A stretch of DNA of 64,000 nt from Plantactinospora soyae (GTDB taxonomy: Bacteria > Actinomycetota > Actinomycetes > Mycobacteriales > Micromonosporaceae), in NCBI RefSeq assembly GCF_014874095.1, contig NZ_JADBEB010000001.1:4340001-4404000 (forward strand). Reading direction: 5' to 3'. The position numbers and the translations under genes were made by a program. The number at the start of each line of letters is the position of its first letter. Positions within the stretch are counted from its first letter, which is position 1. Under the pieces are notes generated by a model. That model was not told where the DNA came from, did not search any database, and saw only the letters and a program-made list of their open reading frames with translations. Positions 1 through 64,000 of this stretch are shown piece by piece.

Positions 1-426
1 TACGGGGCGGGGGATCTCGTACGCCTTCGGTGCATCGGACGGCTCGCCGATCCGGGGGTGCCGCTCTTCCGGATCGGCGAGGTGGGCGGGAACATCGCCG
101 CGGACGCGTTGAGCCAGGTCGACACCGATCCCGTCGGCCACGACATCGACGTCGTGCAACCCGACGCGGACGAGGCGACTCGGCGGGGGAACCTTGCCGA
201 GAGACTCGCGCCGATCCTGGCGCGGCATCTCGTCGACCACCCCAGGCTCAGCGACCCGGCAGCCGACCTGTCCCAGAGTGAGCACGTGACGCGGCAGACG
301 TTCATCGATGCGGTGCAAGAGCTGTATGACACCGCCCAGCTCGATGCGCTGCGACGGGCGGCGGATGATCGTCATGGCTGTCGGGCAGCGCCGCCTCGGA
401 TGACCTCGAACGGGGTCACGCGGTCG
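1..426 (+). CDS. MerR-like regulator, 5' end outside window, probably degraded
   Basis: The frame is open from the first base. Its opening residues (YGAGDLVRLRCIGRLADPGV) look like the end of a MerR winged helix, where a Tyr-rich wing is followed by the L-x-x-I-x-x-L helix. About 110 less typical residues follow, ending near LDALRRAADD. The DNA-recognition helix lies outside the window. No stop occurs where a MerR protein should end: the frame stays open to 1206, entirely antisense to tetR, and that part looks like a shadow. The 426 end is therefore only a boundary with tetR. A frameshift near the 3' end, or a pseudogene, is likely. It converges on tetR. Confidence 0.35.
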
Positions 427-1032
427 CTACCGTGGCCAGCTGAGCATGGCCGTGTCGGCGATCTCCTGGAGCTCGTCGGGGCCGAGGCCACTGGCGGCCT
501 GGACGGCGATGCCGAACCCCACCGTCATGATGTATCGGGCGAGTCGCGCCGGCTTGGCGTCACGCGGGAGGTCGCCCTCGTCGACGGCGCGCTGGAAGCG
601 CTCCTCGAGACGCACGCCAGCGTCGTTGCGCCAGTCGACGAGCACCTCGCGGGCGGGTCGACCGTCGTCGCCGGACGCCAGCGCGCCCTGAACGGTCAGG
701 CATCCGGAGGGGGCGTCGGGACGGGTCGTGGTCTGGACCGATCCACGGAGGAACGCCTCGGCCACTGCTCGCGCGGTCGGCTCCGTCAGGGCGTGCGTCG
801 CGTAGGAGGCTGGCCCCTGCCCGTAGCGCTGGAGGGCCTTGCGGAAAAGCTGCTCCTTGTTGCCGAAGGCCGCGTACATGCTCGTCTTGGTGATCCCCAT
901 GGCAGCGGTCAGATCGGTGAGGCTCGCGCCCTCGTAACCTCGGGCCCAGAACACCTGCATGGCGCGCTCCAGCGCCTCGTCGATGTCGAACCCGCGAGGG
1001 CGGCCGATGGCGGCCTTCCGGAACCCATCCAT
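427..1032 (-). CDS. TetR/AcrR family transcriptional regulator
   Basis: The protein has 201 residues, the usual TetR length. Residues 15-60 carry the TetR helix-turn-helix, with GYEGASLTDLTAAMGITKTS followed by MYAAFGNKEQLFRKAL. The remaining helical half would bind a ligand and dimerise, with a short LTVQGALASGDDGRP loop typical of the TetR_C subgroup. The start chosen is the ATG just before DGFRKAAIGRPRG, the standard N-terminus. The gene is divergent from the GPP34 gene at 1203, with a heptamer array between them. TetR proteins usually repress themselves and the divergent gene, so GPP34 is the first candidate target; this is inferred from layout. Ligand unknown. Confidence 0.9.
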   Translation of the reverse strand: MDGFRKAAIGRPRGFDIDEALERAMQVFWARGYEGASLTDLTAAMGITKTSMYAAFGNKEQLFRKALQRYGQGPASYATHALTEPTARAVAEAFLRGSVQTTTRPDAPSGCLTVQGALASGDDGRPAREVLVDWRNDAGVRLEERFQRAVDEGDLPRDAKPARLARYIMTVGFGIAVQAASGLGPDELQEIADTAMLSWPR

Positions 1033-1092
1033 ACGGCCAGCGTACTCCTCGGTACAGAACCCGTACGGAGAGTCGAGACGGATCTCGACCGT

Positions 1093-1155
1093 CGCAGTTC
1101 GCAGTTCGCAGTTCGCAGTTCGCAGTTCGCAGTTCGCAGTTCGCAGTTCGCAGTT
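1093..1155. repeat. Nine perfect tandem copies of a 7-bp unit (CGCAGTT)
   Basis: Nine consecutive exact copies of CGCAGTT fill 63 bp, followed by a partial copy. They sit in the tetR-GPP34 intergenic region, 60 bp upstream of the tetR start and 47 bp upstream of the GPP34 start. Because 7 is not a multiple of 3, overlapping frames show a false 7-residue peptide repeat. Perfect copies suggest recent slippage. Confidence 0.95.
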
Positions 1156-1202
1156 CGAGGAGCATGCCGTGAGACCCATCGACAACAGGAAGGTTCGACC
1201 CG

Positions 1203-1943
1203 ATGACGCAGCACCCTGAAGATCCCTTCGTCGGCGGCGGGACCGGGACGCCGGGCGAGGCGAAGCGGATCGAGGCTCCGACCCTGGCGGAGGATCTCCT
1301 GCTGCTCCTGTTCCAGCCGGGCACCGGGACCATCGCCGGAGAGAACACGCTCTTCTACACCCTGGCCGGAGCGGTGCTCGCAGATCTCGGGCTCGGCGAT
1401 CACGTACGAACCGGTTCCGGCCGGGGCGGGACGGCGCGGGTGGAGGCCGTCGAGGATCACCCGCCGTCGGATGACATCCTGCGCTCAGCGTGGGACTACC
1501 TTTCCGCCAAGCCCCGAGGGGTCCAGACGGTGCTCGCGGCGATCGGACCAACGTTGCGCAGCCCGCTGTTGGAAAGGCTCATCGAACGCGGCGACATTCG
1601 CAGGGGTACCCGCAAGGCGCTCGGTCTGTTCCGCATGACCGTCCTTGAGGACGGCGGAAGCGGGCGTCGATCACGCCTCCTCGCCGACGTCCGCGACGTG
1701 CTCGTCGAGGGGGCCGAACCGCAGCCTCGTGTCGCCGCGCTCACGGCGCTGTTGTCGGGAAGTGGCACACTGCCCCAGTTCCACCGCGAGATCCCCTGGA
1801 CCTCCCCTGTGATAACCCGCGCCAAGGAACTCGAGAAGGGCAACTGGGGAGCCGGGGCCGCCGCCGAAGCGGTCGCCCGAACAGTCACGGCGACCATCGT
1901 CAACAACGCCGTCATCGCCGCGGCCACGCTTCCCCGGAACTAA
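1203..1943 (+). CDS. GPP34 (GOLPH3-like) family phosphoprotein
   Basis: The 246-residue protein begins its domain at LAEDLLLLLFQPGTG (about residues 28-42), the hallmark of GPP34/GOLPH3 proteins. It continues through DYLSAKPRGVQ, where the eukaryotic family binds phosphoinositide and membrane, and ends in a helix ending VNNAVIAAATL. In eukaryotes GOLPH3/Vps74 binds phosphatidylinositol-4-phosphate at the Golgi. The bacterial role is unknown, and actinomycetes often carry several copies. ATG 1203 follows AGGAAGG at good spacing. The gene stands alone, divergent from tetR. A decayed copy of its last third lies near 10,385-10,620. Confidence 0.85.
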   Translation: MTQHPEDPFVGGGTGTPGEAKRIEAPTLAEDLLLLLFQPGTGTIAGENTLFYTLAGAVLADLGLGDHVRTGSGRGGTARVEAVEDHPPSDDILRSAWDYLSAKPRGVQTVLAAIGPTLRSPLLERLIERGDIRRGTRKALGLFRMTVLEDGGSGRRSRLLADVRDVLVEGAEPQPRVAALTALLSGSGTLPQFHREIPWTSPVITRAKELEKGNWGAGAAAEAVARTVTATIVNNAVIAAATLPRN

Positions 1944-2007
1944 GGATCGACCTCACCACGATTGTCCGAGGAGGACATCCGCACCCATTCCGGTCCCACA
2001 CCACTGT

Positions 2008-2552
2008 TCAACCGGCGCGACACCGCCCGTACTCCAGCCAGAGACACCCCAATTGACCGCGCAGGCGGGCCTCGGCGGCGTCGAGCCGGCGCACGACCGC
2101 CTCCAGCCGGAACAGCTCCGCGTCGATCACGAGCCCGAGGCCGACCTCGCCGGCCGGGGCGTCGGCCTTGAGATGGGTGTACCGCTGCATCGCCGGCACC
2201 ATGTGCCGGCGGTGTAGCTGTAGCAGTTCGGCCACGTCGACGCTGGGCATCCGCAACGCGACCTGGACCTTGATCACCAGCTCGTCGCGGGGCGGGAAGC
2301 CCGCGTCTGGCGGCGTGCGCAGCCACCGGTCCAGCTCGTGGGCGCCGGCGGCGGGCATCGGAACCGTTCTGGGCGCCGTCGACCTCGTCGGAATCGAGGC
2401 TGCCATCCTTTCCGAGCCGGTGAAGAATGGAATACACCTGCCCGACGTTGAGCGGCCAGACCTCTCCGGTCTGCGCCTCGAACTCCTGCCGTAGCGGCGG
2501 GCCGTATTTCGGGCCCTCGCTCAGCAGCGCCAGCGCCAGATGACGGGGAGCC
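2008..2552 (-). pseudogene. PadR-family regulator, frameshifted and lacking a start
   Basis: On the minus strand one frame encodes a PadR winged helix (LALALLSEGPKYG, then VGQVYSILHRLGKDG, about 2552-2370). A second frame encodes the PadR C-terminal part (HELDRWLRTPPD, PPRDELVIKVQVAL, then VDAELFRLEAVVRRLDAAEA, about 2370-2008). Joined by one frameshift near 2350-2370 they would make a normal PadR protein of about 180 residues. No good start codon precedes the first part, which begins directly after the response-regulator stop at 2567. Such PadR genes often neighbour ABC exporters, so it was probably an extra regulator of this locus. Confidence 0.75.
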
Positions 2553-2566
2553 GTCCGGACAGTCGC

Positions 2567-3169
2567 TTACAGCCAGTCGTGTTCGCGGGCGTAGCGCGCC
2601 GCCTCGTGGCGGGTGTGGGTCTGGGTCTTCTGCATGGCGTTGGAGAGGTAGTTGCGCACCGTGCCCTGCGCAAGGTGGAGCCGGCCGGCGATGTCGGCGA
2701 CCGAGTAGCCAGAGCCGGTCTCCCGCAGGACGTCGAGTTCGCGGTCGGTCAGGGGGCAGTCGTCGATGACGGCCAGCGCGGAGACTTCCGGGTCGATCCA
2801 GCGTCTGCCGGTGTGCAGGGTGGCGATGACCGAGGTGATGTGGGCCGGCTCGGCGGACTTGCTGACGAAGCCCTGGACACCGAGTTTCAACGCCTTGCGC
2901 AGCACGCCCGGCCGCGCGTGCCGGGTCACCATGAGGACCACCTGTTCCGGGCGCGCGCGGCGGATCTGCGCGACCGCGCCGAGGCCGTCCACGCCCGGCA
3001 TCTCCAGGTCGATGACCAGCACGTCGGGTCGATGCCGCAGGGTGGCTTCGACGGCCGTCTGTCCGTCTTGCGCCTCGGCGAGGACGGTGATGTCGCCCTC
3101 CAGCGGCAGTAGTGCGGCCAGGGCCGTGCGGAGCAGCACCTCGTCGTCGGCGAGGACGATGGTCGTCAT
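2567..3169 (-). CDS. DesR/NarL-type response regulator
   Basis: The 200-residue protein has a receiver domain (residues 1-120) with acidic pocket ADDE near residues 8-10, phospho-acceptor Asp54 in VIDLEMPG, and the conserved Lys in GFVSKSAEP. A LuxR-type helix-turn-helix follows (CPLTDRELDVLRE, then VADIAGRLHLAQGTVRNYLS). ATG 3169 overlaps the kinase stop as ATGA, so the pair is translationally coupled. Alternative upstream starts lie inside the kinase gene. A paired GTGAC-N5-GTCAC site in front of the divergent ABC operon is the likely binding target. Confidence 0.92.
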   Translation of the reverse strand: MTTIVLADDEVLLRTALAALLPLEGDITVLAEAQDGQTAVEATLRHRPDVLVIDLEMPGVDGLGAVAQIRRARPEQVVLMVTRHARPGVLRKALKLGVQGFVSKSAEPAHITSVIATLHTGRRWIDPEVSALAVIDDCPLTDRELDVLRETGSGYSVADIAGRLHLAQGTVRNYLSNAMQKTQTHTRHEAARYAREHDWL

Positions 3170-4320
3170 CGGTCGTGCCCCCACCCAGCCGCGGTCGTGC
3201 CGGCACGGGCGGACGGGAACATCGCGGCCGTCCGGAACCGCCCCTCCTGCTGTTCCACGGTCAGCTCACCTCCGTCACCGGACACTCGTTGTCGTAGGGC
3301 CGACAACCCCCGCAGTCCCGGAAGTGAGTTGCCCGCCACTCCGTCGTTGACGATCGTGATACCCGCCTCGGAGAGCGTGATCTGCACCTGGGTGGCCTGC
3401 GAGTGCCGCAGGATGTTGGTGGCCGTCTCACGCAGAACCTGGCCGAGCAGTTCGCCGGCCCGGGCGTCGACCTCGGCCTCACGTGTCACCCGTACCCGGA
3501 TGCCGGCGGCCTCGAACAGGTTCTTCGCGTTCTCGATCTCCGCCGAGAGGTTGAGCCGCCGTTGGGCGTAGGCGAGTTCCTTGGTCTGCGCGATGGTGTC
3601 GCTGACCAGGGCGTACGTCTCGCGTAGTTCCTTATCCGCCCGTCCGGCGTCGCGGAGCAGCATCTTCTGCGCCAGCGCGATCTTCAGCTTCACCACGTGC
3701 AGGGTGTGGCCCTGGATGTCGTGCAGGTCGCTGGCGAACCGGACGCGTTCCCGGACGACAGCCAGCTCCGCCTCGCGCTCCCGGGTCTGTTCGAGTTCCC
3801 GGATGAGGTCGTAGAACCGCTCGCCCAGAATCGTCATGACCGTCACCAGGACGGTGAGGGCAGTCGGGATGAGGACGTAGCTGACCAGGACCTCGCGTAC
3901 GTCGTCCCGCTCCACCAGCAGGCGCGCCGCGCCGACGACGGCGACGTAGGAGAACAGCCCGGCCACCGCCAGGGCCCGATGCCGCCGCACCTCGCGCAGG
4001 GCGAGGGAACCCACGGCGCAGAAGCCCCAGTACGCGTTCGGGCTGCCGGTCAGCAGCACCCCCAGCGGCCACACGGCTCCCGCCACGATCAGGCCGGGCA
4101 GCGCGACCCGGGCGAGGTCGTTGGCCGTCCACCGTTCGAAAGCCACCAGGCCCGCCGCGACCCCCGGAGCCAGGACGATGACGTGCCACCAGACATGCGC
4201 GTCGATGAACAGGAGGACTGCCGCAGCGATCATGAGCGGCGGCAGTGAGACCGCGAGATTGAGCCGGCGCAGCCGTCCCTGCGTCGACTCGGTGTAGCGC
4301 GGCGATCTTGCGGTCACCAT
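3166..4320 (-). CDS. DesK-like sensor histidine kinase (HisKA_3)
   Basis: The 384-residue protein has about five hydrophobic segments between residues 25 and 165, with no large extracellular domain, as in membrane-state sensors of the DesK/LiaS type. A coiled linker follows, then a HisKA_3 dimerisation box with phospho-acceptor His200 in SDLHDIQGHTLH. The ATP-binding domain has N-box ETATNILRHSQA and a glycine loop around GLRGLSALRQRV. It is the first gene of an operon with the response regulator and is divergent from the ABC exporter. The signal is not evident from sequence; membrane stress or an exported compound would fit the family. Confidence 0.92.
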   Translation of the reverse strand: MVTARSPRYTESTQGRLRRLNLAVSLPPLMIAAAVLLFIDAHVWWHVIVLAPGVAAGLVAFERWTANDLARVALPGLIVAGAVWPLGVLLTGSPNAYWGFCAVGSLALREVRRHRALAVAGLFSYVAVVGAARLLVERDDVREVLVSYVLIPTALTVLVTVMTILGERFYDLIRELEQTREREAELAVVRERVRFASDLHDIQGHTLHVVKLKIALAQKMLLRDAGRADKELRETYALVSDTIAQTKELAYAQRRLNLSAEIENAKNLFEAAGIRVRVTREAEVDARAGELLGQVLRETATNILRHSQATQVQITLSEAGITIVNDGVAGNSLPGLRGLSALRQRVSGDGGELTVEQQEGRFRTAAMFPSARAGTTAAGWGHDR

Positions 4321-4351
4321 CCCAGTATCCGCCTGTCCCCGGCCGCGACCA

Positions 4352-4418
4352 GTGACACCAGGTCACATGTACCCGTGACATGGTTGCACTGACGGGTGGC
4401 CGCGAATCCCGCTGTCAT
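4352..4418 (+). promoter_or_regulatory. Paired inverted-repeat operator and leaderless-type promoter of the ABC operon
   Basis: Two 15-bp sites of form GTGAC-N5-GTCAC lie at 4352-4366 (perfect) and 4375-4389 (right arm degenerate), separated by 8 bp. This tandem dimer arrangement is typical of NarL/DesR regulators. A possible -10 element TGTCAT (4413-4418) ends 6 bp before ATG 4425, and no ribosome site is visible, so the ABC mRNA may be leaderless. The same layout is conserved at 10,243-10,309. Confidence 0.7.
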
Positions 4419-4424
4419 GGATGC

Positions 4425-5330
4425 ATGTCCAATACACCAGTCATCGAAGTCGAGCGCCTGAACCTCACGTACGGCGACTTTCACGCGGTGCGGGACCTCT
4501 CTTTCGAGGTACGGCGGGGGGAACTGTACGCGCTGCTCGGCACCAACGGGGCTGGGAAGACCTCGACGCTGGAGACCATCGAGGGACACCGGAGGCCGAC
4601 CTCCGGCACCGTGCGTGTCTTCGGGCACAGCCCGCAGGACCGACGCGCCGTACGTCCCCGGATGGGCGTGATGCTCCAGGAGAGCGGGTTCTCCCCGGAC
4701 CTGACCGTCCGCGAGTCCGTCGGTCTGGTCGGCCGGCTCACCCGGCGTACCGACGACGTCGACCGGTTACTCGACCTCGTCGACCTCACCGACCGGGCCG
4801 GCCGGAAGGTGTCCCAGCTCTCCGGCGGGGAGAAACGACGGCTGGACTTCGCGACCGCCGTCTACGGAACACCCGAGCTGATCTTCCTGGACGAGCCGAC
4901 CACCGGCCTGGACATCCAGTCCCGCGACGCCGTGTGGGCGACGGTGGACCGGGTGCGTGAGAACGGCACGACCATCGTGCTCACCACGCACTACCTGGAG
5001 GAGGCGCAGCAGCGCGCCGACCGGATCGGGTTGATGCACCAGGGCACCTTCCACCGGGAAGGCACGGTCTCCGAGCTGACTCGCACCCTGCCGGCGGTCA
5101 TCCGCTTCTCCCTTCCGACACCGACACCGACACCGACACCGCCGTCGCCGTTGCCGTTGCCGTTGCCGGCTGTCGTAGACGCCGACGGGAAGGTCATGGT
5201 CGAGACCTTTGCTTTGCAGGAGGACTTGCATCTCCTGCTCGGGTGGGCGCACGAGCACGCCGTGGAGTTGCGGGGTCTGGAGGCCGGGGCAACCCGGCTC
5301 GACGACGTGTTCCGCGCCATCAGCAGCTGA
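4425..5330 (+). CDS. ABC transporter ATP-binding protein (ABC-2 exporter type)
   Basis: The 301-residue ATPase has Walker A (GTNGAGKTS, about residue 40), a Q-loop (MLQESGFSP), signature LSGGEKRRL, Walker B (LIFLDEPTTGLD) and the switch His in TTHYLEE. It resembles DrrA/CcmA-type drug or lipid exporter ATPases. A C-terminal extension (about residues 230-301) is joined by a repetitive Pro-Thr/Pro-Leu linker encoded by short tandem repeats. ATG 4425 is chosen because the domain starts immediately after it and the same start context recurs at 10,314; the in-frame ATG at 4380 lies inside the operator. The permease follows 26 bp downstream. The divergent DesKR-like pair probably controls it. Confidence 0.93.
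   Translation: MSNTPVIEVERLNLTYGDFHAVRDLSFEVRRGELYALLGTNGAGKTSTLETIEGHRRPTSGTVRVFGHSPQDRRAVRPRMGVMLQESGFSPDLTVRESVGLVGRLTRRTDDVDRLLDLVDLTDRAGRKVSQLSGGEKRRLDFATAVYGTPELIFLDEPTTGLDIQSRDAVWATVDRVRENGTTIVLTTHYLEEAQQRADRIGLMHQGTFHREGTVSELTRTLPAVIRFSLPTPTPTPTPPSPLPLPLPAVVDADGKVMVETFALQEDLHLLLGWAHEHAVELRGLEAGATRLDDVFRAISS
5115..5168. repeat. Short hexamer repeats encoding a proline-rich linker
   Basis: Four perfect copies of CCGACA (5115-5138) are followed by three perfect copies of TTGCCG (5151-5168). They lie in frame within the ATPase gene and encode alternating Pro-Thr then Pro-Leu residues. Gain or loss of a unit would change the linker by two residues without shifting the frame. Confidence 0.9.
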
Positions 5331-5356
5331 TTCGTTCTCTCGATTGGAGTGTCACC

Positions 5357-6076
5357 GTGTTGCCCATCGCTGCCAGCGAGCTGATCCAGATCTTTCGAAA
5401 CCGGCTTGTGTTGATCACCAGCTTCATCATTCCCGTGGCGATCTGCGTGTTCTTCGTGCGTCAGCACGAGACCTTCGCGACCATCGGCAGCCTCGGCTAC
5501 ATCGCGGCGATCGTGGTGTTCACCGCGGCCGCGTTCGGGTTCTACGCCACAGCCGTCACCACCCTGGCGTCGCGGCGTCAGAACCTCTTCCTCAAGCGGC
5601 TACGATCCACCGCCGCCGACGATGTCAGCATCCTCGCCGGTCTGCTGTTACCCGTCCTCGTCCTCGCCCTGGTGCAGGTAACCGCGATCCTGACCGCACT
5701 GGCGGTGGTCGCTGGTGGGCCGGCCAACGTCGTCCTGCTGGTGGTGGCGGTCCTCACGACCCTGGCCATGATGATCGGCCTGGCCCTGGCCACCGCAGGA
5801 CTGACGAACTCACCCGAGCACGCCCAGGTGACCACCCTGCCCGTCACCCTCGGCGTGATCGCCGTGGCCACCTGGGTGGGCATCAGCGGCACCGAGGACC
5901 TGACCCTGCTCAAGAGGGTCCTGCCCGGCGGCGCGGCCACCGAGCTGACCATGAACGCCTGGAACGGTGGAGTCGCGGTGACCGAATCCCTTGCCCTGCT
6001 CGCACCGACGCTGGGCTGGGTCGTCGTCGCCGTCGCCCTCGCCACCCGACTCTTCCGCTGGGACCCCCGCCGATAA
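5357..6076 (+). CDS. ABC-2 type transporter permease
   Basis: The 239-residue membrane protein has six hydrophobic stretches: residues 17-32, 45-70, 92-115, 123-147, 160-180 and 212-230. This is the normal size and topology for an ABC2_membrane permease paired with a DrrA-like ATPase. The cytosolic loop RRQNLFLKRLRSTAADD is typical of the family. GTG 5357 is preceded by GGAG at suitable spacing. The gene lies 26 bp after the ATPase stop, so the two form one operon. Substrate unknown; a drug, lipid or peptide is typical. Confidence 0.9.
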   Translation: MLPIAASELIQIFRNRLVLITSFIIPVAICVFFVRQHETFATIGSLGYIAAIVVFTAAAFGFYATAVTTLASRRQNLFLKRLRSTAADDVSILAGLLLPVLVLALVQVTAILTALAVVAGGPANVVLLVVAVLTTLAMMIGLALATAGLTNSPEHAQVTTLPVTLGVIAVATWVGISGTEDLTLLKRVLPGGAATELTMNAWNGGVAVTESLALLAPTLGWVVVAVALATRLFRWDPRR

Positions 6077-6400
6077 CCGCCGACCGGTACGCCCGGCGCG
6101 CGGGACGGGTCGTGTTCCGGGTGAACCACGCCACGTCCCACACCCAAGACTTGGCCCCGATGCCCCCCCCCGATGCCCTGAGGAGCTCGGGGCGCGGCCG
6201 GTTAATTCCCGGACATCTGAGCTGAGGTGACCTTGGCCGCTGGGCAGGAGTTCGTGCCAATGCTCGGCCGTCGCCGAGTGGATGCCGGATCGGCATCAAC
6301 ATCGTGAATTCGGTCTTCGACAGCATGCTCGACTCCTGTGAGGGTCGATTCATGCCCGACCGGCGCTGTTAGCGGTCGGGTCCCCGCACGACAAGGAGTG
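6077..6400. other. Intergenic region with an 8-bp hairpin before the beta-lactamase gene
   Basis: I see no gene in these 324 bases. A stem-loop with arms CCCGACCG (6355-6362) and CGGTCGGG (6373-6380) and a 10-base loop ends 13 bases before the ribosome site AAGGAG at 6393-6398. It could be a terminator for the exporter operon or a leader structure of the beta-lactamase mRNA. The sequence does not decide between these. Confidence 0.5.
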
Positions 6401-7321
6401 ATGATGGTTGTTTCGATACGACGTCTGGTGATCGCGGTGACGGCGGTCTCGGTGATGGTTCCCCTGGCCGCGTGCGGGACCGCCGGCGCCGCTGAGCAGC
6501 GGACCCGCGCCCGCGAGGTGACGGCCGGCGCGTCGACCGTCGCCGATCGGGACCGGGAGTTCCGACGGCTGGAGGAGAGGTTCGACGCGCGGCTGGGGAT
6601 TTACGCGATCGACACCGGTACGGGTCGGATCGTGGGGTACCGGGCTGAGGAGAGGTTCGCGTACGCCTCGACGTACAAGGCGTTGGCGGCCGCGGAGGTC
6701 CTCGATGAGACCAGGGATGCCGAGCTGGATCGTGTGGTGCGGTATTCGGTGGAGGACCTGGTGACGTATTCGCCGATCACCGAGCAGCATGTCGCCGTGG
6801 GGATGACGTTGCGTGCGCTCGCTGACGCCGCGGTGCGGTACAGCGACAACACGGCCGGCAATTTGCTGTTGCGCCATCTTGGTGGACCGCAGCGGTTTGA
6901 GGAGGAGTTGCGGGGGATTGGTGACAGGGTCACCGACGCGGCGCGCTACGAGACTGAGCTCAACGAGGCGACGCCGGGCGATAGGCGGGACACCAGCACC
7001 CCGCGGGCGTTGGTCGGTGATCTGCGGGCGTACGCGGTCGGGGATGCCCTCGAGCCCGCGGACCGCGGCATCCTCAATGGTTGGCTGCGGGGCAACACCA
7101 CCGGGGGCGCGTTGATTCGTGCCGGTGTTCCCGACGGGTGGGTCGTCGGGGACAAGACCGGGGCCGGCGGGTACGGCACCCGCAACGACATCGCGGTGGT
7201 GTGGCCGCCGGATCGCGCGCCGATCGTCCTCGCCGTGCTGTCCAGCCGTAGTGAGAAGGACGCCGGCTACGACGACGCCCTGATCGCCCAGGCGACGGAG
7301 GTGGTGATCGCCCAGCTGTGA
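6401..7321 (+). CDS. Class A beta-lactamase, lipoprotein
   Basis: All class A catalytic elements are visible in the 306-residue protein: nucleophile Ser90 and Lys93 in STYK, the SDN loop (148-150), general-base Glu184 in the E-x-x-L-N omega loop, and KTG (252-254). This should be an active penicillinase-type serine enzyme. The N-terminus is a lipoprotein signal (LAAC, Cys25), so the enzyme is likely tethered to the outer face of the membrane. ATG 6401 follows AAGGAG closely; a second ATG three bases on is equally possible. There is no BlaI/BlaR-like regulator next to it. Spectrum cannot be read from sequence. Confidence 0.95.
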
Positions 7322-7322
7322 C

Positions 7323-7344
7323 CGGACTGGTGGCCTGAGTCCGG
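7323..7344 (+). terminator. Small hairpin directly after the beta-lactamase stop
   Basis: Inverted arms CCGGACT and AGTCCGG enclose an 8-base loop, starting 2 bases after the TGA. It is short and lacks a T-tract, as in many actinobacterial terminators. Confidence 0.45.
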
Positions 7345-7475
7345 CGACGGGAAGTTCCTGCACAGAGAGTCCTCCCGGCCTGGTCTGATCCAGCCCCCAA
7401 CTGATTTCGGGTCTTGAACGGGAGCTGTCGACCGAGGCCGGGAGGACTTGTGGTCGGGCCGGTAGCGGGGTCCCG

Positions 7476-7742
7476 ATGGCGAAGATCTTGGAAACCGGCA
7501 TGTCGGGAACGGGTAGGTCGTCGGCGCACACACCACACGACCGATCTCTCTTGGCGGGTGGCAAGCTGCTGCGTGAGCAGTTCGGCCAGCGCGCTCGGCT
7601 GGTGACCGCCAACGAGAGCGGGCACGGCGTCTATGTGCTCGGCGGCAACGCCTGCGTGCTGAACCTCACCACGTCGTACCTGGTCGACGGCCACGATGCC
7701 AACCCGGGACACGACCTGCCGGCGCGACTGACCATGTCCTGA
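7476..7742 (+). pseudogene. C-terminal remnant of a TAP-like alpha/beta hydrolase
   Basis: About 50 residues (LLAGGKLLREQFGQRARLVT, then SGHGVYVLGGNAC and TTSYLVDG) match the C-terminal TAP domain of secreted tripeptidyl-aminopeptidase-like alpha/beta hydrolases, including the catalytic His in the GHG motif. The nucleophile Ser and acid are absent because the rest of the gene is missing. The upstream sequence (7345-7475) and the following bases to 8202 show no intact gene. Near 8070-8205 one plus frame ends in a lone membrane-helix-like stretch (LLILAAVNIGMAVLVWLRE), perhaps another fragment. The 7,322-8,202 stretch looks like decayed DNA. Confidence 0.6.
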
Positions 7743-8202
7743 GTCGGCATCGGGGCGGAACAGGTGTCCGCCCCCGCTGCCGAGCTGGCGGCCAGCATCG
7801 AGCACAGCAGCGGATGCGCGAGGAACTGGCGGGGATGGAGCCGCATCCAGGGTCGGTCGACGGGCATCGGGTCGACGTCGTCGAGGTAGAACCGGACCGA
7901 GGCGGTGCGTCTCTGCCTACAGCCCTGCGCACTCGCCGATCCTCTGCCTTCAACCGGCGGATTCCGGGCCGAGACGCCTCCATTTGACCGGAGTGTGCCC
8001 CACGGCACGGTGTTCGCCCGTGAGCACATCACCGATCCGAGCCCGAGAGGAACTTTCCCGATGATCGCGCCGCGGGTGGCGAGGCCTTCGCGATCGACCG
8101 GTCCACCGACTCGGGCGACGCATCCCTGCTGATCCTTGCCGCCGTCAACATCGGCATGGCCGTGCTCGTCTGGCTGCGCGAGCGGCCAGGGCCACGAGCT
8201 GG

Positions 8203-9126
8203 CTAACTCCACCATGGCAGGGTGCCCGTCCGCAGGTGGTCGTGCAGTGTTCGCGCGACATGCGCCATCGTCGCCTCGCTGCCGGGTTGCGTGACGGCCG
8301 GCACACGGGAGGCGGTGAGTGCGGCGACCGCGTACGACTGTCCGTCGACGTGGTCCACCACGCCCATCTCGTGCCGCAGGTGCAGCAGGGTGCCGGTCTT
8401 CGACGACCAGCGGGAGGCGTCGGAGGTGAAGTCGGGTGCGAGCCGCTGCCGGAGCATGTTGTCGCCCATCAGGGCGCGTACCCGTGCCGCGGTGGTCTCG
8501 TGGATCGTCGAGGGCCGCCGCCAGAGTGCGTGCAGCAGGTCGACGAAGGCCCGGGCTGATCCGGTGTTGGCGCGGGTGACGTCGAGCTGGGCGACGGGGT
8601 GGCCCTGCCCGGCGGTCGTGGCGCCGATGGCGAGGGAGTGAGCCAGGTGTACCTCGTCGGGGTCGAAGCGTTCCGCCGGCGTCTCGGTGAGGTCGCTGAT
8701 CCGGTGCCGGACGGTGATGCCCGCAAGGCGTAGTCGCCGCAGTTCGGCGGCGACAGCGGCCGGTGGGGTGAGGTCGAACAGGGCGTCGGCGGCGACACCG
8801 TCGCTGATGGAGGTGCTCAGGTAGAGCAGGTCGTCCAGGGCGACCCGCGCGGGGTGGCGGAATCGGCTCAGTCCGGTCGGGCCCGGTGTGGTGATCAGAC
8901 CGGGCGCGATGTCTACCGGCATCGTGGGGTCGAGTTCCCCACGCGCGACACGTTCCAGGACCGCGACTGCCAGCGGCACCTTCACCAGCGACGCCGACGG
9001 GTACAGGGTGTCCGCGTCGAAGCCGATCTCCTCGCCGGTGTCGAGGTTGCGGACGAGGAAGGACCCGTGCAGCCCCGCCTCTTCGAGCAGGTCACGGGCA
9101 TTGCGCAGCACTGCGGTGACGCTCAT
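8203..9126 (-). CDS. Serine hydrolase of the beta-lactamase fold, no signal peptide
   Basis: The 307-residue protein has Ser46-Leu-Val-Lys49, an SDG triad (108-110) in place of SDN, and KTG (243-245). This defines a penicillin-binding/class A beta-lactamase-like serine enzyme. No clear E-x-x-L-N omega-loop motif is visible, so true beta-lactamase activity is doubtful. No signal peptide is seen at the chosen ATG, so the enzyme may be cytosolic. The ATG overlaps the lysR stop as ATGA, which couples it to that regulator. AmpR-type LysR control of beta-lactamases is a known theme, but here the two genes are co-oriented rather than divergent. Confidence 0.85.
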   Translation of the reverse strand: MSVTAVLRNARDLLEEAGLHGSFLVRNLDTGEEIGFDADTLYPSASLVKVPLAVAVLERVARGELDPTMPVDIAPGLITTPGPTGLSRFRHPARVALDDLLYLSTSISDGVAADALFDLTPPAAVAAELRRLRLAGITVRHRISDLTETPAERFDPDEVHLAHSLAIGATTAGQGHPVAQLDVTRANTGSARAFVDLLHALWRRPSTIHETTAARVRALMGDNMLRQRLAPDFTSDASRWSSKTGTLLHLRHEMGVVDHVDGQSYAVAALTASRVPAVTQPGSEATMAHVARTLHDHLRTGTLPWWS

Positions 9127-10055
9127 GTCGGCTCTTCCGCTGACCGGTGTTCGGCTGTTGGACCCTCGATCGGCGTCCGGCGGCGGTCGGGAGCGCCCAG
9201 GCATCGCGCGATGTCGGCATGCAGGATCGTTCTCAGCTGTTCGAGATCTTCGGAGACTCCGGCGGCGATGTCGTACCCCCGCACGAGTCGGGGGCCGGCG
9301 AGGGGGCACCAGTGCAGCCCGAAATCTTCGGCCTGCTGGGGCGAACACAGCAACAGGTCGGGAGAGCCCAGGGCCGCCGCCGCGGCATCGACGAGGGACG
9401 GCGCGACCGTCACCTGAGCCGGCGCCAGACCGACCGACTGGCCGGCCCGGGTCAACAGGTCACGCAGATGCGGGACGTCGTCCTCGGGCTGGATCAGGAT
9501 CCGCCGACGTGCCTGCGCGCCGGCTCGGCCGGTACGCAGCGTCTCCAGGAATACCGTCGGCGCCGGGAAGGGGTTCCGGGCAGCCAGTCCGAGCGGAACG
9601 CGCCAGGTCGCCGTCCCTTCCGGAACAGCCACGATCCCGGCGCTGACCTCGAGGGTCTGGCAGAGCCGGGCGCGCTCCTGCGGACCGGCCGGTCGTACCT
9701 CCAGGTGGACTCGCTGCCGTCGTCCCGCGGTCATCAGCGCGGCGAGGCGGTTCGGCGGGCAGATCTCGGGCACGGCGACTCGAAGAGGGCGTAGCCGCGC
9801 CCGCTCGGCGTCGTCGGCCATGGCGTCGGCGAGGTCGACCAGCCGCCGTGCCGGCGGCAGCATGTCCTGCCCGAACGGGGTCAACCGGACAGCCCGGGAC
9901 GACCGGTCGAACAGCCGCGCCCCGAAGTGCTCCTCCAGGGCGGCGATGCGGCGACTGGCCACCGACTGGGGGATGCCCGCAGCGGCGGCGCCGGAGGTGA
10001 AGCTGCCGTGGCCGCTGACGGCCACGAACGCCCGGCAGGCGGCAACGACGTCCAC
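9123..10055 (-). CDS. LysR-family transcriptional regulator
   Basis: The 310-residue protein opens with a LysR helix-turn-helix (FVAVSGHGSFTSGAAAAG, then SVASRRIAALEEHFGARLFD, residues 10-52). A substrate-binding domain follows that is more diverged than usual. GTG 10055 starts at the expected distance before the helix. It is the first gene of a two-gene unit with the beta-lactamase-fold hydrolase (ATGA overlap). LysR proteins normally bind their own promoter; the region upstream, up to the operator at 10,243, is about 190 bp and contains no other gene. Confidence 0.9.
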   Translation of the reverse strand: MDVVAACRAFVAVSGHGSFTSGAAAAGIPQSVASRRIAALEEHFGARLFDRSSRAVRLTPFGQDMLPPARRLVDLADAMADDAERARLRPLRVAVPEICPPNRLAALMTAGRRQRVHLEVRPAGPQERARLCQTLEVSAGIVAVPEGTATWRVPLGLAARNPFPAPTVFLETLRTGRAGAQARRRILIQPEDDVPHLRDLLTRAGQSVGLAPAQVTVAPSLVDAAAAALGSPDLLLCSPQQAEDFGLHWCPLAGPRLVRGYDIAAGVSEDLEQLRTILHADIARCLGAPDRRRTPIEGPTAEHRSAEEPT

Positions 10056-10242
10056 CCACCGAACCTATACCCGGAACGCATGAGCGATGCGGTGGGTCAA
10101 CTGGTCGGCATCGGTCCGGTTCCCCCTGGTCCGGCTGTGGCCCAAGTCATGCGCGGACGAGCGTCACGCGGTGCGCCTGGTTGGCAGCGATCAGATCATC
10201 GAGCATCCCGCGGGTTCGGACCAGGTCCTCGATGTGTAGCCA

Positions 10243-10309
10243 GTGACACGACGTCACACGGATCCGTGACGTGCTGTCACTGATGGGCGGCTGTGGGGGC
10301 TGGTGTCAT
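10243..10309 (+). promoter_or_regulatory. Second copy of the paired GTGAC-N5-GTCAC operator with promoter
   Basis: Two perfect GTGAC-N5-GTCAC sites (10243-10257 and 10266-10280) are separated by exactly 8 bp, as at 4352. Downstream, TGTCAT (10304-10309) precedes an ATG at 10314. The homology to the ABC-operon promoter is continuous for about 95 bp. The sites are better preserved here than at 4352, so they may still bind the regulator and drive the SDR gene at 10,660. Confidence 0.65.
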
Positions 10310-10313
10310 AGGC

Positions 10314-10630
10314 ATGTCCACCACGCCGGCTGTCGAAGGGAGATCGACGTGGTCTCTGGCCTGCCGGGCGCCGGGCACGCCTGATCTCCGACGTTCGTGC
10401 CGTGCTCGTCGACGGTGTGGAACCGCAGCCCCGGGTCGTCCCGCTTGGGGCGCTGTTCCCGGGAAGCGGTACCCCGCGCCAGTTCCACCGCGGGAGCCCC
10501 TGGACCTCTCCGTGATCACCCGCGCCGAGCAACTCGAGCAAGGCAACGGGGGAGCCGAAGCGGTTACCCGCACCGTCACCGCAACCGTCAACAACGTCGT
10601 TGTCGCGGCGGCGTATTCGCTCAGCAGTAA
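10314..10630 (+). pseudogene. Chimeric remnant: ABC ATPase start fused to a GPP34 3' fragment
   Basis: The first 25 bases read MSTTPAVE, matching the ABC ATPase start MSNTPVIE at 4425. From about 10,365 the sequence becomes a GPP34 C-terminus (DVRAVLVDGVEPQPRVV, PGSGTPRQFHRGSPW). After a frameshift near 10,505-10,515 it continues as VITRAEQLEQGN and VTRTVTATVNNVVVAAA, which matches residues about 165-240 of the GPP34 protein encoded at 1203. The catalytic or binding core of neither gene is present. It is a scar of recombination involving the 1.2-4.5 kb region or a relative of it. Confidence 0.75.
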
Positions 10631-10659
10631 TCGGTGTTCCCACAGAGACAAGGATTCGC

Positions 10660-11565
10660 ATGGGCAGTTACGCAGTGACGGGTTCGGCATCGGGGATGGG
10701 CGCTGCGGTGACCGAGCGGCTGAGCGCGGCCGGACACTTGGTGATCGGTGTGGATCTGCACGGCGCCGAGATCATCGCCGACCTCTCGACAGGGGAAGGC
10801 CGCTCGGCAGCGGCCGCCGCGATACTCGAGCGGTCCGGTGGTGTACTCGACGGCGCGGTAGTCGCCGCCGGGATCGGGCCCGTGCCCGGTCCCGACTGCA
10901 CGCGGAGGATCGCACAGATTAACTACCTGGGCTCGGTCGAGCTGCTGACTGCCCTGCGGCCGGCGCTCGCGGCGAGCGGTGATGCTCGGGCCGTGGTCTT
11001 TGGCAGCAACTCGCCCACCGTCATGCCTCACGTGCCCCGGATGGTGTTCCGTGCCATTCGCGCTGGCAAGATCGAACAAGCGGTGCGGAGGGCGCGGATA
11101 TTCGGGCGGGCCGCCCCCAACTTCGCTTATGCGGCGTCGAAGCTCGCGGTGGCCGACTGGGCACGGCGCGCGGCAGTAACTCCGGCGTGGGCCGGTGCTG
11201 GGATCAGGCTCAATGTGATTGCCCCGGGACCGGTGAAGACGCCGCTGCTCGACGCGGAACTGGCGGACCCGGTCGCGGCCAGGGCGTTTCAGTCGTTCCC
11301 CAACCCGATCGGCGGAGTGGGCGACCCCGGCCACCTCGCCGACTGGGTGATGATGATGCTCTCGCCCGCGGCGGCGTTCATGAGTGGCAGCGTCGTCGTC
11401 GTCGACGGCGGCGCCGAAGCGTGGTTCCGCGCCGGCGAGTGGCCCCGGCCCGTCGCGATCCGGCAGATGCCCCGCCATCTTTGGCGTTGGCGAGCCTTCT
11501 CCCGGCTTTCGTCCACGGATCGCGCTGAACCGTCGAGCAGGCATCTTCCTCCGTCTTTCCACTGA
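10660..11565 (+). CDS. Short-chain dehydrogenase/reductase (SDR)
   Basis: The 301-residue protein has the classical SDR nucleotide-binding motif TGSASGMG (residues 6-13), an AAGIG stretch in place of NNAG, FGSNS around the catalytic Ser, and YAASK with catalytic Tyr/Lys. APGPVKTPLL and VVVVDGGAEAWF follow. It resembles 3-alpha-hydroxysteroid-dehydrogenase-like SDRs, which end near the VDGG segment. Here about 45 further residues, rich in Arg and Ser, continue to the stop and may be read-through into foreign sequence. ATG 10660 follows AAGG. The gene lies downstream of the duplicated operator and may be driven by it. Confidence 0.88.
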   Translation: MGSYAVTGSASGMGAAVTERLSAAGHLVIGVDLHGAEIIADLSTGEGRSAAAAAILERSGGVLDGAVVAAGIGPVPGPDCTRRIAQINYLGSVELLTALRPALAASGDARAVVFGSNSPTVMPHVPRMVFRAIRAGKIEQAVRRARIFGRAAPNFAYAASKLAVADWARRAAVTPAWAGAGIRLNVIAPGPVKTPLLDAELADPVAARAFQSFPNPIGGVGDPGHLADWVMMMLSPAAAFMSGSVVVVDGGAEAWFRAGEWPRPVAIRQMPRHLWRWRAFSRLSSTDRAEPSSRHLPPSFH

Positions 11566-11962
11566 CCTGCCGGGAACTCCGCGTATGTGGCTTACAACGT
11601 CGAACGCGAACGGCGTTGTCAGCTGCCGAGCTGTCGCTGCACTGCCTGGGAGCGGGCGCCGAGATGATCTCTGTCGCCTTCGATTCGAAGGCACGGGTCA
11701 TGGCAGGTATTTGATCAAGGTGTTGAACGGGCGCGATGCGGAGCCCCGACATCTTCTGAAACTCGGAAGAGGTCACCCCCCGGCTCGTGTCGTGGAAGCG
11801 ACCTCTTCCCAAAGTCGGAAGTGGTCAGGCTCGCTCACGTACATCGCCGGTGTGCGGCGTCTGCGCCTCATCGGGGTGTCTCGCAAACACCGTTGGCGAA
11901 ACACACCCCACCCAAGGGCTTCCTTGCCAGCAGCGAGAACGTCGAGGCGATCCAAGAGGGGC
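11566..11962. other. Intergenic region with paired 13-bp motif and hairpin
   Basis: No gene is supported in these 397 bases. Arms GGAAGAGGTC (11765-11774) and GACCTCTTCC (11800-11809) form a 10-bp inverted repeat. The motif TCGGAAG-[A/T]-GGTCA occurs twice in direct orientation (11764-11776 and about 11815-11827). It could be a regulator-binding region or a remnant. Confidence 0.4.
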
Positions 11963-12661
11963 TCAGCTCTCCGGTGGCGGGATCGGACGGGTCGCCGAGA
12001 GGTCCAGACGGCCGATCAGCCGCCCCGGCGGTCGGCCGGGCCGGGCCAGGGGTGGCGCCGGCGGCAGCGGGGTGGCCAGCACCAGCGTGGCCAGCGGCCC
12101 CGCCAGCAGGTCGGCGCGGAGGACGACGCCGACGTGCTCCTCAATCGCCAGCAGGCAAGCCCGGTCGGCGGGCAGGCCCTCGCGCCGCGCGATCGCCTCG
12201 GTCCGCTCGTAGAACCGGTGCGGCCGCTCCCCCCTCGGCGAGTAGGACATCCCCGGCTCGAACATCTCAACCCGCGCCCCGTCGCGGTAGTCGTGGAAGC
12301 TGCCCATCCCCGGGCCGACCACCAACGCGAGGGCCGCGCCGCCGCCGGCGGACAGGGCGGCAAGCACCTCGGCACGCCCACCCTCCGTGCCCCACTCCTC
12401 GAGACAAAAAGCCCACGGGGGTACGGGTGCCGGCGCGGCCCCAGCGCCGTCGAGCATCCCGGCACGCAGCAGCGGCCGGCCCCACTCGGTCGGAAGGGCG
12501 TCCCGGGCCTGTGCGTGGGTCAGCGCTCGCGCGCTCGCCGGATCGGCCCCGTAGGCGGCCAGCATCGCGCCCGGATCGAGGCCACGGCCGAACGTGACCG
12601 TGAAGCCGACCTCGCCGGCCAGCTGCCAGGGTCCCGGATCGCGATTCGCCATGAGGTCCAT
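11963..12661 (-). CDS. DUF6461-like conserved hypothetical protein
   Basis: The 232-residue protein begins with a segment (EVGFTVTFGRGLDPGAMLAAYGADP, residues 17-41) like the FTFVRGLDPEEVLRRLG motif of DUF6461 proteins, common in Streptomyces and Micromonosporaceae with unknown function. A second block has FCLEEWGTEGG and DGARVEMFEPGM. The C-terminal 50 residues are Pro- and Arg-rich and may be disordered. No signal peptide or membrane segment. It lies 96 bases downstream of the secreted nuclease-like gene on the same strand, so co-transcription is possible. Confidence 0.6.
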   Translation of the reverse strand: MDLMANRDPGPWQLAGEVGFTVTFGRGLDPGAMLAAYGADPASARALTHAQARDALPTEWGRPLLRAGMLDGAGAAPAPVPPWAFCLEEWGTEGGRAEVLAALSAGGGAALALVVGPGMGSFHDYRDGARVEMFEPGMSYSPRGERPHRFYERTEAIARREGLPADRACLLAIEEHVGVVLRADLLAGPLATLVLATPLPPAPPLARPGRPPGRLIGRLDLSATRPIPPPES

Positions 12662-12757
12662 CCTCTCGCCTCGGCGGCCCGCCAGCTCGCGGCCTCGGCG
12701 GTTGTCAGGGCCATCACGCGGTGGGCCGCGCCGGCGACGCGACCCACCGCTTCGTGA

Positions 12758-14089
12758 TCAGGTGATCGCGACCGTGTAGGCCTCGTTGTCGATGACCCGC
12801 TCCGACTGCGGAAGGCTGCCGACCTTCCCGCCGGCGGACTCGTTCTCACCGAGCGGCACGTGCCCGCGCACGCACGGCTCGTTGAAGTCGACCGGCTTGT
12901 CGGCCCGCGCCTCGTAGAAGTACCAAAGCCCGTCGGCCTCCTGCAGCGCCACGATGTCGGCGCAGAAGCTGCCCGTCGTGCCGCCCTGTTGGGTGGCCGC
13001 GAACGGGTACTCGTCGCACGAGTCGTCCACCACGACCGAGTCGTCGAACGGGATGAACGGGTCGAGCGGCGTCTCGCAGGTCGCCCGCCGGTTCGAGTTG
13101 GCGATCGCGGTGTCGGCCTGGCGGCGCAGCGGGCTGTCCTCGGCGCCCCAGTGGTCGATCAGGTAGATCTGGGCGAACGCGTACGTCGCCGCCGCCGCGC
13201 GGTACTGGCTGAGCGGCAGGACCAGCTGGGCCCGCACGGCCGCGTAGACGCAGCCGGTGGTGCCGGAGACGGCGAGCGAGTTGTCGCAGCGCACGTTCCA
13301 CGGGTTGGACCAGTTGTAGTTGGGCTGGATCGGGATGGCGCCGAGCGCGACGACGAACATGTGGTAGCTGGTCTGGATGTTCGTCTGCGTCCCGGCGGAC
13401 GGGCTGGCCGCGTAGGTCACCGTGCCGGAGGCCGAGGCGCCCTCGACGAGGGTGACCATCCCGTCCCACGGGTTGGCGTCGGCCATCGAGCAGGCGCCGG
13501 TGCACGCGGCGTCCATCGCGATGTTGAGGGCCAGCACCTGCCGGTCGGTGTCGGTGACCGTGACGGTCAGGTGCTCGGTGAACGTCGCCCGGCCGGGGCT
13601 GAGCGTCATGCTGCCGCTGGCCAGGAACTCGGCGGTGCCGATGATCCGGCCTCGGTCGTCGAGGAGCCAGTACTCCCCCTCGAAGTCCTTGAAGCACGAA
13701 CCGGACCGCGTGTAGATCCAGTATCCGGACTGGCCGATGTCGCAGGGGTCGGCCGCCCGGGAGACCCGCTTCGTCCGGACCGTCGGGGTTAGCCGGGTGC
13801 ACGAGCTGACCGCGCCGAGCGCCCGCTCCTTCGATCCGGGGGCGGTGGTCACACAGCTGGTCCCGGCGGCGACGGTCGCCGTGGATTCCACCACGTCCGG
13901 CTTCCGGGCGCGGTCGTGCCGCGCGATGTCCGCGGTGCTCAGGGTGCCCAACAACCGCGGCGCGGCCCCCGGCGCCGCGTTGCTTCCTGCTGACGCTCCG
14001 CTGTCGGTCGCCCTCGCGGGCGCCGCCGGTGACATCGCCACGAGGACGGCCACCGCGGCCGCCCCGGCGAGAAATCTGAACCTTCGCAC
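12758..14089 (-). CDS. Secreted protein with C-terminal NucA/NucB-type nuclease domain
   Basis: The 443-residue protein starts at GTG 14089 behind AGGAGAG and has a clear signal peptide (residues 1-30, ending PARATD). Residues about 100-330 form a cysteine-containing domain I do not recognise. Residues 358-443 match the NucA/NucB endonuclease family: CDEYPFAATQQGG, then a closing block N-x-x-AGGKVG followed by R and DNEAYTV, as in Bacillus NucB. NucB degrades extracellular DNA and NucA acts in competence. Here the domain is fused to a long N-terminal region, so extracellular DNA attack or toxin delivery is possible. No obvious immunity gene lies beside it. Confidence 0.7.
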   Translation of the reverse strand: MRRFRFLAGAAAVAVLVAMSPAAPARATDSGASAGSNAAPGAAPRLLGTLSTADIARHDRARKPDVVESTATVAAGTSCVTTAPGSKERALGAVSSCTRLTPTVRTKRVSRAADPCDIGQSGYWIYTRSGSCFKDFEGEYWLLDDRGRIIGTAEFLASGSMTLSPGRATFTEHLTVTVTDTDRQVLALNIAMDAACTGACSMADANPWDGMVTLVEGASASGTVTYAASPSAGTQTNIQTSYHMFVVALGAIPIQPNYNWSNPWNVRCDNSLAVSGTTGCVYAAVRAQLVLPLSQYRAAAATYAFAQIYLIDHWGAEDSPLRRQADTAIANSNRRATCETPLDPFIPFDDSVVVDDSCDEYPFAATQQGGTTGSFCADIVALQEADGLWYFYEARADKPVDFNEPCVRGHVPLGENESAGGKVGSLPQSERVIDNEAYTVAIT

Positions 14090-14220
14090 GGTGTCTCTCC
14101 TGGGTAGAGGTCGAAAGGACAGGTCTTGCCCAGGAGGGGATCGACGCTCAGCCCTGGCCAGGCATGGTTGATCCGGATCGCCCCGCTTCCCCCGCCTGAG
14201 ACGCATTCAAGTCCATCGAC

Positions 14221-14556
14221 CTAGATCGTGCTGTCCCGTTCCTGACGCACTTCACAATTCGCATCGTCAGGGTTGGCGACGTCGACGGCGGGCCGGGTTG
14301 ACCACGGGGAGGTGGCGTCTTCGGTGCGCTCGATCGCGGCGCTGCACCGGGCGACGGCGTCGGCGAGGTGCGCCGGCGGTTGGCCGGTGGAGTGCAGCGC
14401 GGTGACGGCCTGGTTGAGCAGTCCGCCCATCCGGCCGAGCAGGCTGCGGATCCGCATCGGTTGGGCCACCGCCTCGCGGAGTTTCTCGGGGTCGACAGTG
14501 CCTTGCAGTTCGGCGCGCGTGACGATGAGGGCGACGCGGGCGGCGTACCCGGCCAT
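14221..14556 (-). CDS. Small hypothetical protein, possibly 5'-frameshifted
   Basis: The 111-residue frame (starting AGYAARVALIVTRAEL, with LLGRMGGLLNQAVTALHSTG) has helical, amphipathic character. In an overlapping frame just upstream (14557-14611) the sequence LIDDLAAADRTG looks like its natural N-terminal extension, which suggests a one-base shift near 14,556. Family not recognised. The following bases to 14,877 carry no convincing gene. One plus frame shows a CPHC pair and a membrane helix (LLAVTVLALVALLTGYAP) without a start codon, possibly a fragment. Confidence 0.3.
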   Translation of the reverse strand: MAGYAARVALIVTRAELQGTVDPEKLREAVAQPMRIRSLLGRMGGLLNQAVTALHSTGQPPAHLADAVARCSAAIERTEDATSPWSTRPAVDVANPDDANCEVRQERDSTI

Positions 14557-14877
14557 GGTTTTCGCCGGTGCGGTCGGCGGCGGCCAGGTCGTCGATTAGT
14601 CTGGACTTCACCGATGAGCACTGACACCTGCGCTGCCCGCACTGTCAGGGAGTCGCGATCGGCCTGCTCGCCGTCACTGTCCTGGCCCTGGTCGCGCTGC
14701 TCACCGGGTACGCGCCTGAGGTTCAGGCTATCGCTCTGGCGTGGCGACGCGGCTCGCCGCCGGTGTACGTGTCCACACACACATGCCGTGCGACGCCGGC
14801 CAGCGCGCCTGGGCCGAGCGGGGCGGGACGACTCCGACCGAGGGAGCGCCCGGATCGCGGCGGATGTTCGCGTCTGG

Positions 14878-15369
14878 TCAGCGCTTCGCTTCGCGGACGT
14901 CTTCTCCCTGTTCGGCGAAGGCCTTGAAGTCCTGCATGTGCTGTTGCGACTGCTTTCGGAAGGCGGCGGGCATGAGGAGCCCAACCAGCCGCGTCAGCAA
15001 GCCGCTGAACCGGTACTCGCTTTCGCTCTCCCACAGCGTCGTCTCCGGACCGGCTTGGATCAGGCGCTCACGCACGGCGCTCCACATGCCCTTGCCGACG
15101 ATTTCGCGGTCGAAATGAACGATGCTCTCGCTCGGGATCCCGTGCAGGTCCACCGGTTCCCGGCGCGTGATGGTCTCTGTGCACTCGATTTTCTGCCGCC
15201 CCATCTGCATCACGACTCGCGACGTGGTGCCGACCTGCCCGTGTACCCCACTCAGCGGCTCGTGCAGCACCAGGCCGTGCAGCCACTTCGGCAGGTGTTC
15301 CGGGTCGGCGAGCAGCTGGGCCACCCTCTCCCGGGGCAGGGCGATCTCGATCGAGACGGTGTACTTCAT
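14878..15369 (-). CDS. SRPBCC (START/Bet v1-like) family protein
   Basis: The 163-residue protein opens with KYTVSIEIALPRERVAQLLADPEHLPKWLHG, the standard first strand and helix of SRPBCC proteins. It ends with the long C-terminal helix (RKQSQQHMQDFKAFAEQ) that covers the hydrophobic cavity. Family members bind lipids or aromatic ligands or act as cyclases; the ligand here is not evident. ATG 15369 follows GGAG. The gene stands alone. The 250 bases upstream, up to 15,620, show no gene. Confidence 0.85.
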   Translation of the reverse strand: MKYTVSIEIALPRERVAQLLADPEHLPKWLHGLVLHEPLSGVHGQVGTTSRVVMQMGRQKIECTETITRREPVDLHGIPSESIVHFDREIVGKGMWSAVRERLIQAGPETTLWESESEYRFSGLLTRLVGLLMPAAFRKQSQQHMQDFKAFAEQGEDVREAKR

Positions 15370-15620
15370 GACGGAGCGCTCCAGTTCTCGAGTGAACGGG
15401 CGCACACTAACAGCTTCGCCTTATATTAGTCCATGCTAATTCGGCGCTTCGCTGGCCGAGACTTCGCCGAGTGCGTGATCTCCGCGTCCGCATGACGCGT
15501 CCCACCGATCCGCTGCACAAGCACGACGCTGCACTGAGTGGCGCTCAACGGCGCATGAGGACCATCTGGGCTCCTCTTGATCGCGCGCCCAACTCAACGA
15601 GCTGGAGCATCGCGCTCGGG

Positions 15621-16592
15621 TCATCGACGTGGCCGGCTGGGTCGACCGCTCCGTGACGCAACTCGGGATCGCACCTCGCGCACTCCTCTGCGGGACCGCC
15701 AGCCGGTCAGTCTTGTGACCATCGCGGTCATGCGTGGCCGCCGACTGAGCCATGCGTAGCCGTGCTCGGGCGGCCAGGCATAAGCTGGCCCGTCAGCGCG
15801 GACCAACTGAAGCAGTTTAGGTTGCTCGAGATCATCCGCAGCGTGTTCGTAGAGCGCCTGAGCGCGGGGAAGGATGGCGCCGTAGTCGATGAGACGTCCG
15901 AGATAGTTCTCAGCCTCGAGTACGCTGACGAGCTCACGTTCCTGGATCGGGTAGCTGGCCGGCAGGATGTTGTTAAGCGACAGAAAGACGGCCGTGCCCT
16001 TGCGTCGGGGGTCACCGAGCACCGGCCCAAGCGGGGCGAAGTGGCCCAATGCCAGCCTGGGGTTGGACAGCAGGCAATCGGCGTAGAGCACGCGCAATAG
16101 CGCCACGTCCATGAAGAACTTCTCTACCGGAAGTTCGGCCTCCACGAGATGGCGGTGGGCCAGGTACCCGGCGACGATGCTGCTGTTGTGCGCCCGGTAC
16201 CACGTCCTTGGTGTAGGCGTCCGGAGGAATGCCATCCAGCGCTCAACCGGCGCGCTGCCAGCCGTCAGCTGCCCAGAGCGCAGCCGAAGGTTGGCTTCGA
16301 AAGCGTCGCGGAGAAGGCCTTCGTTGACCGCGCGCCACCATGGGCTACCGCCGCCTTGACCGTCGGCGTCGACCGGGTTCAGCACCCCACGTTGGATCTG
16401 CCAGCGCATGAACGCGATCTCGGCCCGCCGATACGGCCTGATTGTCGGACCCCCGCTGTTGCTGTCGTAGAACTGCGCCGCGAGCCGCAGCCGCGCTGCG
16501 GGGTCGTTTCGCACAGCGCCAACGAGTTCGGCTGCTTTCGCCGCCTCGGGATCCGCCATCGCGCTGGCATCACCTTGCTCTCGAGTGCTCAC
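15621..16592 (-). CDS. Conserved hypothetical protein, soluble
   Basis: The 323-residue protein lacks a signal peptide and membrane segments. It is mainly helical with many Trp, Tyr and Arg residues. Distinct blocks are YRRAEIAFMRWQIQRGVLNP, SPWWRAVNEGLLRDAFEA, ERWMAFLRTPTPRTWYRAHN and SLNNILPASYPIQERELV. I do not recognise the family with confidence. The last 45 residues are very Arg/Ser-rich and unlike the rest, so the natural end may be nearer 15,750. GTG 16592 precedes STREQG. Confidence 0.55.
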   Translation of the reverse strand: MSTREQGDASAMADPEAAKAAELVGAVRNDPAARLRLAAQFYDSNSGGPTIRPYRRAEIAFMRWQIQRGVLNPVDADGQGGGSPWWRAVNEGLLRDAFEANLRLRSGQLTAGSAPVERWMAFLRTPTPRTWYRAHNSSIVAGYLAHRHLVEAELPVEKFFMDVALLRVLYADCLLSNPRLALGHFAPLGPVLGDPRRKGTAVFLSLNNILPASYPIQERELVSVLEAENYLGRLIDYGAILPRAQALYEHAADDLEQPKLLQLVRADGPAYAWPPEHGYAWLSRRPRMTAMVTRLTGWRSRRGVREVRSRVASRSGRPSRPRR

Positions 16593-16819
16593 CCTAGCTT
16601 TCTACATGAGTAGGTAGCAGATTGGCGGATGCACAATCGACGGTCCGCGCACGATCTTGAGCTTCCGCCGCCTTCCCTGAGCCGGATGGATGACCCAGAG
16701 CCCGCGCCACGGCGTCGGAAAGGCCATGTGGAGCGGCGTGGGTGGCGCGGTAGGCGATCACGTGGTCGAGTCGGACCAGCACAGGGCACCGTCCCGCCGA
16801 TGCCGCAGTGATCGCTCCG

Positions 16820-16930
16820 ATGAGGGAGGAGCGCTACGTCGAGGAAGTGCTGACGGCGACCGCGGCCGGACTACCGCTCTACAGTTCGATGGGCTTCCGT
16901 ACGCTCGGCCCGACAATCTGGTGGCGTTGA
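16820..16930 (+). pseudogene. C-terminal remnant of a GNAT acetyltransferase
   Basis: The 36-codon stretch ends LTATAAGLPLYSSMGFRTLG, which closely matches the last acetyl-CoA-domain strand and helix of GNAT enzymes (A-x-x-x-G-x-x-L-Y-x-x-x-G-F). The rest of the enzyme is missing. The surrounding 16,593-17,120 sequence has no intact gene. Confidence 0.5.
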
Positions 16931-17119
16931 CAATCCGAGACGAAACCAGGCACCTCCGGACTGAGCGACGAGGTCCACGCCTCTGTGGCTGGTCACCGAC
17001 CGGAGTGAGCACAGGAGAAGAGCCAGTAGGCACCACCACCACCGCAACCAGCCGAAGCAATCCGGCTCCAACTGGACCAGCCGTTTCCGGTGGGCAGCCC
17101 CGCTGTCGCCTATCGACTG

Positions 17120-17275
17120 CCTGGCTTACGACCGCAAGCGGATGGCGTAGTTTCTTCGAGTTCGACCGGCCAGTTGGAGATGCACAGCCCGGCCGCCGAG
17201 CGACGCTGTGCTGCCGCGCCGCCGATCCGCTACGGCGACCGCCTGGTCGGCAAGCTCGACGCCACCTCCGGCTGA
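17120..17275 (+). pseudogene. Remnant of a YcaQ/AlkZ-type winged-helix DNA glycosylase
   Basis: In two adjacent frames the sequence reads FFEFD and then QLEMHSPAAERRC followed by IRYGDRLVGKLDA. This corresponds to the C-terminal part of winged-helix (HTH_42) crosslink-repair proteins, which typically read FEFDxQLEMYxPxxKRRWG then YGDRLVGKLDA. One frameshift separates the two parts and the N-terminal two thirds are absent. Confidence 0.6.
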
Positions 17276-17687
17276 ACGGCGGGGTTCGCCGTCGGCCGCT
17301 AGGCGGGTCTCAAGGGCCGATCATTGAGAACCCGCAGGGTTTGGACCGCCTGCTCGCTGCCGGCCGGCCGGGCGACGTACACCGAGACGAGCCGGACCCG
17401 GTCGGCGGCGGAGCGTCGTACCGTGGGCTCCCGGTCGTGCGCGAAGCCGGCGGTGTCGCGCAGCCGGTCGCCGAGGTCGGCCAAGGCCCGGTCGACCTCG
17501 GCGCCCCGACCTGGACCGGTGTGGACCGCGACGGTGGATCGCCGCCGTCGCCACGTCATCGATCTGTTCGAGCCCGACCTCGGGTCCACACCGGGACTGC
17601 CGGTCAATCGCTGACGTCGCGATCACCTCGGGAGATCCGAAAGCTGGGCAACGTGCCGCATTGGCGGTCGCGGTACATTGCACAGTC
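17276..17687. other. Decayed intergenic DNA before the AlkD-like gene
   Basis: No gene is supported. A minus-strand frame (17,299-17,607) reads EVDRALADLGDRLRDTAGF and SVYVARPAGSEQAVQTLRV, which looks protein-like but matches no family I know. It may be another gene fragment. Confidence 0.3.
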
Positions 17688-18398
17688 ATGGCCACGACCG
17701 CGGACGTCCGCCACGAACTCGCCAGCCTCGCCGACCCGCGCCGGGCGGAGGGAGTGAGCCGGTATTTGCAGATCATTCCCGGCGGGTATGGCGAGGGCGA
17801 CCGGACCATCGGCGTCTCCGTTCCGGAACAGCGCAGGGTGGCCGGCCGGTACTGGCGCGACCTCTCCATAGCCGAAACGGCGACGCTGCTGAAGAGCGGC
17901 GTGCACGAGGAGAGGCTGACGTCGCTCTTCATCCTGGTGCGAAAGTTCAACAAGGGGGACGAGGAGGAACGGGGCAGGATCTTCAGCATCGTCCTCGCCA
18001 ACACCGGCCGCATCAACAACTGGGACCTGGTGGATTCGTCCGCGCCGTACATCGTCGGCCCCTGGCTGCTCGACAAGGACCGGAGCGTACTGGATCGGTT
18101 GGCCGAGTCGAGCCTGGTGTGGGATCGGCGGATCGCCATCATGGCAACTTTCGCCTTCATCAAAGCAGGCGACTTCCATTGGACCTTCCGGCTCAGTGAA
18201 CGGCTCCTGCGCGACCCACACGACCTCGTCCACAAGGCGGTGGGTTGGATGCTGCGCGAGGCGGGCAACCGTGACAGAGCGGCGGCGGAGGAGTTCCTGG
18301 CGCGACGTTACCGGGTCATGCCACGGGTCATGCTGCGGTACGCGATCGAAAAGTTCGAACCGCAGCGACGTAAGGAGTACCTGTCCGGCGTGGTCTAG
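17688..18398 (+). CDS. AlkD-like DNA alkylation repair protein (HEAT repeats)
   Basis: The 236-residue protein is a HEAT-like repeat DNA glycosylase of the AlkC/AlkD superfamily. It would excise N3- and N7-alkylated purines without base flipping. Visible family motifs are FILVRKFNKGDEEERG, NNWDLVDSSAPYI (the Trp-Asp pair corresponding to AlkD's catalytic Trp and Asp) and HKAVGWMLREAGNRD. Length is normal. ATG 17688 immediately precedes ATTADVRHEL; a longer upstream frame has no support. It stands next to a broken YcaQ/AlkZ-type glycosylase remnant, suggesting a former DNA-repair pair. The operon context is otherwise empty. Confidence 0.92.
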   Translation: MATTADVRHELASLADPRRAEGVSRYLQIIPGGYGEGDRTIGVSVPEQRRVAGRYWRDLSIAETATLLKSGVHEERLTSLFILVRKFNKGDEEERGRIFSIVLANTGRINNWDLVDSSAPYIVGPWLLDKDRSVLDRLAESSLVWDRRIAIMATFAFIKAGDFHWTFRLSERLLRDPHDLVHKAVGWMLREAGNRDRAAAEEFLARRYRVMPRVMLRYAIEKFEPQRRKEYLSGVV

Positions 18399-18419
18399 AT
18401 GATCGATGCTCGCCGGATG

Positions 18420-18469
18420 GTGGGCATCTCTTTGATAAGACTCGCCTTTGGGTGCGAGTCGGAGCCCAC
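18420..18469. terminator. Nested hairpin between convergent genes
   Basis: Outer arms GTGGGC/GCCCAC (18420-18425, 18464-18469) enclose an inner stem GACTCGC/GCGAGTC (18439-18445, 18454-18460). The structure begins 21 bp after the AlkD-like stop. Confidence 0.5.
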
Positions 18470-18490
18470 GATGCACTATCTTCGGCAGTT

Positions 18491-18572
18491 CCGGATGTCA
18501 ACCGACACCGGAGGTCGGCGACGGAACATGAAGGCTCCAGTTAGTGGTGGCGCGCACGGACGGCAGCAAATG
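18491..18572. repeat. 82-bp dispersed repeat, copy 1
   Basis: This segment aligns without gaps to 31776-31857 at about 80 percent identity, and most differences are transitions. It lies 93 bp downstream of the AlkD-like gene and is non-coding in any convincing frame. Confidence 0.8.
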
Positions 18573-18712
18573 AATACACACCTGATCAAGTGGTTCTGGC
18601 GACCGTGCCGCACCTGATCGGCGGCAGAAGTTGACCGCCGCGCAATGAGCGGCGGGCCGGCAGGCTACGACGTCGTCGCCGGCCAGGACCCAGCCCGCAG
18701 CGGCGCCGCCGG

Positions 18713-19390
18713 TCAGCGCCAGTCGTCCGAGCGGGGACGAGCGGCGGCCACCCCGGCGCCGATCCCGTACCCGACCAGCAGCAGCGCGGCCAGCCACAGC
18801 GGCGCGGGCAGGGCCAGCCAGCGCAGCAGGGCGGCGCCCACGATCGCACCGCAGAGCAACGCAAGCACGGACAGCAGCGGCCGTGCCGGCAGCGGCGCGT
18901 GGCCGGCGTCCACTACCAGGCCGGTGATGGTCCGGGTCAGCACGGTGGTGGGCAGGCCGGGCACGCCGAGGCGACGGACCACCCCGTTCTGCCCGCCCAT
19001 TGCCAGCCCGAGCAGCCCGAGCAGTGCCAACTGGGTGGCGAGGTTCGGTATCCCGACGACGCTGACCACGATCGCGGCGACGATGACAAGTCCGGCCTGT
19101 ACTCCGGTAGCGATCGCCAGCAGGCGGCCGCGGTGCAGCGTCCGGTCGGCCGCCCACCGTCCGCCGACCCGGGCGCCCAGCACGAAGGCCACCAACGCCA
19201 GCAGACTCGCCTCGATCGAAACCCCGCCAGTCCCGGCGATGGCGAAGCCGAGAAACACCACGTTGCCCGTCATGTTGGACACGAACACGCGGCCCAGGCT
19301 CAATAAGCTGAACGCGTCCACCAGGCCGGATACCACGGTCAGACCGACCAGCAGCCCAGGCAGGGGCCCCTGCGGACGCCGCTCGGTCAC
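18713..19390 (-). CDS. YoaK/DUF1275 family membrane protein
   Basis: The 225-residue protein has six hydrophobic segments. It carries the DUF1275 signatures SGLVDAFSLLSLGRVFVSNMTGNVVFLG near the N-terminus and GLAMGGQNGVVRRLGVPGLPTTVLTRTITG in the middle. Family function is unknown; YoaK-like proteins are proposed small transporters. Length is normal. It converges with the AlkD-like gene and has no same-strand partner. Confidence 0.9.
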   Translation of the reverse strand: MTERRPQGPLPGLLVGLTVVSGLVDAFSLLSLGRVFVSNMTGNVVFLGFAIAGTGGVSIEASLLALVAFVLGARVGGRWAADRTLHRGRLLAIATGVQAGLVIVAAIVVSVVGIPNLATQLALLGLLGLAMGGQNGVVRRLGVPGLPTTVLTRTITGLVVDAGHAPLPARPLLSVLALLCGAIVGAALLRWLALPAPLWLAALLLVGYGIGAGVAAARPRSDDWR

Positions 19391-19814
19391 CGCCTCAGTT
19401 TAATGCAGCTACCGGCCCGGCCGGGCCGTGATGCGTACGCTCCGCCGCCGACGGCAGGGCGTCAGACCAATCGTCCCGGCCGCTGGGTGTCGGCCGCTCG
19501 CCGGAGACGTCCGGGACCGCCCAGTCGTATTCGATCGTGGTGTCGGGACAGGCGACCCGCACCCGTCGGCCATGCGTTGGCGGCTGACCGCGATACAAAC
19601 CCGGGGCCGGGGGCTGCCGCTGTGAACCGTAAGTACATATCCGCGTGGGGTAGAGGCTGATCTTCCTGGGGGGCGCGAGTAGCACGGCGGCCCGTGTGCA
19701 TCCGACACGCTTCGAGCGGTCATGTGTTGCGCTGGCCACTGACTGACTCCAGGAGCTGACTCCATGGGGCGGCGGGCGACGGCGGTAGCTCCGATGCCGC
19801 CCGCGCCCGCGTCG
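19391..19814. other. Intergenic region without a supported gene
   Basis: A minus-strand frame directly upstream of the DUF1275 gene (19,395-19,600) reads RRVRVACPDTTIEYDWAVPD, which looks protein-like but is not recognised and has no usable ribosome site. Nothing else is visible. Confidence 0.3.
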
Positions 19815-20888
19815 CTAGTCCTTCATCTTCACGGTCACGGTGCCGGTGTCGGTAAGGCCGTCCTGGGCGAGCCGGTAGACGAAGCTGTCTTGCAGCTTAT
19901 GGGCTGCGGTGCGCTGGTAGACCACCTCGTATCGGGAGTCGTGGCTGGTGAGGAAGCCATATTTGGGTGGAACGACGATGTTCAGGATGGCGCTGGGACT
20001 GGCGACGTCGTTGTCCCGTACCTTGATCACCTTGGCAGTGGTCCGGTACGCGTGTGCGAGGTCGTCGTTGGCGATCGGCCCGGTGCCAAAGGTGCGGTTA
20101 CCACGGTTCAGGAAGAGGCCTTCGCTGGTCTGGACGTCGGGCCGGCCGTCGGCGTTGGCGTCGACCACCTCGGCGGTCCAGCCGCCGTCGTCACCCTGGT
20201 GCAACCACGCCTTGGTTCCGTCGTCGAAGATCACCACTACTCCCATGGAGGGTTCGGTTGTGGCGGTGTGGAAGGCGACCAGGGCGTCCATTGCGCCGTT
20301 GCCGTCGAAGTCCGCCACCTGGTGGTCGTTGATCTCGCCCTGGTCCTGCTGGATCGGTCCGTACGAAAGTTGGCCGGCCGCCGTGTTCAGGTAGGTGACG
20401 AATCCGGCGCCCTGGTTGGTCCACCAGAAGACGTCGGTGCGGCGGTCGCCGTTGAAGTCGGCCGTTCCGATCTCGTTGAGCTGGATCTCGGACGACTCGA
20501 GCACTTCAGGGACGAAGTTGCGCAGGACGAAGATCGAGCCTTGTGCGCCGACCGGGCCGCCGTGGAACGAGCCGACGATCAGTTCGGTACTACCGTTGCC
20601 GCCGAGGTCGACCGCCACGCCCATGTCCGGGCAGTGTGAGACTGGTACTTGGGCGCCCGGCGGCAGGTAGGGGTGCTCCTCGACCGCGCCGGTGCCGCCC
20701 CACTGGACGCTGATGGCGCACTGCTGGTGGTCGCTGGAACTGCCCGGATGGATGAGGTCCAGTCTCCGGTCCCCGTTCAGGTCAGCCCAAATCGAGTCGT
20801 TGAGTCCACCGGCCCGGACCGGTACGACGAATGTCAGCGATCCGAGTAATACCGCGCTGACAAGGACTGCGAATCGTCTCTTCCACAT
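19815..20888 (-). CDS. Secreted FG-GAP/VCBS-repeat protein
   Basis: The 357-residue protein has a signal peptide (WKRRFAVLVSAVLLGSLTFV, cleavage after VRA). Four Ca-binding-like FG-GAP repeats carry D-x-N-x-D-x-x-x-D motifs: ADLNGDRRLDLI, ADFNGDRRTDVF, ADFDGNGAMDAL and VDANADGRPDVQ. These form a seven-bladed-propeller-type fold used for adhesion or carbohydrate binding. Residues 300-357 (DNDVASPSAILNIVVPPKYG onward) look like a terminal cadherin/Ig-type domain. ATG 20888 follows AAGGGA. It stands alone, and no enzyme domain is seen. Confidence 0.82.
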   Translation of the reverse strand: MWKRRFAVLVSAVLLGSLTFVVPVRAGGLNDSIWADLNGDRRLDLIHPGSSSDHQQCAISVQWGGTGAVEEHPYLPPGAQVPVSHCPDMGVAVDLGGNGSTELIVGSFHGGPVGAQGSIFVLRNFVPEVLESSEIQLNEIGTADFNGDRRTDVFWWTNQGAGFVTYLNTAAGQLSYGPIQQDQGEINDHQVADFDGNGAMDALVAFHTATTEPSMGVVVIFDDGTKAWLHQGDDGGWTAEVVDANADGRPDVQTSEGLFLNRGNRTFGTGPIANDDLAHAYRTTAKVIKVRDNDVASPSAILNIVVPPKYGFLTSHDSRYEVVYQRTAAHKLQDSFVYRLAQDGLTDTGTVTVKMKD

Positions 20889-21331
20889 AGGAAGTCCCTT
20901 CGTGGCGTCAATAACGCCGGGGTTCGGGTTCGAATCGCACTGGAGCCTATGGTCACGCAAAGCATCTGCGTTGTCGCTGATAGTGTTCCGACAGCTACTC
21001 TCGGCCTGACAGCGAAGGGGACTGGCTGACCGGCTGGAACTCGCGCGATATCCGCCGCTGGGGTCTGGACGAGCTGGCTCTCGCGCTGGCCATTGCGGCA
21101 GCTGCACCGCTTGCCGGCGCCACCGGTACCAGTCGTCTCGTGGGCCGGGGCCGGCTGGCCGGCAGCGGAGGCGTGCCGTGGGGTGGCCGGCTCGAGGACC
21201 TGGTAGCTGCCTGCGGCTCGTACGGTGCCTGCGAGCGCGGTCCGAGAGGAATCAGCGCGGGACGTTGAAGATTTCCTACGTCATGTCCCCTAGTATCGAA
21301 GCATTCTTACATCTCGTTACGGGGAGGACGC
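20889..21331 (+). promoter_or_regulatory. Divergent intergenic region with probable subtilase promoter
   Basis: No gene is seen in these 443 bases. A good -10 element TAGTAT lies at 21291-21296, 35 bases before the subtilase ATG. A possible -35 TTGAAG at 21265-21270 is at 20-bp spacing, longer than ideal. GGGGAGG at 21320-21326 is the ribosome site. Confidence 0.4.
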
Positions 21332-24300
21332 ATGGGTCCTGGAAGAAGGCTGGCCGCCTGGCTTTCCGCCACCGGTCTCGGTGCCGCGTTGCTGGTGGCT
21401 CCGCAGGCCGGCGCGCAGGCAGCGCCGGCGCCGGCGGGCGGGGCGGTGGCACCCGCGAGTCGTACCGTGACGTTGATCAGCGGCGATCGGGTGCTGCTGA
21501 CCGACGACGGGCGGACCAGCGTCGAGCGGCAGCCGGGACGCGAGCACGTGCGGTTCGTGTCGTACCGCGACGACGCCCGGCACCTGCACGTGATTCCGTC
21601 GGACGCGCTGCCGCTGCTGCGGGCCGGGCTGCTGGACGCCCGGCTCTTCGACGTCACCGCCCTGCGCGACTTCGGGTACCACGACGGCCGGGCCGACCTG
21701 CCGTTGATCGTCACGTACCGGGGGGAAGCCGCGCGGGTGTCGGCCCGCTCGGCCGTGGCGGGCGCGACCGTGAGCCGGGACCTGCCGGCGATGGACGCGC
21801 TCGCGGTCCGCGCGCCGAAGTCGAACACCGGACTGCTCTGGCGGAGTCTCACGGCTGACGGCACTGCGACCCGGAGCCTGAGCGGCGGCATCGGTAAGGT
21901 CTGGCTGGACGGGCTGCGCAGGCCGACGCTCGAGGTCAGCGTGCCGCAGATCGGCGCGCCCGCAGCCTGGCAGGCCGGATACGACGGCACCGGCGTACGC
22001 GTGGCGGTGCTGGACACCGGCATCGACGCCACCCACCCGGACCTGGCCGGCAAGGTGATCGCCACGCGGAACTTCACCGAGGGCGAGGAGGACGACCGGG
22101 ACCTGGTCGGCCACGGTACCCACGTGGCCTCCACCATCGTCGGCAGCGGGGCGGCGTCGCAGGGCCGGTACCGGGGCGTCGCGCCCGGCGCCCGGGTGCT
22201 CGACGGCAAGGTGTGCGTGGACGGCGGCTGCGCCGACTCGTGGATCCTCGCGGGCATGGAGTGGGCCGCCGCCGAGCAGCACGCCTCGATCGTCAACATG
22301 AGCCTCGGCGGTCCCGACACACCGGGCACGGACCCTGTGGAGGAGGCGGTCCAACGCCTCAGCGACCAGTACGGCACCCTCTTCGTCGTCGCCTCCGGCA
22401 ACGACGGCGGCGAAGCGGCGGTCGGCTCCCCGGCGAGCGCGGACGCGGCCCTGGCCGTGGCCGCGGTGGACGCCGACGACCGGTTGGCCGATTTCTCGAA
22501 CCGGGGCCCGCGCGGCGATGACGGGGCGCTCAAGCCGGACATCTCCGCTCCCGGCGTCGACATCACGGCGGCCAACAGCAAGGACGGGCGGCTTGGCGAA
22601 CCGGGGGAGGCCTACACGACCGTCTCCGGTACGTCGATGGCCACCCCGCACGTGGCCGGAGCGGCGGCGCTGCTCGCCCAGCGTCACCCGGACTGGTCCG
22701 GGGCCTCGCTCAAGTCCACGCTGATGGGATCGACCAAGCCCACCAGCCCCATCGACCTGCTCGGCCAGGGCGCGGGCCGGGTCGACGTGGCTGCGGCGAT
22801 CGGCCGGAGCGTCACCACCGCCCCGGCCAGCGTCAGCCTTCCCCTCCAGGAGTGGCCGCACGGCGACGACCCGCTGCTGACCAGGACCGTCACCTATCAC
22901 AACCACGGCGACGCCGACGTGACGCTGGCCCTGGCGTGGCAGGCGATCGGTCCGGACGGTAGCCCGGCACCGGCCGGCATGTTCAGCCTGGACCGGCAGA
23001 CCGTCACCGTGCCTGCCGGTGGCGACGCGACGGTCCGGCTCAACGCCGACACCAGGATCTCCTCGCCGGTCGGCCGCTTCGGCGGGTACCTGACCGCGTC
23101 CGGCGGCGGGCTGGTGGTACGGACCCCGTTCGGGGTGGAGAAGGAGTCCGAGCGGTACCCGCTCACCCTGGTCCTGACCACGCGGTCCGGCGCGCCGGCG
23201 ACGGACTACAGCGCCATCGCCTTCCGGCTCGACACGTTCGACTCATTTCCTGCGAACGACACCGGCGGCACGGACGGCACCCTGGAGTTCCGACTGCCCC
23301 GGGGACGCTACGCGATCTTCTCGGCCATCTTCGAGGGTCAGGACGAGCAGCTCACCTCCACCCTGCTCGCCCAGCCGCAGCTCGACCTGACCGGCGCGCA
23401 GACCGTGGCCCTGGACGCCCGGCTGGCGAAGCCCGTGAATGTCACCGTGACCAACCCGGCCGCCCGGGGCGTCTGGGGTGAGTTCAGCGCCCGGACCAGG
23501 GCGGCCGACCTGCCGGGCATCTCACTGGAGATGAACATGGGGAGCCTCGACGGCTTCGACCGGGCCTACACCGGCCAGATCGGCCCGGACCAGGCCGTGG
23601 ACGGGTTCTCCACAAAGATCAACGGCGTGTTGGCCCTGCCCGGACCCGACGGCAGCCTCGACGGCAGCCCGTTCGCCTACCACCTCGCCTGGTTCCGTGA
23701 GGGGCGGATGTTCAACGGGCTCGACCGCCGGCTGAGCCCGTCGTCTCTCGCCACGGTCCGCGAGAACTACGCCGCGCAGGGCACGGGCACCACCGGCGCG
23801 ACAACGGCGTACGCGAGGGCGCGCGGTCTGTCCGGCAACTTCACCACGACGGTCCTGCCGTTCACCCTGCCGTTCACCCGCACCGAGTACTTCAACACCG
23901 ACGGTGAGGTCCAGTGGACCAAGTTGTTCCAGGAACGGGTGCCCAGGCCCGGCCAGCCGGCCAACATCCAGACCACGGCGGAGCAGCCCGACGTCGCGTA
24001 CCGGGCCGGCCAGAGCTACGACGAGCGGTGGAACCGGGGCGTCTTCGGGCCCTCCCTCGCCGGTCCGGGTAGCTCGCCCGAGTGGGTGAGCCGGCAGGGT
24101 GACACCATCCTGGCGGCGCCGCCGATCTTCACCGAGGGCTCGGGACGGCGGGTCTCCGGCCGCGTGTCGAACCCGCACATCGCCCTCTACCGGGACGGGA
24201 AGCTGCTCGCCGAGGCCGCCGCGCTGCGCGGGGAGTTCACCGTGCCGGCCGGCGACGCGGGCTACCGGCTGCAGATCGACGCCCAGCGGGCCGCACCGCT

Positions 24301-24697
24301 CACCCTCACCACCCGGGCGAGCGTGGCGTGGACGTTCCGCTCGGCACACGTCGACAGCGACCAGCCGCTCCGGCTGCCGCTGTCGGTAGTGCGCTTCACG
24401 CCCGCGCTCGACGAGCGCAACAGCGCCCCGGCTGGCCTGACGTACCGGGTGCCGGTCACCGTCGAGACCCAGCCCGGCTCGGCGGCGGGAACTCTTCTGC
24501 GTCCGACGGTCGAGGCGTCGTTCGACGACGGCCAGACGTGGCGACCGGTGCCGGTGCTCGGTGAGCAGGGCGGTTGGTACGTGAGGGTCCCGCACCCCGC
24601 GGCCGACGGATACGTCTCGCTGCGGGCCAGGGCGACCGACACCGCCGGTAACACGGTGGACCAGACCATCATCCGCGCCTACCGGATCGGGGGATAA
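21332..24697 (+). CDS. Secreted subtilisin-like serine protease (S8), large
   Basis: The 1121-residue protein has a signal peptide (residues 1-30), a propeptide to about residue 200 and an S8 domain at about 205-490. The catalytic triad is intact: Asp228 (VAVLDTGID), His261 (GHGTHVAS) and Ser435 (SGTSMATPH), with oxyanion Asn357 in ASGND. A long C-terminal region (490-1121) is beta-rich and contains Ig- or bacterial-subtilase-type accessory domains, as in other 1,100-residue actinomycete subtilases. It should degrade extracellular protein. ATG 21332 follows GGGGAGG. It is monocistronic, ending at a strong hairpin. Confidence 0.95.
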   Translation: MGPGRRLAAWLSATGLGAALLVAPQAGAQAAPAPAGGAVAPASRTVTLISGDRVLLTDDGRTSVERQPGREHVRFVSYRDDARHLHVIPSDALPLLRAGLLDARLFDVTALRDFGYHDGRADLPLIVTYRGEAARVSARSAVAGATVSRDLPAMDALAVRAPKSNTGLLWRSLTADGTATRSLSGGIGKVWLDGLRRPTLEVSVPQIGAPAAWQAGYDGTGVRVAVLDTGIDATHPDLAGKVIATRNFTEGEEDDRDLVGHGTHVASTIVGSGAASQGRYRGVAPGARVLDGKVCVDGGCADSWILAGMEWAAAEQHASIVNMSLGGPDTPGTDPVEEAVQRLSDQYGTLFVVASGNDGGEAAVGSPASADAALAVAAVDADDRLADFSNRGPRGDDGALKPDISAPGVDITAANSKDGRLGEPGEAYTTVSGTSMATPHVAGAAALLAQRHPDWSGASLKSTLMGSTKPTSPIDLLGQGAGRVDVAAAIGRSVTTAPASVSLPLQEWPHGDDPLLTRTVTYHNHGDADVTLALAWQAIGPDGSPAPAGMFSLDRQTVTVPAGGDATVRLNADTRISSPVGRFGGYLTASGGGLVVRTPFGVEKESERYPLTLVLTTRSGAPATDYSAIAFRLDTFDSFPANDTGGTDGTLEFRLPRGRYAIFSAIFEGQDEQLTSTLLAQPQLDLTGAQTVALDARLAKPVNVTVTNPAARGVWGEFSARTRAADLPGISLEMNMGSLDGFDRAYTGQIGPDQAVDGFSTKINGVLALPGPDGSLDGSPFAYHLAWFREGRMFNGLDRRLSPSSLATVRENYAAQGTGTTGATTAYARARGLSGNFTTTVLPFTLPFTRTEYFNTDGEVQWTKLFQERVPRPGQPANIQTTAEQPDVAYRAGQSYDERWNRGVFGPSLAGPGSSPEWVSRQGDTILAAPPIFTEGSGRRVSGRVSNPHIALYRDGKLLAEAAALRGEFTVPAGDAGYRLQIDAQRAAPLTLTTRASVAWTFRSAHVDSDQPLRLPLSVVRFTPALDERNSAPAGLTYRVPVTVETQPGSAAGTLLRPTVEASFDDGQTWRPVPVLGEQGGWYVRVPHPAADGYVSLRARATDTAGNTVDQTIIRAYRIGG

Positions 24698-24704
24698 GCC
24701 GACG

Positions 24705-24749
24705 GGTACGGCCCGACGGCGGCCGACTGGCAGCCGTCGGGCCCGTACC
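24705..24749 (+). terminator. Strong hairpin after the subtilase gene
   Basis: A stem of about 16 bp (24705-24720 paired with 24733-24749, one bulged G) with a 12-base loop begins 8 bases after the stop codon. No T-tract follows, as usual in actinobacteria. Confidence 0.85.
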
Positions 24750-25254
24750 GCGGACGAGTTCGCGGGCCGACCGGTGAACCGAGCCTCGCCCACCCAAGAG
24801 CGACAGCGTCGGCCTGAGCCTGTACGCGGTACTCCGCGACCTGCAACACCTACTCATCCGCCCGGTCGGCGCAGGCCCAGCCCGCACACCCAGATGAGGA
24901 AGCACTACCAGTTGGTTGGCTGAGTCGATACCTCCTGTCGGATCGCGCGACGCTCGACGATCCGGCGCCATGCCGATGCCTCTGGACGGCAGGGCCGTCC
25001 GCAGCGGCCCTCCCGTGACGTCGTGATATAAATAGACGTCGATTGATGGGGAACGCGGGGAGCTGCCCTGCATCCGCGTCGATGGATCCGATCGGGCGTG
25101 CGAACGCTCGTACTGACCGGCGTTGGTCCGGCGCCTCGATCACCACGCCCACGATGGCGACCAGCTACGCCGCGACCTAGCGGCCGGACGGTGGAGTCCG
25201 CGCTGAGCCGCCCCGCAGCTGAGCAGGTCCACCCACTCCTGATTGGAATCGACG
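24750..25254. other. Intergenic region upstream of the lactonase gene
   Basis: No gene is supported. The only AT-rich spot is GATATAAATA near 25,025, flanked on both sides by GACGTC hexamers 12 bases apart. This may be an operator/promoter for the following gene, although it lies about 215 bases before its start. Confidence 0.35.
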
Positions 25255-26310
25255 GTGCCCCGACGATCCGCCCCCGCCGCCCTGGCCGGCACCTTGACGC
25301 TGCTGACCGCCCTGACCATCAGCACCACGATCGCCGGTGACCCGGCGGATGCCGGTGACACCGTGCGCGCCGGCGGCCCGACGGCCACCGGAGTCCCCGC
25401 CGGCAGGGCCGGCCCTTGTACGCCGGACGCCTCCTACCCTCCACCGCTGCCCGCCACCAGCGTGGCCGCCACCAGGATCAGCGGCAACTTCAGCTTCCTG
25501 GAGGGACCGGTCTGGCTCGCCCAGTCGGGTCAACTGCTCCTTTCCGATATGCGCGGCGGTACGGGCCCGGAGAACGTGCAGCCCTCGACGATTCGCCGGT
25601 TCACCCCACCGAACACGTTCGATGTGTTCCGCGAGAACGCCGGCAGCAACGGGCTGGCCGTGACCGCAGACGGCACCCGGCTGCTCGCCGCCACCCACGA
25701 CCAGCGCAGCGTGTCGTCGTACCAGCTCTTCGACGGAAGCCGGAGCTCCCTGGCGAGCGGTTTCCAGGGGCGGCGCTTCAACTCCCCGAACGACCTCACC
25801 ATCCGCTCCGACGGCACCGTCTACGTCACCGACCCGAACTTCCAACGCGGCAACCGACCGGACGAACTGGGCGGGATGACCGGGGTCTTCCGGGTGAGCG
25901 GGGGTGAGGTGTTCCTCGTCGACGGCACCGTGTCCCAACCCAACGGGGTTGTGCTGTCGCCGGACGAGACGACCCTCTACGTGGGTGGCAACGCCGACAA
26001 CACCATCTACCGGTACGACCTCCTACCGGACGGCAGCACCAGTGGGCGCACCGTGTTCGCGAACATCGCCGGCCCGGACGGCGCGACGGTGGACTGCGCC
26101 GGCAACATCTACTGGGCCTCCCACACCGACGGGCGAATCCACGTTTTCGCGCCCAGCGGCGAAAAGCTGGGCACGATCTCCGCGGGCCGGAACAGCACCA
26201 ACGCCGCTTTTGGTGGCCCCGACGGCCGAACCCTCTTCATCACCTCCGGCACCTGGGGCAACTTCGGTCTGTACCAGGTCGGACTCAACGTGCCGGGCTC
26301 GCCGTACTGA
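25255..26310 (+). CDS. Secreted SMP-30/gluconolactonase-like protein
   Basis: The 351-residue protein has a signal peptide (PRRSAPAALAGTLTLLTALT, residues 2-21, cleaved near residue 28) and a six-bladed SMP-30/LRE beta-propeller. Family motifs include FLEGPVWLAQSGQLLLSD, where the Glu is a predicted metal ligand, NSPNDLTIRSDGTVYVTDP with the Asn/Asp ligands, and QPNGVVLSPDETTLYV. It would hydrolyse sugar lactones outside the cell. GTG 25255 gives a compact signal peptide; a TTG 12 bases earlier is possible. It converges with the glycosidase gene across a perfect terminator. Confidence 0.9.
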   Translation: MPRRSAPAALAGTLTLLTALTISTTIAGDPADAGDTVRAGGPTATGVPAGRAGPCTPDASYPPPLPATSVAATRISGNFSFLEGPVWLAQSGQLLLSDMRGGTGPENVQPSTIRRFTPPNTFDVFRENAGSNGLAVTADGTRLLAATHDQRSVSSYQLFDGSRSSLASGFQGRRFNSPNDLTIRSDGTVYVTDPNFQRGNRPDELGGMTGVFRVSGGEVFLVDGTVSQPNGVVLSPDETTLYVGGNADNTIYRYDLLPDGSTSGRTVFANIAGPDGATVDCAGNIYWASHTDGRIHVFAPSGEKLGTISAGRNSTNAAFGGPDGRTLFITSGTWGNFGLYQVGLNVPGSPY

Positions 26311-26428
26311 CGGGCGGGGGCGGCTCAACCAGCCATTCGCAGATCACGGGCTGGGACGCGGGCACCGGCGGGCCGGGTTGCGATCCCTCATGACCTGCTG
26401 TGGCGACGGGCGTCGACAGGAACTCCAG

Positions 26429-26466
26429 GACCCCGGCGATGAGGCAACGTCCTCATCGCCGGGGTC
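26429..26466. terminator. Perfect 16-bp bidirectional hairpin
   Basis: Arms GACCCCGGCGATGAGG and its exact complement enclose a 6-base loop (CAACGT). It lies between the convergent lactonase and glycosidase genes and can serve both. Confidence 0.9.
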
Positions 26467-26528
26467 TGCGAGCCAGCCGCATGCGTACCCGGACGCCCGG
26501 TCAGCGGTGGGGTTGGGCGGTGGCACCG

Positions 26529-28940
26529 TTAGCCAAGCTCGACGCCGACCTTGCGGAACATACTGATCATCTGGGTGCTGGTCTGCCTCACCTGGGACGG
26601 TGACTGGAGTCCCGCGTACGCCTGGTTGTAGGTGATCGTGGCGCTGCCGCTCGGGAAGGTGACCGCCCCGGTGTTCGGATTCCAGACGAACCGCACCAGC
26701 CGGTCGACCGTAGCCACCCGGGTCCCGTTCATGAAGATCGAGTAGCCCTGCGGGATGCCCGCGTACCTCACCACGCCGTCGGCCGGGTCGTCCCAGACGA
26801 TGCTCAGGTCGGCGTTGCGGTAGCGCAGGTTGTTGACCGCGAAGTTGGGCCAGCCGATGTTGATGGGGCTGAGCTCGACCTGGTTGTCGTTGCGCGGCCG
26901 CAGGCCCGCTACGTCCTCGATCACGGTGAAGTTGCTGCTGCCCAGAATGTTGTGGTGGATCCAGGAGCGGTACTGGATGGTCCTCGACGAGGCGTTCCAG
27001 TCGGCCCAGAACTCGTTGGCGTCCGGCCACTGGGTGTTGCCGCCGACGTACTGCGCCCAGGTGTTCCAGTAGAGGAGCTTCTTGTAGTCCTCGGCGCTCA
27101 TCCACTGGTTGGGGTAGTTGCGGAGCACCGAGGAGTACAGCCGGAACTGCACCGTCGAGTTGATCGTGGAGAAGTTGTTGGAGCCAGGCTGGCCGGCCGC
27201 CGCGGCCGCCGCCTTGTCCCGCTGGTTGGCGGTGAAGAACGGGAAGATCGGATATTCGGCCGGGTCGGCGAACAGGCGCAGGGCCTGCCGGTACTCGTCG
27301 GTGTTCGGCATCGCGCCCACCGAGTACGGGTAATAGTTGTTGATCTCCTTCCACGGCACCAGTGCGTTGGTCGCCACGTGCCGGTGCTTGATCAGTTTGT
27401 TGGTCGAGTCCCACAGGACCGTGGAGAGGGCGGTTCTGATGCGGTCGGCGATCGCCTGCATCTCGGCGGCCTTGGCGGTGTTGCCGACCGCGGCGTAGGC
27501 CTGGCTGGCGGCAAGGGCGCCACTGTAGACGTACGCGGACTCGGCGCGGTCCAGGTTGCCGGAGCGCCAGTGGAACGACACGGCGTCGGCGTCGTTTCCG
27601 GTGAGCGCGCCCCAGTTGTACTCGATCAGGCCGTTGTTGTCGCGATCGTAGTAGGAGAGCTGGCCCTTGACGTCACCCTCGGCGTACCTCGCCAGGGTGT
27701 TGGCCACGGCCGGCTGCCCGCCGTGGATCTGGTAGCTGCGCCAGGCCGCCTCGGCGATGTACTGGGTGTAGCTGTTCGACCAGTTCTCCGGATCGCCCGG
27801 GTTGTCGACGAAACGACCGCCGTTGGAGACCTTCCCGACCGACAGCCAGTCCCCGTACGACCATGCGGGGTTGCGTAGGTACTTCAGGTCGTCGATGTGC
27901 ATCGGCTGGGTGAGCACGATGGCGTTGTTGTAGCCCAGCGCACCCTCGACCGAGATCGGGAATTCGAAAGCCCTGGGCATGTTGGCGTCCAGGTGGTTGA
28001 AGCGCATCAGCCACCAGCGGTAGTAGATCTCCTTCTTGATGGCCGGCTCGGGGACGTCGATGTACGGCAGGTTCTGCGCCCACCAGAGGTTGTACGCCCG
28101 CACGTGGGTGGCGAACGCGTCCTGCGCGCTGGCGTTGCGGAAGGCGTTGTAGTCGCTGAGCGACTCGGGGATCTCGTTGGCCACGAAGCCCAGCTGCACC
28201 TTGACCGTGACGGTGGCGCCGGCCGCGACGGGCACGCTGCGGGTCAGCGCGCCGCCGGTGGCCGTGAAACCGTCACCGGACAGCCGGGGGTACAGCGTGG
28301 TGAGGTTGTTCTTCACGGCACGCTGGCCGGTCAGCTCGCTGCCGTTCACCGTGGTGGCGTACGGCGAGGTCACCCGCAGCGCCACGGTCTGCGACGAGCT
28401 GCCGGTGTTGGTGATCGCCAGGTTGTCCACCGCCACGTTGTTGTGGGTGATGAACTTGGTCTGCATCATCCGCAGCGAGCCATTGGTGTGCGTGCTCCTC
28501 CAGTGGCTCGGCGCCTGCCAGCGCTGCGCCACCTGCTCGGTCCAGCTGCCGCTGCCGGCCGTGACGGTGAACGCGGGCTGGTCGCTGATGCTTTCCCAGT
28601 ACGCGACCTGGCCGCCGAAGCCGAGCACCGACGGGGTGTGCGTCTTCATGAAGACGGCGCGGCCACGGGTCATCAGCCAGGTGCCCGCCGGGTCGTTGCC
28701 GGGGCGGGCGAGCAGCCGGTCCATCCAGAAGTCGGTGCCGCCGGCCTCCGCGTCGTAGCTGGCCTGCATGGTGTTGCCGGTGGTCATCGCCACCGGTGGA
28801 GCCGGGATGGCGGAACCGGTGAACGTCGGGTAGCCGATGGTCTGGGCAGCCATGGCCGGTTCGGCCGCCAGGACGGTGGCGCCCGAGCCGGTGAGGACGG
28901 TTGTCAGCGCGAATGCCAGCCAGCGGGGACGGTGCGGCAT
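26529..28940 (-). CDS. Secreted (alpha/alpha)6-barrel glycoside hydrolase, MGH1/GH63-like
   Basis: The 803-residue protein has a signal peptide (residues 1-32, ending EPAMAA), an N-terminal beta-sandwich (about 40-290) and a six-hairpin catalytic barrel (about 300-690). Visible barrel motifs are YYRWWLMRFNHLDANMPRAF, HIDDLKYLRNPAWSYGDWLS, YDRDNNGLIEYNWGALTG and IQYRSWIHHNILG, with Asp and Glu candidates for acid/base catalysis. A short C-terminal beta domain (IFMNGTRVATVDRLVRFVWN) follows. This layout suits MGH1-like or GH63-type exo-glycosidases acting on mannosyl or glucosyl linkages; the substrate is not deducible. It lies in a block of exported enzymes. Confidence 0.8.
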   Translation of the reverse strand: MPHRPRWLAFALTTVLTGSGATVLAAEPAMAAQTIGYPTFTGSAIPAPPVAMTTGNTMQASYDAEAGGTDFWMDRLLARPGNDPAGTWLMTRGRAVFMKTHTPSVLGFGGQVAYWESISDQPAFTVTAGSGSWTEQVAQRWQAPSHWRSTHTNGSLRMMQTKFITHNNVAVDNLAITNTGSSSQTVALRVTSPYATTVNGSELTGQRAVKNNLTTLYPRLSGDGFTATGGALTRSVPVAAGATVTVKVQLGFVANEIPESLSDYNAFRNASAQDAFATHVRAYNLWWAQNLPYIDVPEPAIKKEIYYRWWLMRFNHLDANMPRAFEFPISVEGALGYNNAIVLTQPMHIDDLKYLRNPAWSYGDWLSVGKVSNGGRFVDNPGDPENWSNSYTQYIAEAAWRSYQIHGGQPAVANTLARYAEGDVKGQLSYYDRDNNGLIEYNWGALTGNDADAVSFHWRSGNLDRAESAYVYSGALAASQAYAAVGNTAKAAEMQAIADRIRTALSTVLWDSTNKLIKHRHVATNALVPWKEINNYYPYSVGAMPNTDEYRQALRLFADPAEYPIFPFFTANQRDKAAAAAAGQPGSNNFSTINSTVQFRLYSSVLRNYPNQWMSAEDYKKLLYWNTWAQYVGGNTQWPDANEFWADWNASSRTIQYRSWIHHNILGSSNFTVIEDVAGLRPRNDNQVELSPINIGWPNFAVNNLRYRNADLSIVWDDPADGVVRYAGIPQGYSIFMNGTRVATVDRLVRFVWNPNTGAVTFPSGSATITYNQAYAGLQSPSQVRQTSTQMISMFRKVGVELG

Positions 28941-29376
28941 CGCGACCTCCTTCTGCAGAAGGTGGGTAGCCAGACCCGCATCGTGGACGGGCCACGATGG
29001 GCCCGCGGTGGTACAGGGGGTGACGTGATGACGGGTCGGCTGCTCGCGGAAATGGGGGTGTGGTGCTCAGTACGGCCGGTCGGAGTCGCCAAGACGGACC
29101 CGGTGGCCCTCTTCCTGTTCTGATCGCTTTGCGCACCACGAGCGAGCCCGTTGACCGTGACACAGCCGCACAGGGGCGTACGCGCGTGGCCTGAAGGTCC
29201 AGTGGGTGCTGCGGCGCAGATCCAGGACGCAGCCGGTGCAGACCGGGCGGGTCACGCCCGCGCGGTCGCTGTCCGCCGCCGGCAGGCGGCGACTTGCTAC
29301 CAGCTGCGATCACTTCCCGGTTGACGACCACAGCGACCACCCCTCCGAACTGTCATGAACCGTGCCGGGTGCCTGG
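28941..29376. other. Intergenic region between two same-strand secreted genes
   Basis: No gene is supported in these 436 bases. The part just upstream of the glycosidase start contains CAGAAGGAGG on the minus strand, its ribosome site. Otherwise nothing is visible. Confidence 0.5.
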
Positions 29377-30882
29377 TCAGCGCGCGACGATCTGGAAGGT
29401 CCTGGTCACCGGCGTGCTCAGCCGGTCGTAGTCGCGCAGCTCGACCGTGAAGGAGTAGGACCCGGCCGCCGTCGGGGTGCCGCTGAGGACACCGGTGAAC
29501 CGGTTGAGAGTGAGACCGGGCGGCAGGGCGCCGGAGGTCACCCGCCAGTCGTAGAAGGGCACCCCGCCCTTGGCCGTCAGCACCTGCTGGTACGCCTGAG
29601 CCACCGTCGCCGCCGGCACGCTCGCGGTCACGATCGAGGGCTTCAGGAACGGCGTGAGCTCACGGTTCAGCGTCCAACCCGCGTTCTCCGCGATCAGCAG
29701 CGCCAGTTTGGTCAGCATCCACCGGCGGGTCGGGAACAGGTGCGTCCATCCCCCGCTCTGGCCGCTGATCCGGTCCCAGTTCGGCGCGCTGCCCGGAACG
29801 TGGTAGCTGCTGTCCAGCGGTACGGCGCGGCCCTGGTAGGCGATGACGTCCTGGTCGTTGGCCCCGCTGGTGGCGACGTAGTTGCGCATACCGGCCCAGT
29901 CGCTGTGGAAGGCGACGGCGTGGCCGTACTCGTGCATCACCAGGCCGTGCACGTCGAGCACCGACCCGGTGATGGTGGTCCTGTACCAGTCCTCGTCGGC
30001 GAGCGAGGTGAACAGCTGCTTGCCCGCCTCGTCGTACTCGAAGATCATCGCGGTGGACCGGTGCAGCGGGCCGGCGACCTGCTGGCCGTTCCGGGTGTGG
30101 TACCGGCCGTTGCGCGCGGGGTAGCCGGTGGAGTACGGCGTCTGGATCCCGCGGAAATACACGTACATGCCGTTGTACGCCACCTCGTTGGTGACGTTGA
30201 CGGTGTTCTGCCAGTCGTTGCCCGGCAGGTGGTTCGGTTCAGCGCCCGCCGCGACGGTGTCGAACGGTGCCAGGTCGAAGAACCGGAACCAGTCCTTGAC
30301 CCCCTCCTCGGCCGCGGTCCGCATGTTCGGATCGTTGAAGTACCTGGTGATGTTGTCGTACCGGTAGTCAAAGGTGATCGGGATGCGGGGCTCCAGCGCG
30401 GTCTTCTCGTCCTGCTGCACCAGGATCGGCATGGTCTGGGAGGTGGTGCTGTTCGCCTCGCGCGTGGTGAGCCGCAGGGTGTGCTGCTCGTCCGCGCCCG
30501 GCCCCCGCCTGGAGTGGATCGCCAACTTGAAGGTCCTGCTCTCGGCGGCGTTCGCGAAGGTCAGCCGCTTGGTCGCACCCGTCGCCGACAGCTGGCTCGG
30601 TAGGTCCATCATCAGCCGGGACGTGCCCTCGGCCTGCAGGTCGACGGTGACCGGGAACGTCGCGTCCTGCGGCGGCCGCACGGTGAGTTCGACGTACGGG
30701 TTGGCCAGATACCCCTGCCAGTCCACCAGCCTGACCCCATGGCCGTTGATCACCCGCCCGAACATGTCGATGACCTGCGGCGCCGACGCGGCGTTCGCCG
30801 GTGGGGCGAGCACCAGGGCCGCCGAAGCAACCAGACCCAGCCCCAAGGTCGATACCGATATACGACGTACTGTCCGTTCCAT
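29377..30882 (-). CDS. Secreted HEXXH metalloprotease with C-terminal Ig-like domain
   Basis: The 501-residue protein has a signal peptide (residues 1-31, ending PANAA). A beta-rich domain lies at about 35-165 and a zincin-like domain contains VMHEYGHAVAFHSD, with zinc ligands His317 and His321 and catalytic Glu318. A third ligand, possibly in the downstream GANDQDV region, is not certain. Residues about 415-500 form a putative Ig (He_PIG) domain: GGVPFYDWRVTSGALPPGL, then SGTPTAAGSYSFTVEL. The combination suggests an extracellular metallopeptidase of no named family that I can assign. It lies upstream of the glycosidase on the same strand. Confidence 0.75.
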   Translation of the reverse strand: MERTVRRISVSTLGLGLVASAALVLAPPANAASAPQVIDMFGRVINGHGVRLVDWQGYLANPYVELTVRPPQDATFPVTVDLQAEGTSRLMMDLPSQLSATGATKRLTFANAAESRTFKLAIHSRRGPGADEQHTLRLTTREANSTTSQTMPILVQQDEKTALEPRIPITFDYRYDNITRYFNDPNMRTAAEEGVKDWFRFFDLAPFDTVAAGAEPNHLPGNDWQNTVNVTNEVAYNGMYVYFRGIQTPYSTGYPARNGRYHTRNGQQVAGPLHRSTAMIFEYDEAGKQLFTSLADEDWYRTTITGSVLDVHGLVMHEYGHAVAFHSDWAGMRNYVATSGANDQDVIAYQGRAVPLDSSYHVPGSAPNWDRISGQSGGWTHLFPTRRWMLTKLALLIAENAGWTLNRELTPFLKPSIVTASVPAATVAQAYQQVLTAKGGVPFYDWRVTSGALPPGLTLNRFTGVLSGTPTAAGSYSFTVELRDYDRLSTPVTRTFQIVAR

Positions 30883-31380
30883 GGCTGACCTCGATTCTCA
30901 AAACCTCGTGACGTTTTTGTTGATGCCGTCGCGCCACCGGGCCAGTGCGGCCAGTGCGGGCCAGGTGAGTGGCCATCCCCAAGGCAGCGTGGCCACCGAA
31001 AACCTTTTCGTCAATAGACAGACATGAATTCCCAGGTTGTTGGGGGTCAGCCTCGGTCACCAGGCGCCAGCAACCGAAACATGAACTGCTGCGACGCCCG
31101 CCCGCCCCCCCCGCCTGGCGGCACGGCGGCACGGCCTACGCACATCGACATGGTCGGTCGTCGGCCGAGAAACCACCGGGCAACTCGACCGGTCGCCACG
31201 GGAGGCCGACCACGGAGCGTGACGACTTCGGCCGGTGCTCCGACCCGAATTCCGACGAGCACTGCGGATCGGGTCCCTTCGACTGTCGGCGCCTCCGACA
31301 GGTCCGGTGTGGCGCGATCGGCGGCCGATCAGAACGTGCCCGTGCCATTGGCGGCGAGCTCCAAGCGCTAGATTGTCGGA
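30883..31380. other. Intergenic region, no gene seen
   Basis: These 498 bases separate the divergent metalloprotease and cupin genes. A segment near 31,199-31,222 (GGAGGCCGACCACGGAGCG) resembles part of the 82-bp dispersed repeat. A short direct duplication of CCAGTGCGG occurs near 30,942-30,960. No promoter is convincing. Confidence 0.4.
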
Positions 31381-31749
31381 ATGAACGACTTCGTGGTCCG
31401 TCGATGGGATCTGGATCATTACCCTGGTGATCAGGCGCCACCCCATGTGCATCACCGATCGGATGAGGCGTTCTGTGTCCTTCGTGGTCGCCTTGAGGTG
31501 CTCGTTGGTGGCGTCCGGCGGGTTCTCGAGCAGGGGGAACATGTGACCGTCCCGGCCGGGACCACCCATACCTTCGCCACCATCGACGCAGATGGCGCCC
31601 AAGTGCTTGTGGTAATGACACCTGAGGTGGACCAGCTGGTAACGGCGTTGCACGCTGCCTCGACGGACAAGGAGCGAGCCGTTGTCTGGGCCCGTTACAA
31701 CTCGGAGGTAATGCAACTGCCGGGTCAGTTGGCCAACCGGGAATCCTGA
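31381..31749 (+). CDS. Small cupin-domain protein
   Basis: The 122-residue single-cupin protein has motif 1 (PPHVHHRSDEAFCVLRGRLEV, with metal-binding His/His/Glu) and motif 2 (VPAGTTHTFA, with the last His). All four usual metal ligands are present. Such proteins act as dioxygenases, isomerases or sensors; the role here is unknown. The start at 31381 gives a standard small cupin length. It is followed by copy 2 of the 82-bp repeat and a large palindromic terminator. Confidence 0.88.
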   Translation: MNDFVVRRWDLDHYPGDQAPPHVHHRSDEAFCVLRGRLEVLVGGVRRVLEQGEHVTVPAGTTHTFATIDADGAQVLVVMTPEVDQLVTALHAASTDKERAVVWARYNSEVMQLPGQLANRES

Positions 31750-31775
31750 CCGACGACGTACTTCTCTCGACAGCC

Positions 31776-31857
31776 CCGGACGTCGGCCGAGACCGGAGGT
31801 CGGCCACGGAGCGTGATGGCTCCGGCTGGTGGCGGCGCGCATGGACGGCGGCAGGTG
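31776..31857. repeat. 82-bp dispersed repeat, copy 2
   Basis: Ungapped match to 18491-18572 at about 80 percent identity. It begins 27 bp after the cupin stop. Both copies lie just downstream of a plus-strand gene. Confidence 0.8.
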
Positions 31858-31917
31858 GATTGTCGATGAGAGCGTCAGCGTCTGACCGGCTTGGGAGCGA
31901 CGCGGGCAAGAACTGTC

Positions 31918-31953
31918 GGAGCGCAGTGTCTCCTCGAGGAGACACTGCGCTCC
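31918..31953. terminator. 36-bp perfect palindrome
   Basis: The 36 bases read identically on both strands: 16-bp arms around a central TCGA. It lies between the convergent cupin and DUF1579-like genes, so a bidirectional transcription terminator is the simplest reading. Confidence 0.85.
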
Positions 31954-31983
31954 AGCCGCTCGGGTCGGTGCGGCTTTCCGATC

Positions 31984-32409
31984 TCAGATCCGGGTCATGG
32001 TGGAGGTGTAGCCGCCTCCGCCGGGGTAGATCCAATCGCCGGTGACCGTGGTGTCGTCGGTGCTGAATGTGCCCTCGTAGTAGGCCGGGCTGCCCTTCGC
32101 GCCGGCCCAGATGGTCAGCTTGTCGCCGACGAGTTCGTAGACGTAGTCGAAGGTGTTGCCGGCCGCGTCGTAGAACCGTGACATCACGTCCGCGCCGACC
32201 GGCTCACCGAACGGGTGCAGGTTGCCGATGACCTCCAGACCGGTGACGGGTTGGCCGAACTGGCTCAGTTCGACGTGCTGGAGCAGGAAGAATCGGCCGG
32301 CCATCCACTCGTACCGCACGGTCCCCTCGGCGCCGCCGGTCACCGACCAGGTGCCGACCAGACGGTCCAGGGCCCTCAGTTCGGCGCTCGGCTGGGTGTT
32401 CTCAGACAT
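31984..32409 (-). CDS. DUF1579-like protein
   Basis: The 141-residue protein has the lipocalin-like DUF1579 pattern: ALDRLVGTWSVTGGAEGTVRYEWMAGRFFLLQHVE, then GLEVIGNLHPFGEP, FYDAAGNTFDYVYEL and a closing GDWIYPGGGGYTSTMTR. Function is unknown, but such genes frequently accompany DGPF/ECF modules. ATG 32409 follows GGAGGA. It is divergent from the DUF998 gene with 150 bp between, so a shared promoter region is likely. Confidence 0.8.
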   Translation of the reverse strand: MSENTQPSAELRALDRLVGTWSVTGGAEGTVRYEWMAGRFFLLQHVELSQFGQPVTGLEVIGNLHPFGEPVGADVMSRFYDAAGNTFDYVYELVGDKLTIWAGAKGSPAYYEGTFSTDDTTVTGDWIYPGGGGYTSTMTRI

Positions 32410-32559
32410 CGTGTCCTCCTCGGTGGGTGTACGCCGGTACCTCGGAGGTGACATCCGGGCTTTGACCTCGGCATCGTGTGACCCAGCTCGCATTCTCCGA
32501 ACGTCAAGGTTCGCGGTGCGGCCACGAGGTAGCGGCAAGCACCCACCAAGGAGGAAGTC

Positions 32560-33210
32560 ATGGCCACCATCGCCGCCACCGTTCCCGCGGGCCGCCGCTC
32601 GTCCGACCGCCTGCTCCTCGCCGGCGGCCTCGCCGGACCGGTCTTCTTCGCCTCGGCCGTGACGCAGATGCTCACGCGCGAGGGCTACGACATCACGCGG
32701 CACCCGATCAGCCAGTTGGCCACCGGAGGTCTCGGCTGGATCCAGATCACCACGTTCGTGCTCGCCGGCCTCGGCGGGATCGCCCTCGCCGTCGGTGTCC
32801 GACGCGCGCTCACCGAGGGAACCGGCCGGCGTGTGGTGCCGATCTTCGTCGGGATCTTCGGTGCCGGGCTCATCGCGGCCGGGGTATTCCCGATGGATCC
32901 CGAGTACGGCTTTCCGGTAGGGACCCCCGAGGGGCCGGTCGGCGAGATGTCCTGGCACAGCATCGCGCACTCGGCGGCGGCCGCCATCGCCTTCACCGCG
33001 CTGGCCGTCGCCGCCATTGTGCTGACCATCAGGCACGTCCGCCGTCGGGCCGCCCTGCCGGCGGTGCTGAACGGCCTCGCCGCGCTCATCCTGCTGATGC
33101 CGATGTCGCCGAGTCGCATGAGCATCCAGATCGCCGTGAACGGCCTGGTCGCCTTTACCTGGACGACGGTCGTCGCCCTCTCCCTGCGCCGATCGAGCCG
33201 ATCGGCGTAA
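32560..33210 (+). CDS. DUF998 family membrane protein
   Basis: The 216-residue protein has six hydrophobic segments and the DUF998 pattern: YDITRHPISQLATGGLGWIQ near the first helix and GVFPMDPEYGFPVGTPEG in the middle. A conserved HSIAHSAAAAIAF helix and a C-terminal helix follow. Function unknown. ATG 32560 follows AAGGAGG. It lies 33 bp before the DGPF gene, so it is probably in one operon with that gene and the sigma factor. Confidence 0.88.
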   Translation: MATIAATVPAGRRSSDRLLLAGGLAGPVFFASAVTQMLTREGYDITRHPISQLATGGLGWIQITTFVLAGLGGIALAVGVRRALTEGTGRRVVPIFVGIFGAGLIAAGVFPMDPEYGFPVGTPEGPVGEMSWHSIAHSAAAAIAFTALAVAAIVLTIRHVRRRAALPAVLNGLAALILLMPMSPSRMSIQIAVNGLVAFTWTTVVALSLRRSSRSA

Positions 33211-33243
33211 CGTGATCCGAGCCCCGCGAACGCAAGGATGATC

Positions 33244-33615
33244 ATGAAGTATCTGCTGCTCAGCTACACGCCGGCCGCCGCCTGGGACGCCGCGACCGCC
33301 GACACCCCGTCCGAGGAGGCGCTGGCCGCGTTCGCCGCGTACCAGCGGTTCGAGCAGGAGCTGATCGAGACCGGCGAGTTCGTCAGCAGCGAGGGACTCG
33401 GTCACCCGGCGGTCAGCACCACGGTCCGCAAGACCCCGACCGGCGTGGTGGCCACCGACGGCCCATTCGTCGAGCTCAAGGAGGTCCTGGCCAGCTTCGC
33501 GGTGATCGACGTGGGCAACCAGGAGCGCGCCGTCGAAATCGTCTCGCGGATGGTCGAGGTTCTGGGCGAGCCGATGGAGATCCGGCCGATTATGGGCGCG
33601 GACTTCGCGGCATGA
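33244..33615 (+). CDS. YCII-related DGPF-domain protein
   Basis: The 123-residue protein starts KYLLLSYTPAAAW and contains the hallmark ATDGPFVELKE followed by the ferredoxin-like second half ending RPIMGAD. ATG 33244 is preferred because AAGG at 33234-33237 is well spaced from it; the ATG at 33238 abuts that site. DGPF proteins are the standard genomic partners of ECF42 sigma factors, one of which follows within 65 bp. The biochemical role is unproven; a small-molecule-binding or regulatory role is assumed. Confidence 0.92.
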   Translation: MKYLLLSYTPAAAWDAATADTPSEEALAAFAAYQRFEQELIETGEFVSSEGLGHPAVSTTVRKTPTGVVATDGPFVELKEVLASFAVIDVGNQERAVEIVSRMVEVLGEPMEIRPIMGADFAA

Positions 33616-33679
33616 CCCGCCGCATCCAGCGTCGGCGGACGGCGGCAGATTGGGAGGGCACACGAACGGCAGCACCGGC

Positions 33680-34918
33680 GTGACGCCGGACGTCGAGCAC
33701 CTGCTGCGCACCGAGGCACCGCAGGTCCTCGGCGCGCTGGTGCGGCGCTTCGGTCACTTCGATATCGCCGAGGACGCGGTACAGGAGGCACTGCTCGTCG
33801 CGAGCCGGGCCTGGCCGACGGACGGCGTGCCGGAGAACCCGCGCAGCTGGCTGATCCGGATCGGGTACCGGCGGATGGTCGACCTGCTCCGCACCGACCA
33901 GGCCCGACGCCGCCGCGAGCGGCACGCCGGCATGAGCGAGCTGGCGATGCGGGACCCGACCCGCCAGGCAGATCCTGCGCTGGAGACCGACGACAGCCTC
34001 ACGCTCCTGCTGCTGTGCTGTCACCCCACGCTGAGCCCCACCTCCCAGGTGGCGCTCACGCTGCGCGCGGTCGGCGGCCTGACGACCACGGAGATCGCAC
34101 ACGCGCATGGGACGACCGAGAACACCATGGGCGCCCGGATCAGCCGCGCCAAGCAGCAACTGGCCCGCGCCGGCGCCCGGTTCACCCCGCCCACCGACGC
34201 CGACCGCGACAGCCGGATGAACGCCGTCATGCAGGTGCTCTACCTGATCTTCAACGAGGGCTACACCGCCTCCACCGGAGACGAACTCACCCGCGTGGAC
34301 CTGACCCGCGAGGCAATCCGGCTGACCCGCATGCTCCACGACTGTCTGCCGGACGACCCCGAGGTGACCGGGCTGCTCGCCCTGATGCTGCTCACCGAGT
34401 CGCGGCGCGCTGCCCGTACCGAGGGCGACGAGCTGGTGCCGCTGGACGAGCAGGATCGGACACGGTGGGATCCCGAGCTGATCCGCGAGGGCACCGAGCT
34501 CATCGACAGCGTCTGGCGGCGGCGCGAGGTCGGCACGTACCAGCTGCAGGCGGCGATCGCGGCCGTGCACGCCGCGGCCGCGTCGCCGGACCAGACGGAC
34601 TGGCCGCAGATCGCGGCCCTGTACCTGGGACTGGAACGGCTCAGTCCGACCGCGCCGGTACGGCTGAGCCGGGTGGTCGCCGTCGCGCACGCGTACGGGC
34701 CGGGCCGAGGGCTGGCCCTGCTCGACGACCTCAACCGGGGCTACCACCTGGACGAGGAACCGCTGACCCGGCAACGCGAACGCGCGATCCGCGCACATCT
34801 GCTCGAGATGACCGGTGACATGGCCGGCGCGGCGGCGCGGTACCGCGAAGCAGCCGCCCTAACCCAGAACCAGGTCGAACAGCGGTACCTCCGACGCCGA
34901 GCCCACCGCCTCGGCTGA
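33680..34918 (+). CDS. ECF sigma factor, ECF42 (SigJ/DUF6596) type with C-terminal extension
   Basis: The 412-residue protein has sigma region 2 (residues 15-85: FGHFDIAEDAVQEALLVASR, then PRSWLIRIGYRRMVDLLR). Region 4 lies at about 115-165 (VALTLRAVGGLTTTEIAHAH, then ENTMGARISRAKQQL). A helical, TPR-like extension to residue 412 (VLYLIFNEGYTAS, RLTRMLHDCLPDDPEVTGLLALML) is characteristic of ECF42. Family work shows that the extension is needed for activity and that DGPF proteins are targets or partners. No anti-sigma gene is visible. GTG 33680 fits the family's N-terminus; no strong ribosome site is seen. Confidence 0.9.
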   Translation: MTPDVEHLLRTEAPQVLGALVRRFGHFDIAEDAVQEALLVASRAWPTDGVPENPRSWLIRIGYRRMVDLLRTDQARRRRERHAGMSELAMRDPTRQADPALETDDSLTLLLLCCHPTLSPTSQVALTLRAVGGLTTTEIAHAHGTTENTMGARISRAKQQLARAGARFTPPTDADRDSRMNAVMQVLYLIFNEGYTASTGDELTRVDLTREAIRLTRMLHDCLPDDPEVTGLLALMLLTESRRAARTEGDELVPLDEQDRTRWDPELIREGTELIDSVWRRREVGTYQLQAAIAAVHAAAASPDQTDWPQIAALYLGLERLSPTAPVRLSRVVAVAHAYGPGRGLALLDDLNRGYHLDEEPLTRQRERAIRAHLLEMTGDMAGAAARYREAAALTQNQVEQRYLRRRAHRLG

Positions 34919-35424
34919 CTCTGAGGGCTCCGGCGGCTACGGCGCCGGCCTGGCCCGGCATCGTTGGCCGGTGACCGCACATCGGCTGCGGAAGTGGGCA
35001 CGTGATCAAGGGTGGTGGTCGGGGGTCGGGAGAGCGGTGTTTGCCCGCCTCCTGTCTCTTCGCGCCGGCGACCGATGCGCTGTGGGTGACCCCTCGATTG
35101 AGGGTTTCCGAGACAGGTGAGCGAGGAATTGGTCGCAGAGCCTCCACCGGACGTTCAAGGATAGGATTCATGGATATGGCGCAGAGCGGGCAGACCGGGT
35201 CCGGGGACTTCGACCTGACGGGGATGCCCTGCTGGGATGGTCGCGGCTGCGTACGGCACCGGCGCTGATCGACGTGCTCCGCCGCTACCCGCCGCGACAA
35301 GCGTCAGCAATCGTGTCGCCCCACTGATGAGCACTCTGGACCATCCTCCGCACCAGGCGGCTGACCGGCCGCCAGGGCGTACCGCACTGAGTCGCGCCGA
35401 CACGCGCAGAAGGGAGCACCGGTC
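34919..35424. other. Intergenic region with only a doubtful small ORF
   Basis: Apart from the 32-codon frame listed separately, no gene is visible in these 506 bases. There is no clear terminator after the sigma factor gene. Confidence 0.4.
35170..35268 (+). CDS. Possible 32-residue peptide with two Cys
   Basis: The frame MDMAQSGQTG... ends LTGMPCWDGRGCVRHRR. An AAGGATAGG sequence ends 4 bases before the ATG. The C-W-D-G-R-G-C core flanked by charged residues resembles a small zinc knuckle or a peptide-natural-product core, but no maturation enzyme is nearby. It may equally be a chance frame. Confidence 0.22.
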   Translation: MDMAQSGQTGSGDFDLTGMPCWDGRGCVRHRR

Positions 35425-35940
35425 ATGATTCTCCCGAAGATCCGGGATCCTCGCTTCGTGACGATCCGCCGTGGGGGGACTCTCACTGATGCCGATCACC
35501 GTCTCCTCGCGCTATGGGCTGCCTCGTGTGCGGAGCACGTCCTTGGCCTCTTCGAGTCGACCCAGCCTGGGGACCCGCGACCGCGCCACGCGATCGAGCA
35601 TGCCCGAGCCTGGGTGCGCGGCGAGGTCAAGATGATGCAGGCTCGCGCGGCGGGCGGCCATGCGATGGGAGCAGCCAGGGACCTGCGTGGGGCAGCACGA
35701 CATGCCGCGTACGCCGCTGGCCAGGCCGGGGTCGTCGCCCACGTCGCCGCACACGAGCTCGGCGCGGCCGCGTACGCGATCAAGGCCGCACGTGCGGCGG
35801 CACCGGAAGGCCAGAGCGAGGCCGCAGGGCGACTCGAGTGTCAGTGGCAGCGCGATCAGCTCCCGGAGGCGATCCGCGAACTCGTACTTGATGACCAGAG
35901 GTTGCGCAACAGCATCTGCTGGTCGGTGTTCGACTGTTGA
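35425..35940 (+). CDS. Imm5-like putative immunity protein
   Basis: The 171-residue protein matches the actinobacterial family annotated as Imm-5-like: PKIRDPRFVTIRRGGTLTD, then HRLLALWAASCAEHVLGLFE, RPRHAIEHARAWVRGEVKMM and a long Ala-rich helix pair (ARDLRGAARHAAYAAGQAGVV). It ends DQLPEAIRELVLDDQRLRN. Members are proposed to neutralise polymorphic toxins, yet no toxin gene is adjacent here. ATG 35425 follows GGGAG. Soluble, with no signal. Confidence 0.8.
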   Translation: MILPKIRDPRFVTIRRGGTLTDADHRLLALWAASCAEHVLGLFESTQPGDPRPRHAIEHARAWVRGEVKMMQARAAGGHAMGAARDLRGAARHAAYAAGQAGVVAHVAAHELGAAAYAIKAARAAAPEGQSEAAGRLECQWQRDQLPEAIRELVLDDQRLRNSICWSVFDC

Positions 35941-36204
35941 GGCCGAACATTGCCCCGACCGCGCGTTGACCGCGGCTGATGAACGTGCCCACTGCCGAAG
36001 TGCGTCGCGCGCCTACAGTCCGCGTACCTCAAGCACCCGCCTGTGCGATCGCATCCCACGGTAGCCGTCGATGGGCCGCCCCCCGGGTGAGTGCAGGGTG
36101 AGTCCGGGGCGTGTGGGGTGCTGCGGGCCGGCACTGCGCTCCCCCGGGCAGTGGATGGGGGTCTCGCCGGTGGGCTGCCACTTCCCTCTTGCGGGGGAGA
36201 GGAT

Positions 36205-36233
36205 TCACCTCCTACCGGGAGGTGACGCAATTC
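36205..36233 (+). promoter_or_regulatory. MerR-style operator/promoter
   Basis: The inverted repeat TCACCTCC-N5-GGAGGTGA (36205-36225) lies between a -35-like TTCACC (36204-36209) and a -10-like CAATTC (36228-36233), a spacing of 18 bp. MerR-family activators bind exactly such repeats in over-long spacers. It is about 80 bp upstream of the membrane-protein gene. Confidence 0.5.
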
Positions 36234-36277
36234 GACGGAGTGGATGGTGGGCCCTGTGACCGTCAACCGACTCGTAC

Positions 36278-36297
36278 GGAGCCGAGTACTCGGCTCC
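36278..36297 (+). promoter_or_regulatory. 20-bp perfect palindrome before the membrane-protein start
   Basis: GGAGCCGAGTACTCGGCTCC is a perfect palindrome ending 16 bases before ATG 36314. It could be an operator or a leader hairpin covering the ribosome site region. The rest of 35,941-36,313 shows no gene. Confidence 0.6.
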
Positions 36298-36313
36298 ATC
36301 AACGGGAACCGAC

Positions 36314-37336
36314 ATGAACGCTGATGTTCCGGGCCGGTCCACAGCTGTCGCCTGCGGGCAGGGGAGCAGGTTCCAGCTCTTCGCAGTGGCGTGGCAGACC
36401 GCGTACGCGCTGGTCCATCTGTGGTGGGTCGTCGGTGGTGCACCACGATTTCTGATGGGCAGGGAATCCTACTTCCCCGGCGGCTGGGTTCCCGTGGTCA
36501 TTGCCGCGGTTGCCTTGCTCGGCTGCGCGGCCGTCGTAGTGGGCGCCGGTCGAGGACTGAGCGGCTCCGGTCACTACGTGCTCGCCGGTCTCAACGCCGC
36601 TGCGGGCGTCGCTCTGTGCGTGTACTCGTTCCTCTTTCCGGTCATCATCGTGTCGATTCTGTTCGAGGGCGGTGGCACCGACAAGGTGGTCAGCCTGCTG
36701 GCCACCGGCAGCGGTGCCGTTGGTGGCGTTTTCTGCCTGGTCATCGCCGCGAGCGAACGACGCCTGGCCACGCATCCTTGCAACTCCTGCGGGCGGGTCC
36801 ACGGCCGGTCGCCGGAGCGCCGGGACGAGAAGTCTCCCGGCTGGGCCTATGCCGGCGCCTACCTTGCCGTCGGTGGGTTTCTGGCGCGAATGAGCGTTTG
36901 GTTGGACGACACGGTCGCGGGCCGGTGGCCATCGGCGGCGAGCAGGGCGAACGGATTCTCCTGGACCGCGATGGTGGTCTTCCTCGCGCTGATGGGTCTG
37001 GCCGGCACGATGCTGCCGCTGGCTCTGGCGCACCGCTGGGGCCGGCTCTGGCCGGCGTGGCTGGGTCCGCTGAGCGGGCGGCCGGTGCCCCGATGGCTGG
37101 TACTCGGCGTCGGGCTGTTCATCGGAGCGAGCCTGACCGCGTATTTCGGCATCGCCGGTATGACCGCCTGGATTCGCGGTGAGTTCGGTGGTCCGTTCCT
37201 GCCGTTGCTGCTGGAGATGGTGGGCTACACACTCTGGGGCGTCGGCCTGCTGGTGGCTTCCGCGTCGTACTTCACGCTGACCAGAGCTCCGTGTGCGCGG
37301 GGCGCCGCCAGTAGAGAGTTTGGCCGGAACGGTTGA
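36314..37336 (+). CDS. Polytopic membrane protein, function unknown
   Basis: The 340-residue protein has about eight hydrophobic segments (roughly residues 25-42, 58-78, 88-118, 130-150, 175-195, 215-237, 260-283 and 298-322). A cytosolic loop at 155-172 contains a C-N-S-C-G-R-V-H pattern that could bind metal. No enzyme motif is seen and I do not recognise the family. It starts shortly after two inverted-repeat elements that suggest dedicated regulation and ends 19 bp before the amidohydrolase gene, so the two are probably co-transcribed. Confidence 0.65.
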   Translation: MNADVPGRSTAVACGQGSRFQLFAVAWQTAYALVHLWWVVGGAPRFLMGRESYFPGGWVPVVIAAVALLGCAAVVVGAGRGLSGSGHYVLAGLNAAAGVALCVYSFLFPVIIVSILFEGGGTDKVVSLLATGSGAVGGVFCLVIAASERRLATHPCNSCGRVHGRSPERRDEKSPGWAYAGAYLAVGGFLARMSVWLDDTVAGRWPSAASRANGFSWTAMVVFLALMGLAGTMLPLALAHRWGRLWPAWLGPLSGRPVPRWLVLGVGLFIGASLTAYFGIAGMTAWIRGEFGGPFLPLLLEMVGYTLWGVGLLVASASYFTLTRAPCARGAASREFGRNG

Positions 37337-37355
37337 GTTCAACGGGGGAGTGTCG

Positions 37356-38546
37356 ATGACGAAGCATGCTGTCCGGGCGGCGCGGATGTTCGACGGTGAG
37401 CGGCTCGTGGACGGCGGGGTGCTGATCCTGCTGGACGGCGGACGCATCGCTGACGTACACCGGGGTTGGGCCGAGGCGCCGGAGGGCTGGCCGGTACGCG
37501 AGGAACTGGACGGCACCGTGCTGCCCGGCCTGGTCGACGCGCATGTGCACCTGTGCGCCGATGCCGGGCTCGACGCGCTCGGCCGGCTCGCCGAGCGTCC
37601 CGAGACGGACCTCGACGCGGTCGTCGAGGCGTCGCTGCGCACACACCTGGCGGCCGGCGTCACGACCGTCCGGGACCTGGGCGACCGGCGTGGCGCCGTG
37701 CTCCGGTGGCGGAACCGGGAGGTGCGCGACGACCTGCCAACGGTGGTGGGGTCGGGTCCGCCGGTCACCAGCGTCGGCGGGCACTGCTGGTCGATGGGGG
37801 GCGAGACGAGCGGCGTCGACGGGATCCGCGAGGCCGTGCGGCTGCGGAAGGTGGCCGGCGCCGACCTGGTGAAGGTCATGGCCAGCGGCGGGGTGTTCAC
37901 CCCCGGCACCGACGTCACCCGGCCGCAGTTCACCGACCACGAGCTGACCGCCGCGGTGGCCCGGGCGCACGAACTGGGCCTGCCGGTGACCGCGCACGCG
38001 CACGCGCTCGGAGCGGTCGAGCAGGCGCTGCGCGTCGGGGTCGACGGCATCGAGCACTGCACGTGCGTGACCGCGACCGGCGCCCACGTCCCCGACGAGA
38101 TCGCGAACGGCCTGGCCACGTCCGGGGTGGCGGTCTGTGCAACGCTCGGCACCGACCCGGCCGTGGTCACGCCGCCGGAGGTGGTGGCGATGGCCGCACG
38201 GGCAGGGCTGAGCGAGGCCGCGCTGCGCGACGGCGTCGCCACGCTGCACCGGGCCGGGGTCCGCCTGGTGGCCGGGTCGGACGCGGGTCTCGGCCCAGCG
38301 AAGCCGCACGGGATCCTGCCAGAGACGCTCGTCGAGTACGTCGCGTGCGGCATCCCCGCCACCGCCGTCCTCGCCGCGGCCACCTCCGTCGGTGCCGAGG
38401 TGTGTGGCCTTAAGCGGCGCAAGGGCCGGGTCCGACCCGGCCTCGACGCCGACCTACTGGTCGTGGACGGCGACCCGACGAGCGACATCACGGTCCTGCG
38501 CCGCCCCCTCGCCGTGTACCGCGCAGGCGACCTGGTGAGCAGATGA
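37356..38546 (+). CDS. Metal-dependent amidohydrolase (imidazolonepropionase/prolidase-like)
   Basis: The 396-residue protein has the binuclear amidohydrolase ligand set: HVH in LVDAHVHL (about residue 61), Lys in DLVKVMASGG (about 173), His in AHAHALG and GIEHCT, and Asp in AGSDAGLG. An N-terminal beta-sandwich strand pair (FDGERLVDGGVLILLDGGRI) and C-terminal GLDADLLVVDGDPTSDI complete the fold. It resembles actinomycete prolidases/imidazolonepropionase-like hydrolases; the substrate is not fixed. ATG 37356 follows GGGGGAG; a GTG six bases earlier is possible. It lies in an operon with the membrane protein upstream. Confidence 0.9.
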   Translation: MTKHAVRAARMFDGERLVDGGVLILLDGGRIADVHRGWAEAPEGWPVREELDGTVLPGLVDAHVHLCADAGLDALGRLAERPETDLDAVVEASLRTHLAAGVTTVRDLGDRRGAVLRWRNREVRDDLPTVVGSGPPVTSVGGHCWSMGGETSGVDGIREAVRLRKVAGADLVKVMASGGVFTPGTDVTRPQFTDHELTAAVARAHELGLPVTAHAHALGAVEQALRVGVDGIEHCTCVTATGAHVPDEIANGLATSGVAVCATLGTDPAVVTPPEVVAMAARAGLSEAALRDGVATLHRAGVRLVAGSDAGLGPAKPHGILPETLVEYVACGIPATAVLAAATSVGAEVCGLKRRKGRVRPGLDADLLVVDGDPTSDITVLRRPLAVYRAGDLVSR

Positions 38547-38895
38547 CCGATTCCACAGGGTGGATGGTCGATGTCCTGAGCTACCGGAGAACACCGGATC
38601 ACGGCCTCCGATGTGGCCGGGTGGTGTTCGTGGTCGCGGGCCGGCTCACGGTGGGTGGTGGCCGACCCCGAGATTGACCTGGGACCGTACCGGCGCGAAC
38701 TGCTCTCGCTGCCGCCCCCGCCACCGCTCGGGAACCCGGTTCTGGCCTCTGAGGCGCGGTTTCGTGCGGCCCAGCCGGGCCGAGGAGGGGATTCGTGAAT
38801 CCTTTTGCTCGCTGAGCACTCTTATGGGAGTGCTGGTCAGCCGGACCGGGAGCGTCGACCGTACCGGATGAGTCGCTCCCGGATCCCGCGAAGAT
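38547..38895. other. Convergent intergenic region with a likely terminator
   Basis: A 9-bp stem (CCGGGAGCG at 38846-38854, CGCTCCCGG at 38874-38882) with a 19-base loop lies just before the end of the following minus-strand gene. A plus frame around 38,650-38,798 reads VVADPEIDLGPYRRELLSL, perhaps a fragment, but no gene is supported. Confidence 0.45.
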
Positions 38896-40203
38896 CTACC
38901 CGGTGAAGCGGGCCTGGATGGCCGACGGGTGGGAGGCCTTCTGCCACACCAGCGCGAATTCGCCGGTGGGGCTGGCGGCGGCCGTGACGGTGCGGCCGTC
39001 TGGCGTGATCGTCTCCACCTGGCCGTGAGTGCCGTTGGCGGCCAAGGGCACGGCATGCACCTGCGACGTCTGCACCATCAGCCCCGGGTATTGCCATGCG
39101 ACCAGGCCAGCGCCGGTGTCGTCGAGGGTGATCGACGGCCAGTCACCGGGGCCGAGCAGAGTGACCTGGCCGGGCGTTCCGGTGGCGGGGAAGCGCCGCA
39201 GGTATACCTCGCGGGAGTTGTCGGTGTCCCAGTTCCACCGGCCCCACACGAGCACCGATGTCCCGTCGTGGTCGGTGACGACCGACGAGTAGAAGGTGAG
39301 CCAGTGCGTGTCCGGCGTCGCCACGACGGCCGGCTCCAGTACCCCGTCGCGGCTGTAGCGCTGCAGGACGAGGCGTCCGTATCCGCTGTACGGGGTGATC
39401 CGGTAGGTGAGCACCGCGTCGCCCTCGGCGTCGAGGGCCATGTCGATCTGGCCGTAGCGGACGTCGGTGACCGGCGGGGCGATCTCTGTGCGGGCGGAGA
39501 CGCCGTCGTCGGGCTCGATGCGCGCGGAGACGATTCGGTTGTAGTCCTCGGTCCAGACGACGAGCGCGGTGCCGTCGTCGGCGAACGTCGCGGTGGGCCC
39601 GTCGACGCCGCCCGGGCCGAGGGTCAGCTCGGGGCCGAGCGTGCCGTCGACGCCGAAGCGGCGGGCCTTCGCGACGTAGCTGGAGTCCACACTTTCCGTC
39701 CAGGTGACCAGGGCGGAGCCTGACCGGCTCACCGCCACCGACGGACTGATCGAGCTCCACCGCGTGATGAGCTGCGGTGGGCCGGCGATGCCGGCGGCCG
39801 ACACCCGGGCGCCCGCGATGACGGAGTTCTGCACCCACACCACGGCCGCGTCACCGTCGTCGTCAACGGCGACTTTCGGCCACAACCCGGACGTCCCGGG
39901 TTCGGTGACAACCTGGATCGGCGTAAGCGCCCCGGCCTGTGTTCGCACCTGCACCTGTACCTGGTCGGTGCAGGCCGCGGCGTTGCCGTCGCATCCGGCC
40001 CAGGCGAGCAGCGCGTCGCCCTGCCGGTCGATCGCCACGGTGGGCTGGTCCTGCCCGGACCAGTTCGGTTGGGACACGGTCTGGATGGCGGTCCAGGCGG
40101 CGGCCGCCGGTGTCGCGGCCAGCGGCAGTACGCCTATGGCACCGACTGTGGCCGCCGCGACGGCGCGGATCAGCTTCGCTGGCAACAGATTCTCCCCGTG
40201 CAC
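38896..40203 (-). CDS. Secreted beta-propeller-like protein, hypothetical
   Basis: The 435-residue protein has a signal peptide (residues 1-31, ending ATPAAAA). It is built of about eight repeats of roughly 45 residues with pattern P-x-V-A-x-D-x-x-G-x-A-x-x-x-W: PTVAIDRQGDALLAWAG, PKVAVDDDGDAAVVWVQ, PSVAVSRSGSALVTWTE and ATFADDGTALVVWTED. This is a WD/BNR-like beta-propeller without an evident active site, so binding or a structural role is likely. GTG 40203 follows GAGGGGGA. It stands alone. Confidence 0.75.
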   Translation of the reverse strand: MHGENLLPAKLIRAVAAATVGAIGVLPLAATPAAAAWTAIQTVSQPNWSGQDQPTVAIDRQGDALLAWAGCDGNAAACTDQVQVQVRTQAGALTPIQVVTEPGTSGLWPKVAVDDDGDAAVVWVQNSVIAGARVSAAGIAGPPQLITRWSSISPSVAVSRSGSALVTWTESVDSSYVAKARRFGVDGTLGPELTLGPGGVDGPTATFADDGTALVVWTEDYNRIVSARIEPDDGVSARTEIAPPVTDVRYGQIDMALDAEGDAVLTYRITPYSGYGRLVLQRYSRDGVLEPAVVATPDTHWLTFYSSVVTDHDGTSVLVWGRWNWDTDNSREVYLRRFPATGTPGQVTLLGPGDWPSITLDDTGAGLVAWQYPGLMVQTSQVHAVPLAANGTHGQVETITPDGRTVTAAASPTGEFALVWQKASHPSAIQARFTG

Positions 40204-40436
40204 CGTTGTCCCCCTCGATCGAAGACCATCAGGCGATGCACGAATGATGGCACGGGTATGAGCCGTGCGCACGGTGAGGTGTTTGCCAGGGGTCCGGCGC
40301 CAGTACGTCAACCCGGTTGCCATGTTCATTGTACCGGCGAACCGGCCCGGACAAATCGGCCGGAATAATGATCCTTATCCCCTGACCTGTACATATTCTC
40401 GTCGGGACCCAAGCTCGCACTCACCCGGGGAGCACT

Positions 40437-42710
40437 GTGCCCGACGTCAGAGAACAGGAAATCGCAGCCGAGCAGCAGGTCGTCGACCGGGTGTACGAGC
40501 AGCTCGAAGGGATGCGAGCGCAGGCGAACGCGCTTGCCACCGAGGGGCACCGGAGGGCAGCGACCAGCTCGAACGCCGGATTGGTCGAGCGGGACGCGTT
40601 GGTCCACCTCGCGTCCGCGCAGCTGCGGGCGCTTGACGCCGAAGCGGAGGGCCTCGTGTTCGGCCGGCTCGACTTCGACGACGGCGAGACGTACCACATC
40701 GGGCGGCTGGGCGTGCGGGCCAATCGGGAACCACTCCTGGTCGACTGGCGGGCGCCGGCCGCCGAGCCCTTCTACCGGGCCACCTCGGGAGAGCCGCTCG
40801 GCGTGGTGCGTCGCCGGGTCATCATCTGTCGGGGCCCGAAGGTCATCGACCTCGACGACGACGTGCTGTCTCCCGACGACGTCGGCGACTTGCGCGTGCT
40901 CGGTGAGGGGGCGCTGCTGGCCGCGCTCCGCCGTTCCCGTGGCCCGCACATGCGTGACATCGTCACCACCATTCAGTCCGAACAGGACGCGGCGATTCGG
41001 GCGCCGGCGCGGGGCGTCACTGTCATCACCGGAGGGCCGGGGACCGGCAAGACCCAGGTTGCGCTGCATCGGGCGGCGTACCTGCTCTACACCGATCGGG
41101 CCCGGTTCACCGGCGGGCGCGTCCTGATGGTCGGCCCCTCGACGGTGTTCACCAGCTACATCAGCCGGGTCCTTCCCTCGCTCGGGGAGGACGGCGTGCA
41201 CCTTCGCGCGCTCGGCGATCTGGTCGAGGGGGTGACCGCGACCCGCCGCGACCCGCCGGAGGTCGCCCGGATCAAGGGTAGCGACAGCATGCGGCAGGTG
41301 CTGATCGAGCTGATGTGGCAGACGCCGCCGGCGGCGCCGGATCGGTTGCGAGTCGTGTATGCGGGGCAGGTTCTGACACTCGGGGTGGACGACTTGGCGG
41401 ACGCACGCCGTCGGGTACGCGACCGGTGCGAAGCCACCGGCACTATGCCCAACGCCGCACGCGCGGCTACCGCCGCAATCCTCCTGAACGCCTTGTGGAG
41501 CAAGGCGGACGGCCCGCATCTCGACCGGCATCTGTTCGCCGACGACATCGGTGACCGCGGCGAGTTCCATCGATTCCTGCAGTCCTGGTGGCCCGCACTG
41601 ACGCCGACAAAGGTGCTGATGTGGCTCGCCGACACCGCACGGGTGGTCGGCCTGGACGCCCGGGCGGCCGAAATGCTGGCCGGCTCGTACCAGGGTAGGC
41701 CCGACTGGTCCGTCGACGACGTGCCGTTGCTCGACGAGCTGACCGAACTGCTCGGCGACCTGCCCGCCGTCCCGAAGGCACCCGAACCGGAGTGGCGGCT
41801 GCGTGAACTGACCACTGGCACCCGGCATGTCGCAACCTTCGTCCTCAGTTGCGGTCTGCGCGACGGGTGGGAGCTGTACGCACCCGGACATCCGACCCCG
41901 ATCGCCCTCGCGGGACCGACGATCGACAACGACGCGATCACCGCCGCACAACGCTGGGCCGAGACCGTCATCCTCCGGGAAGGACACCGGGTGATCAGTT
42001 GGACCGACGGCTTCGACCCGCATGGCGAGGAGGGTTACGTGCCCGTGCTGGCCGAGCCGCTGCCCGTCGAGGAAGTCGACGACGACTCACCTGCCGAGGA
42101 ACCGTACCTGCACGTAATCCTCGACGAGGCGCAGGATCTGTCCCCGATGGAGGGTCGGGTGATCGCACGCCGCGCTGAGTACGCCTCGATGACCGTGGTC
42201 GGCGACTTCGGGCAGGCCACGCATCCGCTGGCAGCTGATTCGTGGCCGCGGTTGCTCGCCCGGCTGGGCAGGCGCGAGGCCCGGACGCTGGAACTGCCCA
42301 CCGGATACCGACTGCCCAAGGTCATCGCGGACTACGCGACGCGGGTCCTCGCGCCCGGAATCGCCCCGACGCGCTCGTACCGGTCTGGCGGTACGGTGTC
42401 CGTGCGGCAGGTCGACGATCTGCACGCCGCAGTTCGGAAAGCGGTCCGGCAGGCTCCGGGCGACACGAGCATCGCTGTCATCGCCACCGACGGCGCGGCG
42501 GAGGAACTCGTCCCGTTGATCGATGTCGCCGTCGTACCAGCCAGCTTGGTCAAGGGCCTGGAGTACGACCATGTCATCGTGGTGGAACCAGCCGACATCG
42601 TGGCCGCCGAACCTCGTGGTCTGAACCGGCTGTACGTCGCGCTGACCCGAGCCGTCGCGGGTGTGGTCGTCCTTCACCAGCAGGCCCTGCCCGCCGCCCT
42701 GCACGACTGA
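40437..42710 (+). CDS. HelD/HelR-family RNA polymerase-associated ATPase (UvrD-like)
   Basis: The 757-residue protein has an N-terminal coiled region (residues 1-45), the segment YHIGRLGVRANREPLLVDWRAPAAEPFY typical of actinobacterial HelD, and Walker A GGPGTGKTQVALHR (about residue 200). Walker B is VILDEAQDLSPME (about 560) and a UvrD-type C-terminal domain ends SLVKGLEYDHVIVVEP, LYVALTRA. HelD proteins pull RNA polymerase off DNA and recycle it; the HelR subgroup displaces rifamycins and confers resistance. GTG 40437 follows CCGGGGAG. No other resistance gene is adjacent and I see no rifamycin-associated palindrome upstream. Confidence 0.93.
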   Translation: MPDVREQEIAAEQQVVDRVYEQLEGMRAQANALATEGHRRAATSSNAGLVERDALVHLASAQLRALDAEAEGLVFGRLDFDDGETYHIGRLGVRANREPLLVDWRAPAAEPFYRATSGEPLGVVRRRVIICRGPKVIDLDDDVLSPDDVGDLRVLGEGALLAALRRSRGPHMRDIVTTIQSEQDAAIRAPARGVTVITGGPGTGKTQVALHRAAYLLYTDRARFTGGRVLMVGPSTVFTSYISRVLPSLGEDGVHLRALGDLVEGVTATRRDPPEVARIKGSDSMRQVLIELMWQTPPAAPDRLRVVYAGQVLTLGVDDLADARRRVRDRCEATGTMPNAARAATAAILLNALWSKADGPHLDRHLFADDIGDRGEFHRFLQSWWPALTPTKVLMWLADTARVVGLDARAAEMLAGSYQGRPDWSVDDVPLLDELTELLGDLPAVPKAPEPEWRLRELTTGTRHVATFVLSCGLRDGWELYAPGHPTPIALAGPTIDNDAITAAQRWAETVILREGHRVISWTDGFDPHGEEGYVPVLAEPLPVEEVDDDSPAEEPYLHVILDEAQDLSPMEGRVIARRAEYASMTVVGDFGQATHPLAADSWPRLLARLGRREARTLELPTGYRLPKVIADYATRVLAPGIAPTRSYRSGGTVSVRQVDDLHAAVRKAVRQAPGDTSIAVIATDGAAEELVPLIDVAVVPASLVKGLEYDHVIVVEPADIVAAEPRGLNRLYVALTRAVAGVVVLHQQALPAALHD

Positions 42711-42972
42711 CGGATCGTTGCCGGCACACGGTTGGCAGCATCGTCGTGAACGACGCAATCTCGATCACGGCATGGAAACGGCAGGTCGGCCGTCGCACCT
42801 CAGGCGAGCCGGCGTCGCCATGTCGGGCATCATCACGTGTTCGCATCATCGCTGCCTGCGGGCCTGCCTGGGGGAAATCCCCCAACCGAAGACGGCCGTC
42901 AGCCGGCTCCCGCCCCGGCGACCGCGTGCCTAGCGTGATCTTCCGTAGGCACCGACGACGGAAGGAGTTCGG

Positions 42973-44175
42973 ATGGGCGCACGTACCGCAGTCCGAAGGA
43001 CGGTGAGATGGCGAAGGGTCGTGGCGGCCGCGACGGCTGGCGTGGTGCTGGCTTCGGCGGTCGGCGGTGGGGCCGGGTCGGCCGCGCCACCGGCTCTGGA
43101 TCACCGGTCCACGGCCACCGTGCTGCAACACGGCCTCGACGATCTGCACGACCTCGGCGTATCCGGGACGCAGGGCCTGGTCCGCGACGGGAACCGGGTG
43201 ACCGTGGCCCGCAGCGGCGTGGCCGACCTGGCCACCGGCAGGCCAATGTCGGTCGACGGGTACTTCCGGATCGGCAGCACCACGAAGACGTACGTGTCGG
43301 TGGTGCTGCTCCAGCTCGTCAGCGAGGGCCGGATCGGGCTGGACGACCCGATCGAACGCTGGCTGCCCGGCGTCCTCAACGGCAACGGCAACGACGGCCG
43401 GCACGTCACCGTACGCCAGCTCCTGCAGCACACCAGCGGCCTCTACGATTCCACCAACGACCTCGCCGCGCTGAGGTCGGCCGGCGAGTTCCTGGCGCAC
43501 CGCTTCGACCACTACACCGAGGCGGAGCTGGTGGCGATCGCGATGCGCCACCCGCCGCTGTTCGCCGCCGGTACGCACTGGAGCTACTCGAACACCAACT
43601 ACCTCGTGGCCGGGATGCTCATCAAACGGGTCACCGGACACCTGTGGCACACCGAGGTACGCTCCCGGATCCTGATGCCGCTGCACCTGACCCATACGTT
43701 CTACCCCGGCGACCGGCCGACCCTGCCCCAGCCCCACGCCGAGGGGTACCGGCAGTTCGAGCCCGGTGGGCCGCTGGTCGACACGACCGTCTTCAATCCG
43801 ACCGTGACAGCCTCGGCCGGCGGCCTGGTCAGCACCACCGCTGACCTGGCCCGCTTCTGGCAGGCGATGGCGCGCGGCCAGCTGTTGCGGCCCGGACAGA
43901 TGGCCGAACTGCACCAGACCGTGCTGGCCGATGGGTTTCAGGAGATCCGGCCGGGCATCCGCTACGGCCTGGGCATCATGTGGATACCCAACCGGTGCGG
44001 CGGCTCCTGGGCGCACGTCGGCTCCATGCCCGGAATGAGCACCCTCGCCGCGGTCACCCCGGACGGGCGCCGCTCGACGGTCTTGTACCTGGCCACCGAG
44101 CTGGCCGATCCGGGCCGGGCACGGGCGGTCATACAGCGGGAGATGGTACTGCTCGACGACCTGATCTGCGGCTGA
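42973..44175 (+). CDS. Secreted serine hydrolase (DD-peptidase/class C beta-lactamase family)
   Basis: The 400-residue protein has a signal sequence (about residues 12-38) and the class C/DD-peptidase triad: Ser-Thr-Thr-Lys in RIGSTTKTY, Tyr-Ser-Asn in HWSYSNTNYLV, and HVG in WAHVGSMPG in place of KTG. LLQHTSGLYD and GGLVSTTADLARFW are further family markers. It resembles Streptomyces R61-type D-alanyl-D-alanine carboxypeptidases and related esterases. ATG 42973 follows AAGGAG. It converges with a second serine hydrolase through a perfect hairpin. Confidence 0.92.
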   Translation: MGARTAVRRTVRWRRVVAAATAGVVLASAVGGGAGSAAPPALDHRSTATVLQHGLDDLHDLGVSGTQGLVRDGNRVTVARSGVADLATGRPMSVDGYFRIGSTTKTYVSVVLLQLVSEGRIGLDDPIERWLPGVLNGNGNDGRHVTVRQLLQHTSGLYDSTNDLAALRSAGEFLAHRFDHYTEAELVAIAMRHPPLFAAGTHWSYSNTNYLVAGMLIKRVTGHLWHTEVRSRILMPLHLTHTFYPGDRPTLPQPHAEGYRQFEPGGPLVDTTVFNPTVTASAGGLVSTTADLARFWQAMARGQLLRPGQMAELHQTVLADGFQEIRPGIRYGLGIMWIPNRCGGSWAHVGSMPGMSTLAAVTPDGRRSTVLYLATELADPGRARAVIQREMVLLDDLICG

Positions 44176-44231
44176 CAGGTATCGGGGGAAGATCGCGGAT
44201 CCGTCGTTCCGGGGCCAGGGTCCCTGAATGA

Positions 44232-44266
44232 GAGCCCACCGAGGGGATCGCACCCTCGGTGGGCTC
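44232..44266. terminator. Perfect 14-bp bidirectional hairpin
   Basis: Arms GAGCCCACCGAGGG and its exact complement enclose a 7-base loop. It sits between the convergent serine-hydrolase genes, 5 bases from the minus-strand stop. Confidence 0.92.
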
Positions 44267-44270
44267 GCTG

Positions 44271-45512
44271 TCAGTCCTCGATTGCCTGGTAGGTCGTGGT
44301 CCAGAAGTCGTGGATAGCCCTTGCCGAGTCCGGGACGGACATCCCGACCTGGGTGAGCAGGATTCCGGTGAGCTGCTTGTCCGGGTCGGCGTAGGTCGTG
44401 GTGCCGCTTCCGCCGTCCCAGCCGAACTGGCCGATGGGCGCGTAGTCGCCACGGTAGGTACGCACTGCCATCCCGAAGCCCCAACTGCCGTGCTGCCCTT
44501 GGCCGTACGACAGATGGACGTTGTTGCGGGCCAGGGCATCCCGGGCGGCCTGCTGCTCCGAGGTGAGGCTGTTGGTGGTCATCAGCTCGACGGCGGGCCG
44601 GGAAAGGATCCGTTCGGTCCCGTGCATCCCGTGATTCAGCAGCATCTGGAAGTAGGCGTGGTAGTCGTCGACGGTGGACACCAGCCCACCGCCGCCGCCC
44701 TGGAACGCCGGAGGCTGGCTGCAGCGTCCCCCGCTGGCCTCGTCCCACACGGTGAACTCGCCGGTCTGCGGATCCGGGGCGTACAGGGGCGGCAGTCGGT
44801 GGATCTTGTCGGCGGGCACGTGGAAACCGGTGTCCTTCATGCCCAGCGGATCGAAGATGCGTTCACGCAGGAACGTCTCGAACGACTGGCCCGTGACCCG
44901 GGCGACGAGCACTCCGAGTACGTCGTTGCTGATGTGGTACTGCCAGCGCTCTCCGGGCTGGTACATCAGCGGAAGCCCGCCGAGGCGGCGCATCCACTCA
45001 TCGGGCTCGGGCATCGGCTCCGGCAGATCGGGCGTGAGCCCCTGCTCGAAGATCGCACCCATGATCGGAGCGCCCAGCGCCGTCAGATCCATGCCGAGCC
45101 CGAACGTGGAGGTCAGCAGGTCCCGGACGGTGATCGGCCGCCGCGCCGGCACGGTGTCGTCCAGCGGGCCATCGATCCGGGTCAGCACTCGCCGGTCGGC
45201 GAGTTCGGGCAGCCACGGATCTACCGGGTCGTCCAGCCGCAGCCGGCACTCATCGAGCAGAACCATCACCGCCGCCATCGCGACCGGCTTGGACGTGGAC
45301 GCCATCCGGAAGATCGTGTCCCGGCGCATCGGCTCGCCACCGTCATGACGCATCGTCCCGATCGCCTCGACGTGCGTCTCGCCGCCCCGGCTGACCAGAG
45401 CGACAAGTCCGGGAATCTTCCCGGACTCGACATGCCGGGCCAGCACGTCGCGCATTCTCTGCAGCCCTGGCCTGGAAAAGCCGGCCTGCTGGTCGGTGAG
45501 GGTGGTGGACAT
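44271..45512 (-). CDS. Serine hydrolase (class C beta-lactamase/esterase family), cytosolic
   Basis: The 413-residue protein has Ser-Thr-Ser-Lys in RMASTSKPVAMAAVM, LLTSTFGLGMD, and Tyr in QYHISNDVLGVLVARVTG. GGGGLVSTVDDYHAYFQML and a C-terminal FGWDGGSGTTTYADP take the third-motif role (W-x-G-x-x-G-T), as in EstB/LovD-like enzymes. It has no signal peptide. EstB-type members are esterases or acyltransferases rather than beta-lactamases. ATG 45512 follows AAGGAGC. It is transcribed in the same direction as the SRPBCC gene upstream. Confidence 0.9.
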   Translation of the reverse strand: MSTTLTDQQAGFSRPGLQRMRDVLARHVESGKIPGLVALVSRGGETHVEAIGTMRHDGGEPMRRDTIFRMASTSKPVAMAAVMVLLDECRLRLDDPVDPWLPELADRRVLTRIDGPLDDTVPARRPITVRDLLTSTFGLGMDLTALGAPIMGAIFEQGLTPDLPEPMPEPDEWMRRLGGLPLMYQPGERWQYHISNDVLGVLVARVTGQSFETFLRERIFDPLGMKDTGFHVPADKIHRLPPLYAPDPQTGEFTVWDEASGGRCSQPPAFQGGGGGLVSTVDDYHAYFQMLLNHGMHGTERILSRPAVELMTTNSLTSEQQAARDALARNNVHLSYGQGQHGSWGFGMAVRTYRGDYAPIGQFGWDGGSGTTTYADPDKQLTGILLTQVGMSVPDSARAIHDFWTTTYQAIED

Positions 45513-45643
45513 GGTCGTGTGCTCCTTCGATTGAACGGACGGATGGTGGAATGCGGTCCGGTTGGCACCCGGGTACCTGGATCGTTGAGGTCGGGTCGCT
45601 TGAGCGGCCTCCCGCGCCCCGGCGTCAATGGGAGAGCGGATTG

Positions 45644-46126
45644 TCAGCAGCCGAGCCGATCGGCGATCACGTTCAGCACCTGCCGCAGGTCGCGTGACAT
45701 GCGGGCCCGCAGGCCGATCTCGGCGATCCCGGCCGCGAAGCCCGGATGGTCGGGGAGGACCCGGTGGACGCAATGGGTCACCCGGGTGCCTGCGGGGCAG
45801 GCGGTGGCGGTGTGCACTCCGGCGTACCAGCTCTGCACCGCCACCCTGGACCGGGCCCAGTCCACCTGGATCTGCGCCGGCTCCACCGGCCCGGCGAACT
45901 CGGCGTGGTAGGCGACGGTCCCGGACTCGGCCACGACGGTCATCGCTCCCTGGCGTGCCGCCGAAGCCCTGGCCAGTACCAGCAGGTTGTCATCGCCGAC
46001 CCGCCCCTCGGCGACGCTGAGCAGGAGCGCGGTGACCGCCGCGACCGGCGCGCCGATCGTCTCCTGCACCTCCCAACGGGCGGGCAGCGCGTCCAGTTCG
46101 GCGAGCAGGGAAGGCGTCGTGTGCAT
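45644..46126 (-). CDS. SRPBCC-like hypothetical protein
   Basis: The 160-residue protein has an SRPBCC-like layout: a first strand ARWEVQETIGAPVAAVTALLL, central strands AVQSWYAGVHTATACPAGTR, and a C-terminal helix (SRDLRQVLNVIADRLG). The assignment rests on pattern only. It lies 131 bp upstream of the serine hydrolase, same strand, and 170 bp downstream of the XRE/NB-ARC regulator gene's stop with a hairpin between. Confidence 0.6.
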   Translation of the reverse strand: MHTTPSLLAELDALPARWEVQETIGAPVAAVTALLLSVAEGRVGDDNLLVLARASAARQGAMTVVAESGTVAYHAEFAGPVEPAQIQVDWARSRVAVQSWYAGVHTATACPAGTRVTHCVHRVLPDHPGFAAGIAEIGLRARMSRDLRQVLNVIADRLGC

Positions 46127-46247
46127 GACGAAGAGCCTCGACGTGGCGGCCGGTCCGGGACAACCCGTGCCGTGCCTTCCGGGACGCGTGACATCCCACC
46201 GGTAACCGGCTGACCTGTGCTTTCACGTCCGCGGACGGCTGCTGCGC

Positions 46248-46275
46248 GGGTGTCCCGGGACGGGACGGGACACCC
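46248..46275 (-). terminator. Hairpin after the XRE/NB-ARC gene
   Basis: Arms GGGTGTCCC (46248-46256) and GGGACACCC (46267-46275) enclose a 10-base G-rich loop. It begins 21 bases beyond the regulator stop on the minus strand. Confidence 0.7.
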
Positions 46276-46296
46276 CCGCCACCCCCGGGGACAGGC

Positions 46297-48579
46297 TCAG
46301 GACGCCCGGGCCAGACGCGTACGCGCCGCCGACACCACATAGTCGATGCCGTGCGCGGTGCCGATGTCCAGCGCCGCCTGGAAGTGCCGCGCCGCAGCGT
46401 CCCGATCACCCGTGACCAGGCACGCCTCCGCGTACGGGAGGAGGCTGAGCACCACCCGATGGGGTTCACCGGCCCGTTCGAGAATGTGTACGGCCTCGGC
46501 GTGCCGGGCCGCCGCCTCCTCGGTGCGGCCGAGGTGGCGCAGGGCGACGGCGGCGTCGGTGAGGCTGGCCGCCTCGAGAATCGGGTGGCGGGTCACGCGG
46601 TTGAGTGCGACGGTCTGCTCGGCGAGGTCGAGGGCGGTCCGGGCGTCGCCCAGGCCGAGTGCCGCCCGGCCGAGCACTTCCAGGCACCAACGTTCCGTCT
46701 GCCGGTCCAGTCCGCGCGCGGTCTCGATCACCTCCGTGACGACCTGGCGGGCGTCGTCGTACTTTCCCAGCTGCACCAGCGCGAGGCCGAGGCCGGTACG
46801 CACCCGCACCAGGACGGCGGCCTCGCGGGGTGAGAGCAGCACGGTCGCCTGGTGCAGGAGCTCGACGGCACCTTCGGCGTCGGCCGTGTACAGCCGGATG
46901 TCCGCCAACTGCAGAAGCGTGAGAGCCTCGCTGATGACGTCGCCCTCCGCAGCCATCAGCACCCGGGCCGCCTCGAGCTCCGGCACCGCATCCGCCAACC
47001 GGCCGACCCGCAACAGCACGGCGCCCAGCAGGTACCGGTGCGAGGCGAGTACGCGACGATCGCCGAGCCTCTCTGCGGCGGGCATGCTGAGCTCGAGCCC
47101 GCGGCGCAGCTGCGCCGTGCCACCGCGACGCGCCTCGGAGATCGTCGCGAGCTGGGCGAGCCCGACCGCCGGCGCGTCGATGCGCAGCTCCACCGCCAGC
47201 GAGAACGCCGTTGTGAGGTTGACCCACTCGGTCTCCATCCAGTCGACGACCTTGTCGTAACCGGAGAGGTCGGGAAGCGCGGGAGGCGGCTGCGACACGA
47301 TCACCGGCAGCGGGATGAGGATCTCGACCAGCTTCTTCACGGCCAGCATGCCGCTCAGGTAGTAGTCGGCGAGCCGGGTGATCGCGGGTACGGGGTCAAG
47401 CGCGGCATCGTCGGCGCGGGCGACCTGCCGCAGCAGGTCGTGCATCCGGTAGCGACCCGCCGCCGGCTCCTGGACCAGATGGGCGTCGACCAGGTCCTCC
47501 AGCAGGGCACGGGCGTTGGCCAGCGGGATCCCGGCCAGGGCAGCCGCACCGTACGCGTCGATGTCCTCGCCCGGCACCAGCCCCAGCAGCCCGAACATCC
47601 GCCGCTGGGCGGGATCGAGCTGCCGCAGCGACATCTCAAACACGTCCGACACCACCGGCCCGCCCTCGCGCAGCCGCTCCACCAGGGTGTCGAGCGTCCA
47701 CGCGGGCCGGTGCCGCAGCCGCGCGGCGGCCACCCGGATCGCCAGCGGCAGGTTCCCGCACCGGCGCAGCACCTCGCCGACGTCACCCGGCCGAGCCCCA
47801 CCCGCGGATTCGACGAACAGCTCGGCCGCCTCCTGGATCGGCAGGACGTCCAGCGAGATCGGCTGGACGCCGTCCAGCTCCACCATCCGCCGACGGCTTG
47901 TGATCACGACGAAGCTCTGGCCGGCGCCGGGCAGCAGGTCGCGTACGTGCTCGGCGTCGGCGGCGTTGTCCAGCAGCACGATCGCGCGCCGCGTCGCCAA
48001 CTCCGACCGCCACAGCGCGGCCCGCTCGGCGACCCCGTCGGGAATCCTGCCGGGTGGCAACCCGAGCACGGCCAGCAGCACCCGCAGTGCCTCCGCGGGC
48101 TCCACCCGCTCCCGGCCCGGCGTGAACCCGTGCAGATCCAGGTAGAGCTGGCCACCGGGGAAGTCGGCGATCAGCAGGTGCGCGGCGTGTACGGCCAACG
48201 CGGACTTACCCACCCCGCCCATGCCGTCGATCGCCACCACCGACGTGTTCCGCGCGGCGCGGAGGAGGACGTCCAACTCCGCCCGGCGTCCAGTGAACGC
48301 GGTGATGTCGTGTGGCAGGTCGTTGCGTACCGTCGCAGTGGCGACCGTATCCGTCTGCGGCCCGTCCTTGGCCCGCTCCCACACCTCACGCAGTGGCCTG
48401 GGGTCTCGACCAGCCGCCCTGCAGAGCGCCACCACCGTCGGCCAGGGTGGAACGGCCTGGCCGGAGAAGTAGCGCGACAGCGAGGAGCTGCTGACGTGGA
48501 TGTCGCGGGCGAGCTCGCGCAGACTCCGTCCGGTCAGCTCACGTAACTGCCGTAGCCGTCCCGCCAACTCCTCGCGCAC
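46297..48579 (-). CDS. XRE helix-turn-helix/NB-ARC/TPR regulator (STAND protein)
   Basis: The 760-residue protein has an XRE-type helix-turn-helix at residues 8-60 (LRQLRELTGRSLRELARDIH, then SSLSRYFSGQ). An NB-ARC ATPase follows with Walker A GMGGVGKSAL (119-128), Walker B RAIVLLDNAAD, VITSRRR and the GNLPLAIRVAAARL GxP-type motif. About 350 residues of TPR-like helices complete it. GTG 48579 is chosen because it opens the HTH and has GGAGGAAGG upstream; longer frames lack support. STAND proteins of this kind switch on after ligand binding at the TPRs. It is divergent from the SARP gene with 186 bp between, suggesting mutual control. Confidence 0.9.
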   Translation of the reverse strand: MREELAGRLRQLRELTGRSLRELARDIHVSSSSLSRYFSGQAVPPWPTVVALCRAAGRDPRPLREVWERAKDGPQTDTVATATVRNDLPHDITAFTGRRAELDVLLRAARNTSVVAIDGMGGVGKSALAVHAAHLLIADFPGGQLYLDLHGFTPGRERVEPAEALRVLLAVLGLPPGRIPDGVAERAALWRSELATRRAIVLLDNAADAEHVRDLLPGAGQSFVVITSRRRMVELDGVQPISLDVLPIQEAAELFVESAGGARPGDVGEVLRRCGNLPLAIRVAAARLRHRPAWTLDTLVERLREGGPVVSDVFEMSLRQLDPAQRRMFGLLGLVPGEDIDAYGAAALAGIPLANARALLEDLVDAHLVQEPAAGRYRMHDLLRQVARADDAALDPVPAITRLADYYLSGMLAVKKLVEILIPLPVIVSQPPPALPDLSGYDKVVDWMETEWVNLTTAFSLAVELRIDAPAVGLAQLATISEARRGGTAQLRRGLELSMPAAERLGDRRVLASHRYLLGAVLLRVGRLADAVPELEAARVLMAAEGDVISEALTLLQLADIRLYTADAEGAVELLHQATVLLSPREAAVLVRVRTGLGLALVQLGKYDDARQVVTEVIETARGLDRQTERWCLEVLGRAALGLGDARTALDLAEQTVALNRVTRHPILEAASLTDAAVALRHLGRTEEAAARHAEAVHILERAGEPHRVVLSLLPYAEACLVTGDRDAAARHFQAALDIGTAHGIDYVVSAARTRLARAS

Positions 48580-48765
48580 TCTTGCCAGCCTTCCTCCAGC
48601 GTCACGCGCTGATCCTAGAGTGAGGGGGCCAAGGCCGGTGCCGGGCCGTCCCCGCATAGATCGCGGGCGTGCCTCGACCGACGGTGGGGCCACCGATCCG
48701 GGTACGCAGCCTCGATGCCCGGTCCGGCGATGGTGCCGGCTGCTCTGCTCGACTAGATAGAGGTA

Positions 48766-51735
48766 ATGAGATTCGGATTGCTCGGACCGGTGGTCGCCTG
48801 GTCCGGAGGGCGCGCCGTGCCGGTCGGCGGCGCCCGGGAGCGGTACGTGCTCGCCACGCTGTTACTCAACGCCGACCGGCTGACACCGGCCGATCGGCTC
48901 GTCAACGCACTCTGGCCACAACCGCCCAGCTCCGCGCGGGCCCAGTTGCACAACCTGGTGAGCCGGCTGCGTGGCCGGGTCGGTGGCGGAGTCATCCTGA
49001 CCAGGCCGACAGGCTACGAGCTCAGCACCGCCGGGGCGGAGGTGGATCTACTCGACTTCCGCGAACTGGTCGAGCGGGGTCGGCGGGCGGCGGCGACCGC
49101 TGCTTTCGCGCCCGCCGAGGCGTTGTTCAGTGAGGCGTTGGCGCTGTGGCGCGGCTCGGCCCTGGCCGACGTCGCCGACGAGTTGGCCGGCCCGGCCCGG
49201 GTGGCCCTGCACGAGGAGCGGCTGGCGGCCCAGGAAGCCCGGCTGGGCTCCCGTCTCGCGTTGGGCCGCCACGACGAGGTGTTGGCCGACGTGACACCCC
49301 TGATCGCGGAGCATCCGTACCGCGAGCGCCTGTACGAGACGCAGATGCTCGCGCTGGCGGCGGTGGGGCGGCGAGCCGACGCGCTGCAGCTGTACCGCGA
49401 GGCGTACCGGAGGTTCGATGAGGAGTTGGGGGTGACCCCCGGTACGGCACTACGCGCACTGGAACGGCGCATCCTCGCCGGCGAGGTTTCCACCCTGGGC
49501 CACGCGGCGCCTGTGGTCGTACCCCGTGAGCTGCCGCCGGAGATCTCCGTGCTGACCGGTCGGAGCAAGCTGCGCGCGGAGATCGCCGGGGCGTTGCGCC
49601 ACCACGGCGGCGGCGGTCCCTCGGTCGCCGTCCTGGTCGGCCCCGGCGGCGTCGGTAAGACCGCGCTGGCGGTGGTGACCGGGGGTGCGGTGCTCGACGC
49701 CTTTCCAGATGGTCAACTGTTCGCGAACCTGCGGGGGTCGCACCGCGACCGGGCCGATCCACACAGTCTGCTCGGGCGGTTCCTGCGTCGACTCGGCGTC
49801 GGGGACTCGGCGGTACCGGACGACCCGGACGAGCGGATCGGACTGTACCGCAGCACCCTCGCCGAGCGCCGGCTGTTGCTGGTCCTGGACGACGCCGGCG
49901 CCGAGGCCCAGGTACGCCCACTGCTGCCGGGCAGCCCGTCCTGCGCGATTCTGATCACCTCGCGTTACCAGTTGGGGGCGCTGCTGGACGCAAGACGCTG
50001 GACGGTTCCCGCGCTGGACCCCGAGGACTCGGTGGAGCTGCTGGCCCGGATAGTCGGGGCGGACCGGGTCGCCGCCGAACCGGTTGCCGCGAGCGCGGTC
50101 GTCACGCTCTGCGGCAACCTGCCGCTCGCCACCTGCGTGGCTGCCGGTCGGCTCGCCGGACGTCCGCGGTGGAGTCTGGAGAAGTTCCGGGACCGGCTGG
50201 CGCGCGAGCGCGGGCGGCTCGACGAGTTGGCCCTCGGGGATCTGGACGTCCGGGCCAGTATCGCGACGAGTTACCAGCTGTTGGAGCCAACGGCCCGGCT
50301 GCTGCTGCGTCGGCTCGGCCTCCTCGCCACACCCGACTGGCCGGCCTGGGTCGCCGCCGCGTTGCTCGGCGACGACGAGGACGCGCTGTCCGGTCGGCTG
50401 CTGGAGACGTTGGCCGACGTCCACCTGATCGAACCCCTCGGTGCGGACCCGGTCGGTCAGGACCGGTTCCGGCTGCACGACCTGATTGCCGACTTCGCCG
50501 CCGAACGCGCCACCGCCGAGGAGAATCCGGCCGACCGGGACGCGGCGCTGACCCGGGTGTTGTCCGGATGGTCGGGGCTGGCCGCCATCGCGGACGAGCG
50601 AATCGGCCACAGCTTGCAGGGTGCCATCGGGCTGCCGGTTCCGCCGGTGCCGTACGGCGCCGAAGGTCCGGCCCGTGACGCGCCGCAGCAGTGGTTCGAG
50701 ACGGAGCTGACCGCGCTGACGGCCACCGTGGAGCAGGCCGGCGAGTCGGGTGACGCCGAGATCACCAGTGGACTCGCGCTGCGCATGGTGGGCTTTCTCG
50801 CCCTGCGGACCTATGACGTCGAGCGGGAACGGGTGCTCCGCGCGGCCGTCGCCTGCGCCCGCGCGCATGGCGCGGATCGGTATCTGGTCCGGCTGCTGCT
50901 CAGCCTGTTCGGGCTGGCCGCGCAGCGGTCACGCTTCACCGAGCTGCCCGAGCTCGCCGCGGAGGGGCTTGCGCTCGCCCGGAAACTGGGCGATCGACTG
51001 GGCGAGGTAGGCGCGCTGGGCAACGCCGGCTGGGCGGCCCAGAGCGTCGGCCGGCTCACCGAGGCCGCGGAGTGGTTCCGTGCCGGGCTCACCGCGTGCG
51101 GCGAGGACACTCCGCCGGATCTCGTGCGGTGGCTGTCGTTGTCGGTCGTCCGTACGCGGCACGAGGCCGGTCAGTCCGCGCAGGCCGTTCCGCTGGTCGA
51201 ACGGCTGCTGGCCGATCGGCGGCCGGCGGACTCCCCGCGTGCCACCGCCCAACTCCTCACCCTGGGCGCCGACGTGCTGCTCGGGGTCGGTCGGACCGAC
51301 GACGCGGAGCGGGCGCTGATCGAGGCGGCGCAGATCCTCGACGGCCTCAACGACGAACTCGGACTCTCCCACGTCGATCACGCCATGGCCGGAGTGCACC
51401 TGTCCCGCGGTGAGTGGGTCGCCGCCGAGGAGCGACTGGCCCGGGTGCTGCCGGTGCAGGAGCGGCTGGGCGTCCGGGTCGAGCTGGCCGGCACGCTGCG
51501 TACGTACGGCGACCTCGAACTCGGTCGCGGTCGGAAAGCCGCCGCAGCCGAGCTGCTGCGCCGGTCGCTGGAGATCTGGCAGGAGATCGGCGCGGAGTTG
51601 GAGGCCATCCGGACGCTCGCCCGCCTGGCGCACTGCGATCCGGCCTCGGCAGCCGCCACGCGCGGTGAATGTCGACGGGTGCTGCACGATCTGGGCCTGA
51701 CGGACGACGCGCTGCGCCTGCCCGGGTACCTGTGA
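48766..51735 (+). CDS. SARP-family (AfsR-like) BTAD/NB-ARC/TPR regulator
   Basis: The 989-residue protein has an OmpR-type winged helix (residues 1-90: FGLLGPVVAWSGGRAVPVGG, then LVSRLRGRVGGGVILTRPTG). A bacterial transcriptional activation domain follows (95-240: YRERLYETQMLALAAVGRRADALQLYREAY). The NB-ARC has Walker A GPGGVGKTAL at 292-301, Walker B LLLVLDDAG and ITSRYQ. TPR helices run to the end (GALGNAGWAAQSVGRLTEAAEWFR). This is the AfsR architecture. A SARP-box-like repeat lies directly downstream, in front of the wall-hydrolase genes, making them its first candidate targets. Confidence 0.95.
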   Translation: MRFGLLGPVVAWSGGRAVPVGGARERYVLATLLLNADRLTPADRLVNALWPQPPSSARAQLHNLVSRLRGRVGGGVILTRPTGYELSTAGAEVDLLDFRELVERGRRAAATAAFAPAEALFSEALALWRGSALADVADELAGPARVALHEERLAAQEARLGSRLALGRHDEVLADVTPLIAEHPYRERLYETQMLALAAVGRRADALQLYREAYRRFDEELGVTPGTALRALERRILAGEVSTLGHAAPVVVPRELPPEISVLTGRSKLRAEIAGALRHHGGGGPSVAVLVGPGGVGKTALAVVTGGAVLDAFPDGQLFANLRGSHRDRADPHSLLGRFLRRLGVGDSAVPDDPDERIGLYRSTLAERRLLLVLDDAGAEAQVRPLLPGSPSCAILITSRYQLGALLDARRWTVPALDPEDSVELLARIVGADRVAAEPVAASAVVTLCGNLPLATCVAAGRLAGRPRWSLEKFRDRLARERGRLDELALGDLDVRASIATSYQLLEPTARLLLRRLGLLATPDWPAWVAAALLGDDEDALSGRLLETLADVHLIEPLGADPVGQDRFRLHDLIADFAAERATAEENPADRDAALTRVLSGWSGLAAIADERIGHSLQGAIGLPVPPVPYGAEGPARDAPQQWFETELTALTATVEQAGESGDAEITSGLALRMVGFLALRTYDVERERVLRAAVACARAHGADRYLVRLLLSLFGLAAQRSRFTELPELAAEGLALARKLGDRLGEVGALGNAGWAAQSVGRLTEAAEWFRAGLTACGEDTPPDLVRWLSLSVVRTRHEAGQSAQAVPLVERLLADRRPADSPRATAQLLTLGADVLLGVGRTDDAERALIEAAQILDGLNDELGLSHVDHAMAGVHLSRGEWVAAEERLARVLPVQERLGVRVELAGTLRTYGDLELGRGRKAAAAELLRRSLEIWQEIGAELEAIRTLARLAHCDPASAAATRGECRRVLHDLGLTDDALRLPGYL

Positions 51736-51752
51736 CGCGGCGCTGGCCCATG

Positions 51753-51808
51753 GCTAACCACGGTTGCCCCGTGCTGGTTAGCGACTTGTTAGCACGCCTT
51801 TCTAGCAT
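51753..51808 (+). promoter_or_regulatory. SARP-box-like promoter of the wall-hydrolase genes
   Basis: Heptamers GTTAGCG (51777-51783) and GTTAGCA (51788-51794) repeat at exactly 11-bp spacing. The second ends 8 bp before a good -10 element TAGCAT (51803-51808). No -35 match is present. This is the geometry of SARP-activated promoters. An inverted arm GCTAACCA (51753-51760) mirrors TGGTTAGC (51775-51782). The start codon is at 51871. Confidence 0.65.
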
Positions 51809-51870
51809 TCCGGAAATGCCGAAGGAGCTCCTCAGTCGCGGAGCTGCGGCAGGACGTTCCGGAGGATTGC

Positions 51871-52881
51871 ATGAGAGCCAGAGTTCGACAGGGCGTGCGA
51901 CAACTCGCCGTTATCGCCGCCTTGGTGACGGGACTTGCCGGCGCGGCGGTCAGCACCGCGACGCCGGCTCAGGCCGCGGTGACGGTACGGGTCGAATCGA
52001 CGATCACCGCGCATGATCTGCCGTACCTGAACAGTCCCTACATCGAGGGTTCGGCGTTGAGTGCGGGGCAGTACGTCTCCGTCGAGTGCTACATCCGTGG
52101 TCGGGAGTACGTCGGCGACAACTTCTTCTGGTATCGGATCAACACCAGGTACTATCCGGCGTACGCGATTGCGACGGCGACCGGAATTCCTCAGTGTGGT
52201 GGACCGTCGACGGTGCCGTCAGCGGCCAACGGATACAGCAGCCCATCGTTTGACGCGCCCTTTGCCACCGGATGGTTCGACTCCAACGAAACTGTCCAGG
52301 TTCTCTGTGTCGCCGCCGGCCAGACCTACAACGGCAGCAATGCCTGGTACTTCGTCAAGGGCTACTTCCTGCACGCCAGCCGGCTCGCCACCCGCCCCGC
52401 GCTCTACACCTGCCGGGGCTTCAGCACGCCGGGGGACGAGGTGGCGGCAACGATCGCCGCGGCGTCCAGCATGGTCGGCAGGTACCCCTATTCCTGGGGT
52501 GGTGGCAACCAGAACGGCCCGACCTACGGCATCTGCTGTAGCCCGAGCGGCCACGACGACCGCGACGTCTACGGCTTCGACTGCTCCGGCCTGACGCAGT
52601 ACGCCTTCTACAAGGGCGCCGGGGTCAACATCGGCGGGGACTCGAGGTCGCAGTACAGCAACGGCTATCGGGTTCCGTTCTCCCAGCGCAAGGCGGGTGA
52701 CCTGATCTTCTGGTCGAACAGCAGCCTGTCGCCGAGCGCGATCCACCATGTGGCGATCTACGTCGGTGGCGGCTACATCATCGAGGCCACCCGGGCCAGC
52801 AGCGGTCCCCAGGTCCGCAGGCGCAGCTTCAGTGCGGGCGAGTCCGGCGTGATGCCGGCCGTCGTCCGGCCAATCCGTTGA
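51871..52881 (+). CDS. Secreted NlpC/P60 peptidoglycan hydrolase
   Basis: The 336-residue protein has a signal peptide (residues 1-36, ending TPAQAA). Two SH3b-like wall-binding repeats lie at about 37-181. The NlpC/P60 domain (about 190-330) has catalytic Cys238 in YGFDCSGLTQYAF and His293 in IHHVAIYVGGGYI, and would cut gamma-D-glutamyl-diaminopimelate bonds. Extra Cys pairs (ICC, DC) sit near the active site. ATG 51871 follows GGAGGA. Residues about 33-188 are identical to those of the next protein, while the catalytic domains differ. The promoter looks SARP-controlled. Confidence 0.93.
   Translation: MRARVRQGVRQLAVIAALVTGLAGAAVSTATPAQAAVTVRVESTITAHDLPYLNSPYIEGSALSAGQYVSVECYIRGREYVGDNFFWYRINTRYYPAYAIATATGIPQCGGPSTVPSAANGYSSPSFDAPFATGWFDSNETVQVLCVAAGQTYNGSNAWYFVKGYFLHASRLATRPALYTCRGFSTPGDEVAATIAAASSMVGRYPYSWGGGNQNGPTYGICCSPSGHDDRDVYGFDCSGLTQYAFYKGAGVNIGGDSRSQYSNGYRVPFSQRKAGDLIFWSNSSLSPSAIHHVAIYVGGGYIIEATRASSGPQVRRRSFSAGESGVMPAVVRPIR
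51962..52434. repeat. 473-bp direct repeat, copy 1
   Basis: This copy matches 52990-53462 with only four base differences by my reading, all at silent third positions. It encodes the end of the signal peptide and both SH3b-like domains. The offset between copies is 1,028 bp. Confidence 0.97.
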
Positions 52882-52907
52882 CCCCGACCGACACGAGAAG
52901 GTGCCGA

Positions 52908-53852
52908 ATGTCGAAACACATCGCCGCCCGGGTGGTCGCCGCCGTGGGCCTGCTGGTTGTCACCGCCCTCGGGCAGGCGGCGACCGCCGCGCCGGCTCAG
53001 GCCGCGGTGACGGTACGGGTCGAATCGACGATCACCGCGCATGATCTGCCGTACCTGAACAGTCCCTACATCGAGGGTTCGGCGTTGAGTGCGGGGCAGT
53101 ACGTCTCCGTCGAGTGCTACATCCGTGGTCGGGAGTACGTCGGCGACAACTTCTTCTGGTATCGGATCAACACCAGGTACTATCCGGCGTACGCGATTGC
53201 GACGGCGACCGGAATTCCTCAGTGTGGTGGACCGTCGACGGTGCCGTCGGCGGCCAACGGATACAGCAGCCCATCGTTTGACGCGCCCTTTGCCACCGGA
53301 TGGTTCGACTCCAACGAAACTGTCCAGGTTCTCTGTGTCGCCGCTGGCCAGACTTACAACGGCAGCAATGCCTGGTACTTCGTCAAGGGCTACTTCCTGC
53401 ACGCCAGCCGGCTCGCCACCCGCCCCGCGCTCTACACCTGCCGGGGCTTCAGTACGCCGGGGAGCGTGACCAACGACTACCCGTACCGGGGTCAGACGTC
53501 GGGCGTCGACCGATGGAACTTCTACAAGGGCCAATGTACGTCCTTCGTGGCGTGGCGGCTCAACGACCGCAACAACATCGCGTTCCACAACTACTACCGA
53601 TCCGTCCACTGGGGTAACGCCTACAACTGGGAAAATGCCGCGCGCAGTGCCGGAATCACCGTCAACAGCACGCCGAGAGTCGGCTCCGTCGCACAGACCG
53701 ACAGCGGTTCCGGACACGTCGCGTGGGTGGCGGCGGTGCACTCCGACGGGACCGTGACGGTCGAGGAGTACAACTACGCCACCCCCAGCGCGTACGGCAC
53801 CCGCCGGGTGAGTAGCAGCAGATTCGTCTACCTGCACTTCCCTCAGGCCTGA
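52908..53852 (+). CDS. Secreted CHAP-domain amidase/endopeptidase
   Basis: The 314-residue protein has a signal peptide (residues 1-33) and the same two SH3b-like domains as the preceding protein (about 34-186). The CHAP domain (190-314) has Cys210 in YKGQCTSFVAWRL, His270 in SGHVAWVAAV and Glu287/Asn289 in TVEEYNY. CHAP enzymes cleave peptidoglycan as amidases or endopeptidases. ATG 52908 lies 27 bp after the NlpC stop, so the two are one operon. A perfect hairpin follows the stop. The pair gives one wall-targeting module with two different cutters. Confidence 0.93.
   Translation: MSKHIAARVVAAVGLLVVTALGQAATAAPAQAAVTVRVESTITAHDLPYLNSPYIEGSALSAGQYVSVECYIRGREYVGDNFFWYRINTRYYPAYAIATATGIPQCGGPSTVPSAANGYSSPSFDAPFATGWFDSNETVQVLCVAAGQTYNGSNAWYFVKGYFLHASRLATRPALYTCRGFSTPGSVTNDYPYRGQTSGVDRWNFYKGQCTSFVAWRLNDRNNIAFHNYYRSVHWGNAYNWENAARSAGITVNSTPRVGSVAQTDSGSGHVAWVAAVHSDGTVTVEEYNYATPSAYGTRRVSSSRFVYLHFPQA
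52990..53462. repeat. 473-bp direct repeat, copy 2
   Basis: Partner of 51962-52434. The identity ends abruptly at the linker before each catalytic domain (STPG), and upstream at the Ala-rich end of the signal peptide, so the repeat corresponds exactly to a domain module. Confidence 0.97.
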
Positions 53853-53855
53853 CAA

Positions 53856-53893
53856 CCCGGTGGACTGTCGCGACGCGGCGGCAGTCCACCGGG
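53856..53893 (+). terminator. Perfect 12-bp hairpin after the CHAP gene
   Basis: Arms CCCGGTGGACTG and CAGTCCACCGGG enclose a 14-base loop and begin 3 bases after the stop. Confidence 0.9.
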
Positions 53894-54083
53894 CTCGGGG
53901 GCCCTGGGCGATCGGTGGCTACGTGGGCGGATTCGACGCGGGCGCGGAGAGTCACGTGCCGGCCGTGGCGCGTTCGAGTTGGTGGATCAGGCGGTGCGCG
54001 TTGGGTGCCGGTGCGCCTCGGCTGCGTTACGCCGCCCGCGAACCAGCTTGTCGCAACGCCCCATTCGCTGATCGACTAGGTCG

Positions 54084-55118
54084 ATGGACATCCTGATTCT
54101 CGGCGGCACCGCATGGCTCGGCCGGGAAATTGCTCGACAGGCTGTCGACCGCAGCCACACCGTCGGATGCCTGGCTCGTGGCCACAGCGGACAGCCTGCA
54201 CCCGGCGCCCGCCTTCTCGCGGCCGACCGGCGGGATCCAACCGCCTACGACGACGCCCGGAACCAGTCGTGGGACGCGGTTGTCGAGGTCTCCTGGCAAC
54301 CCGGCTTCGTGCGTGCGGCGCTCGCCGCCCTAGCCGCCCAGGCCGGACACTGGACGTATGTGTCGTCCGGCAACGCCTACGCGGCGTTCGACACCCCCGG
54401 CGCGGACGAGTCGTTCCCGCTGCGGGAACCCACCGACCAGGACGAGGTGGGCCGGGAGCTCTACGGCGAAGCCAAGGTGGCCAGCGAACAGGCCAGCGCC
54501 GCCGCCCTCGGTGACCGGCTACTCATCGCCCGCTCCGGCTTGATCGGCGGCCCCGGCGACCCGAGCGGCCGGTCCGGCGCCTGGGTGACCCGGGCCGCCC
54601 GGGCACCCGGGGAACCAATGCTCGTCCCCGACACTCCCGACCTGCCCACCCAGGTCGTCGACGTCCGTGACCAGGCTGCCTGGATCCTCGACTGCGCCGA
54701 GCGCGGCACCATCGGCGCGTACGACGTTGTCGGCCCCACGGTGCCGTTCGGCGAGTGGGTTGAACTGTGCCGTCGGATCGGCGACCACACCGGCCCGGTA
54801 GTGCACGTACCGCAACAATGGCTCCTCGGGCAGGACGTAAAGCAGTACATGGGTGCGGACTCGCTCGCGATGTGGGTCGTCGAGCAGGGCTGGGAGGGCT
54901 GGTCCGCCCGCACCGGAGCGGCCGCCGTCGCTGCCGGCCTGCGCCACCGCGACCGCGCCGAACTGGTCACCGACATCCTCGACTACGAACGGGCAGAGGG
55001 GCTCGACCGACCGCGCGGGGCCGGCCTCAGCCCGCAACGCGAACGCGCCCTGCTCGCCGCGTACCGCTCGGTGGCTGCTCCCCGTTCGGTTTCGCGCCGA
55101 CCTGGCGGCCGGCGGTGA
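54084..55118 (+). CDS. NAD(P)-dependent epimerase/reductase (extended SDR)
   Basis: The 344-residue protein has a Rossmann motif GGTAWLGREIA (residues 7-17), SSGNAY with catalytic Ser, and Y-x-x-x-K in LYGEAKVASEQ. PTQVVDVRDQAAWILDCAERG is typical of actinomycete NAD-dependent epimerase/dehydratase-like reductases. The N-terminal loop differs from true sugar epimerases, so the substrate is open. The gene is monocistronic between the wall hydrolases and the convergent SARP gene. The last 25 residues are Arg/Ser-rich. ATG 54084 begins the Rossmann strand; the ribosome site is weak. Confidence 0.9.
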   Translation: MDILILGGTAWLGREIARQAVDRSHTVGCLARGHSGQPAPGARLLAADRRDPTAYDDARNQSWDAVVEVSWQPGFVRAALAALAAQAGHWTYVSSGNAYAAFDTPGADESFPLREPTDQDEVGRELYGEAKVASEQASAAALGDRLLIARSGLIGGPGDPSGRSGAWVTRAARAPGEPMLVPDTPDLPTQVVDVRDQAAWILDCAERGTIGAYDVVGPTVPFGEWVELCRRIGDHTGPVVHVPQQWLLGQDVKQYMGADSLAMWVVEQGWEGWSARTGAAAVAAGLRHRDRAELVTDILDYERAEGLDRPRGAGLSPQRERALLAAYRSVAAPRSVSRRPGGRR

Positions 55119-55202
55119 TGGAAGGTGCTTGCTGCTGGCACCCAGCCTGCCGAACCGGAGTTGGACAATCCTTGAGGAATTCTGACCCGAAGCTTGCACG
55201 GA

Positions 55203-58040
55203 TCAGCCGGGAAGGGTCTGCCGGGCGATCTGTTCCTGGAGTGCGTCGGCTTCCCCGCCACGGTGCTGCATTCGCAACAGGGTCAGCGCCCGCCCCCACG
55301 CCTGGCGAGCCTCGTCGCGCCGGCCCAGGCTCGCGTACAGCTCACCGAGGCTGACCAGACAGTCCACCTGCCCCCGGGCGTTGTCCACGCCGTCGTACAG
55401 CTCCAGAGCCTGTCGGAAATGAGCCAGCGCCTCGGTGTGCTGACCGGTGCGGTGCGCGATGAAGCCGAGGCTGTGCAGCGTGTCGGCCTCGGCGTCCGGG
55501 TGCGGGTGGCTCCGGAGCACGGCGGCCGACTCTGTGCACGAGGTCCAGGCCTGCTCGTACTGACCGAGTTGGGCGTGCGCCCAACCGACGGCGTTGAGCC
55601 CACGGGCCTCCTCCACCGGGTCGATTCCCAGCCGCCGGAATATCCGCAGACCCAGCAGGGCGTGCAGCAACGCCCGCCGGCCGTCACCTCGCCGGCCCCA
55701 GGTCACGTGCAGAGCACGGTGGGCACGGGCCTGCTCGGCGACATCGCCGGCCCGGCGAGCCTGGCTGATCGCCCAACGCAGGTGTGCGGTGGCCGCCCGG
55801 TCGTCGACCAGTGCCTCGGCGGCCTGTCCCAGGTAACGGTGCGCGACTGCCTGGATCGCCCGGTTGCCCTCCTCCCGTGCGGCCGGCAGCGTGACCCGCC
55901 AGACCATGACCTGGTCGTGCCCGCGATTGCCACGCACGTGGAAGGTGGTCATCGCCTGGGCGAACTGCCACACCTGCGAGTGCAAACCGAGTTGTCCGGC
56001 GAGCTGCTGCACGGTGAGCAGGTGGCTGTGCTCGCGGTCGAACCAGGTCATCGCCTCGGCCCGGCTGCGCAGTGGCAGGGGGACGCAGCCCGGTGGCGGC
56101 TCGCCGACCGGGACGGGGGCCCGGCGCGGATCCAGCAACTGATCGGCGGCACAGGCCGTATGCAGGTAGAACTCGACCAGGCGTCGCAACGCCGCCGCCC
56201 GCGCCGGGGCGTCGGCCGTCCGGTCCACCTGCTCGCCCGCGTACAGCCGGACGAGGTCGTGCATCCGGTAGCGGCCAGGCTCGTGCTGTTGCACCAGGTG
56301 GGTCAGCTCCAACTGCCGTAGCAACTCGCGGACCCGGGGTTCCGGCTCGGCCGCGAGGCTGGCCACGGCGGCGAGGCTGAGGTCCTCGGTCGGCGCCAGT
56401 CCGAGCAGGCCGAAGGTCGCTGCCGCGTCGGCGCGGAGCGCCTGCAGGGACCAGGAGAAGACAGCGCGCAGGTTGACGGTCAACTCGCCCGCGTCCAGCG
56501 CGTCGAGCCGGGTCGACGTGTCGGCCAACTCGCCGGCCAGCATCCCCAGCGGCCACAACCGCCCGGTGGCGGCCCGGGCGGCGACGATGCCGAGCGCCAG
56601 CGGTAGGCCGGCACAGTGGTCGAGGAGGACCCCGACCGCCGCCGGCTCGGCGGCCAGCCGGTCGCGGCCGAGGTGACCCGCCAACAGCTCCCAACTTTCC
56701 CCCGGGCTCAACATGTCGAGGGTGATCAGACGGGCCCGGTAGGTGGCGGCCAGCCCAGTCAACTGGAGTCGGCTGGTGACCAACACGGTGCAGGTGGGGC
56801 TGCCCGGCAGCAGAGGCAGAACCTGACCGGTGTCCCGTGCGTTGTCCAGCACGATCAGCAGGCGTCGACCGGCGACCAGGCTCCGATACAGCCCCGCCTG
56901 CGCGTCCGCGTCGACCGGTACGGCACTCGGATTGACGCCCAGGGCCGCCAGGAAACCGCGCAGTACCAGGGAGGGCGGCACCGGGTCGGGACCGGGTCCG
57001 AAACCCCGCAGGTCGGCATAGAGCTGACCATCGGGGAACCGGTCGAGGTGGGTGTGCGCCCAGCGCAGCGCCAGGGAGGTCTTGCCGACTCCGCCCGAGC
57101 CGCCGATCGCCGAGATCACCACTGTCGTACCCGATGAGCTCTGGTCTTGCGCCGCGTCGTCGAGCGAGACCAGTTCGTCGACGCGGCCGGCGAACAGGCC
57201 CGGTGGCGCGGGGAGCTGGCGCGGAATCACCGAACGTCCCAGCGGTCCGGCGTCCCCGGCCGACGGTGGTGTCGGGTCGACATCCGGTTCGGGCACCAGG
57301 TCGAGGGCCGGATCGGTGGACAGGATCCGCTGGTGGAGTTGCCGCAAGGCGGGCCCCGGATCGGCACCGAACTCCTCAGCCAGTACCAGCCGGGTCTGCT
57401 CGTACCGCGACAGCGCCTCGGCCTGCCGCCCGCCCCGGTACAGCGCCAGCATCAACTGGCCGGCGGCCCGCTCGTCGAGCGGGCGTGCCACGACCCGGGC
57501 CGACAGCTCCGACAACAGCTCGTTGTGCCGGCCACGCCGCAGCGCGAGGTCCGTGTGAACCAGCTCGGCTTCGAGTCGCTGCTGGTTGAGCCACTCCCGC
57601 ACGCCATCGCCCCACGGAGTGTCGAGGCCGGCGAGGGCCTCCCCCCGCCACAGCCCGAACGCCCGCTCGAACAACGCCAGCGCCTGCTCTCCGTCGCTCA
57701 CCGACCGTGCCTGGCCGACCAGCCGACGAAACCGGTGCAGGTCCACCGTCAGCTCGTCGACCGCGATCAGGTAGCCACCGGAACGGCGGACGATGTCCAC
57801 CCCGGGCGCGCCCGAGAGGGTCCGGCGCAGCCGGGAGAGATAGCTGTGCAGGGTGTTCCGTACCGTGTCCGGCGGCCGGTCGCCCCAGACCCGGTCGATA
57901 AGCTGATCGGGTGCGACGAGCTGGTTGGCGTCGACCAGCAACGCCACCAGCACAGCTCGCTGGCGGGCGTGACCGAGGGGAAGACGTCGGCCGTCAACTC
58001 GGACCTCAACCTCGCCGAGCAGGCCGAACCCTACCGTCAC
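55203..58040 (-). CDS. SARP-family BTAD/NB-ARC/TPR regulator
   Basis: The 945-residue protein starts at GTG 58040 behind GGAGGAGG, exactly at the OmpR-type winged helix (FGLLGEVEVRVDGRRLPLGHARQRAVLVALL). The BTAD covers about 100-245 (RAAGQLMLALYRGGRQAEALSRYEQTRLVL). A Pro/Asp-rich linker (245-275) precedes the NB-ARC, with Walker A Gly-rich GGSGGVGKTSL around Lys320, Walker B LLIVLDNARD and HCAGLPLALGI. Six or more TPRs follow (GWAHAQLGQYEQAW, GFIAHRTGQHTEALAHFRQAL). It converges with the epimerase gene. The likely target set is unknown; the divergent side faces the helveticin-like gene. Confidence 0.95.
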   Translation of the reverse strand: MTVGFGLLGEVEVRVDGRRLPLGHARQRAVLVALLVDANQLVAPDQLIDRVWGDRPPDTVRNTLHSYLSRLRRTLSGAPGVDIVRRSGGYLIAVDELTVDLHRFRRLVGQARSVSDGEQALALFERAFGLWRGEALAGLDTPWGDGVREWLNQQRLEAELVHTDLALRRGRHNELLSELSARVVARPLDERAAGQLMLALYRGGRQAEALSRYEQTRLVLAEEFGADPGPALRQLHQRILSTDPALDLVPEPDVDPTPPSAGDAGPLGRSVIPRQLPAPPGLFAGRVDELVSLDDAAQDQSSSGTTVVISAIGGSGGVGKTSLALRWAHTHLDRFPDGQLYADLRGFGPGPDPVPPSLVLRGFLAALGVNPSAVPVDADAQAGLYRSLVAGRRLLIVLDNARDTGQVLPLLPGSPTCTVLVTSRLQLTGLAATYRARLITLDMLSPGESWELLAGHLGRDRLAAEPAAVGVLLDHCAGLPLALGIVAARAATGRLWPLGMLAGELADTSTRLDALDAGELTVNLRAVFSWSLQALRADAAATFGLLGLAPTEDLSLAAVASLAAEPEPRVRELLRQLELTHLVQQHEPGRYRMHDLVRLYAGEQVDRTADAPARAAALRRLVEFYLHTACAADQLLDPRRAPVPVGEPPPGCVPLPLRSRAEAMTWFDREHSHLLTVQQLAGQLGLHSQVWQFAQAMTTFHVRGNRGHDQVMVWRVTLPAAREEGNRAIQAVAHRYLGQAAEALVDDRAATAHLRWAISQARRAGDVAEQARAHRALHVTWGRRGDGRRALLHALLGLRIFRRLGIDPVEEARGLNAVGWAHAQLGQYEQAWTSCTESAAVLRSHPHPDAEADTLHSLGFIAHRTGQHTEALAHFRQALELYDGVDNARGQVDCLVSLGELYASLGRRDEARQAWGRALTLLRMQHRGGEADALQEQIARQTLPG

Positions 58041-58508
58041 GCCGACCTCCTCCAGCCCCGGTTGTCGCCAACTCATTGATAGCAGGCAGTGCCGGCCGCT
58101 CGTACTCCAATACTCGCAAACGGCACCTACTCGCGGCATCCGAAGGTCGCCACTGGACCGCATCGGCATCGCCGTCCCCGACCAGGACCTGGTGCCGGAA
58201 CATCCACCTCCGCCAGACCGGTCACCCGAAGCCCGAGGGCGCGGACCGACAGATGGCGATGACAGCGCCCGCTGCCAGGAGTCCGGACTCTCGAACGCCG
58301 TCCGACCGTCGGGGAACGCCTCCCGGTACAACGCCACCGCGTACGCAACCGTTCCGCGGGCATTCCCAGGTGAGGCACGGATAGCGTTTCGCGGGCGCTT
58401 CCGTGAGCCTCGTCGACGCCTTGACCGCCCTACCGTCGCGCAATAGCCTGCACTCGACGATCTCTGAGGCGCCCGGCCTCAGGTCGTCGAAAGCCTGGGG
58501 AGGACAGC
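58041..58508. other. Divergent intergenic region with remnant sequence and one promoter
   Basis: A minus-strand stretch near 58,270-58,340 reads VALYREAFPDGRTAFESPDSW, which resembles a SnoaL-like protein fragment, but no start, catalytic core or intact frame is present. The promoter of the following gene is listed separately. No gene is supported. Confidence 0.4.
58421..58449 (+). promoter_or_regulatory. Sigma-70-type promoter of the helveticin-like gene
   Basis: TTGACC (58421-58426) and TAGCCT (58444-58449) are spaced by 17 bp, the optimum for the housekeeping sigma factor. The start codon at 58509 leaves a leader of about 50 bases with GGGGAGGA before the ATG. Confidence 0.7.
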
Positions 58509-59453
58509 ATGCGGTTTGGTAGGCGACTGACCATTGTGGTCGCAATGGTACTTGGTTCTCTGGTCCTGTCTGGAAACGCAGCTCAAGCTGCCTATTACAA
58601 TACGTACTCCGACATTGCCAGCACGCCCGACACGAGCTGCTGCACCGGGGTACAGGGATTTGCCGCCGGATCCACCTACCTCTACTCGATCAAGACCCGT
58701 ACCAATTACGACGACGTCTCCGCCATCTACCGTGTCCACAAGACCACCGGTGCGCGAGTGGTGATGAGAAACGGCACGAACAACACGTCGACCAACACCT
58801 GGCTCGGGCACGGAAACGACATGACGATCGTTGACATCGATGAGCAGCACCACATGTTCATCGTCACCATGAACGAGACCGGCGCGCAGCTCGTGAAGCT
58901 CCGCTACGACGGCACCACGTACTACCACGCCGGGTCGTACCAGGTGCGTCTCAACGGGGTCGCATTCGCGCCGTCCGGGATCGATCGAGTCTCGGACAAC
59001 AGCACTGCGATCACGTTCATGTTCAAGAGTGGCAGGACCATCTATAACGGCAGTCTCCCGCTGCGCGCCGCCTCCGGGACCATCAACGTGACGAAGGCGT
59101 TCGACCTGCAGGTCGACGGCGCCCTCGTCAATGGCGCCACGGTGCCGGACCTGGGCACCTTCTCCAACCAGGGATTCTTCTACGACGAGAGCAAGAAGGT
59201 TCTCTACAACCCGCTGACCAAGGGCCACCGCAGCATCGTGCTTGTCTACCGGAACGTGTCGCCGACGACGACAGGAACCGCGCCCGCGGCCACTGACCTC
59301 TCCTTCCGCATCACGTCCGCGGCATACGCGATCAAGTTCGAGATCGAAGGCGTGGGACTCAGCGACGGCAAGCTGTACTTCAGTACGAACCGGGCAAACG
59401 AGAGTGGTGCCCACGACGGGGTCCACGTGTTCAACGGCTACGTCGCCGCCTAG
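58509..59453 (+). CDS. Secreted helveticin-J-like protein
   Basis: The 314-residue protein has a signal peptide (FGRRLTIVVAMVLGSLVLSG, cleaved near NAAQAA). A beta-rich mature part follows: QGFAAGSTYLYSIKT, AIYRVHKTTGARVVMRNGTN, TWLGHGNDMTIVDID, HHMFIVTMNETGAQLVKLRYDG and a closing GLSDGKLYFSTNR. This pattern resembles helveticin J, a large heat-labile bacteriocin known from lactobacilli, and related secreted five-bladed-propeller-like proteins. The match is from memory, so activity is unproven. A strong constitutive-type promoter precedes it and a 99-residue protein follows. Confidence 0.6.
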   Translation: MRFGRRLTIVVAMVLGSLVLSGNAAQAAYYNTYSDIASTPDTSCCTGVQGFAAGSTYLYSIKTRTNYDDVSAIYRVHKTTGARVVMRNGTNNTSTNTWLGHGNDMTIVDIDEQHHMFIVTMNETGAQLVKLRYDGTTYYHAGSYQVRLNGVAFAPSGIDRVSDNSTAITFMFKSGRTIYNGSLPLRAASGTINVTKAFDLQVDGALVNGATVPDLGTFSNQGFFYDESKKVLYNPLTKGHRSIVLVYRNVSPTTTGTAPAATDLSFRITSAAYAIKFEIEGVGLSDGKLYFSTNRANESGAHDGVHVFNGYVAA

Positions 59454-59607
59454 CGCACGCGACGGTGGGGATTCGTTGTGGCTCAGCGATTGGGCCACAG
59501 CGAATCCCACGCCCGATTGCTGGGTTTGTACTTGGTACTCCAGCCGTACCTCCGTGGGTGGCCTGGCACGTGCGGGCCACCCCTGCCCAGCACTTCCGGG
59601 AGAGTCC

Positions 59608-59907
59608 ATGGCAACCTTGAACGTATTCCGAAATGACGCCGTCGGCCTGCTCGGAAGGATGACGCTCAAGGTCGACGGCCGTACCGTCGCCAGGTTGCGC
59701 GGAGGCCAGACGGCGTCAATCGACCTCGCCGCTGGGCGACACGAGGTACGGGCGCACATGAGTTGGCAGGCCAGCGAGCCGGTGACCGTCCACCTCGCCG
59801 ATGGTGACGAGGTTGCCGTGGAGATGTGGACACCGGAATTCAGCGGCACGGTGGGCAACACGTTCTGGCGCGCCCGCCGTGCTCTCGGGCTGAAGGTCGG
59901 CAGCTGA
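59608..59907 (+). CDS. Small beta-rich protein downstream of the helveticin-like gene
   Basis: The 99-residue protein (ATLNVFRNDAVGLLGRMTLKVDGRTVARL, then GRHEVRAHMSWQASEPVTVHLADGDEVAVEM) looks like a PEGA- or DUF2846-like all-beta domain. These have a short strand-turn-strand core plus the GRHxVR motif. It has no signal peptide. ATG 59608 follows GGGAGAG. It starts 154 bp after the helveticin-like stop on the same strand. An accessory or immunity role is possible from position alone. Confidence 0.65.
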   Translation: MATLNVFRNDAVGLLGRMTLKVDGRTVARLRGGQTASIDLAAGRHEVRAHMSWQASEPVTVHLADGDEVAVEMWTPEFSGTVGNTFWRARRALGLKVGS

Positions 59908-60124
59908 CCACGAGTCCTCCTGCGTCATCGCCGCCCAGGCCTCGCACGGGGAGATGTGGTCCTCGTCGGTCCAACCCTCTACACCGACTCCAACGTGCCC
60001 GACGGTAGGGACAACCCTCAGGTCAAAGAGAAGGGCTGGCGTCACTGTGCTTACCCGTCGGGTGCGACAGGCTCTTCTCGACCGGCGTGCTCAGGTGGCC
60101 GTCGCGCTCATGCTGGAGGGAACC

Positions 60125-61417
60125 ATGTCGGAGTCAGAAGGTCGCGTCGTCAGCCGCCGCGCTGTACTTGGTGGTGCCGTTGTCGGCGCGGCGGGAGCGG
60201 CACTGGCGGCACCCTGGGCCGCGCACGCGAGCGGTGGTTCGGAAGCCAGGGGAATCGACCGACATCTGGTGGACGCCGTGGCGTCTGGGCTGGACCACGA
60301 TCTGATCGAGTTGCGCCGTGACATCCACCGGCACCCCGAGATCGCCGGCCAGGAAGAGCGAACCGCCAAGCTGGTTGCCGGGCGCCTTCGCGCCGCCGGT
60401 CTCGACGTCGCCACGGGCGTCGGCGGGCACGGGGTCGTCGGGGTGCTCACCGGCGCGCGCCGCGGCCGAACGGTCGCCTACCGGGCCGACATGGACGCGG
60501 TGGCGCCGAACGGACAGGTGGGGGGCGGCACGCAACCCGCCCACCTTTGTGGACACGACATGCACACGGCCGTGGGTGTGGGCGTCGCCGAGGTGCTGGC
60601 ACGCCTGCGCGACCGGCTCAGCGGCGCCGTGGTGTTCGTCTTCCAACCCGCCGAGGAGACGCTGACCGGCGCCGCCGCGATGCTCGACGCCGGCGTCCTC
60701 GCCCACACCCGTCCGGTGGAGATCCACGCCCTGCACTGTGGTCCGTTTCCGGTCGGACGGTTCCTCGTCACATCCGGCTTCGGACTTCCCGGCCAGGACC
60801 GTGGCACGATCACGCTTACCGGGTCCGATGCCATGGTCCGGGCCCAGCGGCTCGCTGCCGAGATCGGCGCACTCGGCACGGTGTCTCCGCCCACCGTCCC
60901 GGCAGACCTCGAACGACTCGTCGCCGACGTCCAGACACCGAACGGGCCACTGACCAACTTCGTCTTCATGCAGGCCCGAGCCGCCGAGATCGAAGGCCGC
61001 GCCGAGGTCCAGGTGGTCTACCGCTGCTGGCCGGAGGACCGGTACGTCGAGATCCGCGAGAGCATCCACCGCCTCGCGCGATCGGCCGGCGGGGCGTCGG
61101 TGACCTTTCCGAGCGATCCGTTTCCCGCCATGGTCTGTCCCGAGCGGGAAGGCCGGGCACTCGAGCGGTACCTGCACCAGACCGTCGGACGCGACCAGGT
61201 ACGCCGGATGCATGCCGCGATCCCGTTCAACGGCGAGGATTTCGCACTGTTCCTCGACCGGCTTCCCGGCACGTTCACCTTCCTCGGCGTGCGCTCGCCC
61301 GGCGCCGCCATCGAGACCAGCTACCCGCACTTCGGCGCCTTCAACCCGGACGAGCGGGCCATCGGCCACGGCGTCCGTGCGATGGCGGGCTGGCTGGCTG
61401 GCCGCAGCGGCAGATAG
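60125..61417 (+). CDS. Tat-exported M20 amidohydrolase/peptidase
   Basis: The 430-residue protein begins with a twin-arginine signal (SRRAVLGGAVVGAAGAALAA, residues 11-30). The M20 (hippurate hydrolase/IAA-amino acid hydrolase-like) domain follows: DLIELRRDIHRHPEIAGQEE, RADMDAV, the metal-binding HLCGHDMHTA and FQPAEE with the catalytic Glu. The mid-protein lid lies around residues 210-320 and the last metal His is in ETSYPHFGAFN. It should cleave N-acyl-amino acids or small amides outside the membrane. ATG 60125 follows GGAGGG. It lies between the small protein and the last SARP gene. Confidence 0.9.
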   Translation: MSESEGRVVSRRAVLGGAVVGAAGAALAAPWAAHASGGSEARGIDRHLVDAVASGLDHDLIELRRDIHRHPEIAGQEERTAKLVAGRLRAAGLDVATGVGGHGVVGVLTGARRGRTVAYRADMDAVAPNGQVGGGTQPAHLCGHDMHTAVGVGVAEVLARLRDRLSGAVVFVFQPAEETLTGAAAMLDAGVLAHTRPVEIHALHCGPFPVGRFLVTSGFGLPGQDRGTITLTGSDAMVRAQRLAAEIGALGTVSPPTVPADLERLVADVQTPNGPLTNFVFMQARAAEIEGRAEVQVVYRCWPEDRYVEIRESIHRLARSAGGASVTFPSDPFPAMVCPEREGRALERYLHQTVGRDQVRRMHAAIPFNGEDFALFLDRLPGTFTFLGVRSPGAAIETSYPHFGAFNPDERAIGHGVRAMAGWLAGRSGR

Positions 61418-61577
61418 TAGCCCGGTCGAACGTGGTTCGGGGCCGCCGCGGTCGCCGAGGCCGCCTGGCTGGCGACGCGCTCGTTCGGAGGAGCCGCGGG
61501 GTTGTCGCCTTCGTCCCGACAGTGGCCATCGCCGCTAGGGTGGTCACGTCGCGGTTTTCGACGGAGGTGTCCGTACC

Positions 61578-64000
61578 GTGCCCAGTCCAGGTCGACCTGA
61601 ATTCGCCGTCCTCGGCCCCGTCGAGGTCCACGTCGGAGCCGTGTCCGTACCACTGGCGGGGCACCGGATTCGTGCCCTCGTCGCCGTGTTGGCGCTGCGA
61701 GCCGGCGAGCCGGTGCCGGTGTGGCGGATCATCGAGGCGCTGTGGGAGGGCGACCCGCCCGCGGGTGCCCGCAACCAGGTGCAGGTCTACATTTCTCGGA
61801 TCCGCAAGGCCCTGCTCGCGGCGGGCTGCGTGGGGCCGGTGGTGCGGACGCGCGGTGAGGCGTACCTCCTCGATGTCGAGCCGGACCGGGTCGATGCCCT
61901 GCGGTTCGCCCGGCTCGTGGCGGCGGCCGAGGCGCGGCGGACCCGCGACGCCGGGCCGGTGGAGGAGGCCGACCTGCTGCGCGAGGCGCTGGCGCTCTGG
62001 CGGGGAAACGCCCTCGCGGACGTCGCCGGGGCGGTGCTCGGCGTGGACGCCGCCGCGCTGGAGGACGTCCGGTGCGCCGCCCAGGAGCGCCGCGTCGACC
62101 TGGACCTCGCCCGTGGGTGTCACGGTGACCTGGTGGCGGAGCTGCGCGGCGCGGTGGCCGAGCGGCCACTGCACGAGGGTTTCCGGCGCCGGCTCATGCT
62201 GGCGCTGGCCGGCTGTGGCCAGCCGGCCGAGGCGCTCGCGACCTACCGGGAGGGGCAGCGGCTGCTGCGTGATGAGCTGGGCCTGGATCCCAGCGAGGAT
62301 CTTCAGGAAACGGCCCGGTCGATCCTGCGGCGTACCGCGCCCAGGCCCGACCGGCCCGGCGATCAACGGGTGCCGGTGGGCGGCCGGCTCGCGGCGGTGA
62401 TCAGCTGCTCGCTGCCGCCGGCGGTGGCGGGATTCGTGGGACGCGGCACCGAGGCGAGCGAGCTGCGGGCCGGCCTGGACCGGGTCGGCGATTTTCCGGC
62501 CGTGGCGCTGGTGACCGGTGCGGGTGGGATCGGCAAGTCGACGCTCGGCATCCGGGTGGCGCACGAGCTGCGCGGTGCCTATCCGGACGGGCAGCTCTTC
62601 ATCGACCTGCGCGGAAGCCAGGGCGATCCGATGCCGCCGCGCGAGGCGCTCGGGCACCTGCTACGCGGCCTGGGCGTGACCGGCGCGCTGCTGCCCGACG
62701 ACCTGACCGAGCGCCTGTTGCTGTACCGGTCGATGGCCGCCGACCGGCGCATCCTGGTCATGCTGGACGACGCGGCGCACGAGCACCAGGTGCGGCCGTT
62801 GGTCCCGGGTGCGGGCGGCTCGGCGGTGCTGCTGACCAGCCGCTCCCGGCTCGTCGGGCTCGACGACGCGACCCGGGTCGAGCTGGGTGTGCTGGCCCGC
62901 GCGGAGTCGCTGCGGCTGTTGGGCAGTATCGCGGGGGAGGACCGGCTGGCGGCGGCACCGGTGGCCGCCGGCCGGATCGCGCGGCTGTGCGGGGATCACC
63001 CGCTCGCGGTACGGATCGCCGCGGCCCGCCTCGCCGAACGTCCGCACCTGCAACCGGGCCGACTGGCCGCCGAGCTGTCCGACGAACGTGCCCGGCTGGA
63101 CGCGCTGCGCGCCGGTGACCTGGAGGTACGCGCGACGCTGGCGGTCAGCTACGGCGGGCTGACCGACGCCGAACGACGGGCGGTACGCCTGCTCAGCCTC
63201 GGCGACGTACCGGACTTCCCGGCCTGGGCGGCGGCCTGCGTGCTCGACCTGCCGCCGGACGAGGCCGAGGGAATCGTCGAACGGGTTGCCGACGCGCGCC
63301 TGCTCGATCCGGTCGTCGCCGACAGCGGTACCGGCGAGGTCCGGTTCCGTTTCCACGAACTCGTCCGGCTGTTCGGCCGGGAGCGGGCGGCGGCCGAGGA
63401 GACGCCGGCGGCCCGGGCCGGGGCGGTGCGCCGGCTCCTCGCCGGCTACCTGGTTGCCGCCGAGGAGGCGGATCGGATGGCGACCGGAATCGTCGGTGCC
63501 CCGCCCCTGGACGCGCCCCGGTACCCGCTGCCCGATGACCGGTTGTCGGCTGTCCGGGCCGACCCGCCGAACTGGTTCGCCCGGGAGTTGGCGGCGCTGG
63601 TCGCGCTGGTCCGGCAGGCCGCCACGGTCGGGGAGGCGGTGGCGGCCTGCGGGCTCGCGGCGAGCATGGCGGGGTTCCTGGAGACGAGGAACTTCTACGA
63701 CCACTGGTCCGACACCCACACCCAGGCGCTCGCGGCGGCCCGCGCCGTGGACGCCGTACCCGCGATCCTGGCGATGGTCCGTAACCTCGGCGAGCTGCAC
63801 ACCATCCGTGACGAGCACGCCGCCGCCGTCGACTGCTTCACCGAGGCGCTGGCGCTGTCCCGGCAGACCGGCGATCTCGGGTACGCCGTCGCCGCGTTGG
63901 TCGGCCTCGGCTACCTGCAACGCCTGGCCGGCCACTACACCCGCAGTATCGCCTCGTTCACCGCCGCCGCCGAGGCTGCCCGCCGCGACGGCAACCGCAA
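61578..64000 (+). CDS. SARP-family BTAD/NB-ARC/TPR regulator, 3' end outside window
   Basis: From GTG 61578 (GGAGG ten bases upstream) a frame stays open to the last base, giving more than 807 residues. It shows an OmpR-type winged helix (EFAVLGPVEVHVGAVSVPLAG, then NQVQVYISRIRKALLAAG) and a BTAD at about 105-250 (EGFRRRLMLALAGCGQPAEALATYREGQRLL). The NB-ARC has Walker A GAGGIGKSTL around Lys320, Walker B ILVMLDDAA, LLTSRSR and CGDHPLAVRIAAARLAERP. TPRs begin near residue 720 (AMVRNLGELHTIRDEHAAAV). It is the fourth giant NB-ARC regulator in 18 kb. Confidence 0.93.
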   Translation, partial: MPSPGRPEFAVLGPVEVHVGAVSVPLAGHRIRALVAVLALRAGEPVPVWRIIEALWEGDPPAGARNQVQVYISRIRKALLAAGCVGPVVRTRGEAYLLDVEPDRVDALRFARLVAAAEARRTRDAGPVEEADLLREALALWRGNALADVAGAVLGVDAAALEDVRCAAQERRVDLDLARGCHGDLVAELRGAVAERPLHEGFRRRLMLALAGCGQPAEALATYREGQRLLRDELGLDPSEDLQETARSILRRTAPRPDRPGDQRVPVGGRLAAVISCSLPPAVAGFVGRGTEASELRAGLDRVGDFPAVALVTGAGGIGKSTLGIRVAHELRGAYPDGQLFIDLRGSQGDPMPPREALGHLLRGLGVTGALLPDDLTERLLLYRSMAADRRILVMLDDAAHEHQVRPLVPGAGGSAVLLTSRSRLVGLDDATRVELGVLARAESLRLLGSIAGEDRLAAAPVAAGRIARLCGDHPLAVRIAAARLAERPHLQPGRLAAELSDERARLDALRAGDLEVRATLAVSYGGLTDAERRAVRLLSLGDVPDFPAWAAACVLDLPPDEAEGIVERVADARLLDPVVADSGTGEVRFRFHELVRLFGRERAAAEETPAARAGAVRRLLAGYLVAAEEADRMATGIVGAPPLDAPRYPLPDDRLSAVRADPPNWFARELAALVALVRQAATVGEAVAACGLAASMAGFLETRNFYDHWSDTHTQALAAARAVDAVPAILAMVRNLGELHTIRDEHAAAVDCFTEALALSRQTGDLGYAVAALVGLGYLQRLAGHYTRSIASFTAAAEAARRDGNR

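Follow-up and report, generated by a model that had tools for sequence, protein, structure and literature searches.

How do two neighbouring genes that encode different predicted peptidoglycan-cutting enzymes come to carry almost the same N-terminal module? The question arises from a 64,000-nucleotide stretch of the Plantactinospora soyae genome, here called the window, in which an NlpC/P60 gene (gene A) and a CHAP gene (gene B) lie on the same (+) strand with a gap of 26 bp between them (Table 1). An initial annotation of this DNA had described a 473-bp direct repeat with four silent differences in the two genes, and ungapped comparison at an offset of 1028 reproduced it: the copies differ at positions 52221, 52317, 52326 and 52425, every one of them a silent third codon position. 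No other repeat was recovered when the window was compared with itself by BLAST (E <= 1e-20).

Table 1. Features of the two-gene locus, in window coordinates.
Feature	Position	Strand	Description	Basis
Gene A	51871..52881	+	Predicted secreted NlpC/P60 peptidase with N-terminal module, 336 aa	ORF and Pfam
Gene A signal peptide	51871..51975	+	Residues 1-35, ends AQA	Sequence; cleavage site by eye
Module repeat, copy 1	51962..52434	+	In gene A	Ungapped comparison
Module half 1	51973..52206	+	SH3-like by profile	hhalign against ten SH3b-type domains, E 1.4e-4, probability 52%
Module half 2	52207..52434	+	SH3-like	Homologous to half 1; alone E 0.0032, probability 10%
NlpC/P60 catalytic domain	52435..52878	+	In gene A; predicted C238, H293, E305	
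Gene B	52908..53852	+	Predicted secreted CHAP hydrolase with the same module, 314 aa	ORF and Pfam; ATG at 52908 by eye
Gene B signal peptide	52908..53003	+	Residues 1-32, differs from that of gene A	Read from sequence
Module repeat, copy 2	52990..53462	+	In gene B	Ungapped comparison
CHAP catalytic domain	53463..53849	+	In gene B; predicted C210, H270, E287 (also N289)	
Hairpin, 16-bp stem	53856..53893	+	Directly 3′ of gene B	Folding

The ends of the repeat had been said to coincide with domain borders, and this is what we observe. Specifically, the 5′ border falls by eye on the last residues of the signal peptides, and the 3′ border lies in the linker ahead of the catalytic domains. The accompanying statement that the genes show no similarity outside the repeat holds for the signal peptides and the catalytic domains, which differ, but it needs two qualifications. 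The DNA match reaches a few bases further in the 5′ direction (480 bp at 98.75%, starting from 51955), and the Pfam CHAP model gives a sub-threshold match to the NlpC domain of gene A (E 0.006). The two catalytic domains may be distant relatives.

Four differences over approximately 116 silent sites amount to a pS of 0.034, with a range of about 0.009-0.088 for a Poisson count of 4. Synonymous divergence inside and outside the repeat was compared, as the initial annotation had advised. The first 25 aligned codons of genes A and B have a pS of 0.5 (55% identity), against 0.034 for the repeat; the value is 0.12 in the second window of this comparison, and 0 from codon 26 until the four differences. 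Because the signal peptides are unlike, we rejected, for the window, simple tandem duplication of the entire gene front. An ancient duplicated module, kept identical through selection alone and without copying, is in keeping with the silence of four of the four differences, an outcome that has a probability of 0.004 by chance without constraint. However, about 112 of the 116 silent sites are unchanged too, and since selection on the protein would not preserve unchanged silent sites, we consider this explanation highly improbable. We propose that purifying selection has held the module proteins identical since a recent copying event.

Also weighed was an assembly artefact that put one and the same module copy into both genes. 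A repeat of 473 bp exceeds some short-read lengths; however, the genome is a single 9.7-Mb contig and the copies differ at four sites, which makes collapse of the assembly unlikely and led us to reject it. Furthermore, the same arrangement is found elsewhere, including the G831 and G656 genomes (G numbers denote genomes, L numbers loci), which are in one or two contigs. An artefact is hardly credible.

The first 259 bp of the repeat are identical and all four differences lie further 3′, a skew that a simple calculation rates at p 0.04. A run test on codons found the silent differences not to be significantly clustered (p 0.21), and the skew is thus no evidence of a tract. Four scattered silent differences with this outcome also fit simple drift after a recent, one-off duplication that fused the module to the neighbouring gene, with no conversion afterwards, an alternative that is taken up below with the pairs of other genomes.

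Gene A matched the Pfam family NLPC_P60 (PF00877) over residues 206-312 (E 9e-20, 71.1 bits against a curated cut-off of 23), and gene B matched CHAP (PF05257; E 5.5e-19, 68.9 bits against a curated cut-off of 26). The C, H and E columns are invariant in all six rows of the gene A alignment (A3) and in all ten rows of the gene B alignment (A2), and we take the residues listed in Table 1, including N289 of gene B, to be those of the active sites. On this basis we propose that gene A encodes an NlpC/P60 endopeptidase and gene B a CHAP amidase/endopeptidase, both predicted to act on peptidoglycan. NlpC/P60 (C40) peptidases of the RipA/RipB type have the catalytic domain and the C-H-E residues in common with gene A, whereas their N-terminal module is another one and gene A reaches the cut-off of none of the nine NCBIfam families listed.

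The nearest relatives found for the two catalytic domains lie in another family (f36), in genus g93: G880 for the NlpC domain (70%) and G883 for the CHAP domain (72%). In six of the seven g93 genomes that have both domains the two genes occur only apart, each with its own version of the module; the seventh, G883 (Phycicoccus Soil748), additionally has a neighbouring pair. These nearest catalytic relatives carry a different, single SH3b module. Across family f36, an NlpC domain at E <= 1e-24 occurs in 15 of 186 genomes, and 11 of these 15 have a CHAP domain at E <= 1e-10. Judged by such domain comparisons, the catalytic domains of genes A and B are shown to have separate histories. For genes with separate catalytic histories, a nearly identical module (pS 0.034) points to recent transfer from gene to gene, and copying of the module between genes A and B is well supported by these comparisons.

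What the module might do was approached through profiles. Pfam and NCBIfam scans assigned no family to it, and no SH3 family matched at E <= 1. Each half was run separately with hhalign against the SH3b-type domains of ten CHAP relatives (Table 1). The halves resemble one another (27% identity, BLASTP E 3e-6), and both keep a P, C, G, W, C pattern when aligned with these ten domains. Among the relatives scanned with Pfam, seven match SH3_3, six of the seven below its cut-off. A profile made from both halves and the ten relatives matches SH3-like wall-binding domains of known structure (8b2f/g/h/s; E 1e-14 to 1e-15), a match that rests mostly on the relatives because they supply ten of the 12 profile rows; the window module alone gives E 0.43 against 8b2f. 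The module is likely a tandem of two diverged SH3-like domains, and its weak profile similarity to such domains suggests that it probably binds the cell wall.

A second module type is likewise combined with both cutters. Inhibitor_I36-like N-terminal modules occur on relatives of both hydrolases (at L006 by Pfam, at others by eye), and L035 has, by eye, four such copies ahead of an NlpC domain. The window genome has two further places that encode SH3b-like domains (C1:309289-309513 and 4711986-4712189).

The module itself is found in the window genome at these two places only. A search of six other genomes of the genus did not recover it, and 353 other genomes of the family gave no further copy apart from one doubtful weak match in G011 (E 3.2e-4, 33%, internal stop), which we took to be chance; no secreted hydrolase was seen by eye at that locus. 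A scan of genome contigs with the module found nothing. In addition, five congeners showed no syntenic stretch among the 40 candidates scored per genome (of 744-980), and these scored matches to the window locus (64-91%) lie mostly in the upstream regulator gene. This distribution, together with catalytic domains that are both nearest to genomes of family f36, is consistent with a pair acquired intact by horizontal transfer from a donor in which the sharing had already arisen. Such a transfer leaves the module identity itself unexplained, and the nearest relatives bear a different, single SH3b module. We regard it as quite possible if tentative, and as compatible with copying between neighbours. 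A phage or plasmid origin was rejected: the module had no match at E <= 0.01 in phage (50,697) or plasmid (72,556) records, nor any in viral contigs.

In the search for comparable pairs, a contig scan with the CHAP alignment gave 79 loci among its best 80 of 107 matches, with an NlpC relative (BLASTP, E <= 0.01 in the flanks) beside one of them (L064). Five NlpC neighbourhoods (L169-L173) were examined as well; L169-L172 had no neighbouring CHAP relative and no self-repeat of at least 100 bp, and L173 is the G583 region. A sample of 266 genomes was drawn from the class; 65 of them had an SH3b match at E <= 1e-5, and apart from the divergent pair of G401, one new neighbouring pair of unlike hydrolases whose modules are alike was seen (G583). 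Short neighbouring SH3b frames were also seen in G543 and G559.

Seventeen regions were inspected, 16 in family f36 and one in family f19 (G583). Neighbouring genes with SH3-type modules and differing C-terminal parts are present in 14 of the 17, and the modules of neighbours match by DNA in eight of these 14 and not in six, a ratio that is no frequency because the regions were picked for the matches that lay there. Module DNA is 99.1% alike over 227 bp in G773, 97.9% over 243 bp (some flank within) in G770 and 95.2% over 293 bp in G831, all three NlpC with CHAP, and 98.2% over 338 bp in G656, an M15-like gene with M23. Lower values were found in G883 (82.4% over 216 bp; divergent genes), G583 (80% over 710 bp), G834 (77.2% over 224 bp) and G922 (73.4% over 233 bp). 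The catalytic pairings in the eight matching regions are NlpC with CHAP, M15-like with M23, M15-like with CHAP, and M23 with NlpC, the M23 part of G583 being assigned by eye. The partner-gene labels M15-like and VanY-like (G656, G834, G923, G879, G880, G881 and G401) are our presumption from motifs; the M15-like parts of the G656 and G834 genes had no Pfam match, and the partner genes of G746 and G747 are without an assigned catalytic family, with none in Pfam for that of G746. Intergenic gaps were measured in six more same-strand pairs outside the window and span 23-65 bp. Just 3′ of the G583 hydrolase pair is a perfect 76-bp direct repeat (L173:4872-4947 and 5069-5144).

The alignment of pairs in relatives, also advised at the outset, thus reveals that nearly identical neighbouring modules recur in G770/G773, G831 and G656. 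Other neighbours retain separate modules: G879, G880, G881 and G401 have SH3b on both genes and lack a long DNA match, the best being 81% over 59 bp and 80% over 64 bp, and G746 and G747 have neighbours with unlike module types. As read from these present-day modules, homogenization of neighbours is therefore episodic and not a rule. No pair was recognized in G772, G884 or G923, the last of which has a 73% self-match of about 174 bp.

Trees of 34 SH3b modules were constructed from protein and from DNA. In both, the module pairs of G656, G834, G831 and G883 cluster by locus with support of 97-100 (100 and 99 for G656); the G922 pair does not group, and four of five SH3b cases thus pair by locus. 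Separate clades comprise eight non-neighbouring NlpC modules (support 99 and 100) and four VanY-like modules from neighbours of CHAP genes (100 and 100). With clades named after inspection of the tree, the AU test rejected one clade per catalytic type (CHAP2, p 0.004; M15-like, p 0.007; all NlpC, p 9e-6). It did not reject placement of the neighbouring NlpC module of G883 with ordinary NlpC modules (p 0.35) or a clade of the G922 pair (p 0.2). From locus to locus the catalytic domains remain similar (CHAP2 64-76%, M15-like 69-76%).

A comparison between species was possible for G770 and G773. In the flanks of the module, N-versus-C differences are mostly common to both species, so that the gene pair predates the species split. 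Within the 225-bp module there are zero fixed N-versus-C differences, and one site has changed in both copies of one genome. Module dS is 0.019 and 0.019 within the genomes and 0.058 and 0.019 between species, values from few sites that make for a weak test because the between-species divergence is close to that within genomes. Between-species dS in the catalytic domains is 0.066 and 0.080. The values do point the way that conversion predicts. Silent differences gave clustering p values of 0.08-0.39 in five of six pairs, and 0.049 in G656 before correction for six tests.

These pairs bear on the one-off duplication without later conversion. The repeats of G656 and G583 take in the signal peptide and start at or before the start codon, as partial duplication of a 5′ gene end would have it, and these two may be partial duplications of the gene front. 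The window and G770/G773, however, have differing signal peptides although the module matches, and the change seen in both copies of one genome of the G770/G773 comparison, a single site, argues in the same direction. We judge a one-off duplication to be unlikely for the window, though worth keeping in mind. The choice first offered, between recent duplication or swap and ongoing conversion, can be narrowed: recent copying is supported (pS 0.034), but in the window repeated conversion cannot be distinguished from a single recent event because no relative with the window module was found.

The explanation that we favour, and hold to be probable, is that genes A and B constitute a set that equips two cutters with one wall-binding module, the module having been copied recently between neighbours by ectopic gene conversion. 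Both genes would be older fusions with separate catalytic histories, and the whole module of one would have overwritten its neighbour's by recombination, a step that would need only homology between two older modules in adjacent genes. A tract that ends where homology ends would account for repeat borders at the edges of domains and for signal peptides that differ. Both proteins would be exported and then bound to the same wall ligand through the common module, where NlpC/P60 and CHAP enzymes would cut different peptidoglycan bonds. In this account we infer that the module binds the wall, that the genes are co-transcribed, that the copying took place by conversion and that common targeting is of benefit.

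A more general proposal would be that gene conversion in actinobacteria repeatedly keeps the modules of neighbouring, catalytically different wall hydrolases alike, with the lytic set retargeted together. One module would change, and the neighbour's module would then be overwritten with the new version. Such retargeting would lead to what is seen between the window and Phycicoccus Soil748, in which the NlpC domains are 61% and the CHAP domains 72% alike and the modules are quite different and shared by locus. We consider this general proposal doubtful.

An arrangement of this kind is known from modular polysaccharide hydrolases. Multimodular glycoside hydrolases of Caldicellulosiruptor bescii are described as linking different N-terminal catalytic domains to nearly identical modules; three enzymes are given as having identical GH48 domains, and two CBM3b modules of one enzyme as over 99% alike (PMC6892212). 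In the account given there, as in the window, one organism has nearly identical modules on different catalytic domains, whereas the C. bescii enzymes concern plant polysaccharide and CBMs and the window concerns peptidoglycan and an SH3-like module (PMC6892212). A module-walking study describes one SH3-like wall-binding domain that occurs on more than one muramidase family and binds bacterial cells (PMC10394673). The domains of 8b2f/g/h/s resemble the window module in that one module type serves several catalytic types; unlike those of the window, proteins of the 8b2f type are fungal and belong to other catalytic families (PMC10394673). The mtrA-1/mtrA-2 genes are presented as a case of prokaryotic concerted evolution with fusion and domain shuffling, and like the window they keep duplicated sequence alike despite both (PMC6053082). 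Concerted evolution is long-lasting in the pairs of that paper and episodic in the wall hydrolases described here, and the main text of the paper names no hydrolase or wall gene (PMC6053082). Our literature search, which covered titles and abstract openings and left most subscription papers outside, found no description of conversion among peptidoglycan hydrolases and none of the version reported here.

Module exchange of the kind that enzyme engineers carry out manually is seen here in natural genomes: its limits fall at domain boundaries, and a single probable binding module serves two catalytic chemistries. Several lineages can now be used to ask whether adjacent genes are retargeted jointly by conversion. 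Moreover, trees of multidomain wall hydrolases can mislead unless the module and the catalytic domain are analysed separately.

The surroundings of the pair were also examined. Rfam searches at E <= 1 found no known RNA element between 51000 and 54500, and at ten relative loci they returned one tRNA and nothing else. The hairpin that follows gene B is strong (-46.2 kcal/mol for 60 nt, z -6.08, with none of 200 shuffles equally stable; this was the sole stretch folded). It is probably the end of a two-gene transcript, and its strength makes a single transcript of genes A and B likely. From 53897 to 53997, in the approximately 100 bp 3′ of gene B, the window has an 81% match to contig 114 of a congener (G001), where synteny of the surrounding locus is not visible. 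Three large NB-ARC/TPR regulators surround the pair (46300-48693 on the - strand, 48766-51732 on the + strand and 55206-58337 on the - strand). Two of the three have a BTAD domain and one has HTH_31, and we take the BTAD regulators to be of the SARP/AfsR type by name. The regulator at 48766-51732 stops about 135 bp 5′ of gene A, on the same strand.
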